A stretch of DNA of 64,000 nucleotides from an uncultured Dehalococcoidia bacterium (GTDB taxonomy: Bacteria; Chloroflexota; Dehalococcoidia; Lucifugimonadales; UBA1123): the NCBI GenBank assembly GCA_958296105.1, contig OY282441.1, positions 2,253,800-2,317,799 of the forward strand, given 5' to 3'. This document shows, one piece after another, positions 1 through 64,000 of the stretch. The position numbers were made by a program, and so were the translations under genes. A model generated the notes under the pieces. That model was not told the origin of the DNA, did no database searches, and worked only from the letters and a program-made list of their open reading frames with translations. Position 1 is the first letter of the stretch; every line of letters starts with the position of its first letter.

Positions 1-2
1 AG

Positions 3-434
3 AATCTGGGCTTCGACGTGACGGTGTTCGACGCCGCCGACTTCGGCGTCCCAACGCTCGGACTGGCATACATAGTTCAGCAAGACACGATAGACGCCAA
101 CCCTGAAACCGTGCGCCGATTCCTGAAGGCAGCGATGAAGGGCATGGAGTTCGCCGCCTCCAACACGGAGGAGACGCTGGACATAGTTCTGAAGTACGCC
201 GAGAACGAAGACCGCGAGCATATGCGCTTCATGCTGTCGGCTGAGCTGGCGGACGCCGTATCAGCGGAGACCGAGCGCAGCGGGCTGGGCTGGATGACAG
301 CCGAGCAGTGGCAGGCGTTCCACGACTCGCTCGTGAAATACGAAGCGCTCTCTGCGCCTGTGGACGTTCGAGAAGCGTTCACGAACGAGTTCATGGAGGA
401 GATATACGAGGATGGCAAGGTGCGCTGGCCGTGA
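3..434 (+). CDS. ABC transporter substrate-binding protein, NMT1/THI5-like (3' part only)
   Basis: The reading frame is open from the first complete codon (base 3) to the stop at 432-434, so the gene starts before the window and only about 143 C-terminal residues are visible. They resemble the second lobe of NMT1/THI5-like periplasmic binding proteins: a VPTLGLAYIV strand, then a helical segment in the style of NPETVRRFLKAAMKG followed by acidic helices. The binding lipoprotein at 13349-14344 has the same architecture. The GTG at base 18 is in frame but is not a plausible start, because the fold is already under way there. The substrate cannot be read from this fragment; pyrimidine precursors, nitrate/sulfonate-like compounds and others are possible. 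Confidence 0.7.
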   Translation, partial: NLGFDVTVFDAADFGVPTLGLAYIVQQDTIDANPETVRRFLKAAMKGMEFAASNTEETLDIVLKYAENEDREHMRFMLSAELADAVSAETERSGLGWMTAEQWQAFHDSLVKYEALSAPVDVREAFTNEFMEEIYEDGKVRWP

Positions 435-487
435 GCGCGCGTCGCCGTACATAAGCGTCCCAGACCACTTCCGCTTTTCCTCCTTGT

Positions 488-496
488 TGCTATAAT
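488..496 (+). promoter_or_regulatory. Extended -10 promoter for the coiled-coil array
   Basis: TGC directly followed by TATAAT is a perfect extended -10 element, lying in the AT-rich gap between the binding-protein gene and the four-copy array. No good -35 is seen, as expected for an extended -10 promoter. The start point would be near base 503, about 77 bases before the first array gene. Confidence 0.5.
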
Positions 497-579
497 TAGC
501 TCGTACTTGGTCTTCGCGGCGTCGAGTTGCGCTTCCACTCGGTTGGCGTCGCTCGATCCCACGTGAGGAGGTATGGCAT

Positions 580-873
580 ATGGAACCAGGAGAGTTGATC
601 GCAGTAGCCGCTATCCTGATCGCGTTCTTCGCTCTCATGTGGCAGATGCACTCTCAGAACGGCAAGCTCGACGCCAAGATAGAAGCGCAGGGCGTCAAGA
701 TCGAAGCGCAGAGCGCAGAGATGAGAGCGCAGAGCGCAGAGATGAGAGCGGAGTTCCGGAGCCTCCGTGAGAGCTTGGAATCCCGCCTCGATCTGGACTC
801 TCGTCTGCGGGCAGTCGAGCGCGAGCAGGCTGCGTCCGGTAGGCGCGAAAGCGAGACATCGACCAAAGACTGA
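580..873 (+). CDS. Small membrane-anchored coiled-coil protein, array copy 1
   Basis: 97 residues. Residues 5-21 form one hydrophobic helix (LIAVAAILIAFFALMWQ), followed by a polar coiled-coil with repeated IEAQ/EMRAQ units, a conserved SLRESLESRLDLDSRL block and a charged disordered tail. There is no signal-peptide cleavage site, so the helix is probably a membrane anchor with the coil in the cytoplasm. The ATG is preceded by GAGGAG at a suitable distance. No known family was recognised. Three diverged copies follow in tandem, which supports real coding: differences among copies keep the frame and the helix-coil-tail layout. It may be an oligomeric scaffold or membrane tether; the function is unknown. 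Confidence 0.65.
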   Translation: MEPGELIAVAAILIAFFALMWQMHSQNGKLDAKIEAQGVKIEAQSAEMRAQSAEMRAEFRSLRESLESRLDLDSRLRAVEREQAASGRRESETSTKD

Positions 874-954
874 TTCCTCACTCATCTTCCAAGTGGGGCT
901 GTGACCGTCCCGCGTGCGGTGTATGAAAAGCGGTGATAAAAGGGGTATGGCATT

Positions 955-1230
955 ATGGGACCATGGGAGTTGATCGTAGCAGCCACTATCCGGATCGCGT
1001 CCTTAGCTCCTATCCTGATCGTGTTCTTCGTTCTCATGTATCAGATGAGGTCTCAGAACCGCAAGCTCGACGCCAAGATAGAAGCGCAGGGCGCAGAGAT
1101 GAGAGCGGAGTTCCGGAGCCTCCGTGAGAGCTTGGAGACCCGCCTCGACCTCGACTCTCGTCTGCGGACAGTCGAGCGCGAGCAGGCTGCGTCCGGTAGG
1201 CGCGCAAGCGAGACCTCGACCGAAGACTGA
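955..1230 (+). CDS. Small membrane-anchored coiled-coil protein, array copy 2
   Basis: 91 residues and the most diverged copy. It opens MGPWELIVAAT instead of MEPGELIAVA and has about six extra residues in the hydrophobic segment, giving a longer membrane helix (residues 5-29). The coil is shortest here, with one IEAQ unit followed directly by EMRAEFRSLRESLE. The C-terminal block is nearly identical to that of the other copies. The GGGGTATGGCATT leader before ATG supplies a weak ribosome site, and the 80-bp spacer before it is shared with the other copies. Its function is unknown; divergence of the helix with conservation of the tail suggests the tail is under stronger constraint. Confidence 0.6.
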   Translation: MGPWELIVAATIRIASLAPILIVFFVLMYQMRSQNRKLDAKIEAQGAEMRAEFRSLRESLETRLDLDSRLRTVEREQAASGRRASETSTED

Positions 1231-1295
1231 TTCCACTTCCCAAGTGGGGCTGTGACCGTCCCGTGTGCGGTGTATGATAAAGAGGGGCATGGCAT

Positions 1296-1601
1296 ATGGA
1301 ACCAGGAGAGTTGATCGCAGTAGCCGCTATCCTGATCGCGTTCTTCGCTCTCATGTGGCAGATGCACTCTCAGAACGGCAAGCTCGACGCCAAGATAGAA
1401 GCGCAGGGCGCAGCGATGAGAGCGCTGAGCGTTGAGATGAGAGCGCAGGACGAGGAGATGAGAGCGGAGATGAGAGCGGAGTTCAGGAGCCTACGTGAGA
1501 GCTTGGAATCCCGCCTCGATCTTGACTCTCGTCTGCGGACAGTCGAGCGCGAGCAGGCTGCGTCCGCTCGGCGCGAAAGCGAGACATCGACCGGAGACTG
1601 A
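1296..1601 (+). CDS. Small membrane-anchored coiled-coil protein, array copy 3
   Basis: 101 residues, the longest copy. The first 30 residues are identical to copy 1 (membrane helix at residues 5-21). The coil has extra units (EMRAL/EMRAQ/EMRAEMRAE), so length varies by heptad-like 7-residue steps plus one 4-residue duplication, all in frame. It ends with the common SRLDLDSRLRTVEREQ segment and a Ser/Thr/Glu-rich tail. The AGGGGCATGGCAT leader before the ATG is the same as for copy 4. Unrecognised family. Confidence 0.65.
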   Translation: MEPGELIAVAAILIAFFALMWQMHSQNGKLDAKIEAQGAAMRALSVEMRAQDEEMRAEMRAEFRSLRESLESRLDLDSRLRTVEREQAASARRESETSTGD

Positions 1602-1666
1602 TTCCACTTCCCAAGTGGGGCTGCGACCGTCCCGCGTGCGGTGTATGATAAAAAGGGGCATGGCAT

Positions 1667-1951
1667 ATGGAACCAGGAGAGTTGATCGTAGTAGCCGCTA
1701 TCCTGATCGCGTTCTTCGCTCTCATGTGGCAGATGCACTCTCAGAACGGCAAGCTCGACGCCAAGATAGAAGCGCAGGGCGCTGAGATGAGAGCGCAGGG
1801 CGCTGAGATGAGAGCGGAGATGAGAGCGGAGTTCAGGAATCTCCGTGAGAGCTTGGAGTCGCGCCTCGATCTGGACTCGCGTCTGCGGACAGTCGAGCGC
1901 GAGCAGGCTGCGGCCGGTCGGCGCGAAAGCGAGACATCGACCGGAGACTGA
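1667..1951 (+). CDS. Small membrane-anchored coiled-coil protein, array copy 4
   Basis: 94 residues. The N-terminal anchor has the same sequence as copies 1 and 3 apart from one Ala/Val change. It carries two EMRAQGA heptads and an EMRAEMRAE step before the conserved RESLESRLDLDSRL block. It is the last copy; the conserved spacer ends shortly after its stop and is followed by the pyrE leader. High similarity to copy 3 points to recent duplication. Function unknown. Confidence 0.65.
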   Translation: MEPGELIVVAAILIAFFALMWQMHSQNGKLDAKIEAQGAEMRAQGAEMRAEMRAEFRNLRESLESRLDLDSRLRTVEREQAAAGRRESETSTGD

Positions 1952-2129
1952 TTCCTTCTCCCATATCCCAAGTAGGGCTTATGCGAAAAACAGCCATGCC
2001 AATATTGCATCGGAAACTTCCCCGCCGTTCGCCCGCCGTGGCGTGGCGCGCGCTGGGCGAGACTGCTTTGCTCGTTGTCGTATCCTTACAGCAGAGACGC
2101 TTATAAGCAGCGTTCCATCGAGGAGTCAC

Positions 2130-2702
2130 ATGCCCAATTCAATAGCAGAGCGGATATTGGATCTGTCCAAGCGGAAGGGCGCGCTGCTGTTCGGTGAATT
2201 CCGGCTCTCCGCTGGAGGAACCAGCAGCTACTACTTCGATGGGCGCGTCCTGTCTCTCGACCCGGAGGGCGGCTATCTGGTGGCGAAGGCGCTTCTGCCG
2301 ATTCTGAAAGAGAGCGGCGCGCGCGCAGTCGCAGGCCCTACGCTCGGCGCTGACCCCATCGTCTCCACCGTGTCGGTCGTCAGCCATCTGGAAGGACATC
2401 CGATCCCCGGCCTGATAGTGCGCGCTGAGACGAAGGGGCATGGCGGCCGCCGCGCCATCGAGGGGCCGATGGACGGGCTTGGTCCGAACGCGCCCGTTGC
2501 CGTGGTGGATGACGCCTGCACCAGCGGGGCAAGCCTGTTTCACGCCATAGACGCCGTGGAGTCAGCCGGGTACGAGGTGGTCGAGGTCTTGGTGATTCTG
2601 GACAGAAACGAAGGCGGCAGCGACGAGATTAGGCGCAGAGGATACTCGTTCCACTCCCTGCTGTCCGCCGACGAGCGGGGACGGATCAGCGCATCGCCTT
2701 GA
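2130..2702 (+). CDS. pyrE: Orotate phosphoribosyltransferase
   Basis: 190 residues. The enzyme joins orotate to PRPP to make OMP in pyrimidine synthesis (cytoplasm). The N-terminal helix with GALLFGEFRLSAGGTSSYYFDGR is typical of OPRT, and the PRPP-binding loop VAVVDDACTSG, with adjacent acidic residues, is at about residues 126-136. The ATG at 2130 was chosen because GAGGAG precedes it and the protein then has family length; the frame is open further upstream but that part overlaps the array. No other pyrimidine genes are adjacent. Confidence 0.93.
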   Translation: MPNSIAERILDLSKRKGALLFGEFRLSAGGTSSYYFDGRVLSLDPEGGYLVAKALLPILKESGARAVAGPTLGADPIVSTVSVVSHLEGHPIPGLIVRAETKGHGGRRAIEGPMDGLGPNAPVAVVDDACTSGASLFHAIDAVESAGYEVVEVLVILDRNEGGSDEIRRRGYSFHSLLSADERGRISASP

Positions 2703-2711
2703 CCCTGTCGT

Positions 2712-3548
2712 TCAGCCCCATACTCCCTGCCAGATTAGGCGAACGCCCAGAATCAGCACGATAGCCAGAAGCATCCGCATCACCCAGATTCCCCCAATCC
2801 GCCCCGAAATCCGCGCTCCGATCTGGCCGCCAGCCACCAGCCCAGCGCCGGCGAACAGCAGCGTCGGAAACCACTCGATGTGACCCAGCGCCCCGTGGGT
2901 TATCGCTCCGATGCTGCCGTATCCAGCCAGCGCAAAGACCGAAGTGGCAGCCGCGATCCGCACCGGGAAGCCGAACGCCATCACCAGTATCGGGGTTCTG
3001 AGAAAGCCGCCGCCCACGCCGAAGAAGCTGGATATGAAGCCCAGCGCCACGTTGAAGGAAGCCGCCAGCGCCTCGTTGAACTCGTAGGCATACTCCCTGC
3101 CGTCTCGGCTCTGGATGCGCCTCTTCCTGACGGTCGCCGCGATCAGGTGTCGAGGACTCCCAGAGCTGACCGCTTCCGGCACGGTCGGCCTGAGCGCGAG
3201 CTGGAGCGCGAGCAAGACGAGAAGCGTCCCGAAAGCCGTCCTGAACAGCTCAGGGGCAACCGCGCCCACTCCCAGCGCGCCGATGACCGCGCCCGGCGCC
3301 GCCGCTGCCGCGAACAGCAGCCCGCTGCGCTGATCGACCACGCCCATTCTGCGGTAAGCCAGCGCAACCGGGATGCTGTTGAGCGCGGTGGTCGCCAGCA
3401 CCGTCCCCGCGATGGTCTCCGGCTCCGAGTCTGACATCATCAGAAGAACGGGGCTGAGTATGAAGCCGCCGCCCGCGCCCACCAAGACTCCATACGCGCC
3501 CGATCCGACGCCTATGAGGGCCATCAGCATCCAGTTCAGATATTCCAA
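2712..3548 (-). CDS. TauE/SafE (TSUP) family membrane transporter
   Basis: 278 residues with about eight hydrophobic segments in two homologous halves. The glycine-rich GVLVGAGGGFILSPVLL motif starts the first half and FFGVGGGFLRTPILV the second, as in TSUP exporters of sulfite, sulfoacetate or other organosulfur anions. The start is a TTG at 3548 with GGAGG just upstream; an ATG at 3530 is the alternative. It lies 19 bases after aroB on the same strand and is probably the last gene of the DUF177-to-aroB operon, a link that says nothing clear about its substrate. Confidence 0.85.
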   Translation of the reverse strand: MEYLNWMLMALIGVGSGAYGVLVGAGGGFILSPVLLMMSDSEPETIAGTVLATTALNSIPVALAYRRMGVVDQRSGLLFAAAAAPGAVIGALGVGAVAPELFRTAFGTLLVLLALQLALRPTVPEAVSSGSPRHLIAATVRKRRIQSRDGREYAYEFNEALAASFNVALGFISSFFGVGGGFLRTPILVMAFGFPVRIAAATSVFALAGYGSIGAITHGALGHIEWFPTLLFAGAGLVAGGQIGARISGRIGGIWVMRMLLAIVLILGVRLIWQGVWG

Positions 3549-3567
3549 CGGCCCTCCGGACGGGCGT

Positions 3568-4668
3568 TCAGCCCATAAGACCGCGCAGAGCTTTGTCTAC
3601 CAGCTCGACGGGCACGTCGTTTCGCGTAGTCGCGCTGCCGATCCCGTCCAGCAGCACCCAGCGGATGGAGCCGCTCGCCGTCTTCTTGTCGGACCTCATC
3701 GCCTCCGAGACACGTCTCGGATCGACGCCTCTGGCATCTAGGGGCAGCCCGTAGGCGCAGAGGACGGAGCGCTGCCGCTCGACCTCCTCCGCAGACATCA
3801 TGCCCATGCCCGCGCCGATGTCCGCCGCGCCCATCATGCCTATGCTCACGGCCTCGCCGTGAAGATACTGGCCGTATTCGGTGGCGGCCTCTATGCCGTG
3901 TCCTATGGTGTGGCCATAGTTGAGCAAGACGCGAATTCCGAGCGTCTCACGCTCGTCTTGCGATACCACGTCCGCCTTGATCGCCACGCTGCGCCGTATG
4001 ACGTCCGTGGCGATCTCCGGCTCCAGCGACTGTATCTCGTCGGGAAGGGTCTCGAAGGTGCGGAGCAGATCTTCGTCCATGATCAGCCCGTGCTTGATCG
4101 CCTCCGCCCACCCGGAGCGCAGCTCCCGATCTGGCAGCGTCTGGAGCGTGGAGACGTCCGCAAGCACGAATTTAGGCTGATAGAACGCCCCCACTAGGTT
4201 CTTGCCGTGCGGCAGATCGACCGCCGTCTTGCCGCCGATAGCGGCGTCCATCATGGCGAGAAGGCTCGTGGGAACTTGGGCGAACGGTATTCCCCGCAGG
4301 TACGTCGCCGCTGCGAACCCGGCTAGATCGCCCACCACTCCGCCGCCCACCGCCAGGATCAGGTGGCCTCGCTCTGCCTTCAGCCCGGCCAGCCACGTGT
4401 AGATATGCTCGGCGGTGGCGAGGGTCTTGCTCCTCTCCCCCGATGGGACTATGAACAGGTGAGTGGGTACGCCGGCCCTCTCCATTGACGATTGCGCTCG
4501 CCGCGCTTGGCTCTGCACGCCGTCGTCTGTGATTATGTACGCGACGGGCGGATCGAGGACGCGCCGAACTCGTTCCCCGAGCTCCTCGATTATGTTCCAC
4601 CCGACCCATAGAGGGTAGTCGCCGGAGGACGCGCGCACCTCGGCTGCCAGATCCGGATCCCGACTCAT
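3568..4668 (-). CDS. aroB: 3-dehydroquinate synthase
   Basis: 366 residues. It converts DAHP to 3-dehydroquinate, the second step of the shikimate pathway, using NAD and a divalent metal. Diagnostic stretches are the nucleotide-binding GGGVVGDLAGFAAATY, the active-site region QVPTSLLAMMDAAIGGKT, the lysine-rich HGKNLVGAFYQP and the metal-site histidines in NYGHTIGHGIE. The ATG overlaps the aroK stop by four bases (ATGA), implying translational coupling. Position in the operon after aroK is the common order. Confidence 0.96.
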   Translation of the reverse strand: MSRDPDLAAEVRASSGDYPLWVGWNIIEELGERVRRVLDPPVAYIITDDGVQSQARRAQSSMERAGVPTHLFIVPSGERSKTLATAEHIYTWLAGLKAERGHLILAVGGGVVGDLAGFAAATYLRGIPFAQVPTSLLAMMDAAIGGKTAVDLPHGKNLVGAFYQPKFVLADVSTLQTLPDRELRSGWAEAIKHGLIMDEDLLRTFETLPDEIQSLEPEIATDVIRRSVAIKADVVSQDERETLGIRVLLNYGHTIGHGIEAATEYGQYLHGEAVSIGMMGAADIGAGMGMMSAEEVERQRSVLCAYGLPLDARGVDPRRVSEAMRSDKKTASGSIRWVLLDGIGSATTRNDVPVELVDKALRGLMG

Positions 4669-5225
4669 GCTGACGCTCCCCTGCGGGCGTTGACCATCTC
4701 GAACCCCCGAACCGCTTCCACCGCCGCTTCCAACGGCGTGAGGAAGTCCGTGTGTACCGTCCAGTGGGCCAGAGTATAGTTGAACTGTCTGAGAGCCTTC
4801 AAGGAATGGATGCGCTCGTGGAGGTCGTCCGACTCCAGCATCGGACGCGCCGCCATGTCTTCACCCTCCTCTGCCTGCTGAATACGCAGGCGGCTCAGCA
4901 GGGTTTCGGGCCTCGCTTCGAGCAGAACGACCACGCCGTTGGCATCCATCACGGAGCGGCTGCGCTCGTCCATGATGACTCCGCCGCCAGTGGATACGAC
5001 TTGACGGCATCCGCGCGCGACTCTTGCCAGCGTCTCCCGCTCTACCCTTCGGAACTCATCCTCACCCCTGCGGCTGAAGATGTCTTCTATAGCCATGCCC
5101 TCGGACGCCACGATTTCGTCATCGGTGTCGACGAATGACCATCCGAGCAGCCGCGCCGCCTCGCGGCCGGTTGTGGTCTTGCCTGTGCCGGAGAATCCGG
5201 TGATGAAAATATTGGAGCGGTTCAT
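4665..5225 (-). CDS. aroK: Shikimate kinase
   Basis: 186 residues. It phosphorylates shikimate with ATP. The P-loop GFSGTGKTT is at residues 9-17, the shikimate-binding DTDDEI follows at about 33-38, and STGGGVIMDE gives the GGG substrate-binding motif. The ATG at 5225 fits the family length; a longer open frame upstream (to 5303) adds an unlikely arginine-rich leader. The 134-bp gap to acpP contains a stem-loop, so aroK-aroB may be partly uncoupled from the upstream genes. Confidence 0.94.
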   Translation of the reverse strand: MNRSNIFITGFSGTGKTTTGREAARLLGWSFVDTDDEIVASEGMAIEDIFSRRGEDEFRRVERETLARVARGCRQVVSTGGGVIMDERSRSVMDANGVVVLLEARPETLLSRLRIQQAEEGEDMAARPMLESDDLHERIHSLKALRQFNYTLAHWTVHTDFLTPLEAAVEAVRGFEMVNARRGASA

Positions 5226-5289
5226 TGGGGAATCACAGCCGCGCCGCAGACCCCGCGCGGGTGGGGAATCTGGACAGCGCGATACCCAA

Positions 5290-5314
5290 CAGGCAGGCCG
5301 CATCGACCTGCCTG
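5290..5314 (-). other. Stem-loop between acpP and aroK
   Basis: CAGGCAGG and CCTGCCTG form a perfect 8-bp stem around a 9-base loop in the acpP-aroK gap. There is no T-run on the minus strand, so it looks more like an RNA processing or stability element than a true terminator. Confidence 0.35.
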
Positions 5315-5359
5315 GGCTGGCGTATCTTGCAGGGGCCGAGGCGGCGCTCGGTATCGAGC

Positions 5360-5620
5360 TTAGTCGTCCCCCACGCCGTTGGCATTCAGATAATCGACCG
5401 CCTGCTGGACGGTCTGGATGCCCTCGGCGTCCTCGTCCGATATCTCCAGCGTGACCTCGTCGGTCGAGAACTCCTCCTCGAAAGCCATGATAAGCTCCAC
5501 AAGGTCGAGGGAGTCCGCGTTGAGGTCTTCGGTGAACGAGGCGTCGGCGACGACCTCGGACTCATCTACGCTGAGCTTTTCGGCCACCACTTCCTGTACT
5601 CGCTCCATTAAAGTTGCCAC
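5360..5620 (-). CDS. acpP: Acyl carrier protein
   Basis: 86 residues, strongly acidic four-helix protein that carries growing acyl chains on a phosphopantetheine arm. The attachment serine is Ser37 in the [10 protein letters not shown] motif. The start is GTG at 5620: GGAGG lies eight bases before it, inside the last codons of nusB, whereas the alternative ATG at 5608 has only a poor site. The coding start directly follows the nusB stop, so translation is probably coupled. It is in the same operon as fabD. Confidence 0.95.
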
Positions 5621-6139
5621 TTACCATACCTCCGTGTCAGCAGGGGGTCTTCGAGATTGGAAATTCGGATCGACGGATTCGGGGTCTTCGCCAGTCTCCG
5701 ACAAAGCTCGGTGCTTGGCTTCTCTCTTCATCACCGAGCCAAGCACGCCGTTCACGAACCTGGGCGAGCTCTCGGAGCCGAACGCCTTGGCCAGCTCGAC
5801 AGCCTCGTTGATCGCCACCCTTGGGGGGGTCTCACCCCAGATGGATATCTCGTATATCGCCATTCTCAGCAGGTTGCGATCGACTATCGCCATCTGCGAG
5901 ATTGGCCAGCTTGGCGCGAACTCCATGATTATACTATCTATTCCGCGGATATTTTCAAGCACGCCTGCGCTCAGCTGAGCCATGAACGCAGCGGCGGCTT
6001 CCGAGAGATGCCGAGTCTCCCGCTTCTGGCGCAAGACCTCATCGAGCGCATGATCGACCGAGTCGATCTCGCAGAGCGTCTGCAAGACGGCAACGCGCGT
6101 CATGCGCCTAGAGGTGGGTGCGCTGTGTTGGCGGGCCAT
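5621..6139 (-). CDS. nusB: Transcription antitermination factor NusB
   Basis: 172 residues, slightly longer than the usual 140-160 because of a polar C-terminal tail (RRPPADTEVW). NusB binds boxA RNA with NusE/S10 in rRNA antitermination. Family features: the N-terminal RMTRVAVLQTLCEID, the helix IVDRNLLRMAIYEI, and PRVAINEAVELAKAFGSESSPRFVNGVLG near the C terminus. The end of the gene carries the acpP ribosome-binding site. Confidence 0.93.
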   Translation of the reverse strand: MARQHSAPTSRRMTRVAVLQTLCEIDSVDHALDEVLRQKRETRHLSEAAAAFMAQLSAGVLENIRGIDSIIMEFAPSWPISQMAIVDRNLLRMAIYEISIWGETPPRVAINEAVELAKAFGSESSPRFVNGVLGSVMKREAKHRALSETGEDPESVDPNFQSRRPPADTEVW

Positions 6140-6207
6140 TGTGGGACCTTATCCGGCGCGCATCGGCGCGGTTCGAGTGAGATGCCGACGCGGGAGGATA
6201 AGTCTGG

Positions 6208-7167
6208 CTAGTTCCTCCGCAGGCTGATTATCGAATCCAAGTCGGCGACGTTGGATATGTTGGCTCGGCGATTGATGCGCTTGACCATACCCGCGAGCGC
6301 GCGCCCGGGTCCGATCTCCAAGAAGCTGTCGACGCCGGAGCCGACCATATAGTCGATGGTGTCTTTCCACTGGACGGTTGCGCACACCTGCGCCAGAAGC
6401 TCGCTCTTGATATCTTCGGCGGCGGTCACCGGTGCGCCGGTGCAGTTGGCGATTATCGGGACGCGGGAGTCGCTGAACCGCATCCGATCTATAGCCTCGA
6501 TAAGGCCCGCCCTGGCGGGTTCCATCAGGCCGGAGTGGAAGGCGCCGCCGACTCTCAGTCCGATGGCCTTTTTAGCGCCTCTCGCCTCGCACAGGTCCAT
6601 GGCCCTGGCCACTGCCATTCGCTCGCCGCTAATCACGATCTGCTCGCCCGTGTTGACATTGGATATCCAGATGCCGGTCTCTCTTGCGACCTCCTGAAGC
6701 GCCACTTGGTCGAGGCCGATTATGGCAGCCATCGTCCCCGGGTTTTCGTCGCATGCCTCCTGCATCAGCCGGCCGCGCTCCTGCACCAGCAGGGCAGTGT
6801 CGTCGATTGCGAGTACTCCGCCCACCGCGAGAGCGGTGTACTCGCCTAGGCTGTGTCCGGCCATGACTACGGGATTGGGCATGTCTTGCGCGCCGAGCTC
6901 CTGCTCCATCGCCTTCACACATGCGAGGCTGACGGCCAAGATTCCGGGCTGGGCGTTGACGGTCTGCCTGAGATCGTCCTCGGGTCCCTCGAACATCATC
7001 TTCGTCAGCGATCTGCCGAGGGCATCGTCTATCTCCTCGAACACCTCTCTGGCGGCTGGTGAGCTGTCGTACAGCTCCTTTCCCATGCCTACGGCTTGCG
7101 CGCCCTGTCCGGGGAACAGATATGCGACTTCGGGGCCATGGGACTCAGTCTTGAATGTAAGCGTCAT
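6208..7167 (-). CDS. fabD: Malonyl-CoA:ACP transacylase
   Basis: 319 residues. It loads malonyl groups from CoA onto AcpP for fatty-acid elongation. The N-terminal FPGQGAQAVGMG motif, the nucleophile Ser106 in GHSLGEY, and the second catalytic His in GGAFHSGLMEPA are visible. The ATG at 7167 was chosen because GGAG sits nine bases upstream; a TTG 15 bases earlier is an artefact of the open frame. It lies between rpmF and nusB. Confidence 0.96.
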   Translation of the reverse strand: MTLTFKTESHGPEVAYLFPGQGAQAVGMGKELYDSSPAAREVFEEIDDALGRSLTKMMFEGPEDDLRQTVNAQPGILAVSLACVKAMEQELGAQDMPNPVVMAGHSLGEYTALAVGGVLAIDDTALLVQERGRLMQEACDENPGTMAAIIGLDQVALQEVARETGIWISNVNTGEQIVISGERMAVARAMDLCEARGAKKAIGLRVGGAFHSGLMEPARAGLIEAIDRMRFSDSRVPIIANCTGAPVTAAEDIKSELLAQVCATVQWKDTIDYMVGSGVDSFLEIGPGRALAGMVKRINRRANISNVADLDSIISLRRN

Positions 7168-7211
7168 ATTGCAATGCTCCAAGTGGGTGGCTGGGGTTCC
7201 GCTTCAGCGTG

Positions 7212-7403
7212 CTAGGTTAGCGCGGCGTCTTGGAATATGACTTCGCGGCCGTTGTAGTAGCCGCAGCTCGCGCAAACTCGATGGGGCATCCTGGCCTGCT
7301 GGCACTGTGGACATTTGGATAGAGACACGCCCTTTATCGCTGAATGCGCGGAGCGTCCGCCCTTTCGTTTCTTCGAGTGCTTTTTCTTGGGAAGTGGTGG
7401 CAT
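7212..7403 (-). CDS. rpmF: 50S ribosomal protein L32
   Basis: 63 residues. It begins MPPLPKKKHSKKRKGGRSAH, the standard L32 N terminus, and keeps the zinc-binding cysteine pairs C31/C34 and C44/C47. The DUF177-rpmF-fab order is conserved across many bacteria and links ribosome and lipid synthesis. Confidence 0.97.
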   Translation of the reverse strand: MPPLPKKKHSKKRKGGRSAHSAIKGVSLSKCPQCQQARMPHRVCASCGYYNGREVIFQDAALT

Positions 7404-7422
7404 GTAGATCGTCGCTCCCAGG

Positions 7423-7956
7423 CTAATTGGTCTCGGTCGCCCCGGACATCAGTTCGAGCAGCGGCCCCCAGCGCGGATCCACGGGGGCTTCGCACGCGCA
7501 GCGAGTGTGATTGAGGTTCGAGCCGCAAGTCGAACACAGTCCGGAACACTCCTGGCTGCATAGCGGCTTCATCGGAAGCGCCATGATAGCGTACTCCCTA
7601 GCCACTTCAGTTAGATCGAGCGTATGGTTCTCATCTATCAGGTAGTAGTCACTGTCATCTGAGGGCGGCGTGACGCGAGCGCCCGTCAGCGGATTGAGCG
7701 TGGGGATGTACTCCTCCTCCACCTGTAGGAATATGGGGTGGCTGTAAGGGGTGAGGCAGCGGCCGCATTCCGAATCCAGCGTCGAGTGCAGCCCGGCGCT
7801 GACCCAGATGCTCTTGTTGGTTCTGAGCAGGTTGACGGCGCCGTGGATCCTGTTCTTGCCAAAGCTCTCGACGAGCTCGAACGACTCCTCGTCAAGCTCG
7901 TACTCACGGCTGGAGCCGCTTGGTTCCATCAGCAACTGTGAAACGTTGAGCTCCAC
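7423..7956 (-). CDS. DUF177/YceD family protein
   Basis: About 177 residues. The family sits upstream of rpmF and is implicated in 23S rRNA maturation. The C-terminal half holds cysteine pairs (CGRCLTP; CSQECSGLCSTCGSNLNHTRC) that probably bind zinc, followed by DPRWGPLLEL, a family hallmark. The GTG at 7956 was chosen: GAGAGG is six bases upstream and the protein then begins with ELNVSQLL as in homologs. The alternative GTG at 7983 lies only about 16 bases from the predicted transcription start. Confidence 0.9.
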   Translation of the reverse strand: MELNVSQLLMEPSGSSREYELDEESFELVESFGKNRIHGAVNLLRTNKSIWVSAGLHSTLDSECGRCLTPYSHPIFLQVEEEYIPTLNPLTGARVTPPSDDSDYYLIDENHTLDLTEVAREYAIMALPMKPLCSQECSGLCSTCGSNLNHTRCACEAPVDPRWGPLLELMSGATETN

Positions 7957-8005
7957 TCCCAACCTCTCGGCGACAACAGGCACAGATATCCCGCAAATTT
8001 CAACG

Positions 8006-8035
8006 ATTCTAGGAGACCTTCTGATATTGTGTCAA
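8006..8035 (-). promoter_or_regulatory. Sigma70-type promoter of the rpmF-fabD-aroB operon
   Basis: On the minus strand a perfect -35 TTGACA (8030-8035) is followed after 18 bases by -10 TAGAAT (8006-8011). Transcription would start near 7999 and give a leader of about 43 bases to the DUF177 start. This is the best promoter on this strand in the region. Confidence 0.75.
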
Positions 8036-8278
8036 GTTTCACATAGTCGTGAAAAGTCGCAAAATCTGTATCATTTTGACAGGTGCGCCAGCCGAATGCT
8101 CTGTGTGGGCGGTTCACGATTTGCCCAAATTGGAGCGAGGTTCGACCTGTACGAGCGTCTCTCCGTTCGTCACGCGCGCACGGGGAAGCCGGCTCGCCTG
8201 CGATAGCGATACAGGTTCCCCGTCGCGTGATGGCGACCTGTTCCATTGCGGCCGCCCGTCGTGGCATCAAGGGGAAGT

Positions 8279-9202
8279 CTAGTCCTCCAGCTCGGCGAGG
8301 ATTCCCTTCACATAGTCGACGCTGCGCTTGTCTTTATGAAGCTGATCTCCCGTGTTGGTGCCTTCGAGAGCGAAATATCCGTCGTATCCGGCCTCGTGCA
8401 TGGCAGACAGCGCGAACCTGTAGTCGATGTCTCCATCCGGCAGGGCGGTTCTTATGAAATACGAGTGGCTCAGCTCTGGAATGTGAAGGCGCTGGAGACT
8501 CTTGCAGTGCCAGTATTTCGAGTGTGCCGCCAGCGCGGTGATGCACTCTTCTGTCGTCTCCTCCGGCTCCTCGTATGTCCACAGCACGTTGCCGAGGTCA
8601 GGGTTTGCGAATACGTGGTCGCTGTCGGTCAGCTCCAGCAGGTGAAGCGTCGACCATGAGTTGTCCGCGATGGAGTGTTGGTGAACCTCTATAGTGATGT
8701 CCGCGCCGATAGCGCCTGCTTGGTTTCCGACCTCGCGCAGGGCTTGCGCCGTCCTGATGAAGTCCTCCTCAGTCGCCAGCGCGCTCGACCCGTGTGATGA
8801 GCGCTCGCCGCTTGGTCCGGTGTCCAGTGTGGCGTCCCTTGGCGGACTTCCCAGCGCGGTGTTCACCACGCCTACGCCGATCCAGCCCGCTATCTCTACG
8901 GCTTTCTCCAGCTTCTGTCTGTTCTCCGCCGCCACGTTCGGCTGGCACAGGCCGCCGCCTGCGCGAATCGCCACACATGGCGCCCCAGCGTCTTTGAGAA
9001 CCGCCTGGAACTCACTGGCGCGCTCCTCCGTAGCTTCGAATCCGCCAAACGCATCGAAGCCAAGCTCGATGCCGTCGAATCCGATATCGTTGACCTTGCC
9101 GAGATACTCGGTTCGGGTCTTCGGATCTCGAGGGATGTCCCACGCCGCCCCGGCCATGAACGGATAGAATGTCCCTCGTCGAAATGCGTAACATAGTTTC
9201 AT
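8279..9202 (-). CDS. Sugar phosphate isomerase/epimerase-like TIM-barrel protein
   Basis: 307 residues. Family features of xylose isomerase-like TIM barrels (AP2Ec): DGIELGFDAFGG early, ITIEVHQHS and HVFANPDLGN for metal-binding Glu/His/Asp positions, and GYDGYFALEGTN at the end. The ATG at 9202 has AGGAGG six bases upstream, which rules out the earlier in-frame start at 9238. The real substrate is not evident. Diverges from the gene at 9273 across a 70-base gap. Confidence 0.82.
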   Translation of the reverse strand: MKLCYAFRRGTFYPFMAGAAWDIPRDPKTRTEYLGKVNDIGFDGIELGFDAFGGFEATEERASEFQAVLKDAGAPCVAIRAGGGLCQPNVAAENRQKLEKAVEIAGWIGVGVVNTALGSPPRDATLDTGPSGERSSHGSSALATEEDFIRTAQALREVGNQAGAIGADITIEVHQHSIADNSWSTLHLLELTDSDHVFANPDLGNVLWTYEEPEETTEECITALAAHSKYWHCKSLQRLHIPELSHSYFIRTALPDGDIDYRFALSAMHEAGYDGYFALEGTNTGDQLHKDKRSVDYVKGILAELED

Positions 9203-9223
9203 AGAAGCCCTCCTAGGAACCGA

Positions 9224-9253
9224 TTCACAGACGCCCATACCATCAGGTACAAT
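9224..9253 (+). promoter_or_regulatory. Possible promoter for the gene at 9273
   Basis: TTCACA (9224-9229), an 18-base spacer and TACAAT (9248-9253) form a reasonable -35/-10 pair in the divergent gap. The resulting leader is only about 13 bases. Confidence 0.4.
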
Positions 9254-9272
9254 TGACGCAATAGATTATAGC

Positions 9273-10019
9273 ATGGCTACTATAAACACAGTCGAAGACC
9301 TAATCCGCATCCTCGAGGAGAACCCGGTTTGGCTGGATAGAATCCGCAGCCTGATTCTCACGGACGAGTTGATGCGTCTGCCGGCGCGCTTCGATCAGCA
9401 TGTCGAGAACTTCGATCGACACGTCGAAAACTTCAATCGGTTCGCAGCCCAAACCAACAGCCGCTTGAACACACTCGAAGATGGCCAAAGACGTCTTGAA
9501 GAGAGACAGGGTGGGCTCGAAGAGAAGCAGGGTGGGCTTGAAGAGAGACAGGGACGTCTCGAAGAGAGATTCGACAGACTGCTCGATGACGTTGGGGTGC
9601 TCAAAGGCGCGCATGTCTCGACCGTGTCCGAGCGACACTACGAGGTCATTGCGCTGGAGATGGGGTTCGTCTCGGCGAAAGTGATGAGTCTCGGAGAGAT
9701 ATATCGAATCGGCACGTCCTCCACAGTTCAGGATCTGGGCAGGGACGCGCTTCGCAGCTTCAGAGACGCCGACATGATAATCGAAGTCTCCGATGACGAG
9801 GGACGCGATAGCTGCATCGCGGTGGAGGCTTCCTATGTCATCAACGGGCGAGATACAAGACGCGCAATCCGAAACGCGGAGATCCTAACCAGAGTCACGG
9901 GGCGCGACGCCCTCCCCGCCGTCTGCGGCTACGATGTGGACGATACGGTCAAAGAGACGATCGACTCTGGGGCTGTACACTGGCACCGGCTGACGCGCAA
10001 AGACCTAGCGCCCCGGTAG
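9273..10019 (+). CDS. Coiled-coil protein with PD-(D/E)XK-like C-terminal domain
   Basis: 248 residues. Residues 1-35 are a helical head, then comes a coiled coil (about 40-105) built of short repeats: FDQHVENFDRHVENFNR, then EERQG/LEEKQG/LEERQGRLEER steps of seven residues. Residues 110-248 are globular, with DADMIIEVSDDEG and IAVEASYVINGRDTRRAIRNA, which resemble the Asp...Glu core strands of restriction-endonuclease-like folds, though the usual Lys is replaced by Ser. Similar proteins of unknown role exist in filamentous and sponge-associated bacteria. Nuclease activity is an inference from the motif only. Confidence 0.7.
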   Translation: MATINTVEDLIRILEENPVWLDRIRSLILTDELMRLPARFDQHVENFDRHVENFNRFAAQTNSRLNTLEDGQRRLEERQGGLEEKQGGLEERQGRLEERFDRLLDDVGVLKGAHVSTVSERHYEVIALEMGFVSAKVMSLGEIYRIGTSSTVQDLGRDALRSFRDADMIIEVSDDEGRDSCIAVEASYVINGRDTRRAIRNAEILTRVTGRDALPAVCGYDVDDTVKETIDSGAVHWHRLTRKDLAPR

Positions 10020-10050
10020 CCCGAACTCCCGTCTGGCAGCCTGCCCGCGT

Positions 10051-11268
10051 CTACGCCCCCAGCCCAAAAGACTCCTTCGCCAAGTCCACTATGTACCTGC
10101 TGATGGACAGGGACGAGGTGGCGCCCGGGGATGGCGCGTTCAGAACGTGGATCGCGCCTTTCGTCTCTGCAATGCTGAAGTCTTGCAGCAGCGCGCCGCT
10201 GCGGTCGACCGCCTGAGCGCGCACTCCTGCGCCGGGCGCGTGAAGGTCGTCCCCGGTGATCTCCGGCACCAGTGTCTGAAGCGACTTGACGAACGCGGAC
10301 TTCACAATGGATCTATACTGTTCGCTCGCGCCCGTCTTCCAGAACTTCATAGACATTCGCCAGAAGCCGGGGTACGCCAGCGTTCCCCATGCGTCTCCGA
10401 AGTCGAAGCTCGTCTTGGAGTATCCCTCGCGCTTCAGCGCCAGCACCGCGTTCGGCCCCGCCTCTACGGATCCGTTTATGCGCTTGGTGAAATGGACTCC
10501 AAGGAAGGGAAGGGAAGGGTCTGGAACGGGGTAGATCAGGCCGTTTACGAGGCGCGCGCTTTCTGGCTTGAGAGAGAAGTACTCTCCCCTGAACGGTACG
10601 ATGCGCACGCCTGTATCCACGCCCATCATCCGCGCCACCGCGTCGGCGTGCAGTCCCGCGCAGTTGATGACGTTGTTCGCGGAGAAGTCGCCGGCCGTCG
10701 TCTCGACGCGCATGTCGCCGTTACTCGTCGAGATGGCCCGCACCTCCGCGTCCGTGATCAGGTCGCCCCCAGACTCTCGCATCTCTGTCGAGTACGCCTC
10801 CGATACTCTGACGAAGTCTATGATCCCGGTATTCGGAGACCAGATCGCCTTGACTCCGGCAACATGAGGCTCGTGTTCGCGCAGCTCCTCGGGCCCGATC
10901 AGCTCCAAGCCCTCGGCGCCGTTGGCCGTGCCGCGGCGGTGCAGCTCTTCGAGGCCGGGAACCTCTGAGTCGTCTATGGCGACTATCAGCTTGCCGCACA
11001 TCTCGTACTCGATGCCGCGCTCGTCGCAGAAGTCGCGCAGCAGCTTTCCCCCAGTTGAGCAGAAGTTAGCCTTCTGGGAGCCTGGAGCGTAGTAGATGCC
11101 CGCGTGGATGACGCCGGAGTTGTGTCCGGTCTGATGCTGGGCGATCACCGACTCTTTCTCGATGACGGCGACCCTCTGGTCGGGATGTTCCTGAGTAAGC
11201 CGCATCGCGGTTGCGAGGCCTATTATGCCGCCTCCGATGATGGCTATGTCGTAACTACGGGAGTTCAT
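10051..11268 (-). CDS. lhgO: L-2-hydroxyglutarate oxidase (FAD-dependent)
   Basis: 405 residues. It oxidises L-2-hydroxyglutarate to 2-oxoglutarate. The FAD-binding GGGIIGLATAMRLTQ follows the N terminus; HQTGHNSGVIHAGIYYAPGS is a strong LhgO signature; the C terminus has APGAGVRAQAVD and VLNAPSPGATSSLSIS. AGGAAGAGAT precedes the ATG. The gene is monocistronic and divergent from the thiamine operon. Confidence 0.9.
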   Translation of the reverse strand: MNSRSYDIAIIGGGIIGLATAMRLTQEHPDQRVAVIEKESVIAQHQTGHNSGVIHAGIYYAPGSQKANFCSTGGKLLRDFCDERGIEYEMCGKLIVAIDDSEVPGLEELHRRGTANGAEGLELIGPEELREHEPHVAGVKAIWSPNTGIIDFVRVSEAYSTEMRESGGDLITDAEVRAISTSNGDMRVETTAGDFSANNVINCAGLHADAVARMMGVDTGVRIVPFRGEYFSLKPESARLVNGLIYPVPDPSLPFLGVHFTKRINGSVEAGPNAVLALKREGYSKTSFDFGDAWGTLAYPGFWRMSMKFWKTGASEQYRSIVKSAFVKSLQTLVPEITGDDLHAPGAGVRAQAVDRSGALLQDFSIAETKGAIHVLNAPSPGATSSLSISRYIVDLAKESFGLGA

Positions 11269-11422
11269 ATCTCTTCCTGGTCGATGTACTCTGGCATCCG
11301 TCCGGATCCAGCCCGGAGCGATCCGAGCCAGATTGTATCACACCAAAGCAACAGGCTCGGATACACCAGTCTGCCGCATCTCTCGAATCGGGATTGTACA
11401 ACCCTGATCTCCGCAGCTCCGT

Positions 11423-11451
11423 TTGACATATAGCCACCGTCAGGCTAAACT
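11423..11451 (+). promoter_or_regulatory. Promoter of the TPP-regulated operon
   Basis: A perfect -35 TTGACA (11423-11428), a 17-base spacer and -10 TAAACT (11446-11451). The predicted start near 11458 is about ten bases before the riboswitch, which is the expected arrangement. Confidence 0.7.
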
Positions 11452-11467
11452 TGCCGAAATCCAAATA

Positions 11468-11570
11468 GACGCCCTGGGGGAGCTTGGGAAGCCAGGCTGA
11501 GAGGGCAGCCAAGAAGCTGTCGACCCCTAAGAACCTGATCTGGGTAATGCCAGCGTAGGGACCGTGGCAA
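11468..11570 (+). promoter_or_regulatory. TPP riboswitch (THI element)
   Basis: The conserved core is present in order: GGGGGAGC (P2 5' side), a short P3 hairpin (GCTTGG/CCAGGC), CTGAGAGGG, then GACCCC, GAACCTGATCTGGGTAAT and GCCAGCGTAGGGA. This is the thiamine-pyrophosphate aptamer. It lies between a good promoter and a terminator, upstream of genes for pyrimidine-precursor uptake and salvage, so bound TPP is expected to switch the operon off. Confidence 0.95.
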
Positions 11571-11587
11571 AGTCCGCATACGGCTCG

Positions 11588-11621
11588 CAGCCGCTCATCA
11601 GACAGGTGGGCGGCTGTTTTT
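11588..11621 (+). terminator. Riboswitch-controlled intrinsic terminator
   Basis: A 12-bp stem (CAGCCGCTCATC with GGTGGGCGGCTG, two G-U pairs) with a 5-base loop is followed by TTTTT. It lies 18 bases after the aptamer. A smaller hairpin, CGGCT-CGC-AGCCG (11581-11593), shares the 5' arm and could act as a competitor; this is an inference. Confidence 0.8.
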
Positions 11622-11657
11622 GCGTTCTGTGCAGACAGTTGACAAAAGGACGAGGGG

Positions 11658-11685
11658 GCGCTCCCCGAAGCTGTCGGGGAGGCGC
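11658..11685 (+). promoter_or_regulatory. Stem-loop covering the ribosome site of the first thiamine-operon gene
   Basis: GCGCTCCCCGA pairs with TCGGGGA(G)GCGC, 11 bp with one bulged G, loop AGCTG. The 3' arm contains the Shine-Dalgarno GGGGAGG (11676-11682), five bases from the ATG at 11688. An alternative GGGG/CCCC pairing (11654-11657 with 11663-11666) would free the site. A second layer of control beyond the terminator is possible. Confidence 0.55.
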
Positions 11686-11687
11686 GT

Positions 11688-12470
11688 ATGAGATACGCGA
11701 TTCAGACCATTGGGCTTTCCAAGACCCTCACGCTCGAAGGGCGGCCGCTGGACGTGCTGCGCGGGGTGGATTTTCACGCCAATGACGGGGAGTTCGTCAG
11801 CATAATAGGGCCGTCCGGATGCGGCAAGAGTACACTCCTCAACATCATCGCAGGGTTGGACAGTCCGACATCGGGCGTCCTTTCTTTGCATGGACGCGCA
11901 GGCTCGGCTCGGCTCGGCTCGGTCGGATACATGCAGCAGAAAGACCTGCTCATGCCCTGGCGCAGCGTGCTGGACAACGCGGTTCTCGGCTTGGAGATTC
12001 AGGGAGTCTCGCGGCGCGAGGCAGTATCGAGGGCGAGCGAGCATCTGGGCAGGTTCGGGCTGGACGGCTTCGAAGCCTCCTATCCGCACGAGCTGTCCGG
12101 CGGTATGCGCCAGCGCGCGGCATTCCTCAGAACCGTCCTCGCCGGCCAAGACGTCTTCCTTCTGGACGAGCCGTTCGGCGCGCTCGACGCCCTCAGCAGA
12201 AGTCAGATACATCGCTGGCTCACCGGGCTTTGGGAGTCTATGAACAAGACCATCGTCCTCGTCACCCACGATGTGGACGAGGCGATTCTGCTCTCCGACA
12301 GAGTGTACGTCATGACCGCGCGCCCCGGCTCCATGAAGACGGTCCAGCGAATAGACATCGCGCGGCCGAGAAGCGCGGACATGGTGACGACGCCCCGATT
12401 CGTGGATCTGAAGTCTGCGCTGCTGACCTCGATCAGAGAGGATGCGCACGCGCATGAGATCGCCGTATGA
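11688..12470 (+). CDS. ABC transporter ATP-binding protein (thiamine-precursor importer)
   Basis: 260 residues, SsuB/ThiZ-type. Walker A GPSGCGKST is at about residues 43-51, Q-loop YMQQKDLLMPW, signature LSGGMRQRAAFLR, Walker B VFLLDEPFGALDALS, and the H-loop His in LVTHDVDEAI. It energises the permease and lipoprotein encoded next. Because it follows a TPP riboswitch and precedes TenA and ThiD, the imported substrate is probably a thiamine pyrimidine precursor (HMP or formylamino-HMP). A (GGCTC)x4 run at 11901-11920 lies inside the gene, in a stretch (GSARLGS) that homologs do not conserve. Confidence 0.88.
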   Translation: MRYAIQTIGLSKTLTLEGRPLDVLRGVDFHANDGEFVSIIGPSGCGKSTLLNIIAGLDSPTSGVLSLHGRAGSARLGSVGYMQQKDLLMPWRSVLDNAVLGLEIQGVSRREAVSRASEHLGRFGLDGFEASYPHELSGGMRQRAAFLRTVLAGQDVFLLDEPFGALDALSRSQIHRWLTGLWESMNKTIVLVTHDVDEAILLSDRVYVMTARPGSMKTVQRIDIARPRSADMVTTPRFVDLKSALLTSIREDAHAHEIAV

Positions 12471-13306
12471 GCGCTGAGATGAGCAGACGCGCCGCGCCTT
12501 CGACCAAGCGGCGCTGGATCGAGGCCGCGGACGAGCGAGCGCGCCGCTGGCTGCCCGCGCTCGCCATAGCGCTCGGCATACTGGCGATATGGGAGGCTCT
12601 AGTATGGGCGCTGGACGTCCAGACGTGGCTGCTGCCGGCGCCCTCGGACATCGGCATCGCACTGTACCAAGACGCTTCGCTGCTGTGGACGCACACCCGC
12701 GCCACCCTCTCCGAGATCGTGGTCGGCTTCGGCTTGGCACTCGCCTGCGGAGTCGGCTTGGCAGCGGCCATCGGCCTGTCTCGCACCCTCGAACGCGCCA
12801 TCTACCCGTTCGTCATAGCCTCCCAGACAATCCCCATCATCGTGATCGCGCCCATGCTGCTGATATGGGTGGGATACGGGCTTGCGCCGAAGGTCATAGT
12901 AGTCGCGCTCATCAGCTTCTTCCCGATAGTGGTCAACATGGTCGACGGCCTCAAATCCGTCGACCGCGACATGGTCAGCATGATGCGAACGCTCGGCGCG
13001 AGCCGATGGCAGGTGTTCTTCAAGGCGCAGGCGCCGACCTCGCTGCCGTATCTGTTCAGCGGCGCGCGAGTCGCCGTCGCCGTCAGCGTCATCGGCGCAG
13101 TCATAGGCGAGTGGGTCGGATCGAGCGAGGGGCTGGGCTACCTGATGCTGCGCTCCAAGCCGCAGTTTCTGACCGAGCGGGTGTTCGCGGCGATAGCGAT
13201 TCTGTCCGCGCTCGGAGTCGGGCTGTTCGCCACGGTCGGAGCCGTGGAGCGGCTCGCCATCCCGTGGTGGCGCGCCACTAGGGGACAACGGGCAAACGAG
13301 ATATAG
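12467..13306 (+). CDS. ABC transporter permease (thiamine-precursor importer)
   Basis: 279 residues with six hydrophobic segments, the first at about residues 24-43. The EAA-type coupling loop MMRTLGASRWQVFFKAQAPTSLPYLFSGARVA is clear. It belongs to the SsuC/ThiX-like BPD permeases. The ATG overlaps the ATPase stop by four bases, so the two are translationally coupled. Confidence 0.88.
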   Translation: MSAEMSRRAAPSTKRRWIEAADERARRWLPALAIALGILAIWEALVWALDVQTWLLPAPSDIGIALYQDASLLWTHTRATLSEIVVGFGLALACGVGLAAAIGLSRTLERAIYPFVIASQTIPIIVIAPMLLIWVGYGLAPKVIVVALISFFPIVVNMVDGLKSVDRDMVSMMRTLGASRWQVFFKAQAPTSLPYLFSGARVAVAVSVIGAVIGEWVGSSEGLGYLMLRSKPQFLTERVFAAIAILSALGVGLFATVGAVERLAIPWWRATRGQRANEI

Positions 13307-13348
13307 AGTGGGCAAACGCGCCCCGAATGCAAGGAGAGACCAGAACCG

Positions 13349-14344
13349 ATGAACACGACAGCGATCAGGATTCTCGCGCTCGTCTCGCTGGCAGCGCTCG
13401 CGCTGGCAGCGGGGGCGTGCGCCCAGGGGCAGGATGAGAAGATACCCGTCAAGCTGGCTCTGGACTGGTACCCCAACGCCAACCACCTCGGCCTGTACAT
13501 CGCCCAGCAGAAGGGCTACTTCGCAGAGGAAGGCCTCGATGTTGCGATGTACACGCCATCCGACCCTTCCACCGTGCTTCAGACTGTGGGCGCAGGCAGC
13601 GACGACTTCGGCATGAGCTACCAGCCAGACGTTCTGCTGGCGCGGAACGAAGGCGTTCCCGTCGTCTCCATACTCGGCGTAGTCCAGCATCCGCTAAACT
13701 CGCTAATGACCCTCGAGGCTTCGGGGATAGAGCGTCCCGGTCAGCTCGCAGGCAAGAAGGTAGGATACCCGGGCATCCCGACCAACGAGCCGCTTCTGGA
13801 AACCATGCTCAAGGCGGACGGCTTGAGCGGTCTGGAAGACGTGGAGCTGGTCAACATCGGCTGGAACATATCCGAGTCCCTCATCGGCGAGAAGGTCGAT
13901 GCGGTGGTGGGCGCGTACTGGACTCACGAGAGCATCCACATGGAGAATCTGGGCTACCCCGTCAACGTGATGCGCATGGAGGAGTGGGGCGTTCCAGACT
14001 ACTACGAGCTGGTTCTCGTCACCAGCGAGGAGTATCTAGCCGAGAACGAAGATGTGGCGGAGCGCTTCATCCGCGCTGTGAGGAAGGGCTACGAGGAGGC
14101 TGTAAGCGATCCGCAGGCCGGCGTAGACGTGCTGGTGGCTGAGAACGAAGGCGAGATAGACGAGGCGATAGACAGGCCGGGGGCCGACCTGCTAGTTTCG
14201 CTGTGGCAGCTCCCCTCGGGCGGCGGATTCGGAACGCAGCAGCCCGAGCGCTGGAACGGATTCGCGCAGTGGATGAAGGACAACGACATGCTGAAGCAGT
14301 CTCTGGATGCGTCAGCGGCGTATCGCGCCGATCTGGGCAACTAA
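13349..14344 (+). CDS. thiY: NMT1/THI5-like substrate-binding lipoprotein
   Basis: 331 residues. The N-terminal hydrophobic stretch ends in LAAGAC, a lipobox with the lipidated Cys near residue 24. The mature domain has KLALDWYPNANHLGLYIAQQKGYFAEEGLDV, closely matching ThiY/THI5-like binding proteins of formylamino-HMP, with the conserved Trp-Tyr-Pro-Asn segment. It delivers substrate to the permease encoded just upstream. The symbol is by role and context; specificity is inferred. Confidence 0.85.
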   Translation: MNTTAIRILALVSLAALALAAGACAQGQDEKIPVKLALDWYPNANHLGLYIAQQKGYFAEEGLDVAMYTPSDPSTVLQTVGAGSDDFGMSYQPDVLLARNEGVPVVSILGVVQHPLNSLMTLEASGIERPGQLAGKKVGYPGIPTNEPLLETMLKADGLSGLEDVELVNIGWNISESLIGEKVDAVVGAYWTHESIHMENLGYPVNVMRMEEWGVPDYYELVLVTSEEYLAENEDVAERFIRAVRKGYEEAVSDPQAGVDVLVAENEGEIDEAIDRPGADLLVSLWQLPSGGGFGTQQPERWNGFAQWMKDNDMLKQSLDASAAYRADLGN

Positions 14345-14364
14345 TCCAAACCGGGAGGGCGCGA

Positions 14365-15042
14365 ATGACGACTACGCAAGGGCTGAAGTCCAGACATGCC
14401 GAACTCTGGCAGAAGATGACTCACCATCCGTTCGTGGTGGAGATGGGGGACGATACGCTGTCGGTCGAGCGCGCGAGGCGGTACTTCCTTCAGGATTACG
14501 TCTTCGTCAACGATCTGGTGGCGATGATGAGCATGGGAGTAGCCAAAGCGCCCAACTTCGAGGCGGCAAGCCATATCCACTCGTTCCTGTCCGCGATACT
14601 AGACCCCCAATCCGCAGCCGAAGACGCCTTCTTCAAGCGCGTGTTCGAGATTCTGGGCGCTTCGGAGGAGGAGTACTCCGCCGTCAGCGCCTCGCCTGTG
14701 ACGCAGGGGTTCGGAGACTTCCTAGTCCGCACCGGTCTCGAAGGCAGCTTCGAGGAGATCGTGACCGTCTGCTACGTCACCGAGGGGACGTATCTGGACT
14801 GGGGAACGCGGCTGCTCGCGCAGGGCAAGCGTCCATCCAATCCGATATATCGCGAGTGGATGGACCTGCACGGCCCCGCCGTGCTGGGCGACTTCGTGGC
14901 GTGGTGCGAGAGCTTCATAGACTCGTCAGAGCTCGGACGCCTGCGCCCCGCCGTAGATCGCGCATTCCATACCGCGCTGCGCTACGAGTTCCTGTTCTGG
15001 GAAGCGGCGTACAGCGCAGACCCTTGGCCGGACGGCTCCTAG
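14365..15042 (+). CDS. tenA: TenA family aminopyrimidine aminohydrolase (thiaminase II)
   Basis: 225 residues. The active-site residues known for Bacillus subtilis TenA are present at nearly the same numbers: Asp44 (FLQDYVF), Cys136 (VTVCYVTEG) and Glu213 (FLFWEAAY). It is therefore of the Cys-containing class, which hydrolyses aminomethyl-HMP to HMP. GGGAGGGCGCGA precedes the ATG. It converts the imported degradation product into HMP, the substrate of ThiD encoded downstream. Confidence 0.93.
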   Translation: MTTTQGLKSRHAELWQKMTHHPFVVEMGDDTLSVERARRYFLQDYVFVNDLVAMMSMGVAKAPNFEAASHIHSFLSAILDPQSAAEDAFFKRVFEILGASEEEYSAVSASPVTQGFGDFLVRTGLEGSFEEIVTVCYVTEGTYLDWGTRLLAQGKRPSNPIYREWMDLHGPAVLGDFVAWCESFIDSSELGRLRPAVDRAFHTALRYEFLFWEAAYSADPWPDGS

Positions 15043-15070
15043 AGAGCGCCGCCACAGGCTGGGCGCTGCC

Positions 15071-15235
15071 ATGAACGAAGAACCGCGAACGAGAGGCGAG
15101 CGGCGCGAGCGCAGACGGCGCAAGCGTAGAAAGATGGGCGTGTCGGGCGCGAGCGTCCGCAGGCTTCAGAATATCATCGCCAGAAAGAGCGGCGAGGCCG
15201 CGCGCAGACAGGGCCGGCCGCGCTCGGGGAGGTAG
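15071..15235 (+). CDS. Small highly basic protein between tenA and thiD
   Basis: 54 codons. The N-terminal half is a run of Arg/Lys/Glu (RTRGERRERRRRKRRKMG), then a small helical segment ASVRRLQNIIARKSG, then a basic tail. It ends five bases before the thiD GTG, and its last codons contain the thiD ribosome site. No Shine-Dalgarno of its own is clear, and Arg-rich ORFs arise easily in GC-rich DNA. It could be a nucleic-acid-binding peptide or just a leader for coupling. Confidence 0.35.
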   Translation: MNEEPRTRGERRERRRRKRRKMGVSGASVRRLQNIIARKSGEAARRQGRPRSGR

Positions 15236-15239
15236 AGCA

Positions 15240-16067
15240 GTGACGAAGATACGAGTGCCGCGCGCAATGACGGTTGCCGGCTCGGATTCGGGCGGCGGCG
15301 CGGGAATACAGGCAGACCTCAAGACCTTCGCCGCGCTCGGCGTGTATGGCGCGTCCGCCATCACCGCCATCACCGCGCAGAACACGCTTGGGGTCACGGA
15401 CGCGCTGGAGCTGCCCACCTCGCTAATCGAATCGCAGATAGACGCCATCGTCTCCGACATAGGCGCGGACGCGGTCAAGACGGGTATGCTGTCCAGCTCC
15501 GAGATCATCCACGCCGTCGCGTACAAGCTGGCTGCGCTCGGCATGACGCCTCTGGTCGTGGATCCGGTTATGGTCGCCAAGGGCGGCGACCGCCTGCTGA
15601 GAGAGGACGCGGTGGACGCCCTGCGCTCCGCGCTCATCCCTATGGCAACGGTCGTCACTCCGAACGCGCCGGAGGCGGAGACGCTCACCGGCATCGAGAT
15701 AGACTCGGTCGAGGATGCCAGAAGGGCGGCGAGGGCGCTCGTGGACGAAATCGGGGCAGACAGCGCCGTCGTCAAGGGCGGCCATCTGGAGGGGCCCGCA
15801 ACCGACATCCTGTACGATGGCTCGGAGTTCTTGGAGTTCAGCTCGGAGCGCATCGCCACGGACAATACCCACGGCACGGGCTGCACGTTCGCCTCCGCAG
15901 TCGCCGCGGGCTTGGCGAAGGGCTTCGACCTGCCGAGCGCGGTTCGCCAAGCCAAGCGCTACGTGACTGCCTCGATACGAACCAACTTCCCAATGGGCAG
16001 AGGACACGGCCCCCTGAACCACTTCTACGAGTGGTGGGAGTGGTGGGAGATGACCGAAAACATGTAG
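15240..16067 (+). CDS. thiD: Hydroxymethylpyrimidine/phosphomethylpyrimidine kinase
   Basis: 275 residues, ribokinase-like fold. It phosphorylates HMP twice to HMP-PP. The N-terminal GSDSGGGAGIQADLKTF, the VVDPVMVAKGG segment and the C-terminal anion hole NTHGTGCTFASA with catalytic Asp/Cys are diagnostic. The start is GTG at 15240 with GGGGAGG seven bases upstream. The odd C terminus EWWEWWEMTENM is a tryptophan-rich tail not typical of the family. Last gene of the TPP-controlled operon. Confidence 0.94.
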   Translation: MTKIRVPRAMTVAGSDSGGGAGIQADLKTFAALGVYGASAITAITAQNTLGVTDALELPTSLIESQIDAIVSDIGADAVKTGMLSSSEIIHAVAYKLAALGMTPLVVDPVMVAKGGDRLLREDAVDALRSALIPMATVVTPNAPEAETLTGIEIDSVEDARRAARALVDEIGADSAVVKGGHLEGPATDILYDGSEFLEFSSERIATDNTHGTGCTFASAVAAGLAKGFDLPSAVRQAKRYVTASIRTNFPMGRGHGPLNHFYEWWEWWEMTENM

Positions 16068-16178
16068 CCGCGCTCGTCATCACAGGTGCATCACCGCGCC
16101 GGCGCCGCGTCAGGCGTATCGCTCCCCTGTTCAGCCAGACGTGCAGGCGAGTCGCTGAGAATACTCGGAGACTCGCGT

Positions 16179-17126
16179 TCAGCCCTCTGTGGCTTGCGCC
16201 CGTGATGCGATGTAGGACTCTGCGCCATACGCCAGCGCGCCGGTGCAGAGCAGCGCGACTCCCGCGATGAGACCGCGCCCGGGATCTTCGCCCAGTATCA
16301 GCCACGCCAGAGCCACGCCCGCCACTGGCTGCGCGAAGTAGAAGAACGAGATGGTCGAGGGCAGGTAGCGCTTCACCAGCCAAGCGCTGCTCAGGAACCC
16401 GAAACCGGCTATGACCACCCCTTGATAGGCGAGAGCGAGCCAGAAGCGCCCCTCTACGCTGTACACCGGACTCTCGAAGACGTAGCTTCCGGCGAGCAGA
16501 AGCGCAGTTCCGACCGCCAGCTGCCCCAGCATCAGCTTGCCTTCGGTCACGTTCTGGGAAAAGTTGGATATCAGGATGATGCGATGTCCCAAGAGCATGG
16601 CGGAGAGCAGGCTGAGCGCGTCTCCAAGTATGGTCACTCCCTCTGTGCCGACGCCGGTATCTCCGAGTACGACCACCAGCACCCCCATGTAGGAGAGCGC
16701 CATGGCGAGGACCTTCCAGCGGGTGAGCCGCTCCGCGGGTATGAGCAGCTGCGCGATGGTGGCAGTCCAGATCGGCATTGTGGAGGCGAGCGCGATTCCG
16801 TGTCCGGCGGTGGTGAGGTCCTGCCCAACGTTCATCAGCACCAGCTGAGCGGAGAACAGAACGCCGAGAGTGAGCAGCGGCCTGATCTCGTGCCTGGCGA
16901 TACCGAACGACTCTCGATTGGCGAGCATGTAGATCAGCGTCACGATGCCGCCGAGGACGAAGCGCATCCAGCCGATCTGAAGCGGCGAGCCGTAGTCCAG
17001 CGCCGCCTTGATGCTGACGTTGTTGCCTCCCCACAGAACTGCCAGCAGCAGCGAGAAGCTGCTTGGGATCAGACCAGCCGGCCTTCTGGTCTCGTGGGTG
17101 GAAGCCGTTTTCCGCTCAGTGGACAA
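16179..17126 (-). CDS. EamA/DMT family transporter
   Basis: 315 residues with about ten hydrophobic helices in two EamA halves. FSLLLAVLWGGNNVSIKAAL opens the first half, and FFYFAQPVAGVALAWLILGEDPG is typical of the end of the second. The start is a TTG at 17126 with no good ribosome site; no better start precedes the first helix. The metabolite transported is unknown. Convergent with thiD. Confidence 0.8.
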   Translation of the reverse strand: MSTERKTASTHETRRPAGLIPSSFSLLLAVLWGGNNVSIKAALDYGSPLQIGWMRFVLGGIVTLIYMLANRESFGIARHEIRPLLTLGVLFSAQLVLMNVGQDLTTAGHGIALASTMPIWTATIAQLLIPAERLTRWKVLAMALSYMGVLVVVLGDTGVGTEGVTILGDALSLLSAMLLGHRIILISNFSQNVTEGKLMLGQLAVGTALLLAGSYVFESPVYSVEGRFWLALAYQGVVIAGFGFLSSAWLVKRYLPSTISFFYFAQPVAGVALAWLILGEDPGRGLIAGVALLCTGALAYGAESYIASRAQATEG

Positions 17127-17145
17127 TTCTGGTCATACACAGAGA

Positions 17146-17173
17146 AGGGCCTCCGGTATGTTCCGGAGGCCCT
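17146..17173 (-). terminator. Terminator after tRNA-Cys
   Basis: AGGGCCTCCGG and CCGGAGGCCCT make a perfect 11-bp stem with a 6-base loop, 11 bases beyond the tRNA-Cys 3' end. On the minus strand it is followed by TTCTCTGTGT, a modest T-rich tract. Confidence 0.7.
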
Positions 17174-17186
17174 CGTAGATTCTTGG

Positions 17187-17260
17187 AGGCGACGGGCGGA
17201 TTCGAACCGCCGAATAGGGGTTTTGCAGACCCCCGCCTTAGACCACTTGGCTACGTCGCC
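17187..17260 (-). tRNA. tRNA-Cys (anticodon GCA)
   Basis: The acceptor stem GGCGACG/CGTCGCC is perfect; the anticodon loop reads CTGCAAA, giving GCA; the T arm is GGCGG-TTCGAAT-CCGCC. The discriminator is U, as expected for tRNA-Cys, and the CCA end is encoded (17184-17186). It follows tRNA-Leu by 33 bases. Confidence 0.95.
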
Positions 17261-17293
17261 CTGACAAACTCTCTTGTCCGATGAGAAGATTGG

Positions 17294-17378
17294 TGCCGAG
17301 GGGGAGACTCGAACTCCCACAGCCTGTTAGGCCACAGCGCCCTCAACGCTGCGTGTCTACCAATTCCACCACCTCGGC
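17294..17378 (-). tRNA. tRNA-Leu (anticodon GAG)
   Basis: Acceptor stem GCCGAGG/CCTCGGC, anticodon stem CAGCG/CGCTG with loop TTGAGGG (anticodon GAG, reads CUC/CUU), a long variable arm (GGCCTAACAGGCT) typical of class II tRNA, and a T arm with GTTCGAGTC. Discriminator A, and CCA encoded at 17291-17293. Confidence 0.95.
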
Positions 17379-17442
17379 ATGACATGGGCGGAACACGGAT
17401 GCCGCCCGTCTCACACTTCGCTCACTTCGGATACTATTACCA

Positions 17443-17472
17443 ATTATAGCCAAGGGATCCCGAGTCTGTCCA
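17443..17472 (-). promoter_or_regulatory. Promoter of the tRNA-Leu/tRNA-Cys operon
   Basis: On the minus strand TGGACA (one mismatch from TTGACA) is followed after 18 bases by TATAAT. Predicted start near 17436, about 58 bases before tRNA-Leu. Confidence 0.55.
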
Positions 17473-17495
17473 TATGAGACATGCCGCTGGCGGCG

Positions 17496-17885
17496 CTAGT
17501 TGGCTGCCGCGTCCTCGTACCACTCCGCGCCCTCTTCGCCCGGCTCGGGCAGCACCTGACCGCCCTCCATGGACCAGGACGCCCGGCCTTCGGTGATCCT
17601 GCCGTCGATGAGGTCTGCGGGTACGCCTGTGATCTCCCCGAATGCGTGTTTCAGGTCGGCCAAGAGCTTCTCCCTGACCTGCTCGGGGCGTCCCGCCCTG
17701 TTGCCTCCGTCTATGTAGTATGGAGTCGGATAGTCCGTGTCCTCCTCTTCGAAGAAGGCCACCTGCACGAACTGCCTCGGCGCGCCCGTCGAGCCGCAGT
17801 GGATGTCCGTGAACGCCTTGGCGACCGCCTGACGCTTCTCGAAGTCGATAGAGTCGTTTGGGACTGTGCAGCGATAGAATGGCAT
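17496..17885 (-). CDS. Tautomerase superfamily protein (cis-CaaD/MSAD-like)
   Basis: 129 residues. The second residue is Pro, which becomes the catalytic N-terminal Pro1 after Met removal. PFYRCTVPNDSIDFEKRQAVAKAFTDIHC matches the beta-alpha start of this superfamily; the length (two fused units of about 60) fits cis-3-chloroacrylate dehalogenase or malonate semialdehyde decarboxylase relatives. FFEEEDTDYPTPYYIDGGNRAGR holds conserved Arg/Glu candidates. The substrate is unknown. AGGAACAG precedes the ATG. Confidence 0.8.
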   Translation of the reverse strand: MPFYRCTVPNDSIDFEKRQAVAKAFTDIHCGSTGAPRQFVQVAFFEEEDTDYPTPYYIDGGNRAGRPEQVREKLLADLKHAFGEITGVPADLIDGRITEGRASWSMEGGQVLPEPGEEGAEWYEDAAAN

Positions 17886-17916
17886 CTGTTCCTGTCCTTC
17901 CGCTAATCTGGTCTAG

Positions 17917-18240
17917 CTACTGACGGTCACGCGCGGAGACGGTCAGCTCGTCCACTGAACACCCCGTAACCTCGATCCACATGTCCGACATCGCGCGCAT
18001 CAGCTGTACGCGGGTCTCCTGTTCGCACCCCGGCGGTATCAGCCCTCTCACCGAGGACGTGGTAGACAGCTCGCCGCCCCTGAAGCCGTAGCCGTAGGGT
18101 ATCTCGGTGAACTCCACCTCCACGCCCGACGGATCGCCGCCCAAGATGGACGTGCTGATACGCGCCAGCTCGGACGCGAGCTTGGGGCGTATCTGCTCGG
18201 GAACGTGGCCCTCCTGAACGATGCACGTAAAGCTGATCAT
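17917..18240 (-). CDS. Tautomerase-like protein lacking Pro1
   Basis: 107 residues. The layout MISFTCIVQEGHVPEQIRPKLASELARIS is tautomerase-like, and the second half has DMWIEVTGCSVDELTVSARD, but residue 2 is Ile, not Pro. Without the N-terminal proline the usual acid-base chemistry is lost, so it may be a non-catalytic partner subunit, as in heterohexameric superfamily members. It lies 31 bases upstream of the Pro1-containing gene on the same strand. Family assignment is by pattern and not certain. Confidence 0.6.
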   Translation of the reverse strand: MISFTCIVQEGHVPEQIRPKLASELARISTSILGGDPSGVEVEFTEIPYGYGFRGGELSTTSSVRGLIPPGCEQETRVQLMRAMSDMWIEVTGCSVDELTVSARDRQ

Positions 18241-18283
18241 ATTCGTCCGCGCAACCCTCTTCTGTTCGGTTCAGATTCACAGC

Positions 18284-18393
18284 TTACTACAGCGGGAGTC
18301 GATTTCGCAATTGCGGGCGGTTCTCTTCATCTGCCAACGCAACTCGCACGCGCTCTTTACTACAGCGGGAGTCGATTTCGCAATTGCGGGCGG
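18284..18393. repeat. Direct repeat of 37 bases (two copies)
   Basis: The same 37 bases, beginning TTACTACAGCGGGAGTCG and ending TTGCGGGCGG, occur at 18284-18320 and 18357-18393, 73 bases apart, in the gap between the tautomerase-like gene and the RNase gene. The perfect copies suggest recent duplication; no gene or inverted repeat is inside. Confidence 0.8.
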
Positions 18394-18410
18394 CTATGGG
18401 CTATGGGCGG

Positions 18411-20432
18411 CTATGATAGAAGCGGCTGTGCCAGCGTGAACTGCGCCGTGCGCCGCCACAGATCCACTCCGTGAAGTCTCAGATTCACGATCTCCCCTGC
18501 CGATATGGAGTTGGGCAGCGCCGCGCGTGACCTGAACGGCCAGTCGATCAGCTCCACGTTGGCGGCGCGATTGTGGGGGTTCTCCAGCACGGTGGCGGCG
18601 TGTACGCTCTCCCCTCCCTCGTCCTCCACCGTTCCCCGCCGCTCGTCCAGCCACTTGAGGAAGAAGTGCTGCCTGCGCTGGTTCTCTATGCGCGACATCT
18701 GCCTTGTCTGAACGTCCGCCCGGTGCGCTATGGAGGTCACGGCGTCGGCGTCGTACAGCGTTTCGCCCGTTCGCAAGTGGTGTGATATCTGCCGCTGTAC
18801 CACGAGGTCCGCATAGCGGCGAAGGGGTGAAGTCGCCTGCGTGTACGCATCTACGCCAAGCCCGCCGTGCGCTCCGGGCTTGGTGCTGACCGTCGCCGCG
18901 GACAGCCGCCGCGCCATCATGTACCAGCGAAGCGCTCCCTCCGCCACGCGAGCCGTGATGTCCGATACGTCGGGAACCACCTGAGACCTGAACGGAGCGG
19001 GCAGATCGTTGTCGCGGCAGTACTCTGCCAGCAGGCAGTTGCACAGCACCATGTACTCCTGAACCAGATTGCGCGCGGGAGCGGAGCGGGGCAGCGTGGA
19101 TACCTCGATGCCTCCGCGCTCGTCCACCTTCACGGAAAGCTCGTCTCGCTCGATGCTGAGCGCCCCCCTGGACTCTCGGCGCTCTCTCAGCGTGACTGCC
19201 AGCCCGTGCAGCGCGGCGAGCGGGCTGTGCAGCGGGTGGCTGTCGTCGAAGATCGCAGCATCGGCCTCCGTGTAGCTGAGCGCGTGGCGATTCTGGATGA
19301 TCGAGGGCGTGACCTGCCGGCCTGTGACCTCGCCCTCCTCGCTCATCTCTATGACGACGCTCACGGCGGCGCGCCGTTCGCCTGCCGACAGGCTGCCCTT
19401 GTCCGCCGACAGCGCGGGCGGCAGCATGTGGATCGTCGTCTCCGGAAGATACAGGGACGAAATCCGCCTGTCCGCCTCCGAGTCCAGCGCAGATCCCTGA
19501 GCGATCAGCGCGCCCACGTCCGTGATGTGAACGCCCACTCGGTAAGAGCCGTCAGCCGCGCGCTCGATCGAGAGCGCGTCGTCTCGGTCTCTAGTGTCTT
19601 CGTCGTCTATCGAGAGCGTCAGAAGCTCGGTCAGGTCGAGGCGGTCGGGGGCGGACAGCAGCCGCGCCGGCTCCACCGACTCGGCTTCCTCCAGCGCCTC
19701 TTGCGGAAACTCCGCGCTTATCTCGGCGCGTTCGAGCGCGAGATGCGCGTCCGCGTCCAGCAGACCCAGACCCACCAGCGTATCGAACGCCGCCCTCTGC
19801 GGGTTGCGGCTTCCGGCGCCGGCAGCTTCTAGGAATCGCCTGACCTGATTCACGCCCTTGTAGTCTTCGCCGTGTACTGCCAGGCCCCTGACCTGATCGA
19901 GAATCTCGGACTGATTCCGGCTCAGCGCGTCGGGCAGCTTTCCAGACCGAACGGCTGCGGCAAGCGCGGACGTGTCCGCCGCGCGCTGCGCCGCCCGCTC
20001 TCGCCGCTCGATCGTCTCCGCGACGGTATCTCGGCTTTTGGGAACGTAGTAATCGCCGTCTCTGACGAATCTGAGATCGTCGCGCCAGAGGTTCAGCACC
20101 AGCCCTGCGGCGCGCTGAGGCGAAGGCTCCTCGCCCCAGTACAGCTCGCCGATGTCCGTGAGCGTGAGCGGCTGACCCTCGTCGCAGACCACGTCCCACA
20201 CCTCTTCGAGGTCCACCTCGTCCGCCACCGCCACCGCCTGCCTGTTCAGCGTCTCCACCGCCTCGAAGCTCGCAGCCGACAGCCCCGTCTCCAGAAGAAC
20301 CCGGCTGCTCGGAAGGCGCGCCTCCCGATTGCGCCCTATCGCTATCCGAACCCTGCCCGAAGCGAGCTCTACGAGCCGCGCCAGACGCGGCCCCGCCTGT
20401 AGCTGCACGACTATGATCTCCCCTGCCTGCAT
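18411..20432 (-). CDS. rnb: Ribonuclease II/R family 3'-5' exoribonuclease
   Basis: 673 residues. The catalytic RNB domain begins with LTELLTLSIDDEDTRDRDDALSIERA, containing the Asp cluster that binds Mg2+; LYLPETTIHMLPPALSADKGSLSAGERRAA and the late HGGLGVDAYTQATSPLRRYADL are RNB hallmarks. A helical N-terminal part without clear cold-shock domains and a short C-terminal S1-like end resemble the compact RNase II forms known from Deinococcus and cyanobacteria. The enzyme degrades single-stranded RNA from the 3' end. Confidence 0.9.
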   Translation of the reverse strand: MQAGEIIVVQLQAGPRLARLVELASGRVRIAIGRNREARLPSSRVLLETGLSAASFEAVETLNRQAVAVADEVDLEEVWDVVCDEGQPLTLTDIGELYWGEEPSPQRAAGLVLNLWRDDLRFVRDGDYYVPKSRDTVAETIERRERAAQRAADTSALAAAVRSGKLPDALSRNQSEILDQVRGLAVHGEDYKGVNQVRRFLEAAGAGSRNPQRAAFDTLVGLGLLDADAHLALERAEISAEFPQEALEEAESVEPARLLSAPDRLDLTELLTLSIDDEDTRDRDDALSIERAADGSYRVGVHITDVGALIAQGSALDSEADRRISSLYLPETTIHMLPPALSADKGSLSAGERRAAVSVVIEMSEEGEVTGRQVTPSIIQNRHALSYTEADAAIFDDSHPLHSPLAALHGLAVTLRERRESRGALSIERDELSVKVDERGGIEVSTLPRSAPARNLVQEYMVLCNCLLAEYCRDNDLPAPFRSQVVPDVSDITARVAEGALRWYMMARRLSAATVSTKPGAHGGLGVDAYTQATSPLRRYADLVVQRQISHHLRTGETLYDADAVTSIAHRADVQTRQMSRIENQRRQHFFLKWLDERRGTVEDEGGESVHAATVLENPHNRAANVELIDWPFRSRAALPNSISAGEIVNLRLHGVDLWRRTAQFTLAQPLLS

Positions 20433-20446
20433 GGATATTCAGCCTT

Positions 20447-21529
20447 TCAGCCGCGCGTCGGCAGTCTTGGGATGACCTCGTTGATCAGCAGGTCCATGGA
20501 TCTTACCCAGCTGTCGTATGGCTGCCACTCGTGGCCCATCGCCAGAAGAACCCCGAACCCTCCAACGTCATCGTACAGCGCGCCGAGCTTCTCCGTCACC
20601 TCATCCGCACTGCCGACCACGAAGATGTTGTCCACCAGATACTCGATATCGACGTCCGAGTCGGGCATGTTCGGGTCTGCCTTCAGCAGGTCTAGCATTC
20701 GCATCTTGGGCATCAGCCGCAGGAAGTACTGCTCGAAGTCGCGCCTCAGCACACCGTCCAGCGCCTCTTTCCTCGCCTGCGCGGACGTCTCCGCCACGTA
20801 GACCTCTCGCGCGATGCGCCAGTCGGATCGGTTCGGAGTCTGTCCGCCGCCGGCCGCCCCCTTCTCCACCGCGTCCCAGTGAGTGCGGAGAACTCGCGAC
20901 GGCACGAGGTTGATGCTCATTGGAATCCAGCCGCGCTCTCCGGCGAGGATGAGGGTGTCCGAGTTCGGCGAGACGCCCGCGACTCCGATCGGCGGATGCG
21001 GCTTCTGGTACGGCGTGACGTGGAAGCGCAGGCCGAACTCGTCCACCGGCTCCGGTATCGTGAACCGCCAGTGATCGCTTTCGTACACCCCCGGCTTGGG
21101 GTCTTTCCATATCTGGAGTATGGTATCTATCGAGTCGCGCGTCATCTGGCGGTGCGCGTTCTGGGAAGGATCGAACCCGAACACCTCGAAGTCGCCCGGA
21201 AACCCGCCCGAGCCGACTCCCCACAGGAAGCGCCCCTTCGCCATGTGATCTAGCTGCGCGATTCGGTGCGCGATCATAAACGGGTTGTGATTGGGCATAC
21301 ACGTTACACCCGTGCCGAGCTTGATGTTTGCCGTCCGCGCCAGCGCGTTGGCGATGAACATGTCCGGCGCGGGGATGTTCTCCCAAACTGTGGTGAAATG
21401 CTCGCCGATCCAAGCCTCAGCGTAGCCGAGCCGGTCGAGCGTCTCTATCTGGTGGAGATCGTCCTCCAGCGTCTGCGTGATGCTGGACCCCGGAGGGTGC
21501 AGCGGCATAGTAAAGAACCCGACCTGCAT
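20447..21529 (-). CDS. LLM-class flavin-dependent oxidoreductase
   Basis: 360 residues, luciferase-like TIM barrel using F420 or FMN. MQVGFFTMPLHP opens the barrel; YAEAWIGEHF, KLGTGVTCMPNHNPFMIAHRIAQLDHMAKGRF and WGVGSGGFPGDFEVFGFDP are group signatures. The ATG at 21529 has GAGAGGAAAG upstream; the longer open frame to 21685 reads into a non-conserved stretch. The substrate is unknown. It lies 15 bases upstream of the RNase gene on the same strand. Confidence 0.87.
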   Translation of the reverse strand: MQVGFFTMPLHPPGSSITQTLEDDLHQIETLDRLGYAEAWIGEHFTTVWENIPAPDMFIANALARTANIKLGTGVTCMPNHNPFMIAHRIAQLDHMAKGRFLWGVGSGGFPGDFEVFGFDPSQNAHRQMTRDSIDTILQIWKDPKPGVYESDHWRFTIPEPVDEFGLRFHVTPYQKPHPPIGVAGVSPNSDTLILAGERGWIPMSINLVPSRVLRTHWDAVEKGAAGGGQTPNRSDWRIAREVYVAETSAQARKEALDGVLRRDFEQYFLRLMPKMRMLDLLKADPNMPDSDVDIEYLVDNIFVVGSADEVTEKLGALYDDVGGFGVLLAMGHEWQPYDSWVRSMDLLINEVIPRLPTRG

Positions 21530-21687
21530 TGTGAACTTTCCTCTCGCTTCGCTGCCGCCTTGAGAAGCAGTACCTGAGAAGCAGTATATGACAGCGAGCG
21601 GCGAATTGTCAGTATCCGGCGGCGTTGCGCCTTCGCCGCCGTGTTGGTACGCTTCTTCCCAGCTTCTATGACTTTCAGAGGACACGT

Positions 21688-22830
21688 ATGAACCAGCTTC
21701 AGCGCCACGCCTTGGACATCCTGCGAGAGCTTGGAGAGCTGCCAGCCGTGCCGTTTCACGAGGATGGCCCGGCGCAGTACGTCGCCGACAGCCTCGCCGC
21801 GCTCGGTCTGTCGCCCTTCAGAGACGACTTCGGCAACGTGATCGCGCGCTACTCCAACTCGGTCGCCGACGATCCGCCGATGGCGTTCGTCGCCCACATG
21901 GATCATCCCGGATTCGAGATAGTCGAGGTGGACGATGACGGCCCCATCGCCGTCGCGCTCGGCGGCGTGCCGCAGTCTTCGCTGTCTCGCCCCGCGGACG
22001 TTCTGGCGCTCCTCCCGAATGGGAGCAGGGTTCGCGCGCGAACCGCTCCGCTCGACGTGAATGAAAGGAAGGTGCGAGTCGAGCTGAGCGAGCGCGCCGA
22101 TCTGCTCCTTCCCGCGCCTGTGGTGTTCGACCTGCCCGATTTCGAGATAGACGGCGACTTCATCCGCGCCCGAGCGCTGGACGATCTGGCAGGCTGCGCG
22201 GCTGCGCTGGCTTGCATGGAGCGGCTCGTATCCAGCGGCGCGAACGCGGACGTCTACGCCGTCTTCACCCGCGCAGAGGAGGGCGGGCTGTTCGGGGCAA
22301 GGCTGATGGCTGAAGCCCAAACCCTGCCAGCCGAGACGCTTATAGTCTCCATCGAGTCCAGCCCATTGATACCCGGAGTCGAGCAGGGCGCGGGCCCCGT
22401 CATCCGCACTGGAGACGCGCTCTACACCTTCGACGCCGAGGCGGAGCAGGTCTTGATCGTGGCGCGCGAGTCCATCAGACGCCGAGACGCGGATTTCAAG
22501 TGCCAGCGCCAGCTGATGAGCGGCGGCGTGTGCGAGGGGACGGCCTTCGCAGTCTGGGGCTATCGCGCCACGGGCATGGCGTTTCCGCTAGGCAGCTACC
22601 ACAACGCCGCAACCAACATCCGAGACCCCGAATCGGGCATAGAGGCAGAATACATCCGCATCGAGGATTTCCTTGGCGGTGTGGATCTCTTGGCGGAGGC
22701 TGCGGTGAGCGTTGGAAATCGGTTCGACTCGCCGGGCCGTCAGCGTGTGCGCGAAGTACCCCGGCAGATCAGGAGCCGGATGACCCGGATGACGGGGCAG
22801 CCGCCTCGCTCACGTCCCAGCCCTCGATAG
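21688..22830 (+). CDS. M42-family (glutamyl aminopeptidase-like) metallopeptidase
   Basis: 380 residues. Metal and catalytic motifs: FVAHMDHPGFEI (first His and Asp), RALDDLAGCAAAL (bridging Asp), TRAEEGGLFGARL (catalytic Glu-Glu) and a later SYHNAATNI (His). The ATG at 21688 follows AGAGGACACGT. The last 20 or so residues are arginine-rich and are read over the end of the convergent DinB-like gene (62-bp overlap), so the natural C terminus may have been extended by loss of a stop. Confidence 0.83.
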   Translation: MNQLQRHALDILRELGELPAVPFHEDGPAQYVADSLAALGLSPFRDDFGNVIARYSNSVADDPPMAFVAHMDHPGFEIVEVDDDGPIAVALGGVPQSSLSRPADVLALLPNGSRVRARTAPLDVNERKVRVELSERADLLLPAPVVFDLPDFEIDGDFIRARALDDLAGCAAALACMERLVSSGANADVYAVFTRAEEGGLFGARLMAEAQTLPAETLIVSIESSPLIPGVEQGAGPVIRTGDALYTFDAEAEQVLIVARESIRRRDADFKCQRQLMSGGVCEGTAFAVWGYRATGMAFPLGSYHNAATNIRDPESGIEAEYIRIEDFLGGVDLLAEAAVSVGNRFDSPGRQRVREVPRQIRSRMTRMTGQPPRSRPSPR

Positions 22831-23455
22831 TCCAGTAGCCGACTCTCGGCAGATCGGACACCGTTTTCAGTCCCTGCGCTCGCTTGATGCGCTGGATGTT
22901 GAACAGATGCGTGATCTCCTCGAAGTAGATGTGGCGCATCGACCCTTCGAGGTTCATGGTCATGTGGTTGGCTTGCTCTGTGGCGCTGACTCCTGACGGA
23001 TGCGACTGGATCATCAGCGCCCAGCCCTCATTGAGGGTTTGGGTCACGCTGTGCGCTCGAACGAAGCCCACGCTCCGCCCTGACAGCACCCGTCGCGCCA
23101 GCTCGATCCCTTCCCGCAGCTTGGTCAGGATCGTCGGCAGCTCGTAGTATTTCGCGTCGTCCATGCGGCGGTCGTATGGAGAAGCGCCCAGCCCCTCCAC
23201 GTCCTCGATGCCGTGTTCACCGTCCGGAAACGTAACCTCTCCCCAGCGCAGGATCAGCCAGCGGTAGATGAGAGACGCCATATGGCTAAGCTGTACGCGG
23301 ATACTCCACTCCGACCAGCCATAGCTCTCGGAAGACCAGTCTAGCTGCTCGTCCGTCAGCCCCTCGACCTCGACGGCGATCAGGTCGTAGAGCGAATCGA
23401 ACTCTGGAAACAGCGCGGAGGCTGGGGAGTCGTCGGTGATCTGCTTGTCGGTCAT
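22769..23455 (-). CDS. DinB/YfiT-like putative metalloprotein
   Basis: 228 residues, helical. Features of the DinB superfamily: WSEWSIRVQLSHMASLIYRW, and FEEITHLFNIQRIKRAQG near the end, with the His residues placed as in the three-His metal site. Members act as bacillithiol/mycothiol-type thiol transferases or related enzymes, but the role here is not known. Its 3' end overlaps the M42 gene. Confidence 0.75.
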   Translation of the reverse strand: MTDKQITDDSPASALFPEFDSLYDLIAVEVEGLTDEQLDWSSESYGWSEWSIRVQLSHMASLIYRWLILRWGEVTFPDGEHGIEDVEGLGASPYDRRMDDAKYYELPTILTKLREGIELARRVLSGRSVGFVRAHSVTQTLNEGWALMIQSHPSGVSATEQANHMTMNLEGSMRHIYFEEITHLFNIQRIKRAQGLKTVSDLPRVGYWTIEGWDVSEAAAPSSGSSGS

Positions 23456-23480
23456 GTGGATGCCGCCTCCTTCTATCTAT

Positions 23481-24503
23481 CTATGCCTCGTCCGTCTGCG
23501 CCCTCGCCAGCGCGCCTTTCAGGTGATCTATGGACAGGTTGCCCCCGCTCATGACGAGAACTACCTTCTTGCCTTCCAGCCGCTCCCTGATCTTCATTGC
23601 CCCTGCCAGAGACGCCGCCCCCGCGTGTTCGGTCAGGTTGTGGGTCTGCTCCAAGTGGGTGACTATCGCAGCGTCCATCTCCTCGTCGGTCACTAGGATG
23701 AAGTCGTCCAGCCACTTTCCGAGTATCTTCAGAGCCAGCTCGTATCCCGATCCGGTAGCCAGCCCCTCTGCCACCGACTTCATGGACGCTTCCACTACCT
23801 CGCCGCGCTGCCAAGACAGATACCCGGCCGGCGCCTGCTGCGCCTGCACGCCGATCACCTCTATATCGGGGTTGATCGACTTGGCGGTGATGCACACGCC
23901 GCTGGCGCCGCTGCCGCCGCCCACCGGAACGACGATCACGTCCACGTCAGGCAGGTCTTCGAGAATTTCGAGTCCGTAGGTCCCGACTCCCGCAATCAGA
24001 CGCGGCTCGTTCACCGCGTGGATGTAGCGGTAGCCCTCTTCTCTGGACAGCCGCTCGATGTACTCCCTCGACTCGTCGAAGTAAGCGCCGTGGTGGATCA
24101 CCTCCGCGCCCAGGTTGCGCATGGATGCGACCTTGCCGGGGTTGGCGCCCATCGGCACAGCGATGTACGCCTTCGAGCCGAACACGCCGGCGGCGTAGGC
24201 GATGGACTGCCCATGATTGCCGCTAGACGCGGTGGAGACCCCTCTGTCCAGCTCGTCCCTCGAAAGCTGAGACAGCAGGTTGATTCCTCCGCGCATCTTG
24301 AACGCGCCCAGCCGCTGGTGGTTCTCGTGCTTGACGTGGACCTCCGCCGCGCCGATCAGCTTTTCCAAGCCGATGTAGCGGTGCAGCGGCGTTCGCGTAA
24401 CGTGCGCGGCTATCCGCCCCTTGGCCTGTATGACGTCATATAGAGTGGGAGGCTGCAACTGTACCCTTCCTTTATTTGGCTGTGTGCTGTGTATGGTCAG
24501 CAT
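23481..24503 (-). CDS. Pyridoxal-phosphate-dependent serine/threonine dehydratase
   Basis: 340 residues, fold type II. The PLP lysine lies in HQRLGAFKMRGGIN, the SSGNHGQSIAYAAG motif binds substrate, and VPVGGGSGASG forms the phosphate loop. It lacks the ACT regulatory domain of biosynthetic IlvA, so it resembles catabolic dehydratases or serine racemase-like enzymes. The first in-frame ATG is at 24503 but has no ribosome site; a TTG at 24458 has GGAAGG six bases upstream and would begin MQPPTLYDVIQAKGR, as many homologs do, so that start is at least as likely. Confidence 0.88.
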   Translation of the reverse strand: MLTIHSTQPNKGRVQLQPPTLYDVIQAKGRIAAHVTRTPLHRYIGLEKLIGAAEVHVKHENHQRLGAFKMRGGINLLSQLSRDELDRGVSTASSGNHGQSIAYAAGVFGSKAYIAVPMGANPGKVASMRNLGAEVIHHGAYFDESREYIERLSREEGYRYIHAVNEPRLIAGVGTYGLEILEDLPDVDVIVVPVGGGSGASGVCITAKSINPDIEVIGVQAQQAPAGYLSWQRGEVVEASMKSVAEGLATGSGYELALKILGKWLDDFILVTDEEMDAAIVTHLEQTHNLTEHAGAASLAGAMKIRERLEGKKVVLVMSGGNLSIDHLKGALARAQTDEA

Positions 24504-24569
24504 TCAGGATAATGGTTATGCCGCCCATAGTAAAAGCTCGAAAAGCTCGGGGATGCTGTATCAGATTGG

Positions 24570-25375
24570 CAGGCGTTACGTAAGACCCCTCTCCCTTTGA
24601 GGGAGAGGGTGACGCCCACGCGCAAAACGAAAGCCCCCACTCCCAGCTTGTCAGGCGTTACGTAAATCCCCTCTCCATTGACAGGCGTTATTGTAAATCC
24701 CCTCTCCCAGCTTGACAGGCGTTACGTAAATCCCCTCTCCCTTCGAGGGAGAGGGTTAGGGTGAGGGTGACGCCCACCCGCAAAACGAAAGCCCCGTCTC
24801 CCAGCTTGTCAGGCGTTGCGTAAATTCCCCCTCCCAGCCTGTCAGGCGTTATTGTAAATCCCCTCTCCCTTTGAGGGAGAGGGTTAGGGTGAGGGTGAGG
24901 GTGACGCCCACCCGCAAAACGAAAGCCCCGTCTCCCAGCTTGTCAGGCGTTGCGTAAATTCCCCCTCCCAGATTGACAGGCGTTGCGTAAATCCCCCTCC
25001 CTTTGAGGGAGAGGGTCAGAGTGAGGGTGACACCCACGCGCAAAACGAAAGCCCCACTCCCAGCTTGTCAGGCGTTACGTAAATCCCCTCTCCCTTTGAG
25101 GGAGAGGGTTAGGGTGAGGGTGACACCCGACCCTCAAACGAAAGCCCCCACTCCCAGCTTGTCAGGCGTTACGTAAATCCCCTCTCCATTGACAGGCGTT
25201 ATTGTAAATCCCCTCTCCCTTCGAGGGAGAGGGTTAGGGTGAGGGTGACATCCACCCGCGTTACATAAGCCCCCTCTCCTAGCTTGTCAGGCGTTGCGAA
25301 AATCCCCCCTTCCCATATTGTCAGGCGTTACGTAAATCCCCTCTCCCTTTGAGGGAGAGGGTTAGGGTGAGGGTG
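24570..25375. repeat. Composite intergenic repeat array (about 800 bases)
   Basis: The gap between the dehydratase gene and the GGT gene is almost entirely repeats. Thirteen CAGGCGTT(A/G) boxes alternate with seven copies of a palindrome (CTCTCCCTTTGAGGGAGAG, some with TTCGA) that is followed by GGGTTAGGGTGAGGGTGA, and with GACGCCCACCCGCAAAACGAAAGCCCC segments. Unit lengths are irregular (about 30 to 115 bases). Single copies of the palindrome also occur at 34361-34403 and, degenerate, at 35073-35106. No gene is supported here; short ORFs are translations of the repeat. It behaves like a REP/MITE-type family. Confidence 0.9.
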
Positions 25376-25403
25376 AAGCCCCGCGCGCACCTCCCTTCTA
25401 GCT

Positions 25404-27095
25404 GTGGTAGGATTGCCATATGTCGCCGAACTCGCCGACGGAGGTTCAGCATGGCAGCCGCAGCCAGACCACGCATACAGACCGGACGCAGCACAGTTTA
25501 CACCAACGGGGGAGTCCGTGGCTTCGATCTCCCCGCTTGCCGCGTCCGCCGGCGTTCGAACGCTCGCGGACGGAGGCAATGCGTTCGATGCCGCCGTCGC
25601 CACCGCCGCGGTCGAGGCGGTAACAGTCCCCCCCGCCTGCGGAGTCGGCGGCGAGCCGTTCGCCATCATGTACGATGCGAAGTCTGGCGAGGTCCACGGA
25701 CTGAACGGCAGCGGTCGAGCGCCTTTGGCGGCAAGCCGAGAGTTCTTCGTCGAGCGCGGCAACGAGTTCATGCCCCTAGAAGGCCCGCTCGCGGCGGCGA
25801 TACCCGGCGAGGTTCTCGCGTGGGAGCAGATAGCCGAGCGCTTCGGGAGCAGACCGCTGTCGAAGCTGCTCGAACCCGCTATCCAGTACGCCGAGGATGG
25901 ATTCGCCGTCAGCGAGCAGCTTGCGGGCGGCTTCGACGCCCTGAACCGCAAGCTGGCGCAGTTCCCAGACTCGCGCGACATCTTCACGCGAGATGGCAGA
26001 CCGCTTCTTACGGGAGAGACACTCGTACAGAAGAATCTGGCGCGCACACTGAAGACAGTCGCGCGCGGCGGCGCTGAGGCTTTCTACAAAGGCGACGTCG
26101 GCAGGGAGATGGCGCGCGCGATTCAGGCCGCCGGAGGTCTCTACACGGCGGAAGAGATCGCAGAACACCAGAACACCTGGTACCAGCCGCCCATCTCCAC
26201 CACGTACAGAGGCCACACCGTTTACGAGACCGCGCCCCCGTCTCAGGGCCTCGTGCTGTTGGAGATGCTCAACATACTGGAGGGGTTCGACATCGGCGCT
26301 ATGGGCTTCTACAACGCCGAGTCGGTGCATACGATGGTCGAAGCGAAGAAGCTCGCTTTCGCAGACCGCAACCGCTGCGCGGGCGACCCCGACTTCGTCT
26401 CCATGCCGCTGTCCGAGCTGGTATCCAAGCCGTTCGCCGCTCGTCGCCGCCGCCTGATTACGTCCGTCGCCGCCAGCGGCGACGCCGAGCCGCTGCCGCT
26501 GGCAGGAGACGGCAACACCAGCTACTTCTGCGTGGTGGACGCGGAGGGCAGCGCGCTGTCGTTCATCCACAGCCTGTCCATGGGGTTCGGAAGCGGCTTC
26601 GTCGCCGGCAGCACCGGCGTGCTGCTGAACAACCGCATAGGTCGCGGATTCAGCCTCGTGGAAGGCCATCCCAACGTGATCGAAGGCGGCAAGCGCGCGA
26701 TGCACACGCTCAACGCCTACATGGTGATGCGCGAGGGCAGGCCGTACCTGATTGGTGGAACGCCGGGTGGGGACAGGCAGATCGCTTGGAACGCGCAGGT
26801 CGTCACGAACGTTCTCGACCACGGCATGAGCGCGCAGGAAGCGGTGGAGGCGCCCAGGTGGACGTCCACCCCCGGCACCGACCCGCACAACGTGAATGAC
26901 CCGTTCGCCCTGGATCTCGAAGGCGGCATGGACCCGGACGACATAGACGACCTTCGCGCCAGGGGCCATCAGGTCACTGCCCATCCCGGCAGGGTGTTCG
27001 GCGGCTCAGCCAAGCTGATCGTAATAGACCCTGCCACCAGCGTTCGATCCGCCGGCTCCGATCCCAGAACGGACGGCCACGCGGCGGCAGTATAG
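25404..27095 (+). CDS. ggt: Gamma-glutamyltransferase family protein
   Basis: 563 residues. The proenzyme cleaves itself before a conserved Thr; here that is GDGNTSYFCVVDAEG, with NTS in the usual place. Other features: ADGGNAFDAAVATAAVEAVTVPPACGVGGE near the N terminus and GSGFVAGSTGVLLNNR and IGGTPGGDRQ late. No signal peptide is visible, unlike secreted GGTs. The start is uncertain: GTG at 25404 lacks a clear ribosome site. It lies right after the repeat array. Confidence 0.88.
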   Translation: MVGLPYVAELADGGSAWQPQPDHAYRPDAAQFTPTGESVASISPLAASAGVRTLADGGNAFDAAVATAAVEAVTVPPACGVGGEPFAIMYDAKSGEVHGLNGSGRAPLAASREFFVERGNEFMPLEGPLAAAIPGEVLAWEQIAERFGSRPLSKLLEPAIQYAEDGFAVSEQLAGGFDALNRKLAQFPDSRDIFTRDGRPLLTGETLVQKNLARTLKTVARGGAEAFYKGDVGREMARAIQAAGGLYTAEEIAEHQNTWYQPPISTTYRGHTVYETAPPSQGLVLLEMLNILEGFDIGAMGFYNAESVHTMVEAKKLAFADRNRCAGDPDFVSMPLSELVSKPFAARRRRLITSVAASGDAEPLPLAGDGNTSYFCVVDAEGSALSFIHSLSMGFGSGFVAGSTGVLLNNRIGRGFSLVEGHPNVIEGGKRAMHTLNAYMVMREGRPYLIGGTPGGDRQIAWNAQVVTNVLDHGMSAQEAVEAPRWTSTPGTDPHNVNDPFALDLEGGMDPDDIDDLRARGHQVTAHPGRVFGGSAKLIVIDPATSVRSAGSDPRTDGHAAAV

Positions 27096-27209
27096 CTGCC
27101 AAGCACGATTTTCGAGGAGTGAGCAGTGAGAGCCACACCCAAACCGCCGCGTTGATAACCTGCTTGGACTTTGCAAATTTCTTGTACTACTGTAGATAGG
27201 AGAAAGAAA

Positions 27210-27815
27210 ATGGTTAACTCTAATGGTGGAAACTCGTGGGTGCCTCGAACCCGAACGCGCCGCAACCTCGAAGCCGAAGTCCGCGAAATCGCAGCCGAGT
27301 TCGCCGCTCTGTCCAGACGGCTGAACGGAGTCTTGGCAGAGCTGGACACGCCCTCGGAGATGCCCGCGCCGCCTTCCCCAAAACCCGCGCCCACGCCCCC
27401 CGCCCAGACGGTGACGACCATGAAGGGCGCGACCCCCTTGGAGATGGCATGTCCCGAGTGCGGCGGCTACAAAGCGCGCAACTTCCCTCTGTGCACTGCC
27501 TGCGTTCAGGCGAAGATACACGAGAACGACTACGACAACTGCCCCGAGTGCAACGCCAAGAAAGAGCGCAGACATCCCCTTTGCCGCAATTGCAGCACGG
27601 GACGCATGGCAGAAACGGACGGGCGAACCACCTGCTCCAAGTGCGGCGCGCCCAAGTCCCCGCGCTTCCCACTCTGCCAAGCCTGCGAACGCGCTCAGTA
27701 CGACCCGGACAACTTCGATCAGTGTCCGCGCTGCGGAGCCACCAAAGACGCCCATTATCAGGTCTGCTACCACTGCCACACCGAGAATCGGAGAATGTCC
27801 GAGCTGCCGTACTGA
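27210..27815 (+). CDS. Protein with four tandem zinc ribbons
   Basis: 201 residues. Residues 1-75 carry a short helical segment (LEAEVREIAAEFAALSRRLNG) and a Pro/Ala/Thr-rich linker. Then come four regular units of the form C-x2-C-x10-C-x2-C, each with a Lys in the middle (CPECGGYKARNFPLCTAC, CPECNAKKERRHPLCRNC and two more), separated by 17-20 residues. This looks like a nucleic-acid- or protein-binding zinc protein; no family name is known to me. AGGAGAAAGAAA precedes the ATG at 27210. Confidence 0.75.
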   Translation: MVNSNGGNSWVPRTRTRRNLEAEVREIAAEFAALSRRLNGVLAELDTPSEMPAPPSPKPAPTPPAQTVTTMKGATPLEMACPECGGYKARNFPLCTACVQAKIHENDYDNCPECNAKKERRHPLCRNCSTGRMAETDGRTTCSKCGAPKSPRFPLCQACERAQYDPDNFDQCPRCGATKDAHYQVCYHCHTENRRMSELPY

Positions 27816-27875
27816 ACCCTACGCCCGTAGAGCGCGCGTATAGACGCTGAGCGCAGCCATAGAGGAGAAAACGCC

Positions 27876-29081
27876 ATGAACTTCGGCTTGCTATTCGAGA
27901 TGCAGCGCCCCTTCGAGGGCAGCGACATCGACTGGAACACCCTATACAAGGAGACCCTCGACCAGTGCGAGCTGGCGGACAGAGTCGGCTTCGATAGGCT
28001 GTGGTTCGTAGAACACCACTTCCTGCTCGGATTCTCCGGCTCACCGTGTCCCGAGGTCATCTTCGGCGCGCTCAGCCAGCGCACCAAGAACATCAGAATC
28101 GGATTCGGAGTCTCCATACTGCCCCACGCCCACCCGGTGCGTATAGCCGAGAGGGTGGCGATGGTGGATCAGCTGACCGATGGGCGCGTCGAGTTCGGCA
28201 CCGGCCGCTCCAACGCCTACGAGCAGATGGGTCTAGGCGTGGACCCCAGAGACACGCGCGACATGTGGGCTGAGTCGATCTCGATGCTGCCTCGCATATG
28301 GCAGTCGTCGGACGAGTTCTCGTGGGATGGCAAATTCTGGAACGTGCCGCCCCGCCGCGTGCTGCCCAAGCTGGTGCAGAAGCCGCACCCGAACATGTAT
28401 CTGGCATGTACCCAGTCCAGCAGCTTCGATCTGGCGGCGCAGAAAGGCATAGGCGTACTCTCTTCCGCCTCGTATGCGACCTCCGTTCTGGCAGACCACG
28501 TGAAGACGTACAAGAAGAACATCCAGAACGCCGAACCCGTTGGCGCGTTCACGACCAACTACTGGGCGAACAACGTCCATGCCTTCTGCGGACCGGACAA
28601 TCAGGAGGCTAGGGAGCTGGCAGCCGAGTCTATGAAAACCTTCTTCGGCCCTGACAAGCCATACATCGCCGGGCGCGTCGGAGCCTACGAAGAGCTTCTC
28701 GAAGCGTGGGGCGGCGTTCCCGAACACCTCAGGGCAGACTTCGGGCGCTGGCTTCGACAGTCGGACGAAGCGCACAAAGAGCAGGCAGCCGAAGTCGGCA
28801 TCTCGCTAGACTCCGGCCCCGGCGCCGCCAGAGCCGCCATCGCAGAGCTGGACCCCAACACCCTCGCCGACCGCGCAGTCACCATAGCAGGCGACCCGGA
28901 GAGCTGCATCCGCGCAATCCAGATGTACGACGAGATCGGCGTGGACGAGGTAATGATGATCATTCAGACCGAGACCATCCCGCACGAAAAGGTGATGAGC
29001 GCCATAGAGCTGTTCGGCACAGAGGTATTTCCTGCGGTGCGCGAGATGCAGAGAGAGAAGCAGGCAGTGGTGGGCGACTAG
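27876..29081 (+). CDS. LLM-class flavin-dependent oxidoreductase
   Basis: 401 residues. MNFGLLFEMQRPFEG starts the barrel; FDRLWFVEHHFLLGFSGSP, IGFGVSILPHAHPVRIAERVAMVDQLTDGRVEFGTGRS are characteristic of the bacterial luciferase-like group. Only about 24% of positions appear shared with the other LLM protein at 20447, judged by eye, so they are distinct subfamilies. AGAGGAG lies upstream of the ATG. It probably forms an operon with the SMP-30-like gene 31 bases downstream, suggesting oxidation followed by lactone opening, which is an inference. Confidence 0.87.
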   Translation: MNFGLLFEMQRPFEGSDIDWNTLYKETLDQCELADRVGFDRLWFVEHHFLLGFSGSPCPEVIFGALSQRTKNIRIGFGVSILPHAHPVRIAERVAMVDQLTDGRVEFGTGRSNAYEQMGLGVDPRDTRDMWAESISMLPRIWQSSDEFSWDGKFWNVPPRRVLPKLVQKPHPNMYLACTQSSSFDLAAQKGIGVLSSASYATSVLADHVKTYKKNIQNAEPVGAFTTNYWANNVHAFCGPDNQEARELAAESMKTFFGPDKPYIAGRVGAYEELLEAWGGVPEHLRADFGRWLRQSDEAHKEQAAEVGISLDSGPGAARAAIAELDPNTLADRAVTIAGDPESCIRAIQMYDEIGVDEVMMIIQTETIPHEKVMSAIELFGTEVFPAVREMQREKQAVVGD

Positions 29082-29112
29082 AGCGGACGAGTATCGAGAA
29101 GGGAGATACCCC

Positions 29113-30009
29113 ATGCCCATCGAACGAATCTCAGCGCATCTGGAACGGCTGCTTGCGCCGGATCAGCAGATCGAAGAGCTGTCCGTCGGTTACGGCGGCG
29201 ATGGCGGCCCAGCCGAGGGACCGCTATGGTGGAGCGAGCGCGGCTGTCTGCTGTTCAGCGACATCCACAACAACCGCAGGATGAAGTGGGATCCGTCAGA
29301 GGGCGCGTCCGTCTTTCAGCAGCCTACGAACCACGCCAACGGGCTGACCCGCGATCTCAAGGGAAGGCTGCTGGCATGTGAGCATAGCACACGGCGCGTC
29401 ACCCGACAGGATGCAGACGGCGAGATAACCGTGATCGCCAGCAGCTATCGGGGGCGCAGGCTCAACCGTCCCAACGATGTGGTGGTCGGATCCGACGGCA
29501 GCATCTACTTCACCGACCCCGGCGCGCCCGCGCCCGGCCTCGACCTCGACTACTCGGGCGTCTACATGGTCTCGCCCGACCTCGGATCCATAACGCTGCT
29601 CGTGTCCGACTTCGTGACGCCGAACGGCATAGCCTTCTCGCCGGACGAGAGCGTCCTGTACGTCAACGACACGCGCCGCCAGCACGTCCGCGCCTTCGAC
29701 GTGATGCCCACAGGCGCCCTCGCCCTCGCCTCCGACCGCGTACTGTGCGACCTGAGCGGCGAGCGCCCCGGCGTTCCCGACGGCATGAAGGTGGACGTGG
29801 AGGGCAACATATACTGCGGCGGCTCGGGCGGAATCTGGGTGATCGCCCCGGACGGCAGCCACCTCGCCACAATCGTACACGGATACGACGCCACCACCAA
29901 CGTGGCATTCGGCGGAGACGACTGGAAGACGCTCTTCTTCACCACGTGGAACACGCTGGGCAGAGTGCGCGTGAACATCCCCGGCATACCCGTTCCCACC
30001 GACAGGTAG
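29113..30009 (+). CDS. SMP-30/gluconolactonase family beta-propeller hydrolase
   Basis: 298 residues. Blade motifs include EGPLWWSERGCLLFSDIHNNR with the metal-binding Glu, NRPNDVVVGSDGSIYFTDP with the conserved Asn-Asp, and PDGMKVDVEGNIYCGG with the second Asp. These are the calcium/zinc ligands of SMP-30 lactonases. The gene ends inside one copy of a 36-bp repeat that is also found at the end of the convergent MFS gene. Confidence 0.87.
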   Translation: MPIERISAHLERLLAPDQQIEELSVGYGGDGGPAEGPLWWSERGCLLFSDIHNNRRMKWDPSEGASVFQQPTNHANGLTRDLKGRLLACEHSTRRVTRQDADGEITVIASSYRGRRLNRPNDVVVGSDGSIYFTDPGAPAPGLDLDYSGVYMVSPDLGSITLLVSDFVTPNGIAFSPDESVLYVNDTRRQHVRAFDVMPTGALALASDRVLCDLSGERPGVPDGMKVDVEGNIYCGGSGGIWVIAPDGSHLATIVHGYDATTNVAFGGDDWKTLFFTTWNTLGRVRVNIPGIPVPTDR

Positions 30010-30108
30010 ACTCTATAGAGTTGTCGTTCGCTCCGCCTCGCTAAGCGCGCCCATGAGATTCACCCTCGCTGAACAGGTAGACTCTATGGAGTTGTCGTTC
30101 GCTCCGCC
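30002..30108. repeat. 36-base direct repeat at two convergent gene ends
   Basis: ACAGGTAGACTCTAT(A/G)GAGTTG... occurs at 30002-30037 and 30073-30108 with one mismatch. The first copy contains the SMP-30 stop codon; the second contains the MFS stop codon on the other strand and encodes its last residues. The inner part ACTCTATAGAGT of copy 1 is palindromic. Confidence 0.85.
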
Positions 30109-31469
30109 GCCGTCCCCAGCGGCGCCTTTGGCTTCTTCACGAACAGCATCAGAAACGCGCCGAGATAGCTGAGAACCGCGAAAGTGGTGAACGGGACGAC
30201 GTAACTTCCTGTGGTGTCGAACATGTAGCCCGCGAACAGGGGCGCGAATATCATGGCCACGTTCATAGGCAGCTGCGATATGCCCATGATCGTGGCGAAC
30301 GCCTTGCGCCCGAAGTACTCTCCCCTAATGGCGGTCGTCAGCGGAATGCGTCCGCCGAAGCCTATCCCGTACAGCAGCGCGAACACATACGCCATCAGAA
30401 CACTGTCGAACAGCGCGATGATCAGTATTCCAGTCGCCTGAACGAACAGGAAGAAGGCTATCAGCAGTATCTTGGGCAGCCTGTCCGCGAAGTAGCCAGA
30501 TACGAACATCGTGGGCAGCGCGACGAGCGTGTACGCCGAGTCCACCAGCCCCGCCTCGGTGAGCGTCATGCCCGTATCGGTCAGCTTGGGCGCCAGATGA
30601 AGCGCGAGCGTGACGATGGCCACGCTGGACGCGACCTGAGCTATCGTCAGCATCCAGAACGCCGGCGTCTTGAGCGCCTGAATCGCCGTGAAGTCCGGCT
30701 CTTCGTCTTGGGCTGTCGCCGAAGCGTCCGAGCGCCGCGCGTCGGGGGGGATGCCGTCCGGCGTCAGCCCCATGTCCTCCGGGCGCGTGCGGATCACCTT
30801 CGTCACCGGGCCGATTATCACCAGCAGGAACAAGCCGATTCCCAGCGCCACGCTGTCCAGTCCGAGCCTCTCGATCGCCAGCGCGAACGCGGGTACGAGA
30901 AATCCGCCGAACTGAATGCCGGACATGGACATCGCCATGGCCATCGAGCGCTTGCGGTTGAACCAGTTGTTTATCATGGCGATCAGCGCAAGCCAGCCGC
31001 CGAGTCCGGATCCCAAAGTGGTGAGTACGAACGAAGCGTAGAAGTGGATGAGGCTTTCGTCCACAGACGAAAAGGGCAGGAAGCGCAGGCTAGAGTCCAG
31101 CCAAGACAGCAGCCCCATCTGGCCGAGAGTCTCTATCTGAGAGAGCCAGACGAACCCAAGCCCCATCAGGATGTATCCGATCAGCACCATGCGCCTGGTG
31201 CCCACGCGGTCCACGAGGACGCCCTCGATGGGGCCGAGGATTGCGCCCTCGACGCGCGCCAGCGAGAACGCGCCCGAAAGCGCGGTGCGGCTCCAGCCGA
31301 ACTGACGCTCCAGAGCCACCAGCATAGTCCCCAGCCCGCGGAACACCGTCAGCGACATCAGCGCCAGCATGAACGAGGACAGCCCCACGAGCCACCAGCC
31401 GTAGAACACGCCGCTCAGCCTTCCGGAGACATTCCTAGCTGACATGTCGGTCAACAGTCGTCGACGCAT
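30084..31469 (-). CDS. Major facilitator superfamily transporter
   Basis: 461 residues with about 12 hydrophobic helices. The N-terminal loop motif RVEGAILGPIEGVLVDRVGTRRM corresponds to the MFS signature between helices 2 and 3; a central charged loop (RRSDASATAQDEEPD) separates the halves. It resembles monocarboxylate/oxalate-formate type antiporters (OFA). The C-terminal AAERTTTP is encoded by the 36-base repeat. Confidence 0.85.
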   Translation of the reverse strand: MRRRLLTDMSARNVSGRLSGVFYGWWLVGLSSFMLALMSLTVFRGLGTMLVALERQFGWSRTALSGAFSLARVEGAILGPIEGVLVDRVGTRRMVLIGYILMGLGFVWLSQIETLGQMGLLSWLDSSLRFLPFSSVDESLIHFYASFVLTTLGSGLGGWLALIAMINNWFNRKRSMAMAMSMSGIQFGGFLVPAFALAIERLGLDSVALGIGLFLLVIIGPVTKVIRTRPEDMGLTPDGIPPDARRSDASATAQDEEPDFTAIQALKTPAFWMLTIAQVASSVAIVTLALHLAPKLTDTGMTLTEAGLVDSAYTLVALPTMFVSGYFADRLPKILLIAFFLFVQATGILIIALFDSVLMAYVFALLYGIGFGGRIPLTTAIRGEYFGRKAFATIMGISQLPMNVAMIFAPLFAGYMFDTTGSYVVPFTTFAVLSYLGAFLMLFVKKPKAPLGTAAERTTTP

Positions 31470-31585
31470 CTGTATGACTCATCCCCTCGGCTTTTCTGGA
31501 TGCGCGGGCGCAGCCAACAGAGATTAGCACATGCCCCAGCCGTCACAACAGACCCTTGGAGTTGCGAGGATAGGCGATTGCACTT

Positions 31586-32404
31586 CTAGTAGTACACGAA
31601 ATCGCCCGCTCCCCCAGTGGCTGCGACAAGCTCGCCCGTGACCGCCCATGACCTGTCCGAGGCAAGGAAGGTTGCGAGATAGGCGATCTCCTCGGCATCG
31701 ACCATGCGCCCTATGGCGTTGCCGCTTGGGGAATCGGGGGCGAAGTCTCGCCGCTCCATCTCCTCCGCCGAGATTCCCAGCTCTCCCCCTCGCGCCGACA
31801 GCAGGCCCGGGGTGCGCTCGGTGCGCGTGGTTCCCGGGTGAATGCAGTTGACCGTTATCCCGAACCGCCCCAGCTGAAGCGCGAGCGTCTTGGTCATATG
31901 CACCATCGAGGTGTTGCGCGCGCCGCCGCTGAGGTTGCCCGCTCGCCGCGCGTTCGCGCCGCTTATGTTGATGATCCTGCCCCAGCCCTGCTCTTTGAGG
32001 TGGGGAATGGCAGCTTTGGCGCAGCGGAGCGCGCCCACGTACTTGACGTCGAAGTCGGTTAGCAGGTCGGCTTCGTTCACCGTCTCCACCGGGCCGACCG
32101 CCGAGGCCGACCCGCCAGGATACGAGGCGCTGTTGATCAGTATGTGCAGCCCGCCCAGCGCCGCCGCCGCCTCCTCGACCATGCGCTCGACCTGCTCGGT
32201 GCTGGTGGCGTCGAACACCAGCGGAAACGCGCGTCGCCCCGTCCGCTCGGCTATCTCCGATGCGCTCCGCTCCAGCTGCTCCGCGTTTCGCGCCGCGATC
32301 GCCACGTCCACACCTTCGCGCGCCAGATCCAGCGCAATCGCCTTGCCTATGCCGCGGCTTCCGCCCGCTACCAGCGCCAATTTGCCGTCCAGTCCCATAT
32401 CCAT
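31586..32404 (-). CDS. Short-chain dehydrogenase/reductase
   Basis: 272 residues. The NAD(P)-binding GGSRGIGKAIA is near the N terminus, NSASY replaces the usual NNAG, and the active site region is IINISGANARRAGN...ARNTSMVHMTK: the usual YxxxK Tyr position is Asn/Thr-Ser-Met-Val here, with Lys retained, so the classical Ser-Tyr-Lys triad is altered. The ATG at 32404 follows GGAGG at eight bases. The substrate is unknown. Confidence 0.85.
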   Translation of the reverse strand: MDMGLDGKLALVAGGSRGIGKAIALDLAREGVDVAIAARNAEQLERSASEIAERTGRRAFPLVFDATSTEQVERMVEEAAAALGGLHILINSASYPGGSASAVGPVETVNEADLLTDFDVKYVGALRCAKAAIPHLKEQGWGRIINISGANARRAGNLSGGARNTSMVHMTKTLALQLGRFGITVNCIHPGTTRTERTPGLLSARGGELGISAEEMERRDFAPDSPSGNAIGRMVDAEEIAYLATFLASDRSWAVTGELVAATGGAGDFVYY

Positions 32405-32526
32405 TGCGCGCGCCTCCTCATGCGTGTCCACTTCTCTTTACATTCTAACCCAGAGCGCGCCCACTCCGCCCCCAATCTGCCGCCAAGCGGCTTGCGGCTG
32501 CCGGTGACTGCCATACATGCCTTCAG

Positions 32527-32564
32527 TTAACACACTTGCAACATTTCTGAAATAAAAGTTTACA
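32527..32564 (+). promoter_or_regulatory. Four-box GlnR-like operator upstream of amt
   Basis: TTAAC (32527), GCAAC (32538), GAAAT (32549) and TTACA (32560) start exactly 11 bases apart. This matches the known geometry of GlnR operators (gTnAc-n6-GaAAc, repeated). A weak -10 (AACAAT, 32583-32588) follows. The same four-box layout is upstream of the first glnA. The protein that binds it is not in the window. Confidence 0.6.
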
Positions 32565-32645
32565 CCCAAGAAAAAAAACGGAAACAATCGCCCGCTATTC
32601 TCCCTGCACGTAAAGACAAGAGTCTGCTTCGAGGAGGTGCAGCAA

Positions 32646-33956
32646 TTGAGTAAGACAGGACTCCTGATCGTCACGCCGTTTAGGCTTCGGCTTTTTGCGG
32701 TGGCGCTTTTGGGAATCGGCATATTCTTCGGAAGTATCGGAGTGGCTTACGCCGATGGCCACGATATCGTAGACGCCAAGCTGAACGACTTCGTGACCGT
32801 GGTCGCCTCGGCCCTCGTGTTCTTCATGCAGGCTGGGTTCGCGTTCCTCGGCGCCGGCCTGATCCGCTCGAAGAACACCATCAACTACATGACCAAGTCC
32901 TTCTTGGACTTCTGCATAGCCTCGCTCGGATTCTGGGCGTTCGGATTCGCTCTTATGATGGGCGGAGGCGCCGCCTCCGGCTTCATCGGACTAGAGGGGT
33001 TCTTCCTCGTCGACTTCAGCGATTCCGAGCTCGTTGGCTGGTTCTTCCAGATGGTATTCGCCGGAACCGCCGCAACGATAATCGCGGGCGCAATGGCGGA
33101 GCGCACCAAGATCAACGCCTACTTCGCGTACAGCTTCTTGGTCGGCGCGGTCGTCTATCCCATCTATGGCCATTGGGCTTGGAGCGAAGACGGCTGGCTG
33201 ACGAAGATCGGCCCCGGCATGGCAGACTACGCCGGCTCCGCGGTCGTCCACATGATAGGCGGCTTCCTCGCGCTTGCGGGCGCGCTGGTGGTTGGCCCCA
33301 GAAACGGCTTCCGCGAAGGCGCGAACCTGCGCGGACACAACATCCCCTTCGTGGTCATCGGCACCTTCATACTCTTCTTCGGATGGTTCGGATTCAACGT
33401 CAACTCCGACAGCCTGGGCCTGAACGCGGTCAACACGCTGCTGGCAGGCGCCGCCGGCGCCACTTCGGCCATCTACATCACCCTGCTTCGGACGGGCAAG
33501 GCAGACATCGAGATGGCGTGCAACGGCGCGCTGGCGGGACTCGTAGGCATAACCGCGGGTTGCGCGTACGTCGACCCTTGGGCGGCGGTTGTCATCGGCC
33601 TGCTCGCCGGCGGAATAATGATCGCGGGCGTGAGCTTCGTCAAGAACGTAGTCAAGGCTGACGACCCCGTTGGCGCGGTCGCAGTACACGGCATCTGCGG
33701 CGCGTGGGGCGTCCTCGCAGTCGGAATCTTCGCATCCGGCGATGACGTATCCGGGCTGATCGCCGGAAACGCCGCCCAGCTTCTGCCGCAGATCGTCGGC
33801 ATCGTCGTGGCGATAGCTTGGGGCTTGGGCGTCGGCTTCGTCATGTTCAAGGCCATAGACCTGACCATGGGCCTGCGCGCCTCAGACGAAGAGCAGGCAG
33901 ACGGCTTGGACGAGCCGGAGCATGGCGCAGCGGCGTACCCCGAGCTGGCGAGCTAA
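32646..33956 (+). CDS. amt: Ammonium transporter
   Basis: 436 residues. A signal-like first helix ends in AYA-DG, then eleven membrane segments. Key Amt residues: the twin pore histidines in VVHMIGGF and VAVHGICGAWG, and the signature region DYAGSAVVHMIGGFLALAGALVVGPR. The start is taken as the TTG at 32646 with GGAGG eight bases before it; a GTG at 32637 overlaps that site. The C-terminal tail is short and acidic. No glnK follows, which is unusual. Preceded by the four-box operator. Confidence 0.94.
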   Translation: MSKTGLLIVTPFRLRLFAVALLGIGIFFGSIGVAYADGHDIVDAKLNDFVTVVASALVFFMQAGFAFLGAGLIRSKNTINYMTKSFLDFCIASLGFWAFGFALMMGGGAASGFIGLEGFFLVDFSDSELVGWFFQMVFAGTAATIIAGAMAERTKINAYFAYSFLVGAVVYPIYGHWAWSEDGWLTKIGPGMADYAGSAVVHMIGGFLALAGALVVGPRNGFREGANLRGHNIPFVVIGTFILFFGWFGFNVNSDSLGLNAVNTLLAGAAGATSAIYITLLRTGKADIEMACNGALAGLVGITAGCAYVDPWAAVVIGLLAGGIMIAGVSFVKNVVKADDPVGAVAVHGICGAWGVLAVGIFASGDDVSGLIAGNAAQLLPQIVGIVVAIAWGLGVGFVMFKAIDLTMGLRASDEEQADGLDEPEHGAAAYPELAS

Positions 33957-34012
33957 GCGACATAGAGCCAAGCCCATCCGCCGAGCTTGGCATTAAAAGC
34001 GATTACATTTCC

Positions 34013-34059
34013 AAAAGGTCCTGACCACTCCAAGGGGGCTTGAGCGGTCGGGACCTTTT
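34013..34059 (+). terminator. Terminator downstream of amt
   Basis: AAAAGGTCC(T)GACC pairs with GGTC(G)GGACCTTTT, a 14-bp stem with one T-G pair, ending in TTTT-C-CTATT. It is symmetrical and could stop transcription in both directions. Confidence 0.8.
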
Positions 34060-34088
34060 CCTATTGGGGGAGCAGGGGAGTCACTGCG

Positions 34089-34271
34089 TCACTCCCTGCG
34101 TCGGAAGCTCGAAACGCCCCATCCTGCTCCGAAGCCGCCTAGGGCGATTGCGACTTTGGTGATGAGGTCAGTAAGAAGCGCGTCCATCTCCCTGATAGAG
34201 AGAAAGGCGCCGAAGCCAACGGCCACTAGAATGACAAGACTGCGAAGCCAGTCAGAATCAGTCGGAGCCAT
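34089..34271 (-). CDS. Small hypothetical membrane protein
   Basis: 60 residues with two hydrophobic stretches, LRSLVILVAVGFGAFLSI and ITKVAIALGGFGAGWGVSSF, separated by an acidic turn. The length and hairpin-like layout fit a small membrane protein; there is no clear ribosome site before the ATG. No family recognised. Confidence 0.4.
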   Translation of the reverse strand: MAPTDSDWLRSLVILVAVGFGAFLSIREMDALLTDLITKVAIALGGFGAGWGVSSFRRRE

Positions 34272-34360
34272 TTTCGGTCTGGTATGCCATTCGCCGCTCT
34301 TCCGCCTGAAGAGACAGCATAGCGCTGACGTGTTCGCTGGTAATTCGATCAGCTAGGGGG

Positions 34361-34403
34361 CAACGTAAGTCCCCTCTCCCTTGAAGGGAGAGGGCTAGGG
34401 TGA
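34361..34403. repeat. Single copy of the palindromic intergenic repeat
   Basis: CAACGTAAGTCCCCTCTCCCTTGAAGGG... followed by GGGTGAGGGTGA is one unit of the family that fills 24570-25375. Confidence 0.8.
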
Positions 34404-34551
34404 GGGTGATACCGCTGCAACACCCCGCCCATTTCGTCTTTCGGGAGTTTCTCGGCTATCTCAGCAGGTGTTGGCTGATCGGGATCCACCATGTCTGTGG
34501 GCGAAACCCCGTTCAGGGGTACTAGGCTCATCCTGATCGGTCGTCGAGGCG

Positions 34552-34884
34552 TCAGGAAGCATATGGCGAACCCTCGTGAGAGAACCAACGCTCGGAAAGA
34601 TCATGGGGGAGGCTGTGGCGGTTGCTTCTTCCCCCTGCCGATTCCAGCAAGTCCATTATCGAGGAATTTATCCAGCCTTCCATTGTGGTGGAGATGTGGT
34701 GGGCAAGAGCGCTCCTGAGAAGGATGTCTGCCTCTTCATACGATATGTACCCCTCTTCGTATGATCGAACCACTGCCCTCACAGCTTTGGAGAAGCTCTC
34801 GTGAGGTGTGGGAGGCTTCTCCCGCAGTATGGACATGAGCTCTTCCCAAGAGAACGGCTTGAGCCTCTCTTGCGTCTGAACCAT
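34552..34884 (-). CDS. Hypothetical protein
   Basis: 110 residues, mostly helical and charged: VQTQERLKPFSWEELMSIL, then KAVRAVVRSYEEGYISYEEADILLRSAL, which resembles a short regulatory or antitoxin-like helical protein, but no family is recognised. The ATG at 34884 has AGGAGG five bases upstream, a good sign that it is translated. Confidence 0.55.
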   Translation of the reverse strand: MVQTQERLKPFSWEELMSILREKPPTPHESFSKAVRAVVRSYEEGYISYEEADILLRSALAHHISTTMEGWINSSIMDLLESAGGRSNRHSLPHDLSERWFSHEGSPYAS

Positions 34885-34945
34885 CTCGACCTCCTGAAAG
34901 ACGCGCTTGAGCAATACCTGAATTCTACATGCCCACCTTTCGGCT

Positions 34946-35088
34946 GTCCATTGGCGGGCGGCGGGTGGATAGCTGTATCAGTCTGGTTGGCGGTACGGAA
35001 GTCCCATCTCCCTCTCGTCCGTCCATTGGCGGGCGGCGGGTGGATGCTGCATCAGTTTGGTCGGCGGTACAGAAATCCCATCTCCCTC
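34946..35088. repeat. Direct repeat of about 68 bases (two copies)
   Basis: GTCCATTGGCGGGCGGCGGGTGGAT...CCCATCTCCCTC is present at 34946-35014 and 35021-35088 with a few differences. It ends in a degenerate form of the CTCTCCC palindrome, so it is a variant of the larger repeat family. The stretch 34885-35124 holds no supported gene. Confidence 0.8.
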
Positions 35089-35124
35089 GATGGGAGAGGA
35101 CTAGGGTGATAAGGTTTGTGATAT

Positions 35125-35178
35125 TTAACACAAATGTAACAATTGCGTAACACCCCCGTAACAAAGCTCCCCGATAAT
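35125..35178 (+). promoter_or_regulatory. Four-box GlnR-like operator and -10 upstream of glnA
   Basis: TTAAC (35125), GTAAC (35136), GTAAC (35147) and GTAAC (35158) are spaced exactly 11 bases apart. GATAAT (35173-35178) lies ten bases after the last box and there is no -35, so the last boxes sit where an activator would replace it. This is the best example of the motif in the window. Confidence 0.65.
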
Positions 35179-35258
35179 GTGAAACATAGAACAAACGAGG
35201 CGCAGGGACGAATCGAACGCATCCCGCGCCAGTACATTCAGATCAGGAGTGAGCAGAG

Positions 35259-35354
35259 ATGGGTATAGAAGCGATTCTTGGCGGAGTGGCATTCGCTGGA
35301 CTGTTTGGACTCTGGGTTGTCCTCCCCAGCAGGATTCGGAAGAACCGCGAGTAA
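35259..35354 (+). CDS. 31-residue single-helix membrane microprotein
   Basis: The peptide has a hydrophobic stretch IEAILGGVAFAGLFGLWVVL and a basic tail PSRIRKNRE, the classic layout of a small one-pass protein with the positive end inside. GGAG is seven bases before the ATG. It is the first ORF after the four-box promoter and lies 195 bases upstream of glnA, so it may be co-transcribed with it. It recalls in form the microproteins that tune transporters, but no relationship is known. Confidence 0.55.
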   Translation: MGIEAILGGVAFAGLFGLWVVLPSRIRKNRE

Positions 35355-35423
35355 GAGCCAATCGGCCATTGCGCCGCGCGGGATGGGCGAAGCTCCATCG
35401 GCGTGATAGCCAACCCAAATATT

Positions 35424-35461
35424 TGATAGAATAGTGCCTGATCGGTGTTTCGGTCAGGCAC
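35424..35461 (+). promoter_or_regulatory. Possible second glnA promoter and leader hairpin
   Basis: TGA-TAGAAT (35424-35432) is an extended -10 element. It is followed by a stem-loop GTGCCTGA/TCAGGCAC (35434-35461). Either glnA has its own start here or the hairpin separates it from the microprotein transcript. Confidence 0.35.
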
Positions 35462-35549
35462 ATTCGTTGTAACGGAGTTCTCTCCGTCCGCCAAGCCCCT
35501 AGACAGACGATCGGATCGACCCAAGAGCAAAGAACGAGGAGTGGTGCGA

Positions 35550-36977
35550 ATGACACCTGAAGAAGTCATAAAATTCATAGCGGACGAGGGCGTCGAGATG
35601 ATCGACCTCAAGTTCACCGACCTGCTCGGCACGCTTCAGCACTTTGGCGTCCCGCCGAGCGCGGTCACCGAAGGCCTCTTCGAGAGGGGCACCGGATTCG
35701 ACGGATCGAGCATTCGCGGCTTCCAGACCATCGACCAAAGCGACATGCTCATCGTCCCTGTCGCCAGCACCGCGAACATCGACCCCGTGTACAGCAGGAA
35801 GACTCTGAGCCTGATCTGTGACGTCCGCGATCCTGCGACCGGCGGCGATTACAGCCGCGACCCCAGGAACGTCGCGCAGAAGGCCGAAGCATATCTGGCA
35901 TCCACCGGCATCGGCGACGCCAGCTACTGGGGGCCTGAGGCCGAGTTCTTCATCTTCGACGCCGCCAGCTACGACCAGAACGCGCACTCGGCACACTACA
36001 GCGTGGACTCGGACGAAGGCGTCTGGAACGCGGGCAGCAGGTACATGCTGGACGGCAAGACGCTCGGCAGGGGCTACAGGACGCGCCACAAGGGGGGCTA
36101 CTCCCCCGCCCCCCCGGTGGACCATCTCAGCGACATTCGCGCCGAGATGGCCATTGATATCCAGAAGTTCGGCATGGAGGTCGAGAAGCACCACCACGAG
36201 GTCGCCACCGCCGGGCAGGGCGAGATCACCGTCGTGTACGACACGCTCACCAAGTCAGCCGACAACACCATGATATACAAGTATCTGGTCAAGAACGTGG
36301 CAGCGCGGCACGGCAAGGTCGCAACGTTCATGCCCAAGCCGCTGTTCGGAGACAACGGCACCGGGATGCACACCAACCAGAGCGTCTGGAAGGACGGAAC
36401 GAACGTCTTCTACGGAGACGGCTACGCCCACATGAGCGACACGATGAAGTTCTACATCGGCGGCCTGCTCAAGCACGCCCCCGCCCTGCTCGCGTTCGCC
36501 GCGCCCACTACCAACTCGTACCGCCGCCTGGTGCCGGGCTTCGAGGCGCCGGTGAACTTGGCTTACTCCTCGCGCAACAGAAGCGCGTGCTGCCGCATAC
36601 CGGCAGACTTCGATACGCCGTCCTCCAAGCGCATAGAGTTCCGCTGCCCCGACCCGACGGCCAACCCGTACCTCGCCTTCAGCGCGATGCTGCTTGCGGG
36701 ACTGGACGGCATCCAGAACCGGATCGACCCCGGCGACCCGATGGACGTTGATCTGTACGACCTCTCTCCTGAAGAGGCCATGAGTGTCGAGCAGGTGCCC
36801 GGCAGCTTGGAAGATGTGCTCGACGCGCTGGAGGACGATCACGAATTCCTGCTGGCGGGCGGCGTGTTCACGCCCGACCTGATCGAGACGTGGCTGGACT
36901 ACAAGCGCGTCAACGAGGTTGACGAGATGCGCCTGCGCCCCCATCCCCACGAGTTCTTCCTCTACTTCGACGCCTAG
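35550..36977 (+). CDS. glnA: Glutamine synthetase, type I-beta
   Basis: 475 residues. It makes glutamine from glutamate, ammonium and ATP. GTGFDGSSIRGF, GPEAEFFIFD (metal Glu), HHHEVATAGQGEI and NGTGMHTNQS (ATP/metal sites), RLVPGFEAPVNLAYSSRNRSA are all present. The C-terminal DLYDLSPEEA keeps the Tyr that is adenylylated in GSI-beta enzymes. The ATG at 35550 has GAGGAG eight bases upstream and gives the normal length. It is preceded by the four-box operator. Confidence 0.96.
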   Translation: MTPEEVIKFIADEGVEMIDLKFTDLLGTLQHFGVPPSAVTEGLFERGTGFDGSSIRGFQTIDQSDMLIVPVASTANIDPVYSRKTLSLICDVRDPATGGDYSRDPRNVAQKAEAYLASTGIGDASYWGPEAEFFIFDAASYDQNAHSAHYSVDSDEGVWNAGSRYMLDGKTLGRGYRTRHKGGYSPAPPVDHLSDIRAEMAIDIQKFGMEVEKHHHEVATAGQGEITVVYDTLTKSADNTMIYKYLVKNVAARHGKVATFMPKPLFGDNGTGMHTNQSVWKDGTNVFYGDGYAHMSDTMKFYIGGLLKHAPALLAFAAPTTNSYRRLVPGFEAPVNLAYSSRNRSACCRIPADFDTPSSKRIEFRCPDPTANPYLAFSAMLLAGLDGIQNRIDPGDPMDVDLYDLSPEEAMSVEQVPGSLEDVLDALEDDHEFLLAGGVFTPDLIETWLDYKRVNEVDEMRLRPHPHEFFLYFDA

Positions 36978-37009
36978 CGCTGAGGCGTCGACCGCTGGAT
37001 AGATAGTGC

Positions 37010-37036
37010 AGGGGCGGCTCGATTCGGGTCGCCCCT
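37010..37036 (+). terminator. Possible terminator after glnA
   Basis: AGGGGCGGC pairs with GTCGCCCCT in a 9-bp stem (one G-T), loop of nine bases, 33 bases after the glnA stop. The following T-run is weak. Confidence 0.45.
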
Positions 37037-37113
37037 TGCCATTGGCGTGGATACCTCGACATTCCAGCGGCTCTGGGCGCTTCACTCTGGTATCGCGGAG
37101 AGAGGAGTTTAGC

Positions 37114-37329
37114 ATGAGCGCCTGCGGATCTATGTCGTTTCTACACTATTCCCCCACCCACGTAGTCCATTCCCTGTCACAGTCGCCGTATACCTACATC
37201 TCGAGCAACGTGAGCCCCTACAGTGCTAACGCTGCCGAGTTTGGGCGATTGCTGAGACAACACCCAGAACTGGACCACACCCAGTACGGGTACAAGCCCA
37301 CGCCTCCAAGGGACTACTGGGACTATTGA
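37114..37329 (+). CDS. Small Tyr/Ser/Pro-rich protein of unknown function
   Basis: 71 residues. The first 40 are low in charge (SMSFLHYSPTHVVHSLSQSP, YTYISSNVSPYSANAA), the C terminus is EFGRLLRQHPELDHTQYGYK and ends PRDYWDY. GGAG lies six bases before the ATG, and a strong terminator follows, so it appears to be a real transcription unit. No family is known to me. Confidence 0.5.
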   Translation: MSACGSMSFLHYSPTHVVHSLSQSPYTYISSNVSPYSANAAEFGRLLRQHPELDHTQYGYKPTPPRDYWDY

Positions 37330-37354
37330 GCCTAGGGCGCAGTAGCGAAGTGAG

Positions 37355-37392
37355 AGGCGGCTCTCCATCTGTGGGGGCCGCCTTTTTCTTTT
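37355..37392 (+). terminator. Intrinsic terminator
   Basis: AGGCGGC and GCCGCCT form a 7-bp stem followed by TTTTTCTTTT. It ends the small gene at 37114-37329. Confidence 0.85.
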
Positions 37393-37424
37393 CGCGCTCG
37401 TGGCGGAGCCGCCGCGCCAGAAGA

Positions 37425-38374
37425 CTACACCTGTCTCAGGCGCGGGTCGAAGTGGTCTCTCAGCCAGTCGCCCAAGAAGTTCAGCGAGATGACCGTCAGC
37501 CCAATGCCCACGACCGGGATGACCACGACTTGCCACCCGGGGTAGAAAGAGTAGTTGATCGCGTCCGACACCATGCTGCCCCATGCTGGGTTGGGCGGCG
37601 GTATGCCTGCGCCCGATAAGCTCAGAATGGATTCGACCAGAATGATCCGTCCGGTTCCCAGAGTCGCCACCACTATCAGCGTGGTGGCGACGCCGGGCAG
37701 AAGGTGCTTCCAGATGATTCTGAGCGGGGACGCGCCAGCGCCACGTAGTCCATCTCCTTGATCTGAAGCACCTCGCCGCGCACCTGGCGCGCGTAGCCGC
37801 CCCACGTGAACAGCGAGAGGATTACCAGCAGCGCTCTGAAGCTCGCGCCGAACACGATCATCACGATCGTCATCACCACCACCAGCACCGGCAGGATGGT
37901 CAGCGCGCTGGTGATATTCACCAGCCGCATTATGATCTTGTCCACGTGGCCGCCGAAGTAGGCGGACATCGCGCCGAGCAGCGCGCCGAGCGCGACCCCA
38001 ATCGCCATCGTCAGCGCCGCGAACGTCATCGACACGCGCGCGCCGTGCATCATCCGAGTCAGGATGTCGCGCCCGCGCGGGTCCGTTCCGAGAACGTGAT
38101 CCATCGAGCCGCCCTCCTGCCAGAAGGGCGGTATGCTTGGCATCCGCAGATCGCCGCGCGCTGGGTAGTAGGGCGCGGTGATCGCCGCAAGCGCGAGTAT
38201 CGCCAGAATCAGCGCCGAAATGAGCGGCAGAAGCCGCTTGGCTACGTGGAAGATGGGCCGTAGTCTATGTTTGAGTATGTCGCCCCATTCGTCGATTACG
38301 GATTGCTTGTCGAGCAGATTTCCAACCGTTTCGGAACAACCCTCTCCAGATCGCGGATCCCCTCTACCATTCAC
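37425..38374 (-). pseudogene. Frameshifted copy of the dipeptide-type ABC permease (DppC-like)
   Basis: A tandem duplicate of the intact gene at 38389-39279, with long identical stretches in the 3' half and a different N terminus. Frames switch at 37731-37736: compared with the intact copy, 13 bases are missing between two CGCGCC repeats, which leaves one CGCGCC. The upstream part (residues to MDYVALAR) and the downstream part (ASPLRIIWKHLLPGVATTLI...) are therefore in different frames. Slippage between the short repeats explains the deletion. Function is presumably lost. Confidence 0.85.
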
Positions 38375-38388
38375 GCCGCCGCGTCAGA

Positions 38389-39279
38389 CTACACCTGTCT
38401 CAGGCGCGGGTCGAAGTGGTCTCTCAGCCAGTCTCCCAAGAAGTTCAGCGAGATGACCGTCAGCCCAATGCCCACGCCCGGGATGACCGCGATCCACCAC
38501 GCGGTGGCTATGTAGTTGCGCCCGTCCGACACCATGCTGCCCCACGCCGGGTTGGGCGGCGGTATGCCCACCCCCAAGAAGCTCAGAGTGGATTCCGCCA
38601 GAATTATCTGACCCGTTCCCAGAGTCGCCACCACTATCAGCGTGTTGGTGACGCCGGGCAGAAGGTGCTTCCAGATGATTCTGAGCGGGGACGCGCCCGC
38701 GACCCGCGCCAGCGCCACGTAGTCCATCTCCTTGATCTGAAGCACCTCGCCGCGCACCTGGCGCGCGTAGCCGCCCCACGCGAACAGCGAGAGAATTACC
38801 AGCAGCGTTCTGAAGCTCGCGCCGAACACGCTAACCACCACCAGCGCCGCCAGCAGGAAGGGCAGCGCGTTGGTGAGATCCACCAGCCGCATTATTATCT
38901 CGTCCACGTGACCGCCGAAGTAGGCGGACATCGCGCCGAGCAGCGCGCCGAGCGCGACCCCAATCGCCATCGTCAGCGCCGCGAACGTCAGCGACACGCG
39001 CGCGCCGTGCATCATCCGAGTCAGGATGTCGCGCCCCTGCTGGTCCGTTCCGAGAACGTGATCCATCGAGCCGCCCTCCTGCCAGAAGGGCGGCGTGCCT
39101 CGCAGCCGCAGATCGCCGCGCACCGGGTGGTAGGGCGCGAGTATCGGCGCGGTGATCGCCGCAAGCGCCAGTATCACCAGAATCAGCGACGGAATCACGG
39201 GCCAGCGGCGCACGCGGCCGAGCGCCTGCCACACGCCGCCCCTCTCGTTCATCAGCTCTGTCCGTCGAGAATCATCCAT
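38389..39279 (-). CDS. Peptide/nickel-type ABC transporter permease (DppC-like)
   Basis: 296 residues, six hydrophobic segments. LGTDQQGRDILTRMMHGARVSLTFAALTMAIGVALGALLGA is the DppC/OppC hallmark; the coupling loop is MDYVALARVAGASPLRIIWKHLLPGV. It acts with the DppB-like subunit encoded four bases upstream in the direction of transcription. A second, damaged copy lies just downstream. Confidence 0.9.
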   Translation of the reverse strand: MDDSRRTELMNERGGVWQALGRVRRWPVIPSLILVILALAAITAPILAPYHPVRGDLRLRGTPPFWQEGGSMDHVLGTDQQGRDILTRMMHGARVSLTFAALTMAIGVALGALLGAMSAYFGGHVDEIIMRLVDLTNALPFLLAALVVVSVFGASFRTLLVILSLFAWGGYARQVRGEVLQIKEMDYVALARVAGASPLRIIWKHLLPGVTNTLIVVATLGTGQIILAESTLSFLGVGIPPPNPAWGSMVSDGRNYIATAWWIAVIPGVGIGLTVISLNFLGDWLRDHFDPRLRQV

Positions 39280-39282
39280 AGG

Positions 39283-40206
39283 TCAGCTGTACCTGATGCG
39301 CGGGTCCACCAGCGCGTACATCACGTCTATGAGGAGCGCCGCCACTACGTAGATGACCGCAAAGACGAGAACCGAGCCAACGAGAATGGGGAAGTCGTTG
39401 TTGAACACCGCGTTCAGCGCCAGCACCCCTATGCCCGGCCACGCGAAGATGGTTTCGGTCAGCACGCTGCCTGTGGCGAAGCCGGCCATGAGCAGGCCGC
39501 CGAACGTCAGCGGCGCGATGATCGCGTTCCGCAGCGCGTGCTTCCATACGATGGTGAGCTTGTCCACGCCCTTGGCGCGCGCGAACTTTACGAACTCCGA
39601 GTCCAGCACGTCCAGCATCGCCGAGCGCGTGAGGCGCAGGAATCCAGCCGCAGCCAGCCAGCCGAGTATTACGGACGGCATGATGAAGTGGGCGAGCGTC
39701 CCGCGCCCTGACGTGGGCAGCCAGCCGAGCTGCACCGAGAAGATCAGGATGAACACTATCGCCAGCCAGAAGGCGGGCAGCGACTGGCCGAGTATGGCGA
39801 ACGTCCTGCCCATGTAGTCCCAGATCGAACCCCTGTAAACCGCCGAGACGATGCCGAGCGGTATGCCGAACACGATGGCGAAGGCGAACCCGCCCGCCGT
39901 GAGCTGAAGGGTTATTGGCACACGCTCCATCACCGCCTCGAAAGCCGGGCGACCGTTGACTATGGACTGGCCCCAGTCCCCGGTCAGCGCCTTGCCGAGC
40001 CATATCAGATACTGAAGCGGCAGGGGCTTGTCCAGCCCCATCGCCCTGCCCCACGCCTCCCAGCGCTCAGGTTCGAGGTGCGAGTACTCCGTCAGGTACA
40101 GCAGGCGAGGGTCGCCGGACATGCGCGAAAGCGCGAATACGATGACCGTGGACAGGAGTATCGTCCACATAGAGTAGAACAGCCTTCGCGCTAAGAACTG
40201 TCTCAT
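39283..40206 (-). CDS. Peptide/nickel-type ABC transporter permease (DppB-like)
   Basis: 307 residues. FLARRLFYSMWTILLSTVIVFAL opens the protein as in DppB/OppB; the coupling loop is FVKFARAKGVDKLTIVWKHALRNA. Forms the membrane pore with DppC. Only permeases and the binding protein are present here: no ATPase genes are in this cluster, so they must be supplied from elsewhere. Confidence 0.9.
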   Translation of the reverse strand: MRQFLARRLFYSMWTILLSTVIVFALSRMSGDPRLLYLTEYSHLEPERWEAWGRAMGLDKPLPLQYLIWLGKALTGDWGQSIVNGRPAFEAVMERVPITLQLTAGGFAFAIVFGIPLGIVSAVYRGSIWDYMGRTFAILGQSLPAFWLAIVFILIFSVQLGWLPTSGRGTLAHFIMPSVILGWLAAAGFLRLTRSAMLDVLDSEFVKFARAKGVDKLTIVWKHALRNAIIAPLTFGGLLMAGFATGSVLTETIFAWPGIGVLALNAVFNNDFPILVGSVLVFAVIYVVAALLIDVMYALVDPRIRYS

Positions 40207-40305
40207 GCTCGCTTACAGACCTCTCAGAGCCAACTTGCGCCAATATGCGCAGATGTTATCACACTGCGAAAGATACTTGGGCTTACTTGGGCTTACTCGC
40301 CAAAT

Positions 40306-40343
40306 GGAAAGCGCCCCCCTCTTCCAACCGAAGGGAGCGCTTT
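40306..40343. other. Stem-loop between binding-protein and permease genes
   Basis: GAAAGCGC and GCGCTTTC make an 8-bp stem with inner pairing of CCCCTCTTCC and GAAGGGA. T-run support exists on the plus strand (TTTCTTTAA), not on the minus strand. In this position such hairpins often let binding-protein mRNA outlast permease mRNA; that reading is an inference. Confidence 0.5.
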
Positions 40344-40369
40344 CTTTAATGCGGCGCGGCGGCTCGCAG

Positions 40370-42193
40370 CTACTTCAGCTGTATAGACTCGAAGTTGCGG
40401 CGGTTGCCGGGCTTGAGGTCCCAGCTCGCCACCGCGTCCGGGTCGAAGTACAGCGGATCCGGAGAGAACACCACGCCCACGCCCAGCTTGGTATCGAACA
40501 GGAACTGTCCTATTTCCATGTTCGCCGCTATGCGCGCGGCTTTGTCGCGCGGAGCGTCGTTGACCTTCTCCATGGCGTCGAACGCCTCGTTCACCTCGAT
40601 GCCCCAGTTCCAGTCGCCCTCGCTCCACGTGGAGCCTTCCGCCAGCGCGAATCGGGGCAGATCCATGGTTGCCGTCTCGTTGCCGCCCAGCCAAGCGTAC
40701 AGGTACTCCAGCTTGCGCTCGACCAGCTTCGGCCTGAACGCCTGATACGCCGTCCTGTCCAGTCTCGGCGTCAGCCCTATGTTCGCCCACATGGTGGCGA
40801 CGGACTCCCAGACCTCCTGATTGAGCGCGCCGATGTCTGGCGCAACGAATATCGGAACCTCGAACCCGTCGCCGTATCCGGCCTCGTCCAGCAGCGCCAT
40901 GGCCCTGTCCGGGTCGTAGGGGATGATCCAGCTGTCAGGATGCTCAGGCAAGACGCTGACGAAGTAAGGCACGTACTCGGGCCGCCCCACTCCGAGCATC
41001 ACCTGTTCGTTGATCAGATCGCGGTCTATGGCGATGGCAAGCGCCTCGCGCACCTTGCGAGCGCGCTCGTCGCGCCCCGCGTCGTTCGGGTCGCCGATCC
41101 ATGGATGATCGTCGTCAGGCAGGAATCCCGGCCGACTCGGAACCGCCTCGTCCCTGTCGTGGTACTTACTCTGCCAGAAGTTGCCGCCGAACGCCACGAA
41201 CTGCTGAGACCCGCCGATGTGCGCGTTGGTCGGCTCTATGCCCGATGCGGTCAGGTCTTCGAGGAAGCTGATCGGCACCGAGTCTATGATCGCCACCTCG
41301 CCCGTCTTGATCTGCGCCACCCGAGTCGACGCCTCGCCGACCTCTCTGGCGCGCAGCGTGCTGAAGGATGGCTGATCGCCCCAGTAGTCCGGGAACGCCT
41401 CGCCCACGAACTCGTTGTCCGCAGTCCAGCTGACCATCTCGAAGGGGCCTGTGCCTACCACACTCTGAAGCGCGGCGTCCTCTCCGAGGTCGTCCACTCG
41501 CTTCTTGCTCGTGATGTCCACGATCCCCAGATAGATGCGCTCCCACTCGATGGTGAACTGCTCCACCGGGAAATCCACAGTGTGCGAGTCGACCACTGTG
41601 AGCGCGTCCAGGTGGTTGTTGATGAAGCCAACGGAGCCGTGTATGGACTCCGGGTTCTCCAGCGCGGCGTGACCGTAGCTCCACTTCACGTCCTCGGCTG
41701 TGACCTCGCCCCAATCGTCATGGAACTCGATACCCTGCCGCAGCTCCACCCTGACTGACGAAAGATCATCGCTCAGCGTGTAGGACTCCATCAGCAGCGG
41801 CGTATAGCTGAGGTCGCCCTCGCGCTGTATCAGCTTCTGCATGACGCTGAGGCGCTCCGGCATCTGTTCGGGTCCGCCGCCGGTCTGCATTCCCGGAAGT
41901 CCGGTGGGCGCGCCGATCTTGACCATCGCCACCGTGAGAGTGCCAGTCTGCTCCATCATCGTGGGAGCGGGCGCGGCTGGCGCCGGAGCGGACGTTGGGG
42001 CTGCGGTCGCCACTGGCGGGAGCGCGGGCGCGGCTGGCGCCGCAGTGGGCGCCGCCGCCGGCTCGTCCGTATCTCCGCTGGCGCATGCGATAGCGGCCAG
42101 CGCCAGCAAGGTCACTGCCAGCGCAACGGACGTCCACGCGCGCGCAGACCCTGCAAGTTCGATGCTCCTGTTCTTCTTTCCTGCTAGGTTCAT
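40370..42193 (-). CDS. Peptide/nickel-type ABC transporter substrate-binding lipoprotein
   Basis: 607 residues, SBP family 5. The signal ends in LAAIAC (lipobox), followed by a long Ala/Pro/Thr linker. The core has VELRQGIEFHDDWGEVTAEDVKWSYGHA and PFEMVSWTADNEFVGEAFPDYWGD, both characteristic. The ATG at 42193 has AAGGA six bases before it; the ATG six bases earlier overlaps that site. It supplies the DppBC-like permeases encoded downstream on the same strand. Confidence 0.92.
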   Translation of the reverse strand: MNLAGKKNRSIELAGSARAWTSVALAVTLLALAAIACASGDTDEPAAAPTAAPAAPALPPVATAAPTSAPAPAAPAPTMMEQTGTLTVAMVKIGAPTGLPGMQTGGGPEQMPERLSVMQKLIQREGDLSYTPLLMESYTLSDDLSSVRVELRQGIEFHDDWGEVTAEDVKWSYGHAALENPESIHGSVGFINNHLDALTVVDSHTVDFPVEQFTIEWERIYLGIVDITSKKRVDDLGEDAALQSVVGTGPFEMVSWTADNEFVGEAFPDYWGDQPSFSTLRAREVGEASTRVAQIKTGEVAIIDSVPISFLEDLTASGIEPTNAHIGGSQQFVAFGGNFWQSKYHDRDEAVPSRPGFLPDDDHPWIGDPNDAGRDERARKVREALAIAIDRDLINEQVMLGVGRPEYVPYFVSVLPEHPDSWIIPYDPDRAMALLDEAGYGDGFEVPIFVAPDIGALNQEVWESVATMWANIGLTPRLDRTAYQAFRPKLVERKLEYLYAWLGGNETATMDLPRFALAEGSTWSEGDWNWGIEVNEAFDAMEKVNDAPRDKAARIAANMEIGQFLFDTKLGVGVVFSPDPLYFDPDAVASWDLKPGNRRNFESIQLK

Positions 42194-42614
42194 TATCATT
42201 CCTTCGCAATGCGCCGCAGCGCGTGGTGATGCCCGTTCCGAAATGGCGTTTCAGGCGCTGGAAAGATATCATCAGAGACATCGGCTGTCAATCGGCGCAA
42301 TGCGCCGCAGCGCGTGGTTTCGCCAAAAATCCAACGCGCGCATACGCAAACCAGCGGCTTTTCAGGTAGAAGAATGCCTCAGAGGATATCCTCTCCCCTA
42401 TTATCGCCCTTGACTGTAAACAGATCGGATCCTATACTCCGAGTTGACAAGGGTGATGTGCCTCCTTTGGGGTTCACGCTGTAGGGTCCCTTGATTTGTC
42501 TACAGTAGCCAACCACCTAGTTGAGGGGGGATGGGTTGCTGTGTTCATTCGCATTTTCTCACCACTTCAGCACAATGTCGTGATTGAGTTGTACTATCAG
42601 TGGAGGCGGCGCCA
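42194..42614. other. Intergenic region with a 23-base direct repeat
   Basis: CGCAATGCGCCGCAGCGCGTGGT occurs twice in this gap (42205-42227 and 42296-42318), 91 bases apart. Both lie in the leader of the binding-protein gene and could be operator sites. The rest of the gap (42319-42614), including the stretch before the Panacea-like gene, shows no supported gene or clear promoter to me. Confidence 0.6.
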
Positions 42615-43169
42615 ATGGAACTCAGGCAACAGCTTATTCTGCGGGTGCTGGAGGAAGCGGGAAGACAGATGAGCACCGCACTGGTCAAGCTCGTATATCT
42701 AGTCGATTATGTCCACTACCAGCACTACGGCGAGACAGTAACGGGTTTCCATTACTGCTGGGACCACTACGGCCCAAACGCTGTTGGTCATGGAATAGTC
42801 CGCGAGGCTAACGAACTGGCTTACCAAGGCCTAATACGTTGCCACGAACGCCCCAATGTCTACGGGGGGACCACGTCCATATACTGGGTCGATTCTCCCT
42901 CCGGCGTCCGGCTCACCCCCGAGGCAGAGCAGGTCTTGAGTGATACGCTCGCTGTCCACGGTGGACTTAGTCTGAACGATCTCATCGAAGTGTCCAAGCA
43001 GACAGAACCCTTCCAACGCATCGGTCAATATCAGATCATAGAGATGGAGCAGACAGCGCCAGCTGCCGAGGAGTGGTCTCCCAACTATGAGACGGTTCTT
43101 AGAGAACTTGACGACCCGAACACCCTAGTTACATTGGAGGAGCTACAGGAGCGATGGGTTGCAGGCTAG
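42615..43169 (+). CDS. Panacea-domain (SocA-like, DUF4065) antitoxin candidate
   Basis: 184 residues. ALVKLVYLVDYVHYQHYGETVTGFHYCWDHYGPNAVGHGI matches the Panacea signature: KLxYLxD, then a short YG and pIxGxxY...yGP segment. Panacea proteins neutralise many unrelated toxins. The ATG at 42615 was chosen: GGAGG is eight bases upstream, while the GTG at 42600 overlaps it. A toxin-like gene follows after a 71-base gap. C-terminal residues are acidic and helical. Confidence 0.7.
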   Translation: MELRQQLILRVLEEAGRQMSTALVKLVYLVDYVHYQHYGETVTGFHYCWDHYGPNAVGHGIVREANELAYQGLIRCHERPNVYGGTTSIYWVDSPSGVRLTPEAEQVLSDTLAVHGGLSLNDLIEVSKQTEPFQRIGQYQIIEMEQTAPAAEEWSPNYETVLRELDDPNTLVTLEELQERWVAG

Positions 43170-43177
43170 TGTAATGC

Positions 43178-43298
43178 AAATCAAATTTGGCCCCAACGCT
43201 TGTCGATTCCTAGTTGAGGAGTCCCGAGGAGTAAATGGCTATGATAACGGAAATCAAATTTGGCCTCCGCTTTGGCCCCCGCGCTTGTAAATTTCTAG
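43178..43298. repeat. Partial duplication of the toxin-like gene start
   Basis: AAATCAAATTTGGCC...GCTTGT..ATTCCTAG (43178-43213) is repeated in altered form at 43251-43298. An ORF at 43174 reads MQIKFGPNACRFLVEES, similar to EIKFGLRFGPRACKFLDAQ of the downstream gene, so the start of the gene seems to have been duplicated and one copy broken by frame. Confidence 0.6.
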
Positions 43299-43549
43299 AC
43301 GCCCAAACCCATAGCGCCCGCTCCAAGCTCATTGACGACGTCGCGTATTTGCGACAGTACCCTTACCCTTACCTTCAGGCTGACGATTCTTCCATAGTGC
43401 CTTTCATTGCTCCCCCGGCGGTCATGCGTAAGTGGTCAGACGCTTGCCATTGGATAATCTACCGCATCGTGAAGCCAGCGGTGGGTAATCCATGTCTCGT
43501 AATAGTCAATATAGGCTGTGCCGAAGAACCTCCCAGTATATATAGGTAA
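43241..43549 (+). CDS. RelE/ParE-like toxin candidate
   Basis: 102 residues. FGPRACKFLDAQTHSARSKLIDDVAYLRQYPYP gives the two-helix start of RelE-like proteins (AxxFL...R..i...l..L...P), and WIIYRIVKPAVGNPCLVIVNIG the late beta strands, but the typical catalytic Arg/Lys set is weak. The ATG at 43241 has GAGGAG nine bases upstream; the ATG at 43235 is too close to it. It follows the Panacea-like gene, which supports a toxin-antitoxin reading. Confidence 0.5.
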   Translation: MITEIKFGLRFGPRACKFLDAQTHSARSKLIDDVAYLRQYPYPYLQADDSSIVPFIAPPAVMRKWSDACHWIIYRIVKPAVGNPCLVIVNIGCAEEPPSIYR

Positions 43550-43668
43550 CTCTAAGTAGCTTTATTCAACGTAATTTGCCCTCGTCTATATGCGGATGAG
43601 AGATTTGGGATTCCCAATCTGCATGACGGTCTATGGCTCAGGTGGAGACTTTTGCAACTCCCGCGAGA

Positions 43669-43697
43669 TTGACACAACTTTCACAAAGTGCTATATT
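43669..43697 (+). promoter_or_regulatory. Promoter for the second glutamine synthetase gene
   Basis: A perfect TTGACA (43669-43674), 17-base spacer and TATATT (43692-43697). Leader length would be about 107 bases. No convincing four-box operator is present here, in contrast to the first glnA. Confidence 0.75.
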
Positions 43698-43810
43698 GCG
43701 GCAATAATTTTCTGCCACGCTCCGCCGTCGAACCGCCCCCATCGAAGGCGGGCATATTCAGAGGTCTGTAACGTCGGCCCGCGTCGTTCACTCGATTCTA
43801 GGCTCTCCTT

Positions 43811-45145
43811 ATGGTTGACCGCGATCAGGCAATCGAATACGCCTTGAAAGAGGCCAGAGACAACGATGTCAAGTTCATCCGACTCTGGTTCACCGATATC
43901 TTGGGCAACCTCAAGGGCTTTGCGATAACGGTCGAGGAGCTGGAATCGGCGCTGACCCGGGGGATGGGCTTCGACGGCTCCGCAGTCGAAGGGTTCGCGC
44001 GCGCGGATGAGAAGGACCTCTACGCCCTGCCCGACCCCAACACCTTCGCCATTCTGCCTTGGCGTCCGCGCGAGAACGCAGTGGCAAGGGTGTTCTGCGA
44101 CATCATCACCCCTGACGAGTCGCCATTCGAGGGCGACCCGCGTTTCGTGCTGCGCCGAAACATCGAGCGCGCCGCCAGAATGGGCTACACCTACTACGTG
44201 GGTCCCGAGATCGAATACTTCTACTTCGGCTCCGACTCTTGCCCCAGCCCACTGGACGGCGGCGGTTACTTCGACCAAGGCGCCACCGACCTCGCCACCG
44301 ACCTGCGCCGAGAGACGGTTCTCATGCTCGAAGAGCTTGGGATTCCAGTCGAGGCAAGCCATCACGAGGTCGCGCCGAGCCAGCACGAGATAGACCTGCG
44401 CCACACCGACGCCCTGACCATGGCCGACACCGTGATGACCTACAAGCTGGTGGTCAAGGAGATCGCGCAGCGGCACGACTGCTACGCCACCTTCATGCCC
44501 AAACCCATCGCCGAAGTGAACGGCAGCGGCATGCACATCCACCAGTCGCTGTTCGAGGGCGGGCGCAACGCCTTCTACGACGATCGAGATGCCGAAAGAC
44601 TCTCCGACACAGCCAAGCGCTTCATCGCCGGGCTGCTCACGCACGCCAGAGAGATCAGCGCGGTCACCAACCAGTGGGTGAACTCCTACAAGAGACTGGT
44701 TCCCAACTTCGAGGCGCCGGTTCACGTCACTTGGTCAACTGTCAACAGGGCCGATCTCGTGCGCGTTCCCGCCTTCAAGCCCGGCAGGGAGGAGTCCAGA
44801 CGCATCGAGTACCGCTCACCCGATCCCGCGTGCAACCCATACCTCGCCTTCAGCGTCATGCTGGCAGCCGGACTCGAGGGCATCGAGCGCGAGTACGAGC
44901 TTCCCGACCCCGCCATGTTCGGCGTGTTCGAAATGAGCGAAGCGGAGAGATCGGCTCACGGCATCGAGTCGCTGCCCTCCAACCTGCTGGAAGCGCTCAG
45001 GCTCACCGAGCGGAGCGAGCTAGTCCGCAGAGCGCTCGGAGATTCCGTATTCAGAAGTTTCGTGGAAAACAAGAAGATCGACTGGGAGCGGTACAGGTCG
45101 CAGGTTACCGACTACGAGATAGCGCGATACCTGCCGACGCTGTAA
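43811..45145 (+). CDS. glnA: Glutamine synthetase, type I-alpha
   Basis: 444 residues. [44 protein letters not shown] and [15 protein letters not shown] are the GS active-site blocks. The C-terminal [27 protein letters not shown] lacks the Tyr of GSI-beta, and the last residues [15 protein letters not shown] resemble the end of B. subtilis-type GSI-alpha. It directly precedes gltB. Two different GS classes in one locus suggests division of labour (regulated versus constitutive). Confidence 0.93.
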
Positions 45146-45222
45146 ACTCCAGTATCGGACGGCATCCCCGCCAAACTCCCTGCCCCAGATGCCCCACCAT
45201 CCGCCAAGACAAGGTAATCGCT

Positions 45223-49776
<4,554 letters not shown>

Positions 49777-49782
49777 GACATA

Positions 49783-51249
49783 ATGGGAAAACCCACAGGA
49801 TTCATGGAGTGGGCGCGACATGCCCCCTCCGCGCAGGACCCCTCTCAGCGAACGCGCCACTGGCGCGAGTTCTACAGCGCATGGTCCGAAGACGATGCCC
49901 GCGCTCAGGGCGGACGCTGTATGAACTGCTCCGTCCCCTTCTGCATGGGCGGATGCCCGCTGGGCAACATCATCCCCGACTTCAACGATCTCGTCTATCG
50001 CGGCAGGTGGCGCGAGGCGCTCCACGAGCTTCACTCCACAAACAACTTCCCCGAGTTCACCGGTCGCATATGCCCCGCGCCGTGCGAGGGTTCGTGCGTC
50101 CTGAACATCAACGACGACCCCGTAACCATCGAGTACATCGAGAAGGCAATCGCGGATCGTGGCTGGCAGGAGGGCTGGATCGTGCCGGAGCCGCCGTCCT
50201 CGCGCACCGGCAGGAGCGTTGCCGTCATCGGATCGGGGCCGTCCGGCTTGGCAGCCGCTATGCAGCTCAACCGCGCCGGCCACTCCGTAACCGTGTTCGA
50301 GCGCAACGAGTACGTCGGCGGTCTGCTGAGACTGGGCATACCAGAATTCAAGCTGGAGAAGCGAGTCGTCCGGCGGCGCGTGGAGCAGATGGAAGCCGAG
50401 GGCGTCGTCTTCGAGACTGGCGTCAACGTCGGCCAAGACTTCCACGCCGAGCGGCTAACGGCAGAGTTCGACGCCGTCTGTCTGACGGGCGGCTCCACCG
50501 TAGCGCGCGATCTGCCCATCCCCGGACGGGAGCTTCGCGGCGTCCATCTCGCGCTGGAGTACCTGACCCAGCAGAACCGCGTCAACGAAGGGCAGACCTT
50601 CGCCCCGTCCGAGCGCATAGCCGCCGAGGGCAAGCGCGTTCTCGTGCTTGGCGGTGGAGACACCGGCTCCGACTGCGTGGGTACGGCGCATCGGCAGGGC
50701 GCGGAGGTGGTCTATCAGTTCGAGCTTCTGCCGGAGCCGCCCCTCGTCCGCCGAGACGATAACCCGTGGCCACAGTGGCCGCTGATCCTGCGCACCTCGT
50801 CTTCCCACGAGGAGGGCGCAGTGCGAGACTACGACATCCTCACCAAGAGCTTTTCCGGTTCCGGCGGCGTTGTCCAGAAGATGACCGCCGTCCGCCTCGA
50901 TTGGGGCGCGCCCGACGCCGGCGGACGCCCCCCCATGATCGAGCTGCCCGACTCCGAGTTCGAGTTGGAAGTCGATCTGGTCTTGCTCGCGCTCGGCTTC
51001 CTGCACCCTCAGAGAGAGGGTATGCTGGAGCAGCTAGGCGTTGCGCTGGACGGTCGAGGCAACGTAGTCACCTCCGCCAGCAAGATGACATCCGTTCCCG
51101 GAGTATTCGCCGCCGGAGACATGGCTCGGGGCCAGTCCCTGGTGGTATGGGCGCTCGCCGAGGGCAGAGAGGCTGCGCGCGGCATAGACGAGTACCTGAT
51201 GGGCAAGACGACCCTGCCCCACTCCGTAGGCACAGTGCCGGTGATGTGA
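49783..51249 (+). CDS. gltD: Glutamate synthase small subunit
   Basis: 488 residues. It passes electrons from NAD(P)H via FAD and two [4Fe-4S] clusters to GltB. The N-terminal cysteines are in GRCMNCSVPFCMGGCPLGN and ICPAPCEGSCVL; FAD binding VIGSGPSGLAAAMQLNRAG; NAD(P) binding VLGGGDTGSDCVGTAHRQG; C-terminal GVFAAGDMARGQSLVVWA. It begins six bases after gltB. Confidence 0.95.
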   Translation: MGKPTGFMEWARHAPSAQDPSQRTRHWREFYSAWSEDDARAQGGRCMNCSVPFCMGGCPLGNIIPDFNDLVYRGRWREALHELHSTNNFPEFTGRICPAPCEGSCVLNINDDPVTIEYIEKAIADRGWQEGWIVPEPPSSRTGRSVAVIGSGPSGLAAAMQLNRAGHSVTVFERNEYVGGLLRLGIPEFKLEKRVVRRRVEQMEAEGVVFETGVNVGQDFHAERLTAEFDAVCLTGGSTVARDLPIPGRELRGVHLALEYLTQQNRVNEGQTFAPSERIAAEGKRVLVLGGGDTGSDCVGTAHRQGAEVVYQFELLPEPPLVRRDDNPWPQWPLILRTSSSHEEGAVRDYDILTKSFSGSGGVVQKMTAVRLDWGAPDAGGRPPMIELPDSEFELEVDLVLLALGFLHPQREGMLEQLGVALDGRGNVVTSASKMTSVPGVFAAGDMARGQSLVVWALAEGREAARGIDEYLMGKTTLPHSVGTVPVM

Positions 51250-51348
51250 GGGGACACGGCTCTACTGGCAGAAGATTCGCGGACATACCAAGTCGGCTAT
51301 ACGCAATACCCCATTCGGCTGCTAGGCTCGTCAGCCTTCTGTCCCTCG

Positions 51349-52891
51349 TCAGCGACACAAAAAGCTGAGTTCGAGCCTGCCTCTCCATGGATTCTTGAAT
51401 TCGTCGGTGGCGTCGCGCAGAGCGAATCTCAGATCTGCCATGTGGTAATTGGGCGCGAGATCGATTGGTTCGAGTGGCTGGGCGGAGTCTTTCATTCTGT
51501 CCAGCAGACACCGCATGTCTTTGATGAATCCAATCGGGATTCTTTCAGTGGACCTGTCCAGACCGCCCAAATAGAAGTCGCCGCCATCGAGTTGTCTTTC
51601 CAGTATCTCTGCTACCGGCGCCCCTAGTGTTTCGCGCAAGCTGGAGATGGCGTTGCCAATGGACGCCCGAACATGCGCGCGCTTCTGTCGATAGGTTCTA
51701 AGGTTATCGCCTTTCACCTGATCGAAGTGAGTGAACGCGACCCCGAGTTTGTGTCCGTGTCCGCTGCTGCCTACGGAGAGCAGCAGCGCCAGCGCCGCCG
51801 CTTGCATGGGCGACTGCGCGTTGTCCACCAGCAGGATCATGTCCGCTTCGGCGAACTTCTCCGTCACTTTCGTGGAGATGCTGTTGGCTTCTTTCTTGGT
51901 ATTTGATAACGTTACTTCACGGTAGTCAACCAACTCACAGGAGGAATCAAATTGGATTACGATAAGATAAGGAGTGAGGTATACATTGAGCGTCTGCTCG
52001 ATGAGAACTTCGTCTCCACTGGGGACGACGCGGACTTCGTGCTGACCGCCAAGGTGACCCAGGCTTTGAGGCGGCGCGCCGACAGGGAGGGGAAGTTCGA
52101 GGAGTTGTGCCACACCGAGTACGTCTGGGGCTGGCCTCTCAACAAGCAGGTCACCCGCAATCTCATTTCTCGCACGCTTGGAGTTGTCAGCATACCTGCT
52201 GATGCTTCCAACGACTCGAGGTATCCGGGAGTCAAGTGGGTGGTTCCCACTGACCCCAAATTCGACCTCAGCGACTGCCGTCGGACATAAAAGTGATCGC
52301 CGCCTTGAACGGAGCGTCCGCGGTGACTATCTCGATGTCGGCTATTGTGGTCTTGGCTGTCGATGTGGAAGGGAATCGGTCTCGTCCGGGGTGCGATCCG
52401 ATTAGCTGGCGCAGCAGGGTTGTCTTTCCCGCGCCTGTCGAGCCGACCAGCATCACGCGCGCGTATCCATCGTCTGTTGAGGGGAGCGGGATGATTCCCC
52501 GCTGATTCCAAGACTTGACTTTGCCTACCTCTATTCCGTCATAGAAGGCCGAGACGACGACGCTGTCGAACTGTAGGGCCGCCTCCTCGCGCCTGTCCAG
52601 ACTCCACCAAGATTGATCGGCAAGCAGAATGTCGAGCTGCGCCACGAGCCTATCCGCTTCGGTGTCGTCCTGAGTCCCCAGCCCGCGCCGAACTTTCAGC
52701 CCGTACTTGCCCCGCGCGTCTCTGCTCCACCACACGCGGGGTTTCGAGTACACTGCGATTCTGCGGCGAGATCGTCCGCCATGACATCCAACGGCGACGC
52801 TTGCCCCTCGAACCGCGTATAATACGAGTGCAAGATCGGACGTGATCCGAAAGCCAAACCAAAATCGCAGTGAGGAGGAACACCATGACAA
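51349..52891 (-). pseudogene. P-loop GTPase-like gene with a frameshift
   Basis: The N-terminal frame (52891 down to the stop at 52268) has a helical leader and the P-loop VMLVGSTGAGKTTLLRQL, then FKAAITFMSDGS and a stop. Shifted by one base, the reading continues openly through EVEFGVSG... and the late segments ADMILLVDNAQSPMQAAALALLLSV and GVAFTHFDQVKGD, the GTPase-like switch and specificity regions, to a stop at 51349. One inserted base or two lost bases near 52268-52275 would explain it. It may be a true pseudogene or a sequencing/assembly error. The start codon is uncertain. Confidence 0.65.
52818..52823 (+). promoter_or_regulatory. -10 element upstream of the hydroxyacid dehydrogenase gene
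   Basis: A perfect TATAAT, 61 bases before the ATG at 52885; no good -35. The sequence CGTATAATACG is near-palindromic and also gives TATTAT on the other strand, so it could serve the divergent GTPase-like gene. Confidence 0.35.
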
Positions 52892-53901
52892 TGAAGATAT
52901 CCGTCATCTCAGGAAGCGGAGAGGCGAACACCGAGCTAATCGAGGAGCAGATCCAGGGACTGGACTACGAGCTAGAAAAGTTCGAGTGCGCCAGCGACGG
53001 CGAGGCAATCGAGGCGATGGCGGGCGCCGACATAGTAATCAACGCCGGCGTGCCGCTCTCGCGCGAGGTGATCGAGGAGACCGAAGGCGTGCAGGCGATT
53101 CTCGTCGGCAGCCACGGCTTCAACCACATCGACCACGAGGCCGCCACCGATCAGGGCATCATGGTCGTCAACTCCGCCGGCTTCTGCACCGAAGAGGTCT
53201 CCAACCACGCCATAACCCTGCTGCTGGCGTGCGCCAAGAAGCTCACACAGCTCAACGATCTGGTCAAAGCCGGCAAGTGGGGCGCGGAGACGCGCGCCGC
53301 CATCATGCCCATGGCGCCCATCTACGATCAGACGCTGGGGCTGGTCGCCTTCGGCAACATCGCCCGCGCCACCGCGCGCAAGGCGCAGGCTTTCGGCATG
53401 GACGTCATCGCCTACGATCCGTACTGCCCGCCTTGGATCGCGCGCGAGTACAGGGTCAGGCTCGTCGGCAGCCTCGAAGAGCTGGCGGCGGAGTCAGACT
53501 TCGTCTCCGTCCACACGCCGCTCAACAACCAGACGCGCGGGATGCTGGGCGAGAGCTTCTTCAGCGCGATGAAGCCCACCGCGTACTTCGTCAACACCTG
53601 CCGCGGCCCCGTGGTGGACGAGGCAGCGCTGATCGCCGCCCTAGACGCCGGCGAGATAGCGGGCGCTGGACTCGACGTGTTCGAGGAGGAGCCGACGTCT
53701 CCGGACAACCCGCTGCTGAAGATGGACAACGTGGTCGTCACCCCCCACTCGGCGGGGTCGTCGAACCTGTCGCGGATACGCTCCGGCGTTCAGGTCGGCC
53801 ATGAGACCGGTCGCCTGCTGAACGGAACCTTCCCGATGTCCGTGGTCAACCCCGAAGTGCGCCACGCCATAGAGTCCCGCCCCGCGGCGACTAACGTGTA
53901 G
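52885..53901 (+). CDS. D-isomer-specific 2-hydroxyacid dehydrogenase
   Basis: 338 residues. The NAD-binding loop is GLVAFGNIARATARKAQAFGM, with the usual GxGxxG altered; catalytic residues: Arg in NTCRGPVVDEAAL, Glu in LDVFEEEP, His in VVTPHSAGSS. It is related to phosphoglycerate dehydrogenase and to C-terminal-binding-protein-like enzymes, without an ACT domain, so SerA is not assigned. AGGAGG is six bases before the ATG at 52885. Confidence 0.88.
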   Translation: MTMKISVISGSGEANTELIEEQIQGLDYELEKFECASDGEAIEAMAGADIVINAGVPLSREVIEETEGVQAILVGSHGFNHIDHEAATDQGIMVVNSAGFCTEEVSNHAITLLLACAKKLTQLNDLVKAGKWGAETRAAIMPMAPIYDQTLGLVAFGNIARATARKAQAFGMDVIAYDPYCPPWIAREYRVRLVGSLEELAAESDFVSVHTPLNNQTRGMLGESFFSAMKPTAYFVNTCRGPVVDEAALIAALDAGEIAGAGLDVFEEEPTSPDNPLLKMDNVVVTPHSAGSSNLSRIRSGVQVGHETGRLLNGTFPMSVVNPEVRHAIESRPAATNV

Positions 53902-53912
53902 CGGGTGCTGGT

Positions 53913-53946
53913 GGGGGCGCCGTCCATCGCCGCGGACGGCGCCCCC
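53913..53946. terminator. Convergent stem-loop after the dehydrogenase
   Basis: GGGGGCGCCGTCC and GGACGGCGCCCCC form a 13-bp perfect stem with an 8-base loop between convergent genes. T-runs are lacking on either side, so it may act on RNA stability or as a weak terminator. Confidence 0.6.
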
Positions 53947-53955
53947 GCTTCATCA

Positions 53956-55854
53956 TCAGCCAGCCGCTGGTATGGCGGCCGCATCTTCGTGGCTGACTAC
54001 GCGCCCGTTGGTATAGACGATGCCGTCCTCGCAGCGCGACTCCACGCGCCCGCTGTCGAACTGCTCATCGTACAGCTGCGCGTACAGCCCGCGCCGCGCC
54101 AGAAGATCGGAGTGCGCCCCGCCCTCGACGATTCTCCCTTGGTCTATCACGAACACCACGTCCGCCGACATGATGGTGGATAGGCGGTGCGCGATGGCGA
54201 TGGTCGTCTGCCCAGCCATCAGCGGCTCCAGCGCCGTCTGCACTTGGCGCTCGCTCACCGTGTCCAGCGCGGAAGTCGCCTCGTCTAGGATGAGTATGCG
54301 CGGGTCGTGCAGAATCACGCGCGCTATCGAAAGCCGCTGGCGCTCGCCGCCCGACAGCCTGTATCCGCGCTCGCCGACAACCGTGTCGTACCCGTCCGGC
54401 AGCCCCGCGATCCAATCGTGTATGAACGCCGCCTTAGCCGCCGCCTCGATCTGTTCCTGCGTGGCGTCCGGCTTCGCGTACAGCAGGTTGCTGCGCAGCG
54501 TGGCGTTGAACAGGTAGCTGTCCTGAGTGACGTATCCCACGATACCCGCCAGCGACTCCAGCTTGAAGTCGCGCACGTCGGTTCCGTCTATCCGCACCGC
54601 GCCGTCGGTGGGGTCGTACAGGCGGGGTATCAGGTACGAGATGGTCGTCTTGCCTGCGCCGCTCGGCCCCACGAACGCCGCAAGCTGGCCCGGCTCGATC
54701 TGGAAGCTCACGTCGTCCAGCGCCCAGCGGCGGGATCCGTTCTCATCCCGCTGCCCTCCGTTCCGCGCGCTGTACGAGAGGCGCACCGACTCGAAGCTGA
54801 CGCGCCCGCGCACGTCTCGAGGATCCACCGCCTCCGCTCCCGGCCTGTCCTCTATCTCCGGCTCGATGTCCAGATAGCCGAATATCCGCTCGAACAGCGC
54901 CAGCGACGACCTCAGCTCCACCGACACCTCCATCAGGTTGCCAATCGGAAAGTACAGCCTGAACTGGAGCGTGGTGAACGCCACGATGGTGCCGGCGGTG
55001 ACGCTGTACGAGAATCTGCCCGTCAGCAGGTATCCGGCCATTACGTATATGACCACCGGCGCCAGAGAGAAGAATATCTGGACGGTGGTGAAGAACAGCT
55101 GGCCTGTCATCTGGCGGCGAACGGCAAGCATAGCCATGCGCTCGTTCTCGTTGTGGAAGCGCTCGATCTCCTGATTCTGCCTGCCGAACAGCTTGGCGAG
55201 CATGATTCCCGATACGGACAGCGTCTCCTGCGTGATCGCCGTGACCTCGGCGGCGGCCTCCTGAGCCTCTGCGGTCACCCGCCGCCGCCGCTCGCCCACG
55301 TACTTCGACAGGAACATGAAGAACGGAATCGCCACCACAGAGACCGCCGTGAGCTGCCAGGACATCACCGCCATCGCCGCCAGCGTGCTGATGAATATGA
55401 CCGTGTTGGAGAGTACGCTGGACAGGGTGCTGGTGACCACAGTCTGAATGCCGCCCACGTCGTTGGCGATCCTCGACTGGATCTCGCCTGTGCGCGTGCC
55501 TGTGAAGAAGCCCAGCGACAGCCTCTGCATATGACTGTACAGCCGGTCGCGCAGGTCGCGCATCACCCGCTGACCCACGATGTTGGTCAGGTACGTCTGG
55601 AAGATGCCGAGAATGCCGCTGAATATGGTAACGCCGACCATGACCCCCGCGATCGTCCACAGAAGGCCTATGTCCGGCGCGCCGCTTTCCGGGAACAGCG
55701 CGCTGTCGAAGATCGTGCGAATCAGTATGGGGTTGACCACACCCAGCCCCGCAGTCGCCAGAATCAGCGCGACCACCACCGCCACTTGCGCCGCGTATGG
55801 GCTGAACGCCGCCGCCGCCCGGCGGACCACGCCCCGCTCCGATTGTACGGACAC
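53956..55854 (-). CDS. ABC exporter, fused permease-ATPase (MsbA/LmrA-like)
   Basis: 632 residues. Residues 1-300 hold six membrane helices; then the ATPase with Walker A VGPSGAGKTTISYL, Q-loop YVTQDSYLFNATLRSNLLY, signature LSGGERQRLSIARVIL, Walker B ILILDEATSALDT and His in IAHRLSTI. Probably a homodimeric exporter of lipids or drugs. The start is GTG at 55854 with GGAGG upstream. A polar linker follows the ATPase. Confidence 0.92.
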   Translation of the reverse strand: MSVQSERGVVRRAAAAFSPYAAQVAVVVALILATAGLGVVNPILIRTIFDSALFPESGAPDIGLLWTIAGVMVGVTIFSGILGIFQTYLTNIVGQRVMRDLRDRLYSHMQRLSLGFFTGTRTGEIQSRIANDVGGIQTVVTSTLSSVLSNTVIFISTLAAMAVMSWQLTAVSVVAIPFFMFLSKYVGERRRRVTAEAQEAAAEVTAITQETLSVSGIMLAKLFGRQNQEIERFHNENERMAMLAVRRQMTGQLFFTTVQIFFSLAPVVIYVMAGYLLTGRFSYSVTAGTIVAFTTLQFRLYFPIGNLMEVSVELRSSLALFERIFGYLDIEPEIEDRPGAEAVDPRDVRGRVSFESVRLSYSARNGGQRDENGSRRWALDDVSFQIEPGQLAAFVGPSGAGKTTISYLIPRLYDPTDGAVRIDGTDVRDFKLESLAGIVGYVTQDSYLFNATLRSNLLYAKPDATQEQIEAAAKAAFIHDWIAGLPDGYDTVVGERGYRLSGGERQRLSIARVILHDPRILILDEATSALDTVSERQVQTALEPLMAGQTTIAIAHRLSTIMSADVVFVIDQGRIVEGGAHSDLLARRGLYAQLYDEQFDSGRVESRCEDGIVYTNGRVVSHEDAAAIPAAG

Positions 55855-55963
55855 CGCTCGTTCACCTCCGACTTGCGCTCGAGACCGCTCGCGTTGACTT
55901 TAACCTTACACCCCATCAGCGCGCGCCGCTACGCTCGACTGCGGCCCGAGCGTCTGTGAAATC

Positions 55964-55972
55964 TGGTACAAT
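55964..55972 (+). promoter_or_regulatory. Extended -10 promoter of the RND exporter gene
   Basis: TGG-TACAAT is an extended -10, 68 bases before the ATG at 56040, in the gap shared with the divergent ABC exporter gene. Confidence 0.4.
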
Positions 55973-56039
55973 TCCGCTGTCCGCGCCTCGCCGCGCGGCT
56001 CGTCCAAACCAAACACGAACGCGGAGACACGTATCCAAC

Positions 56040-59000
56040 ATGCGATTCATAATCGGTCTTGCGCTAAGCAGGCGCTCCGTGACGGTTTTGGCGATAATCC
56101 TGATACTGGCAGCTGGCGTCTTCACCTATCGAACGCTGCCCGTCGAGCTTTTCCCCGAGGTCGAGTTCCCGCTCGTCTCCGTCACCGCATTCTACCCGTC
56201 CGCCAACCCGGACGCGGTGGCGAGGGAGGTCGCCGAACCCATCGAAAGAGCCATAGCGGATATCCCCGGACTGGACAGCGTTCAGTCGGTATCCACCGAG
56301 GACAGGGCGGCGGTCATCGCCCTGTTCGAGTTCGGCGTGGACATGGAGGAGGTCGAGAGCGCCATCGCCTCCAACCTGAGCGGCGTCTCCTTTCCCGAAG
56401 GCGTAGCGGATCCGACGGTGGCGCGGATCAACCCGGACTCGTTCCCCGTTCTTCAGCTCAGCGTCACCGGCGACCGCGAGATATTGGAGATTCAGCGCAT
56501 CGTCGACTCCGACGTGCTGCCGCGCATAACGGAAATCGAGGGCGTGTTCAGCGCGGATGTCAGCGGCGGCGTTAGCCGTCAGGTGACTGTACGGATAGCC
56601 CCCGCCGCGCTCCAAGAAAAGGGACTTTCGCTGTTTCAGGTCGCCCAGGCGCTCAGGAACAACAGCGTCACCCTGCCCGGCGGCGCGATACTGGACAACG
56701 GACGCCTCCTACCCGTCAAGACGACCAGCGCGTACAGCTCGCTGGACGACCTGCGCGATCTGACCGTCGGCTTCGCCCGCCCGGGCGCGCCGACGCCCCT
56801 GAACGCTCAGCCCCCGCCCCCGGTTCCGGTGACGCTCGGCGAGATAGCGGCGGTCGAGCTTGGCTTGGGCGTACCGACCAGCGTATCCCGAACGAACGGA
56901 CGCCCCGGCATCGGCATCGGCGTTATCAAAGAGCCGGACGCCAACACGCTGGACGTGACCAACGGCGTACTGGATGCTCTGGCGTCAGTGGAAGGTCTGC
57001 CGCCGGATATCGAAATCATCACCGTCTCCAACAGCGGCGTGAATGTCCAGCGCCAGATAGACACGCTTCAGCGAGAGGCGATACTTGGGCTGATTTTGGC
57101 CGTTAGCGTGGTGTTCGCGTTCTTCATGACGCTCAGGCCTACGGCGATTCGCGGCGCGCTCTCTACGCTGCGCCCAACGGTGGTCATCGGCTTGTCCATA
57201 CCTCTGAGCATCTTCGCCGGCGTCCTGCTGATGAGCTGGCAGGGGCTGACGCTGAACTTCATGACGCTGGGCGGCTTGGCTATATCGGTCGGCAGGGTGG
57301 TGGACGACAGCATCGTGGTGCTGGAGAACATCCACCGCAGAGTCGAAGCGGGCGAAGAGCGCTGGCGCTCGGCGCTGGACGCCACCGCCGAGGTCGGCCC
57401 CGCCATCACCGCGTCTACGCTCACGACCATAGTCGTCTTCGCCCCGCTCGCCTTCATACAGGGGCTGGTTGGCGCGTTCTTCTTCCCATTCGCGCTCACC
57501 GTCTGCTTCGCGCTGATCGCCTCGCTGCTGGTCGCGCTCACCGCCGTCCCCGTACTGGCGGCGTATCTCATAAAACCGGGAGACCTGCCGCAGGGCGTCG
57601 GCGAGGGCGCGGACGTGGCTGACTCGAACACGTGGATTCAGCGTGTCTATACCCCCGTGCTGAGCTTGGCGCTGCGGCGCAAGGCGCTCACCCTCATAGC
57701 GGCGGGCGTTCTGACAGCAGCCGGATTCGGGCTGATAGTGTTCATCCCCGTCAACCTGTTTCCGCCCGGCGCAGATAGGTTTGTCAATATAGAGATGAGC
57801 CTGAAACCCGGAACGCCCGTCCAGGAGACGCTGGCTGAGGTGGAGTCCATAGAGCGCGCAGTCAGCGAGAGCTCGGATATATACGTGTCCACCGTTGGCA
57901 GCGCGGCGGCGGCGGTCGGCGGAGCACCGGGTCCCTCCGGCTTCGATCAGTCCGCCACCTTCGCGGCGCTCAGGGAGGATGCGCCCGATGACGTGGCGAA
58001 TGAGCTCAGAAAGCGGCTCGGCGGCGTGGAGGGCAGGCGCGTAAGCGTAAACGAAGTCTCGGTCGGACCGCCGCAGGCGGGAGTGGACATCAGAATCACC
58101 GGCTCGAGCTACGACGACATATCCGAGACCGCGCTGAGACTTGTACTGGAGCTGGAGAACGTGGAGGGCGTGGAAAATCTGGTGTCGGACGTGAGCGAGG
58201 CGCGCGAAGAGATAGTGGTGGAGGTGGACCCGGCGCGCGCCGCCGACATAGCTCTGGACGCTAGGCAAGTCGCCTTGCAGGTAAACCAGTACATGGTCGG
58301 CCAGCGGGTGGCGGAAGTCGAAGTGGATGGCGCGACCTTCGACGTGACGATAGCCGGTCGCGCCGCCGATATAGACGGCGTGGAAAAGGCGCGTGAGCTG
58401 ACCATAGCCGGCCCGCTCGGATCCGCCGCGCTCGAAGACGTGGCGTCCGTACAGGTCTTGCCCGGCCCAGTCGCCATAAGCCGAACGGACGGTGCGCGCT
58501 CCGCGACTATAGCCGGCGACGTGACGGCCGACAACGCGCAGGCAGTGGGCATCGAAATCCAGCGAAAGATAGACGCGCTCGACATTCCTCCGGGCGTGGA
58601 TGTGGTTAACGGCGGCGTGTTCCAGCAGATAACGCAAGGCTTCCAGGACATATTCCTAGCCATGGCGATCGGCGTGGCGCTCGTGTATCTGGTCATGGTG
58701 GCCACGCTGGGGTCGCTGCGAAACCCGTTCGTCATCATAACCAGTATGCCGCTGGCGCTGCTCGGCGCGATGGCGGCGCTTGCGCTGACCGGGCGCTCGC
58801 TCGGCCTGCCCGCGATGATGGGAATACTAATGCTCATCGGAATAGTCGTGACGAACGCCATCGTCCTCATATCCTTCGTGGAGCAGCTGCGCGAGCGAGG
58901 GATGAGCGTCCACGAGGCGCTGATACGAGGCGGGCGCATCCGTCTGCGCCCCATTCTAATGACCGCGATAACGACCAGCATCGCGCTTCTGCCGCTGGCG

Positions 59001-59165
59001 ACGTTTGACGACAACCAGAGCGGACTCATCGGCGCGGAGCTTGCCACCGTGGTCATAGGCGGCCTCGCCAGCTCGACCGCGCTCACGCTCATAGTCGTTC
59101 CGGTGGTCTATACTCTGGCGAACGAGAGCATCCCCGGACTTTTCCGCCCGCGCGCGCGCCAATAG
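56040..59165 (+). CDS. RND-family efflux transporter
   Basis: 1041 residues. RND features: a first helix after MRFIIGLALSRRSVTVLAIILIL; the PVELFPEVEFPLVSV start of the porter domain; the proton-relay helix around GGLAISVGRVVDDSIVVLENIHRR; and the symmetrical second half ending MMGILMLIGIVVTNAIVLISFVEQLRERG. It is of the HAE1/AcrB-like group. There is no membrane-fusion protein or outer-membrane channel gene beside it, unusual for the group. The ATG is at 56040; the ribosome site is poor. Confidence 0.92.
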   Translation: MRFIIGLALSRRSVTVLAIILILAAGVFTYRTLPVELFPEVEFPLVSVTAFYPSANPDAVAREVAEPIERAIADIPGLDSVQSVSTEDRAAVIALFEFGVDMEEVESAIASNLSGVSFPEGVADPTVARINPDSFPVLQLSVTGDREILEIQRIVDSDVLPRITEIEGVFSADVSGGVSRQVTVRIAPAALQEKGLSLFQVAQALRNNSVTLPGGAILDNGRLLPVKTTSAYSSLDDLRDLTVGFARPGAPTPLNAQPPPPVPVTLGEIAAVELGLGVPTSVSRTNGRPGIGIGVIKEPDANTLDVTNGVLDALASVEGLPPDIEIITVSNSGVNVQRQIDTLQREAILGLILAVSVVFAFFMTLRPTAIRGALSTLRPTVVIGLSIPLSIFAGVLLMSWQGLTLNFMTLGGLAISVGRVVDDSIVVLENIHRRVEAGEERWRSALDATAEVGPAITASTLTTIVVFAPLAFIQGLVGAFFFPFALTVCFALIASLLVALTAVPVLAAYLIKPGDLPQGVGEGADVADSNTWIQRVYTPVLSLALRRKALTLIAAGVLTAAGFGLIVFIPVNLFPPGADRFVNIEMSLKPGTPVQETLAEVESIERAVSESSDIYVSTVGSAAAAVGGAPGPSGFDQSATFAALREDAPDDVANELRKRLGGVEGRRVSVNEVSVGPPQAGVDIRITGSSYDDISETALRLVLELENVEGVENLVSDVSEAREEIVVEVDPARAADIALDARQVALQVNQYMVGQRVAEVEVDGATFDVTIAGRAADIDGVEKARELTIAGPLGSAALEDVASVQVLPGPVAISRTDGARSATIAGDVTADNAQAVGIEIQRKIDALDIPPGVDVVNGGVFQQITQGFQDIFLAMAIGVALVYLVMVATLGSLRNPFVIITSMPLALLGAMAALALTGRSLGLPAMMGILMLIGIVVTNAIVLISFVEQLRERGMSVHEALIRGGRIRLRPILMTAITTSIALLPLATFDDNQSGLIGAELATVVIGGLASSTALTLIVVPVVYTLANESIPGLFRPRARQ

Positions 59166-59177
59166 GGAACCGGGACG

Positions 59178-59894
59178 ATGATGACGCCCATCCTCTCCGC
59201 CGCCGGCCTGCGCGAAGTGGAAGCCTCTCTGGGCGTGGAGTTCGCGGACTCGGAGCTTCTGAGGCAGGCGCTCGTACACAGCTCGTTCGTGACCGAGTTC
59301 CCCGGTGTGTTCGAGGAGGCGAACGAGCGCTTGGAGTTCTTGGGCGACGCCGTGATAGATCTGTCGGTGGCGCACACGCTGATCGAGCGATTCCCCGACA
59401 GGCACGAAGGCCACCTCACCCAGATGCGCTCCGCGCTGGTGAACGGCGCATCGCTGGCGACGGTCGCAGCGCGCATGGGTCTCGGAAGCTGGCTGGTCAT
59501 GGGCAGGGGCGAGCGCGAGCTCGGCGGAATGGAGCGCCCCTCCAACTTGGCGGACGCATTCGAGGCGCTGGTGGGCGCGCTGTTCTTGGATCAGGGCTAC
59601 GACGCTGCGCGCGACTTCGTTCTGCGCGCCATGCGCGAGGAGCTGGACTCGGCGGCTGAGATGCGAGAGCCGCCGCGCCATCCCAAATCACTGCTGCACG
59701 AAGCGGCGATGGAGCGCCGCCTCTCGCCCCCCGAGTACAAGGTCATCAGCCGGACGGGGCCGGACCACGACCCCACGTTCACCGCGCAGGTTCTTCTGGG
59801 CGGCGAGGCGGCAGGCTCCGGCGAGGGGAACAGCAAGCAGGCAGCCGAGTCTATGGCAGCCCAAGACGCCTTGGCGCGGCTTTCGAGAGAGTGA
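59178..59894 (+). CDS. rnc: Ribonuclease III
   Basis: 238 residues. The double-strand RNase signature is NERLEFLGDAVIDLSV; the second acidic site is NLADAFEALVGALFLDQGYDAA; the C-terminal dsRNA-binding domain starts near PKSLLHEAAMERRLSPPEY. It begins 12 bases after the RND gene, so it may be in the same transcript. Processing of rRNA and some mRNAs is the expected role. Confidence 0.95.
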   Translation: MMTPILSAAGLREVEASLGVEFADSELLRQALVHSSFVTEFPGVFEEANERLEFLGDAVIDLSVAHTLIERFPDRHEGHLTQMRSALVNGASLATVAARMGLGSWLVMGRGERELGGMERPSNLADAFEALVGALFLDQGYDAARDFVLRAMREELDSAAEMREPPRHPKSLLHEAAMERRLSPPEYKVISRTGPDHDPTFTAQVLLGGEAAGSGEGNSKQAAESMAAQDALARLSRE

Positions 59895-59951
59895 CACCCC
59901 CTAGCGAGGGTTGTGACCAGCCCCCATCGCTGCCAGAGGGTGACTGCTCGC

Positions 59952-60527
59952 CTAGCAGTTGTCGAACCGCGTGGTCGTGAAGCTGCGCGCCTCGCAGGTC
60001 TCCAAGTTGTATCTGCTGCGCTGGAGACCGCGCAGGTCGCTGCCGTACACGTGAATTTCGACCGTAGGCCTGTCCGAGTAGTTGTCCATCTGGTGGATCT
60101 CGTCCACGTCTGGCACCAGCAGGCTGACCTCGCCGGGTCTGACCAGCGTTTCACGATCCTTCTCCAGCAGCGCATAGTCATCTCGGGAGCGGTCGTCGTG
60201 GCGCGTGAAGCGCGTCTCGGTGATGCCGTTGTCCATGACGCCGATCATGCCCCACGTGCGGTGGTCGTGCGGGCCTATGTGGTCGCCGGCCCCCCACACT
60301 ACGGTCGTGACCAGCAGGCCGTTGTCGCCGTGGTGCAGCATGTATGTTCCGTGGTTGCGCCCTCTGGCGGGAACTCGGTACTCCTCGGGGATCGCGTCCG
60401 GGTTGACCACCAGCCGCTCCAGATATTGGGAGCCGAGATCGAACAGCCGCTCCTGATCTGGCTGATCGTCCACCAGCGCGCTCATGTCGTGGATGAACTC
60501 ATCGAGTGCGTACTTGACCGTGAGCAT
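59952..60527 (-). CDS. Cysteine dioxygenase-like cupin
   Basis: 191 residues. The iron-binding cupin motif is HIGPHDHRTWGMIGVMDNGITETRF, with His ligands in PHDH, and the later His in TVEIHVYGSD. This matches type-I cysteine dioxygenases or 3-mercaptopropionate dioxygenases, which oxidise a thiol to a sulfinate; which thiol is used cannot be read. It lies downstream of, and likely co-transcribed with, the SelA-like gene. Confidence 0.83.
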   Translation of the reverse strand: MLTVKYALDEFIHDMSALVDDQPDQERLFDLGSQYLERLVVNPDAIPEEYRVPARGRNHGTYMLHHGDNGLLVTTVVWGAGDHIGPHDHRTWGMIGVMDNGITETRFTRHDDRSRDDYALLEKDRETLVRPGEVSLLVPDVDEIHQMDNYSDRPTVEIHVYGSDLRGLQRSRYNLETCEARSFTTTRFDNC

Positions 60528-60570
60528 GGCATTTTCCTTTCCGTCTCATCGAAAGCTCTATTCCTCTATT

Positions 60571-61713
60571 CTATGGGGCGAGAATCTCCATCAGCCGCTT
60601 GGCCACGATCTCCTCTTCCCCATCTCGCAGGTTGACGGGGCATATGTTGATTGTCTGCTCGAATGATGGTGAGTTTACCCTGATGCCCGGCTCGCCGTCT
60701 TCGAGCATCTGTATCACCCGATCTCTGGACTGGCCTGTCCAGTCTCGCGTGAATCCGATCCGGGCGCGCGCGAAGTTCGACCAAGCGTCTTCCGTCTCTG
60801 GCTCCGCTTCCAGCAGCTCGACGCGCAGGCCGGGGATCCCGTCCAGCCTCTCGGCGACGTGGGCGCACTTCGCGCGCCAGCCCGCCTGCACCGCCTCGAA
60901 ATCCGTGTCCACGAACATCTCCAGCGCCGTTATCAGCCCTGCGATCTCCTCCTTGCACACCTTCGCCGCGCGCCCGACCGCTTCCGAGTTCGGGGCGGAG
61001 TTGGCGTATGCCGCCTCGATAAGGTCGGCGCGCCCAGCGAGTATGCCGGTGGACTGCGGCCCCATCACCCCCTTGCCTCCGCTGAAGCTGACCATGTCCG
61101 CGCCCTGTTGCAGGTATCTTGTCAGGTTTTCGGGTGGTGGCAGCATGGCGGCGGCATCCACTATTACAGGCACGTCGCGCGCGTGGGCGATCTCGACCAC
61201 ATTGGGCAGCGGGAGCGCTCCAGACGGGCGCGGACCGAAGATGTAGGCTACGGCAGCGGTGCTGTCGTTTATCGCCGCGTCCAGCTCCCACTCGCGGGTA
61301 CTCGACGAGTCTCCGATCTCGACGAGCGTCGCGCCCGCCGCGCGGAAGTTGTGGTCGTAGTTCACCCTGTGAGCGCGATGAATCACGATCTCGTTCTTCA
61401 TGCCAGTCGTATCCGGAAGCTGCCACGCCTTCGCCGGGTCGCTCCCCGCCATGCAGGCGGCGGCCTCCAGCACCATGCCCGCCGCCGATCCAGCGGTGAC
61501 TAGGCCCGCCTCCGCGCCGGTCAGCCGAGCGATGACCTCCCCCGCCTTCTGGTTCAGCTCGTGCAGGTCGATGAACCAGCGCGAGGCTTCTTCCATCGCC
61601 TCCACAACCGCCGGAGGCATGATACTGCCTCCGTAAACGGTGATCCAGCTTGCGGCGTTGATGATCCGCTTGACTCCGAGTCTGTCGTAAAAGGCGTTGC
61701 TCTGGCTGACCAT
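60571..61713 (-). CDS. SelA/DgaE-like PLP-dependent enzyme
   Basis: 380 residues, aspartate aminotransferase fold. The PLP lysine is in SFSGGKGVMGPQSTG, the Asp that contacts the ring in VPVIVDAAAMLPP, and LVTAGSAAGMVLEAAACMAGS is the phosphate loop. It resembles the L-seryl-tRNA(Sec) selenium transferase family members that lack SelA tRNA-binding, such as D-glucosaminate-6-phosphate ammonia-lyase. No selD or selB is nearby, so a metabolic lyase is more likely. 43 bases upstream of the dioxygenase gene. Confidence 0.83.
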   Translation of the reverse strand: MVSQSNAFYDRLGVKRIINAASWITVYGGSIMPPAVVEAMEEASRWFIDLHELNQKAGEVIARLTGAEAGLVTAGSAAGMVLEAAACMAGSDPAKAWQLPDTTGMKNEIVIHRAHRVNYDHNFRAAGATLVEIGDSSSTREWELDAAINDSTAAVAYIFGPRPSGALPLPNVVEIAHARDVPVIVDAAAMLPPPENLTRYLQQGADMVSFSGGKGVMGPQSTGILAGRADLIEAAYANSAPNSEAVGRAAKVCKEEIAGLITALEMFVDTDFEAVQAGWRAKCAHVAERLDGIPGLRVELLEAEPETEDAWSNFARARIGFTRDWTGQSRDRVIQMLEDGEPGIRVNSPSFEQTINICPVNLRDGEEEIVAKRLMEILAP

Positions 61714-61922
61714 CTTTCATCTCCGCGCTGAGTATTGCGCCCATTATAACCAATGTGGGCGCGTTGGGGGCGTACTCGCCGCTGTTCTGTACGGGCTGCT
61801 CGGGGCATGTCTCTGTCTCCTGTAGATTGGCAGCCGTTGCCGCCGCTCTCACCGGCCTCCGTTCCTCCACAGTTTTGGCACAGCGACCGTCCGCCCCTGT
61901 AAGGACGGCGTATTCTCTCGCG

Positions 61923-62669
61923 CTACTGTCTTCTCAGTGTGTCCAGCAGATCGCGCAGACGTCGGTTCTCTGCTTCCGCTGTTTCTGCCCGCGCCTCCGC
62001 CGCCTGCCGCGCCTGCCGTTCGGCGTCGCGCTCTGCTTCTGCGGCTTCACGGCCTGCTTCGGATTCCCAGTGGCTGCGCAGGTACTCTCCGGCGACAGGG
62101 TCGTAGAAGCGCAGACGTCCATCGTCCCAGCACAGGTCCAAGCCCAGAGCCGGACTGTGACCCCAGATCATCCCGCCCGGCTCCTCGCGCAGCTCCATAT
62201 CCACGTATCTGCCGTCCACCAGAATGTCGCCTGCCAGCGGCCTGTCGTGGTATGCGCCGCCCGTGTAGTCGAATCGCCAGTACTCGCCAGCGCCGAGATT
62301 CTCGTAGCCCACGCGCTTGTCGGTGTAGTCCCGCTCACCTGTGGACTCGGAGGCGACTTCCAGCACGAAGTCCGGAGGCTTTCCGACTTCGCTGATCGTA
62401 TATCCGTTGGCTTCGTCGATCGCTTCTGCGTCCACTCCGAAGGCCACCATGCAGTCCGGGTAGAGAGTGAGGTCTCCGGTGTCGTAGCACAGGTAGCATT
62501 CGCCATCCACGTACACGTCCGGCCTGTCGATGTAGCGCGTCCTCAGAGTGGTGTCGGCGTTGGTTATGTGTTTGTGCTGCGGCATGTCTCTGTGTTCGGG
62601 CGGATCGGGCAGAACGGTGTAACGCCCGCGCTTTCGCGGGGCGAGCGCGACTCTTGTCTGTGTGGACAT
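61923..62669 (-). CDS. Uma2 family (DUF820) nuclease-like protein, tandem copy 1
   Basis: 248 residues. The PD-(D/E)XK core of DUF820 is present: PDFVLEVASEST (Asp and Glu), RDYTDKRVGYENLGAGEYWRFDYT (Lys/Tyr and the EYW motif). The C-terminal 50 residues are a charged coiled coil (EAAEAERDAERQARQAAEAR...RRLRDLLDTLRRQ). GAGAGG is six bases before the ATG. Uma2 proteins are thought to be Rpn/Uma-type DNA nucleases but their role is not established. Confidence 0.85.
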   Translation of the reverse strand: MSTQTRVALAPRKRGRYTVLPDPPEHRDMPQHKHITNADTTLRTRYIDRPDVYVDGECYLCYDTGDLTLYPDCMVAFGVDAEAIDEANGYTISEVGKPPDFVLEVASESTGERDYTDKRVGYENLGAGEYWRFDYTGGAYHDRPLAGDILVDGRYVDMELREEPGGMIWGHSPALGLDLCWDDGRLRFYDPVAGEYLRSHWESEAGREAAEAERDAERQARQAAEARAETAEAENRRLRDLLDTLRRQ

Positions 62670-62694
62670 TCCATACCTCTCGGCTTCTCTCGCG

Positions 62695-63420
62695 CTACTG
62701 TCTTCTCAGTGAGTCCAGCAGATCGCGCAGCCGTCGGTTCTCTGCTTCCGCTGCTTCGGCCCGCGCCTCCGCTACCTGCCGCGCCTGCCGTTCGGCTTCA
62801 CGGTCTGCTTCGGATTCCCAGTGGGTGCGCAGGTACTCTCCGGCGACAGGGTCGTAGAAGCGCAGACGTCCATCGTCCCAGCACAGGTCCAAGCCCAGAG
62901 CTGGACTGTGACCCCAGATCATCCCGCCCGGCTCCTCGCGCAGCTCCATATCCACGTATCTGCCGTCCACCAGAATGTCGCCGGCCAGCGGCCTGTCGTG
63001 GTATGCGCCGCCAGTGTAGTCGAATCGCCAGTACTCGCCAGCGCCGAGATTCTCGTAGCCCACGCGCTTGTCGGTGTAGTCCCGCTGACCTGTGGACTCG
63101 GAGGCGACTTCCAGCACGAAGTCCGGAGGCTTTCCGACTTCGCTGATCGTATATCCGTTGGCTTCGTCGATCGCTTCTGCGTCCACTCCGAAGGCCACCA
63201 TGCAGTCCGGGTAGAGCGTAAGGTCGCCGGTGTCGTAGCACAGGTAGCATTCGCCATCCACGTACACGTCCGGCCTGTCGATGTAGCGCGTCCTCAGAGT
63301 GGTGTCGGCGTTGGTTATGTGCTTGTGCTGCGGCATGTCTCTGTGTTCGGGCGGGTCGGGCAGAACGGTGTAGCGTCCGCGCTTTCGCGGGGCGAGCGCG
63401 ACTCTTGTCTGTGTGGACAT
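62695..63420 (-). CDS. Uma2 family nuclease-like protein, tandem copy 2
   Basis: 241 residues, nearly identical to copy 1 except for Gln instead of Glu in SESTGQRDYT and a shorter coiled-coil tail (EADREAERQARQVAEARAE). Spacer to copy 1 is 25 bases and carries the same ribosome site. The nuclease core is unchanged. Confidence 0.85.
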   Translation of the reverse strand: MSTQTRVALAPRKRGRYTVLPDPPEHRDMPQHKHITNADTTLRTRYIDRPDVYVDGECYLCYDTGDLTLYPDCMVAFGVDAEAIDEANGYTISEVGKPPDFVLEVASESTGQRDYTDKRVGYENLGAGEYWRFDYTGGAYHDRPLAGDILVDGRYVDMELREEPGGMIWGHSPALGLDLCWDDGRLRFYDPVAGEYLRTHWESEADREAERQARQVAEARAEAAEAENRRLRDLLDSLRRQ

Positions 63421-63445
63421 TCCATACCCCTCGGCTTCTCTCGCG

Positions 63446-64000
63446 CTACTGTCTTCTCAGTGTGTCCAGCAGATCGCGCAGACGTCGGTTCTCTGCTTCC
63501 GCTGCTTCGGCCCGCGCCTCCGCCGCCTGCCGCGCCTGCCGTTCGGCTTCGCGCTCGAACTCTGCGGCTTCGCGCTCGGACTCAGCGACCTGCCGCGCCT
63601 GCCGTTCGGCTTCACGGTCTGCTTCGGATTCCCAGTGGCTGCGCAGGTACTCTCCGGCGACAGGGTCGTAGAAGCGCAGACGTCCATCGTCCCAGCACAG
63701 GTCCAAGCCCAGAGCTGGACTGTGACCCCAGATCATCCCGCCCGGCTCCTCGCGCAACTCCATATCCACGTATCTGCCGTCCACCAGAATGTCGCCGGCC
63801 AGCGGCCTGTCGTGGTACGCGCCGCCAGTGTAGTCGAATCGCCAGTACTCGCCAGCGCCGAGATTCTCGTAGCCCACGCGCTTGTCGGTGTAGTCCCGCT
63901 GACCTGTGGACTCGGAGGCGACTTCCAGCACGAAGTCCGGAGGCTTTCCGACTTCGCTGATCGTATATCCGTTGGCTTCGTCGATCGCTTCTGCGTCCAC
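63446..64000 (-). CDS. Uma2 family nuclease-like protein, tandem copy 3 (5' end beyond window)
   Basis: At least 184 residues; the start lies past 64000. The visible part matches copies 1 and 2 but has the longest tail, with an added block (ESEREAAEFEREAERQARQ). The three copies therefore differ mainly in the number of coil repeats. Confidence 0.82.
   Translation of the reverse strand: MDAEAIDEANGYTISEVGKPPDFVLEVASESTGQRDYTDKRVGYENLGAGEYWRFDYTGGAYHDRPLAGDILVDGRYVDMELREEPGGMIWGHSPALGLDLCWDDGRLRFYDPVAGEYLRSHWESEADREAERQARQVAESEREAAEFEREAERQARQAAEARAEAAEAENRRLRDLLDTLRRQ

Follow-up and report, generated by a model that had tools for sequence, protein, structure and literature searches.

For decades, research on ammonium transporters (Amt) has treated them as homotrimers under PII control, and the usual neighbour of amtB is GlnK, a soluble PII signalling protein of ~ 112 aa. 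AcrZ, MgtS, MgtR and MgtU are single-span microproteins that are tied to bacterial transporters and made under the matching stress (PMC10710835), and KdpF is a subunit of the K+-ATPase (PMC10903887). In the archaeon Methanosarcina mazei, the nitrogen-limitation small protein sP36 (61 aa) acts on AmtB1 together with GlnK1 and is a soluble hexamer with no transmembrane helix (PMC10714827). The 23-residue sP26 of the same organism has glutamine synthetase (GS) as its partner and is reported to bind soluble GS and GlnK1, with no membrane span mentioned in that description (PMC10651883). As for regulation, the actinobacterial GlnR box, gTnAc-n6-GaAAc-n6-GtnAC-n6-GAAAc, is found upstream of amt and glnA (PMC10704036).

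In the present work, we analyzed a 64-kb window (the whole stretch of DNA under study) from a marine Chloroflexota bacterium; it contains a microprotein gene between amt and glnA. Our comparison of related genomes suggests a translated single-span microprotein with its own nitrogen-activated promoter, most likely an accessory or regulatory subunit of one Amt clade (clade 1), a reading to which we assign a probability of roughly 0.6. The features of the locus are as follows.

32637 to 33956, forward strand: amt, clade-1 ammonium transporter and proposed partner (PF00909, 407 bits)
35124 to 35165, forward strand: four-box GlnR-type operator TTTAACACAAATGTAACAATTGCGTAACACCCCCGTAACAAA, 11-bp repeats (position weight matrix score 47.6)
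35173 to 35178, forward strand: -10 element GATAAT, with constant spacing to box 4
35246 to 35249, forward strand: Shine-Dalgarno sequence GGAG, 9 nt 5' of the ATG
35259 to 35354, forward strand: microprotein gene, ATG to TAA, 31 aa, single transmembrane helix with a basic tail
35434 to 35461, forward strand: 12-bp hairpin between the microprotein gene and glnA, a probable terminator or attenuator
35550 to 36977, forward strand: glnA, glutamine synthetase (PF00120, 434 bits; PF03951, 99 bits)

The peptide resembles AcrZ, KdpF and MgtS/MgtR/MgtU (28-50 residues, with KdpF at 29) in its size, its one helix and its tie to a transporter. It differs from them in that the transporter is Amt, that nearly all tandem copies carry an operator and that the family occurs in this sample only in Chloroflexota; it also matches no Pfam or NCBIfam model, including any that exist there for KdpF or AcrZ. 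Its size and span lie within those of transporter-associated single-span microproteins (< about 50 aa, one transmembrane helix), and the linkage to or co-occurrence with a transporter that marks this group is found as well. Like GlnK, the peptide fills the cluster slot beside amt, but it is not a soluble PII protein, and the window’s genome has a separate amtK-glnK pair (L187) about 54 kb upstream of the window amt, which thus has the microprotein, not glnK, as its companion. sP36 offers a functional parallel, but it is distinct from and unrelated to our peptide, which has 31 aa and a strongly hydrophobic helix. sP26 shares with the peptide that it is a nitrogen-related small protein and is set apart by its reported binding of a soluble enzyme (PMC10651883).

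Coding status of the microprotein gene

The ORF at 35259-35354 encodes MGIEAILGGVAFAGLFGLWVVLPSRIRKNRE. In the AlphaFold prediction, a single helix spans residues 3-28 (mean pLDDT 90); hydropathy peaks at 2.06 on the Kyte-Doolittle scale, and the tail reads SRIRKNRE. A preliminary description of this DNA had proposed a 31-residue ORF with one hydrophobic helix and a basic tail, all of which we recover. It had also noted a GGAG ribosome site, which is present, at a distance of 7 bases, which should be 9 nt. The tests that it named beforehand, conservation of the reading frame in relatives and a synonymous bias of substitutions, both came out in favor of a gene: the frame is retained across the order and the phylum, and dN/dS is 0.05-0.27 across ten groups of close homologues. 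In these groups, mean pS is 0.46 versus a pN of 0.09, and codon positions 1, 2 and 3 changed 35, 15 and 102 times, respectively. Within the window’s genus, the C-terminal length difference is a multiple of three. The start codon is ATG in 98 of 105 copies, and a Shine-Dalgarno sequence precedes 90 of the 93 well-scoring homologues. Conservation of the frame throughout a phylum, under purifying selection, puts the ORF far beyond chance; it is a real gene, and its coding status is well supported.

Common to the family are a single hydrophobic helix and the motif AFxGLFxxWVVLPS, and most members also have a basic tail. F12 and P23 are invariant across homologues, with A11, L15, F16, W19 and V20 nearly so, and residue conservation is periodic as on a helix (p = 0.03, moment test), which fits a partner surface.

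Distribution of the family

Searches by tblastn and with a profile built from 27 homologues found the peptide throughout the order (58 of its 197 genomes) and, beyond it, across the class and the phylum Chloroflexota, to which the family is confined in the genomes sampled here (mostly MAGs, and phylogenetically related). Near relatives include Dehalococcoidia bacterium SB0664_bin_33 and SAR202 cluster bacterium bin.363. Neither the window peptide nor 27 homologues had a significant match in Pfam or NCBIfam, no PDB chain was matched by a 12-member peptide profile, Rfam placed nothing near the locus in eight loci, and tblastn against a plasmid collection gave no match to the peptide. Fifty genomes reached via Amt loci, mostly from other phyla plus four other Chloroflexota, likewise gave no match, a result of little weight in a set that holds no positive genome. 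By these comparisons, the family is undescribed, and it is a new family of a known kind, that of the AcrZ-, KdpF- and MgtR-like microproteins.

Homologues in genus g65 (L123, L127-L132, L134, L135, L138) have a longer tail, mostly ending in FAPQAAD or a PAPSPAD-like variant. Weak candidate homologues lie just 3' of amt at L195:3857 (23 bits) and, in Thermoflexus, at L202:1302 (12 bits).

Operator and transcription units

The four-box pattern is perfect at 35124-35165. It occurs nowhere else in the window, where chance would give 0.03 occurrences, and no other site there scores strongly; upstream of the window amt there is just weak operator-like sequence, at 32526-32588. The first ORF 3' of the operator is the microprotein gene, as had been proposed. 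The GTnAC-n6-GaAAC boxes have 11-bp phasing, lie near the -35 and match the a-b-a-b consensus known from actinobacteria (PMC10704036). As with the actinobacterial box, there are four boxes in 11-bp phasing and sites upstream of amt and glnA (PMC10704036); unlike it, the element is hosted by Chloroflexota and has its strongest sites at the microprotein genes.

At a position weight matrix threshold passed by 1% of null sequences, 84 of 105 homologues are preceded by the four-box element, which lies between about -72 and -150 from the ATG; it also occurs upstream of Amt, AmtK and GlnA genes. The preliminary description had suggested nitrogen-type regulation from the location of the gene, and the conservation of the operator upstream of about 80% of homologues points the same way. 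The -10 positions A..A.T are conserved at 91%/75%/90%, at an identical offset from the operator, in 81 promoters. The operator is well supported. It is present at nearly all copies of the 2-4-gene tandem arrays (L105, L106, L114-L117, L119, L121) and at most unlinked copies in family f41, and is lacking at the second copies in L123, L131 and L135 and at the copies in family f74. The arrays in L105, L106 and L108 comprise three to four microprotein genes, with an operator and a -10 element at nearly every copy and a terminator after some genes. Just 5' of the window operator, at 35058-35109, lies a dispersed repeat (ATCTCCCTCGATGGGAGAGGACTAGGGTGA-like) with > 20 genomic copies.

Two relatives form a hairpin at the place matching 35434-35461, with base changes that keep the pairing. 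Across the family, terminator-like hairpins lie 3' of 56 of 93 homologues versus 14.6 in shuffled sequence. A terminator-like inverted repeat, read by eye, also follows the window amt (~ 34013-34062); the microprotein gene begins > 1.2 kb past it and is a unit apart from amt. Each microprotein gene usually forms its own transcription unit.

Co-occurrence with one Amt clade

The Amt proteins of the order fall on two sides of a bit-score gap, and we took as clade 1 those scoring at least 410 bits, the next score being 345; the 400-bit line was drawn after the gap had been seen. This gap coincides with the presence or absence of the peptide. Clade-1 Amt is found in 49 of the 197 genomes, and all 49 carry the peptide, compared with 9 of the 148 genomes without this Amt (Fisher p about 1e-37, with phylogeny ignored), a pattern that favors the partner, Amt, suggested in the preliminary description. 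Five of the nine exceptions (G048, G108, G115, G164, G182) are 66-85% complete; the others are G021, G042, G055 and the main counterexample, G031, a genome 97% complete with a divergent peptide beside glnA and no Amt detected. Peptide and clade-1 Amt have been lost jointly inside genus g1 (G005) and in several families, while in genus g65 the peptide is unlinked from amt, both are retained, and the peptide has kept its operator. GlnA, in contrast, is nearly universal (187 of 197 genomes) and so does not explain the distribution of the peptide. A blind scan for small membrane ORFs of any kind that have a ribosome site and lie no more than 900 bases from one of 80 Amt genes returned the peptide family at 9 loci of Dehalococcoidia or other Chloroflexota and nothing comparable elsewhere.

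Microprotein genes share the strand of the amt/PII/glnA/gltB clusters, in the orders amt-peptide-glnA, amt-peptide-amtK-PII, amtK-PII-peptide-glnA and peptide-amt. The peptides that follow an amtK-PII pair form a divergent subfamily, most members of which are without phenylalanine at position 16. A conserved glutamine-synthetase-like protein of about 337-355 aa with a partial catalytic domain (L097:9373-10437; also L102, L106, L107, L114-L117, L150), 75-82% identical across families, shares microprotein operons.

Interpretation and alternatives

We base the Amt-subunit reading on the co-occurrence with clade 1, the conserved frame, the operator with its -10 element, the same-strand neighbourhoods, the blind scan and the conserved helix face; the topology, any contact with Amt and the way it would act on the transporter are inferred. 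Under nitrogen limitation, an OmpR/GlnR-type regulator would bind the four boxes and bring RNA polymerase to the -10 element. The short transcript would be translated and the peptide would enter the membrane so that its basic tail is cytoplasmic and the helix face of F12, F16, W19 and P23 packs on the membrane part of Amt. The tail would then lie beside the acidic Amt C-terminus, the docking place of PII proteins, where the peptide may stabilize the transporter, modulate its activity or alter how it couples to PII and glutamine synthetase. The charge complementarity between the tails of Amt and peptide is weak and only suggestive. Counting against a subunit of Amt are G031 and several copies with neither Amt nor glnA within 5 kb, and the co-occurrence could arise from shared regulon membership rather than contact.

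A shared nitrogen regulon is also how the link to Amt would come about if the peptide were instead a membrane tether or effector that recruits or modulates GlnA or PII. In the window and at many loci, glnA comes immediately after the peptide gene, G031 has peptide and GlnA, and the divergent subfamily, placed between PII and glnA after AmtK (L118, L153, L165), makes a role on the glnA side possible; the reported binding of GS and GlnK1 by sP26 (PMC10651883) also counts in its favor. We nevertheless consider a tether unlikely, as it is clade-1 Amt and not GlnA that predicts the peptide, many copies have no glnA nearby, and the helix takes all but a few residues, leaving little for a soluble enzyme. 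A nitrogen-regulon peptide with some other membrane partner would accommodate the orphan copies, one copy beside SulP-Usp (L095), and the ORFs of weak similarity that neighbor an ArsP-type permease (L141-L143). But these ORFs score 21-26 bits and have no operator, and the peptide accompanies clade-1 Amt in all 49 genomes, so that we consider a different partner improbable.

Since the short ORF lies between promoter and glnA and is followed by a hairpin, it could be read as a leader peptide that acts by attenuation, its translation governing the next gene in cis. We rejected this candidate as very improbable: the unlinked and array-terminal (L105) copies have no nitrogen gene downstream and fail the expectation of a controlled gene always in cis, conservation acts on the amino-acid sequence and not on codons, there is no run of Gln/Glu codons, and terminators follow many copies. 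A type I toxin-like peptide, for which we take Ldr/Ibs/Fst as the comparison, would fit the size, single helix, basic tail and tandem copies but is hardly credible for a gene that co-occurs with Amt, carries a nitrogen operator and has synonymous sites so strongly diverged (pS 0.63 in g1) as to be ill-suited to a conserved antisense RNA.

If the peptide is indeed an Amt subunit, a microprotein always accompanying one Amt clade would provide a second level at which ammonium uptake is controlled in SAR202 and its relatives, an abundant marine and sponge-associated lineage. The operator, the strongest feature of the gene family, also offers a handle on the Chloroflexota nitrogen regulon. More tentatively, single-span subunits across the phylum might make one Amt class a membrane-regulated hetero-oligomer, with or without PII; each Amt type would then have its own paralogue, and tandem duplication would adjust the copy number. 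We consider this wider picture less likely than not.

Outlying copies and similar ORFs

The f74 copies without an operator and the low-scoring matches beside the ArsP-type permease were left out of the main argument. The former (L110-L112) lie more than 5 kb from any amt or glnA, and in L110 and L111 the homologue adjoins a DUF503 gene. The latter are weakly similar small membrane ORFs at L141:5001-5069 (MPEWWLEAMLPGITFTVLFIIWVVLPSR...), L142:5001-5069 and L143:4986-5066, from two lineages; an ArsP_1 family permease gene lies 56-85 bp 3' of each, and they may make up a sister family of microproteins that belongs with a different permease.
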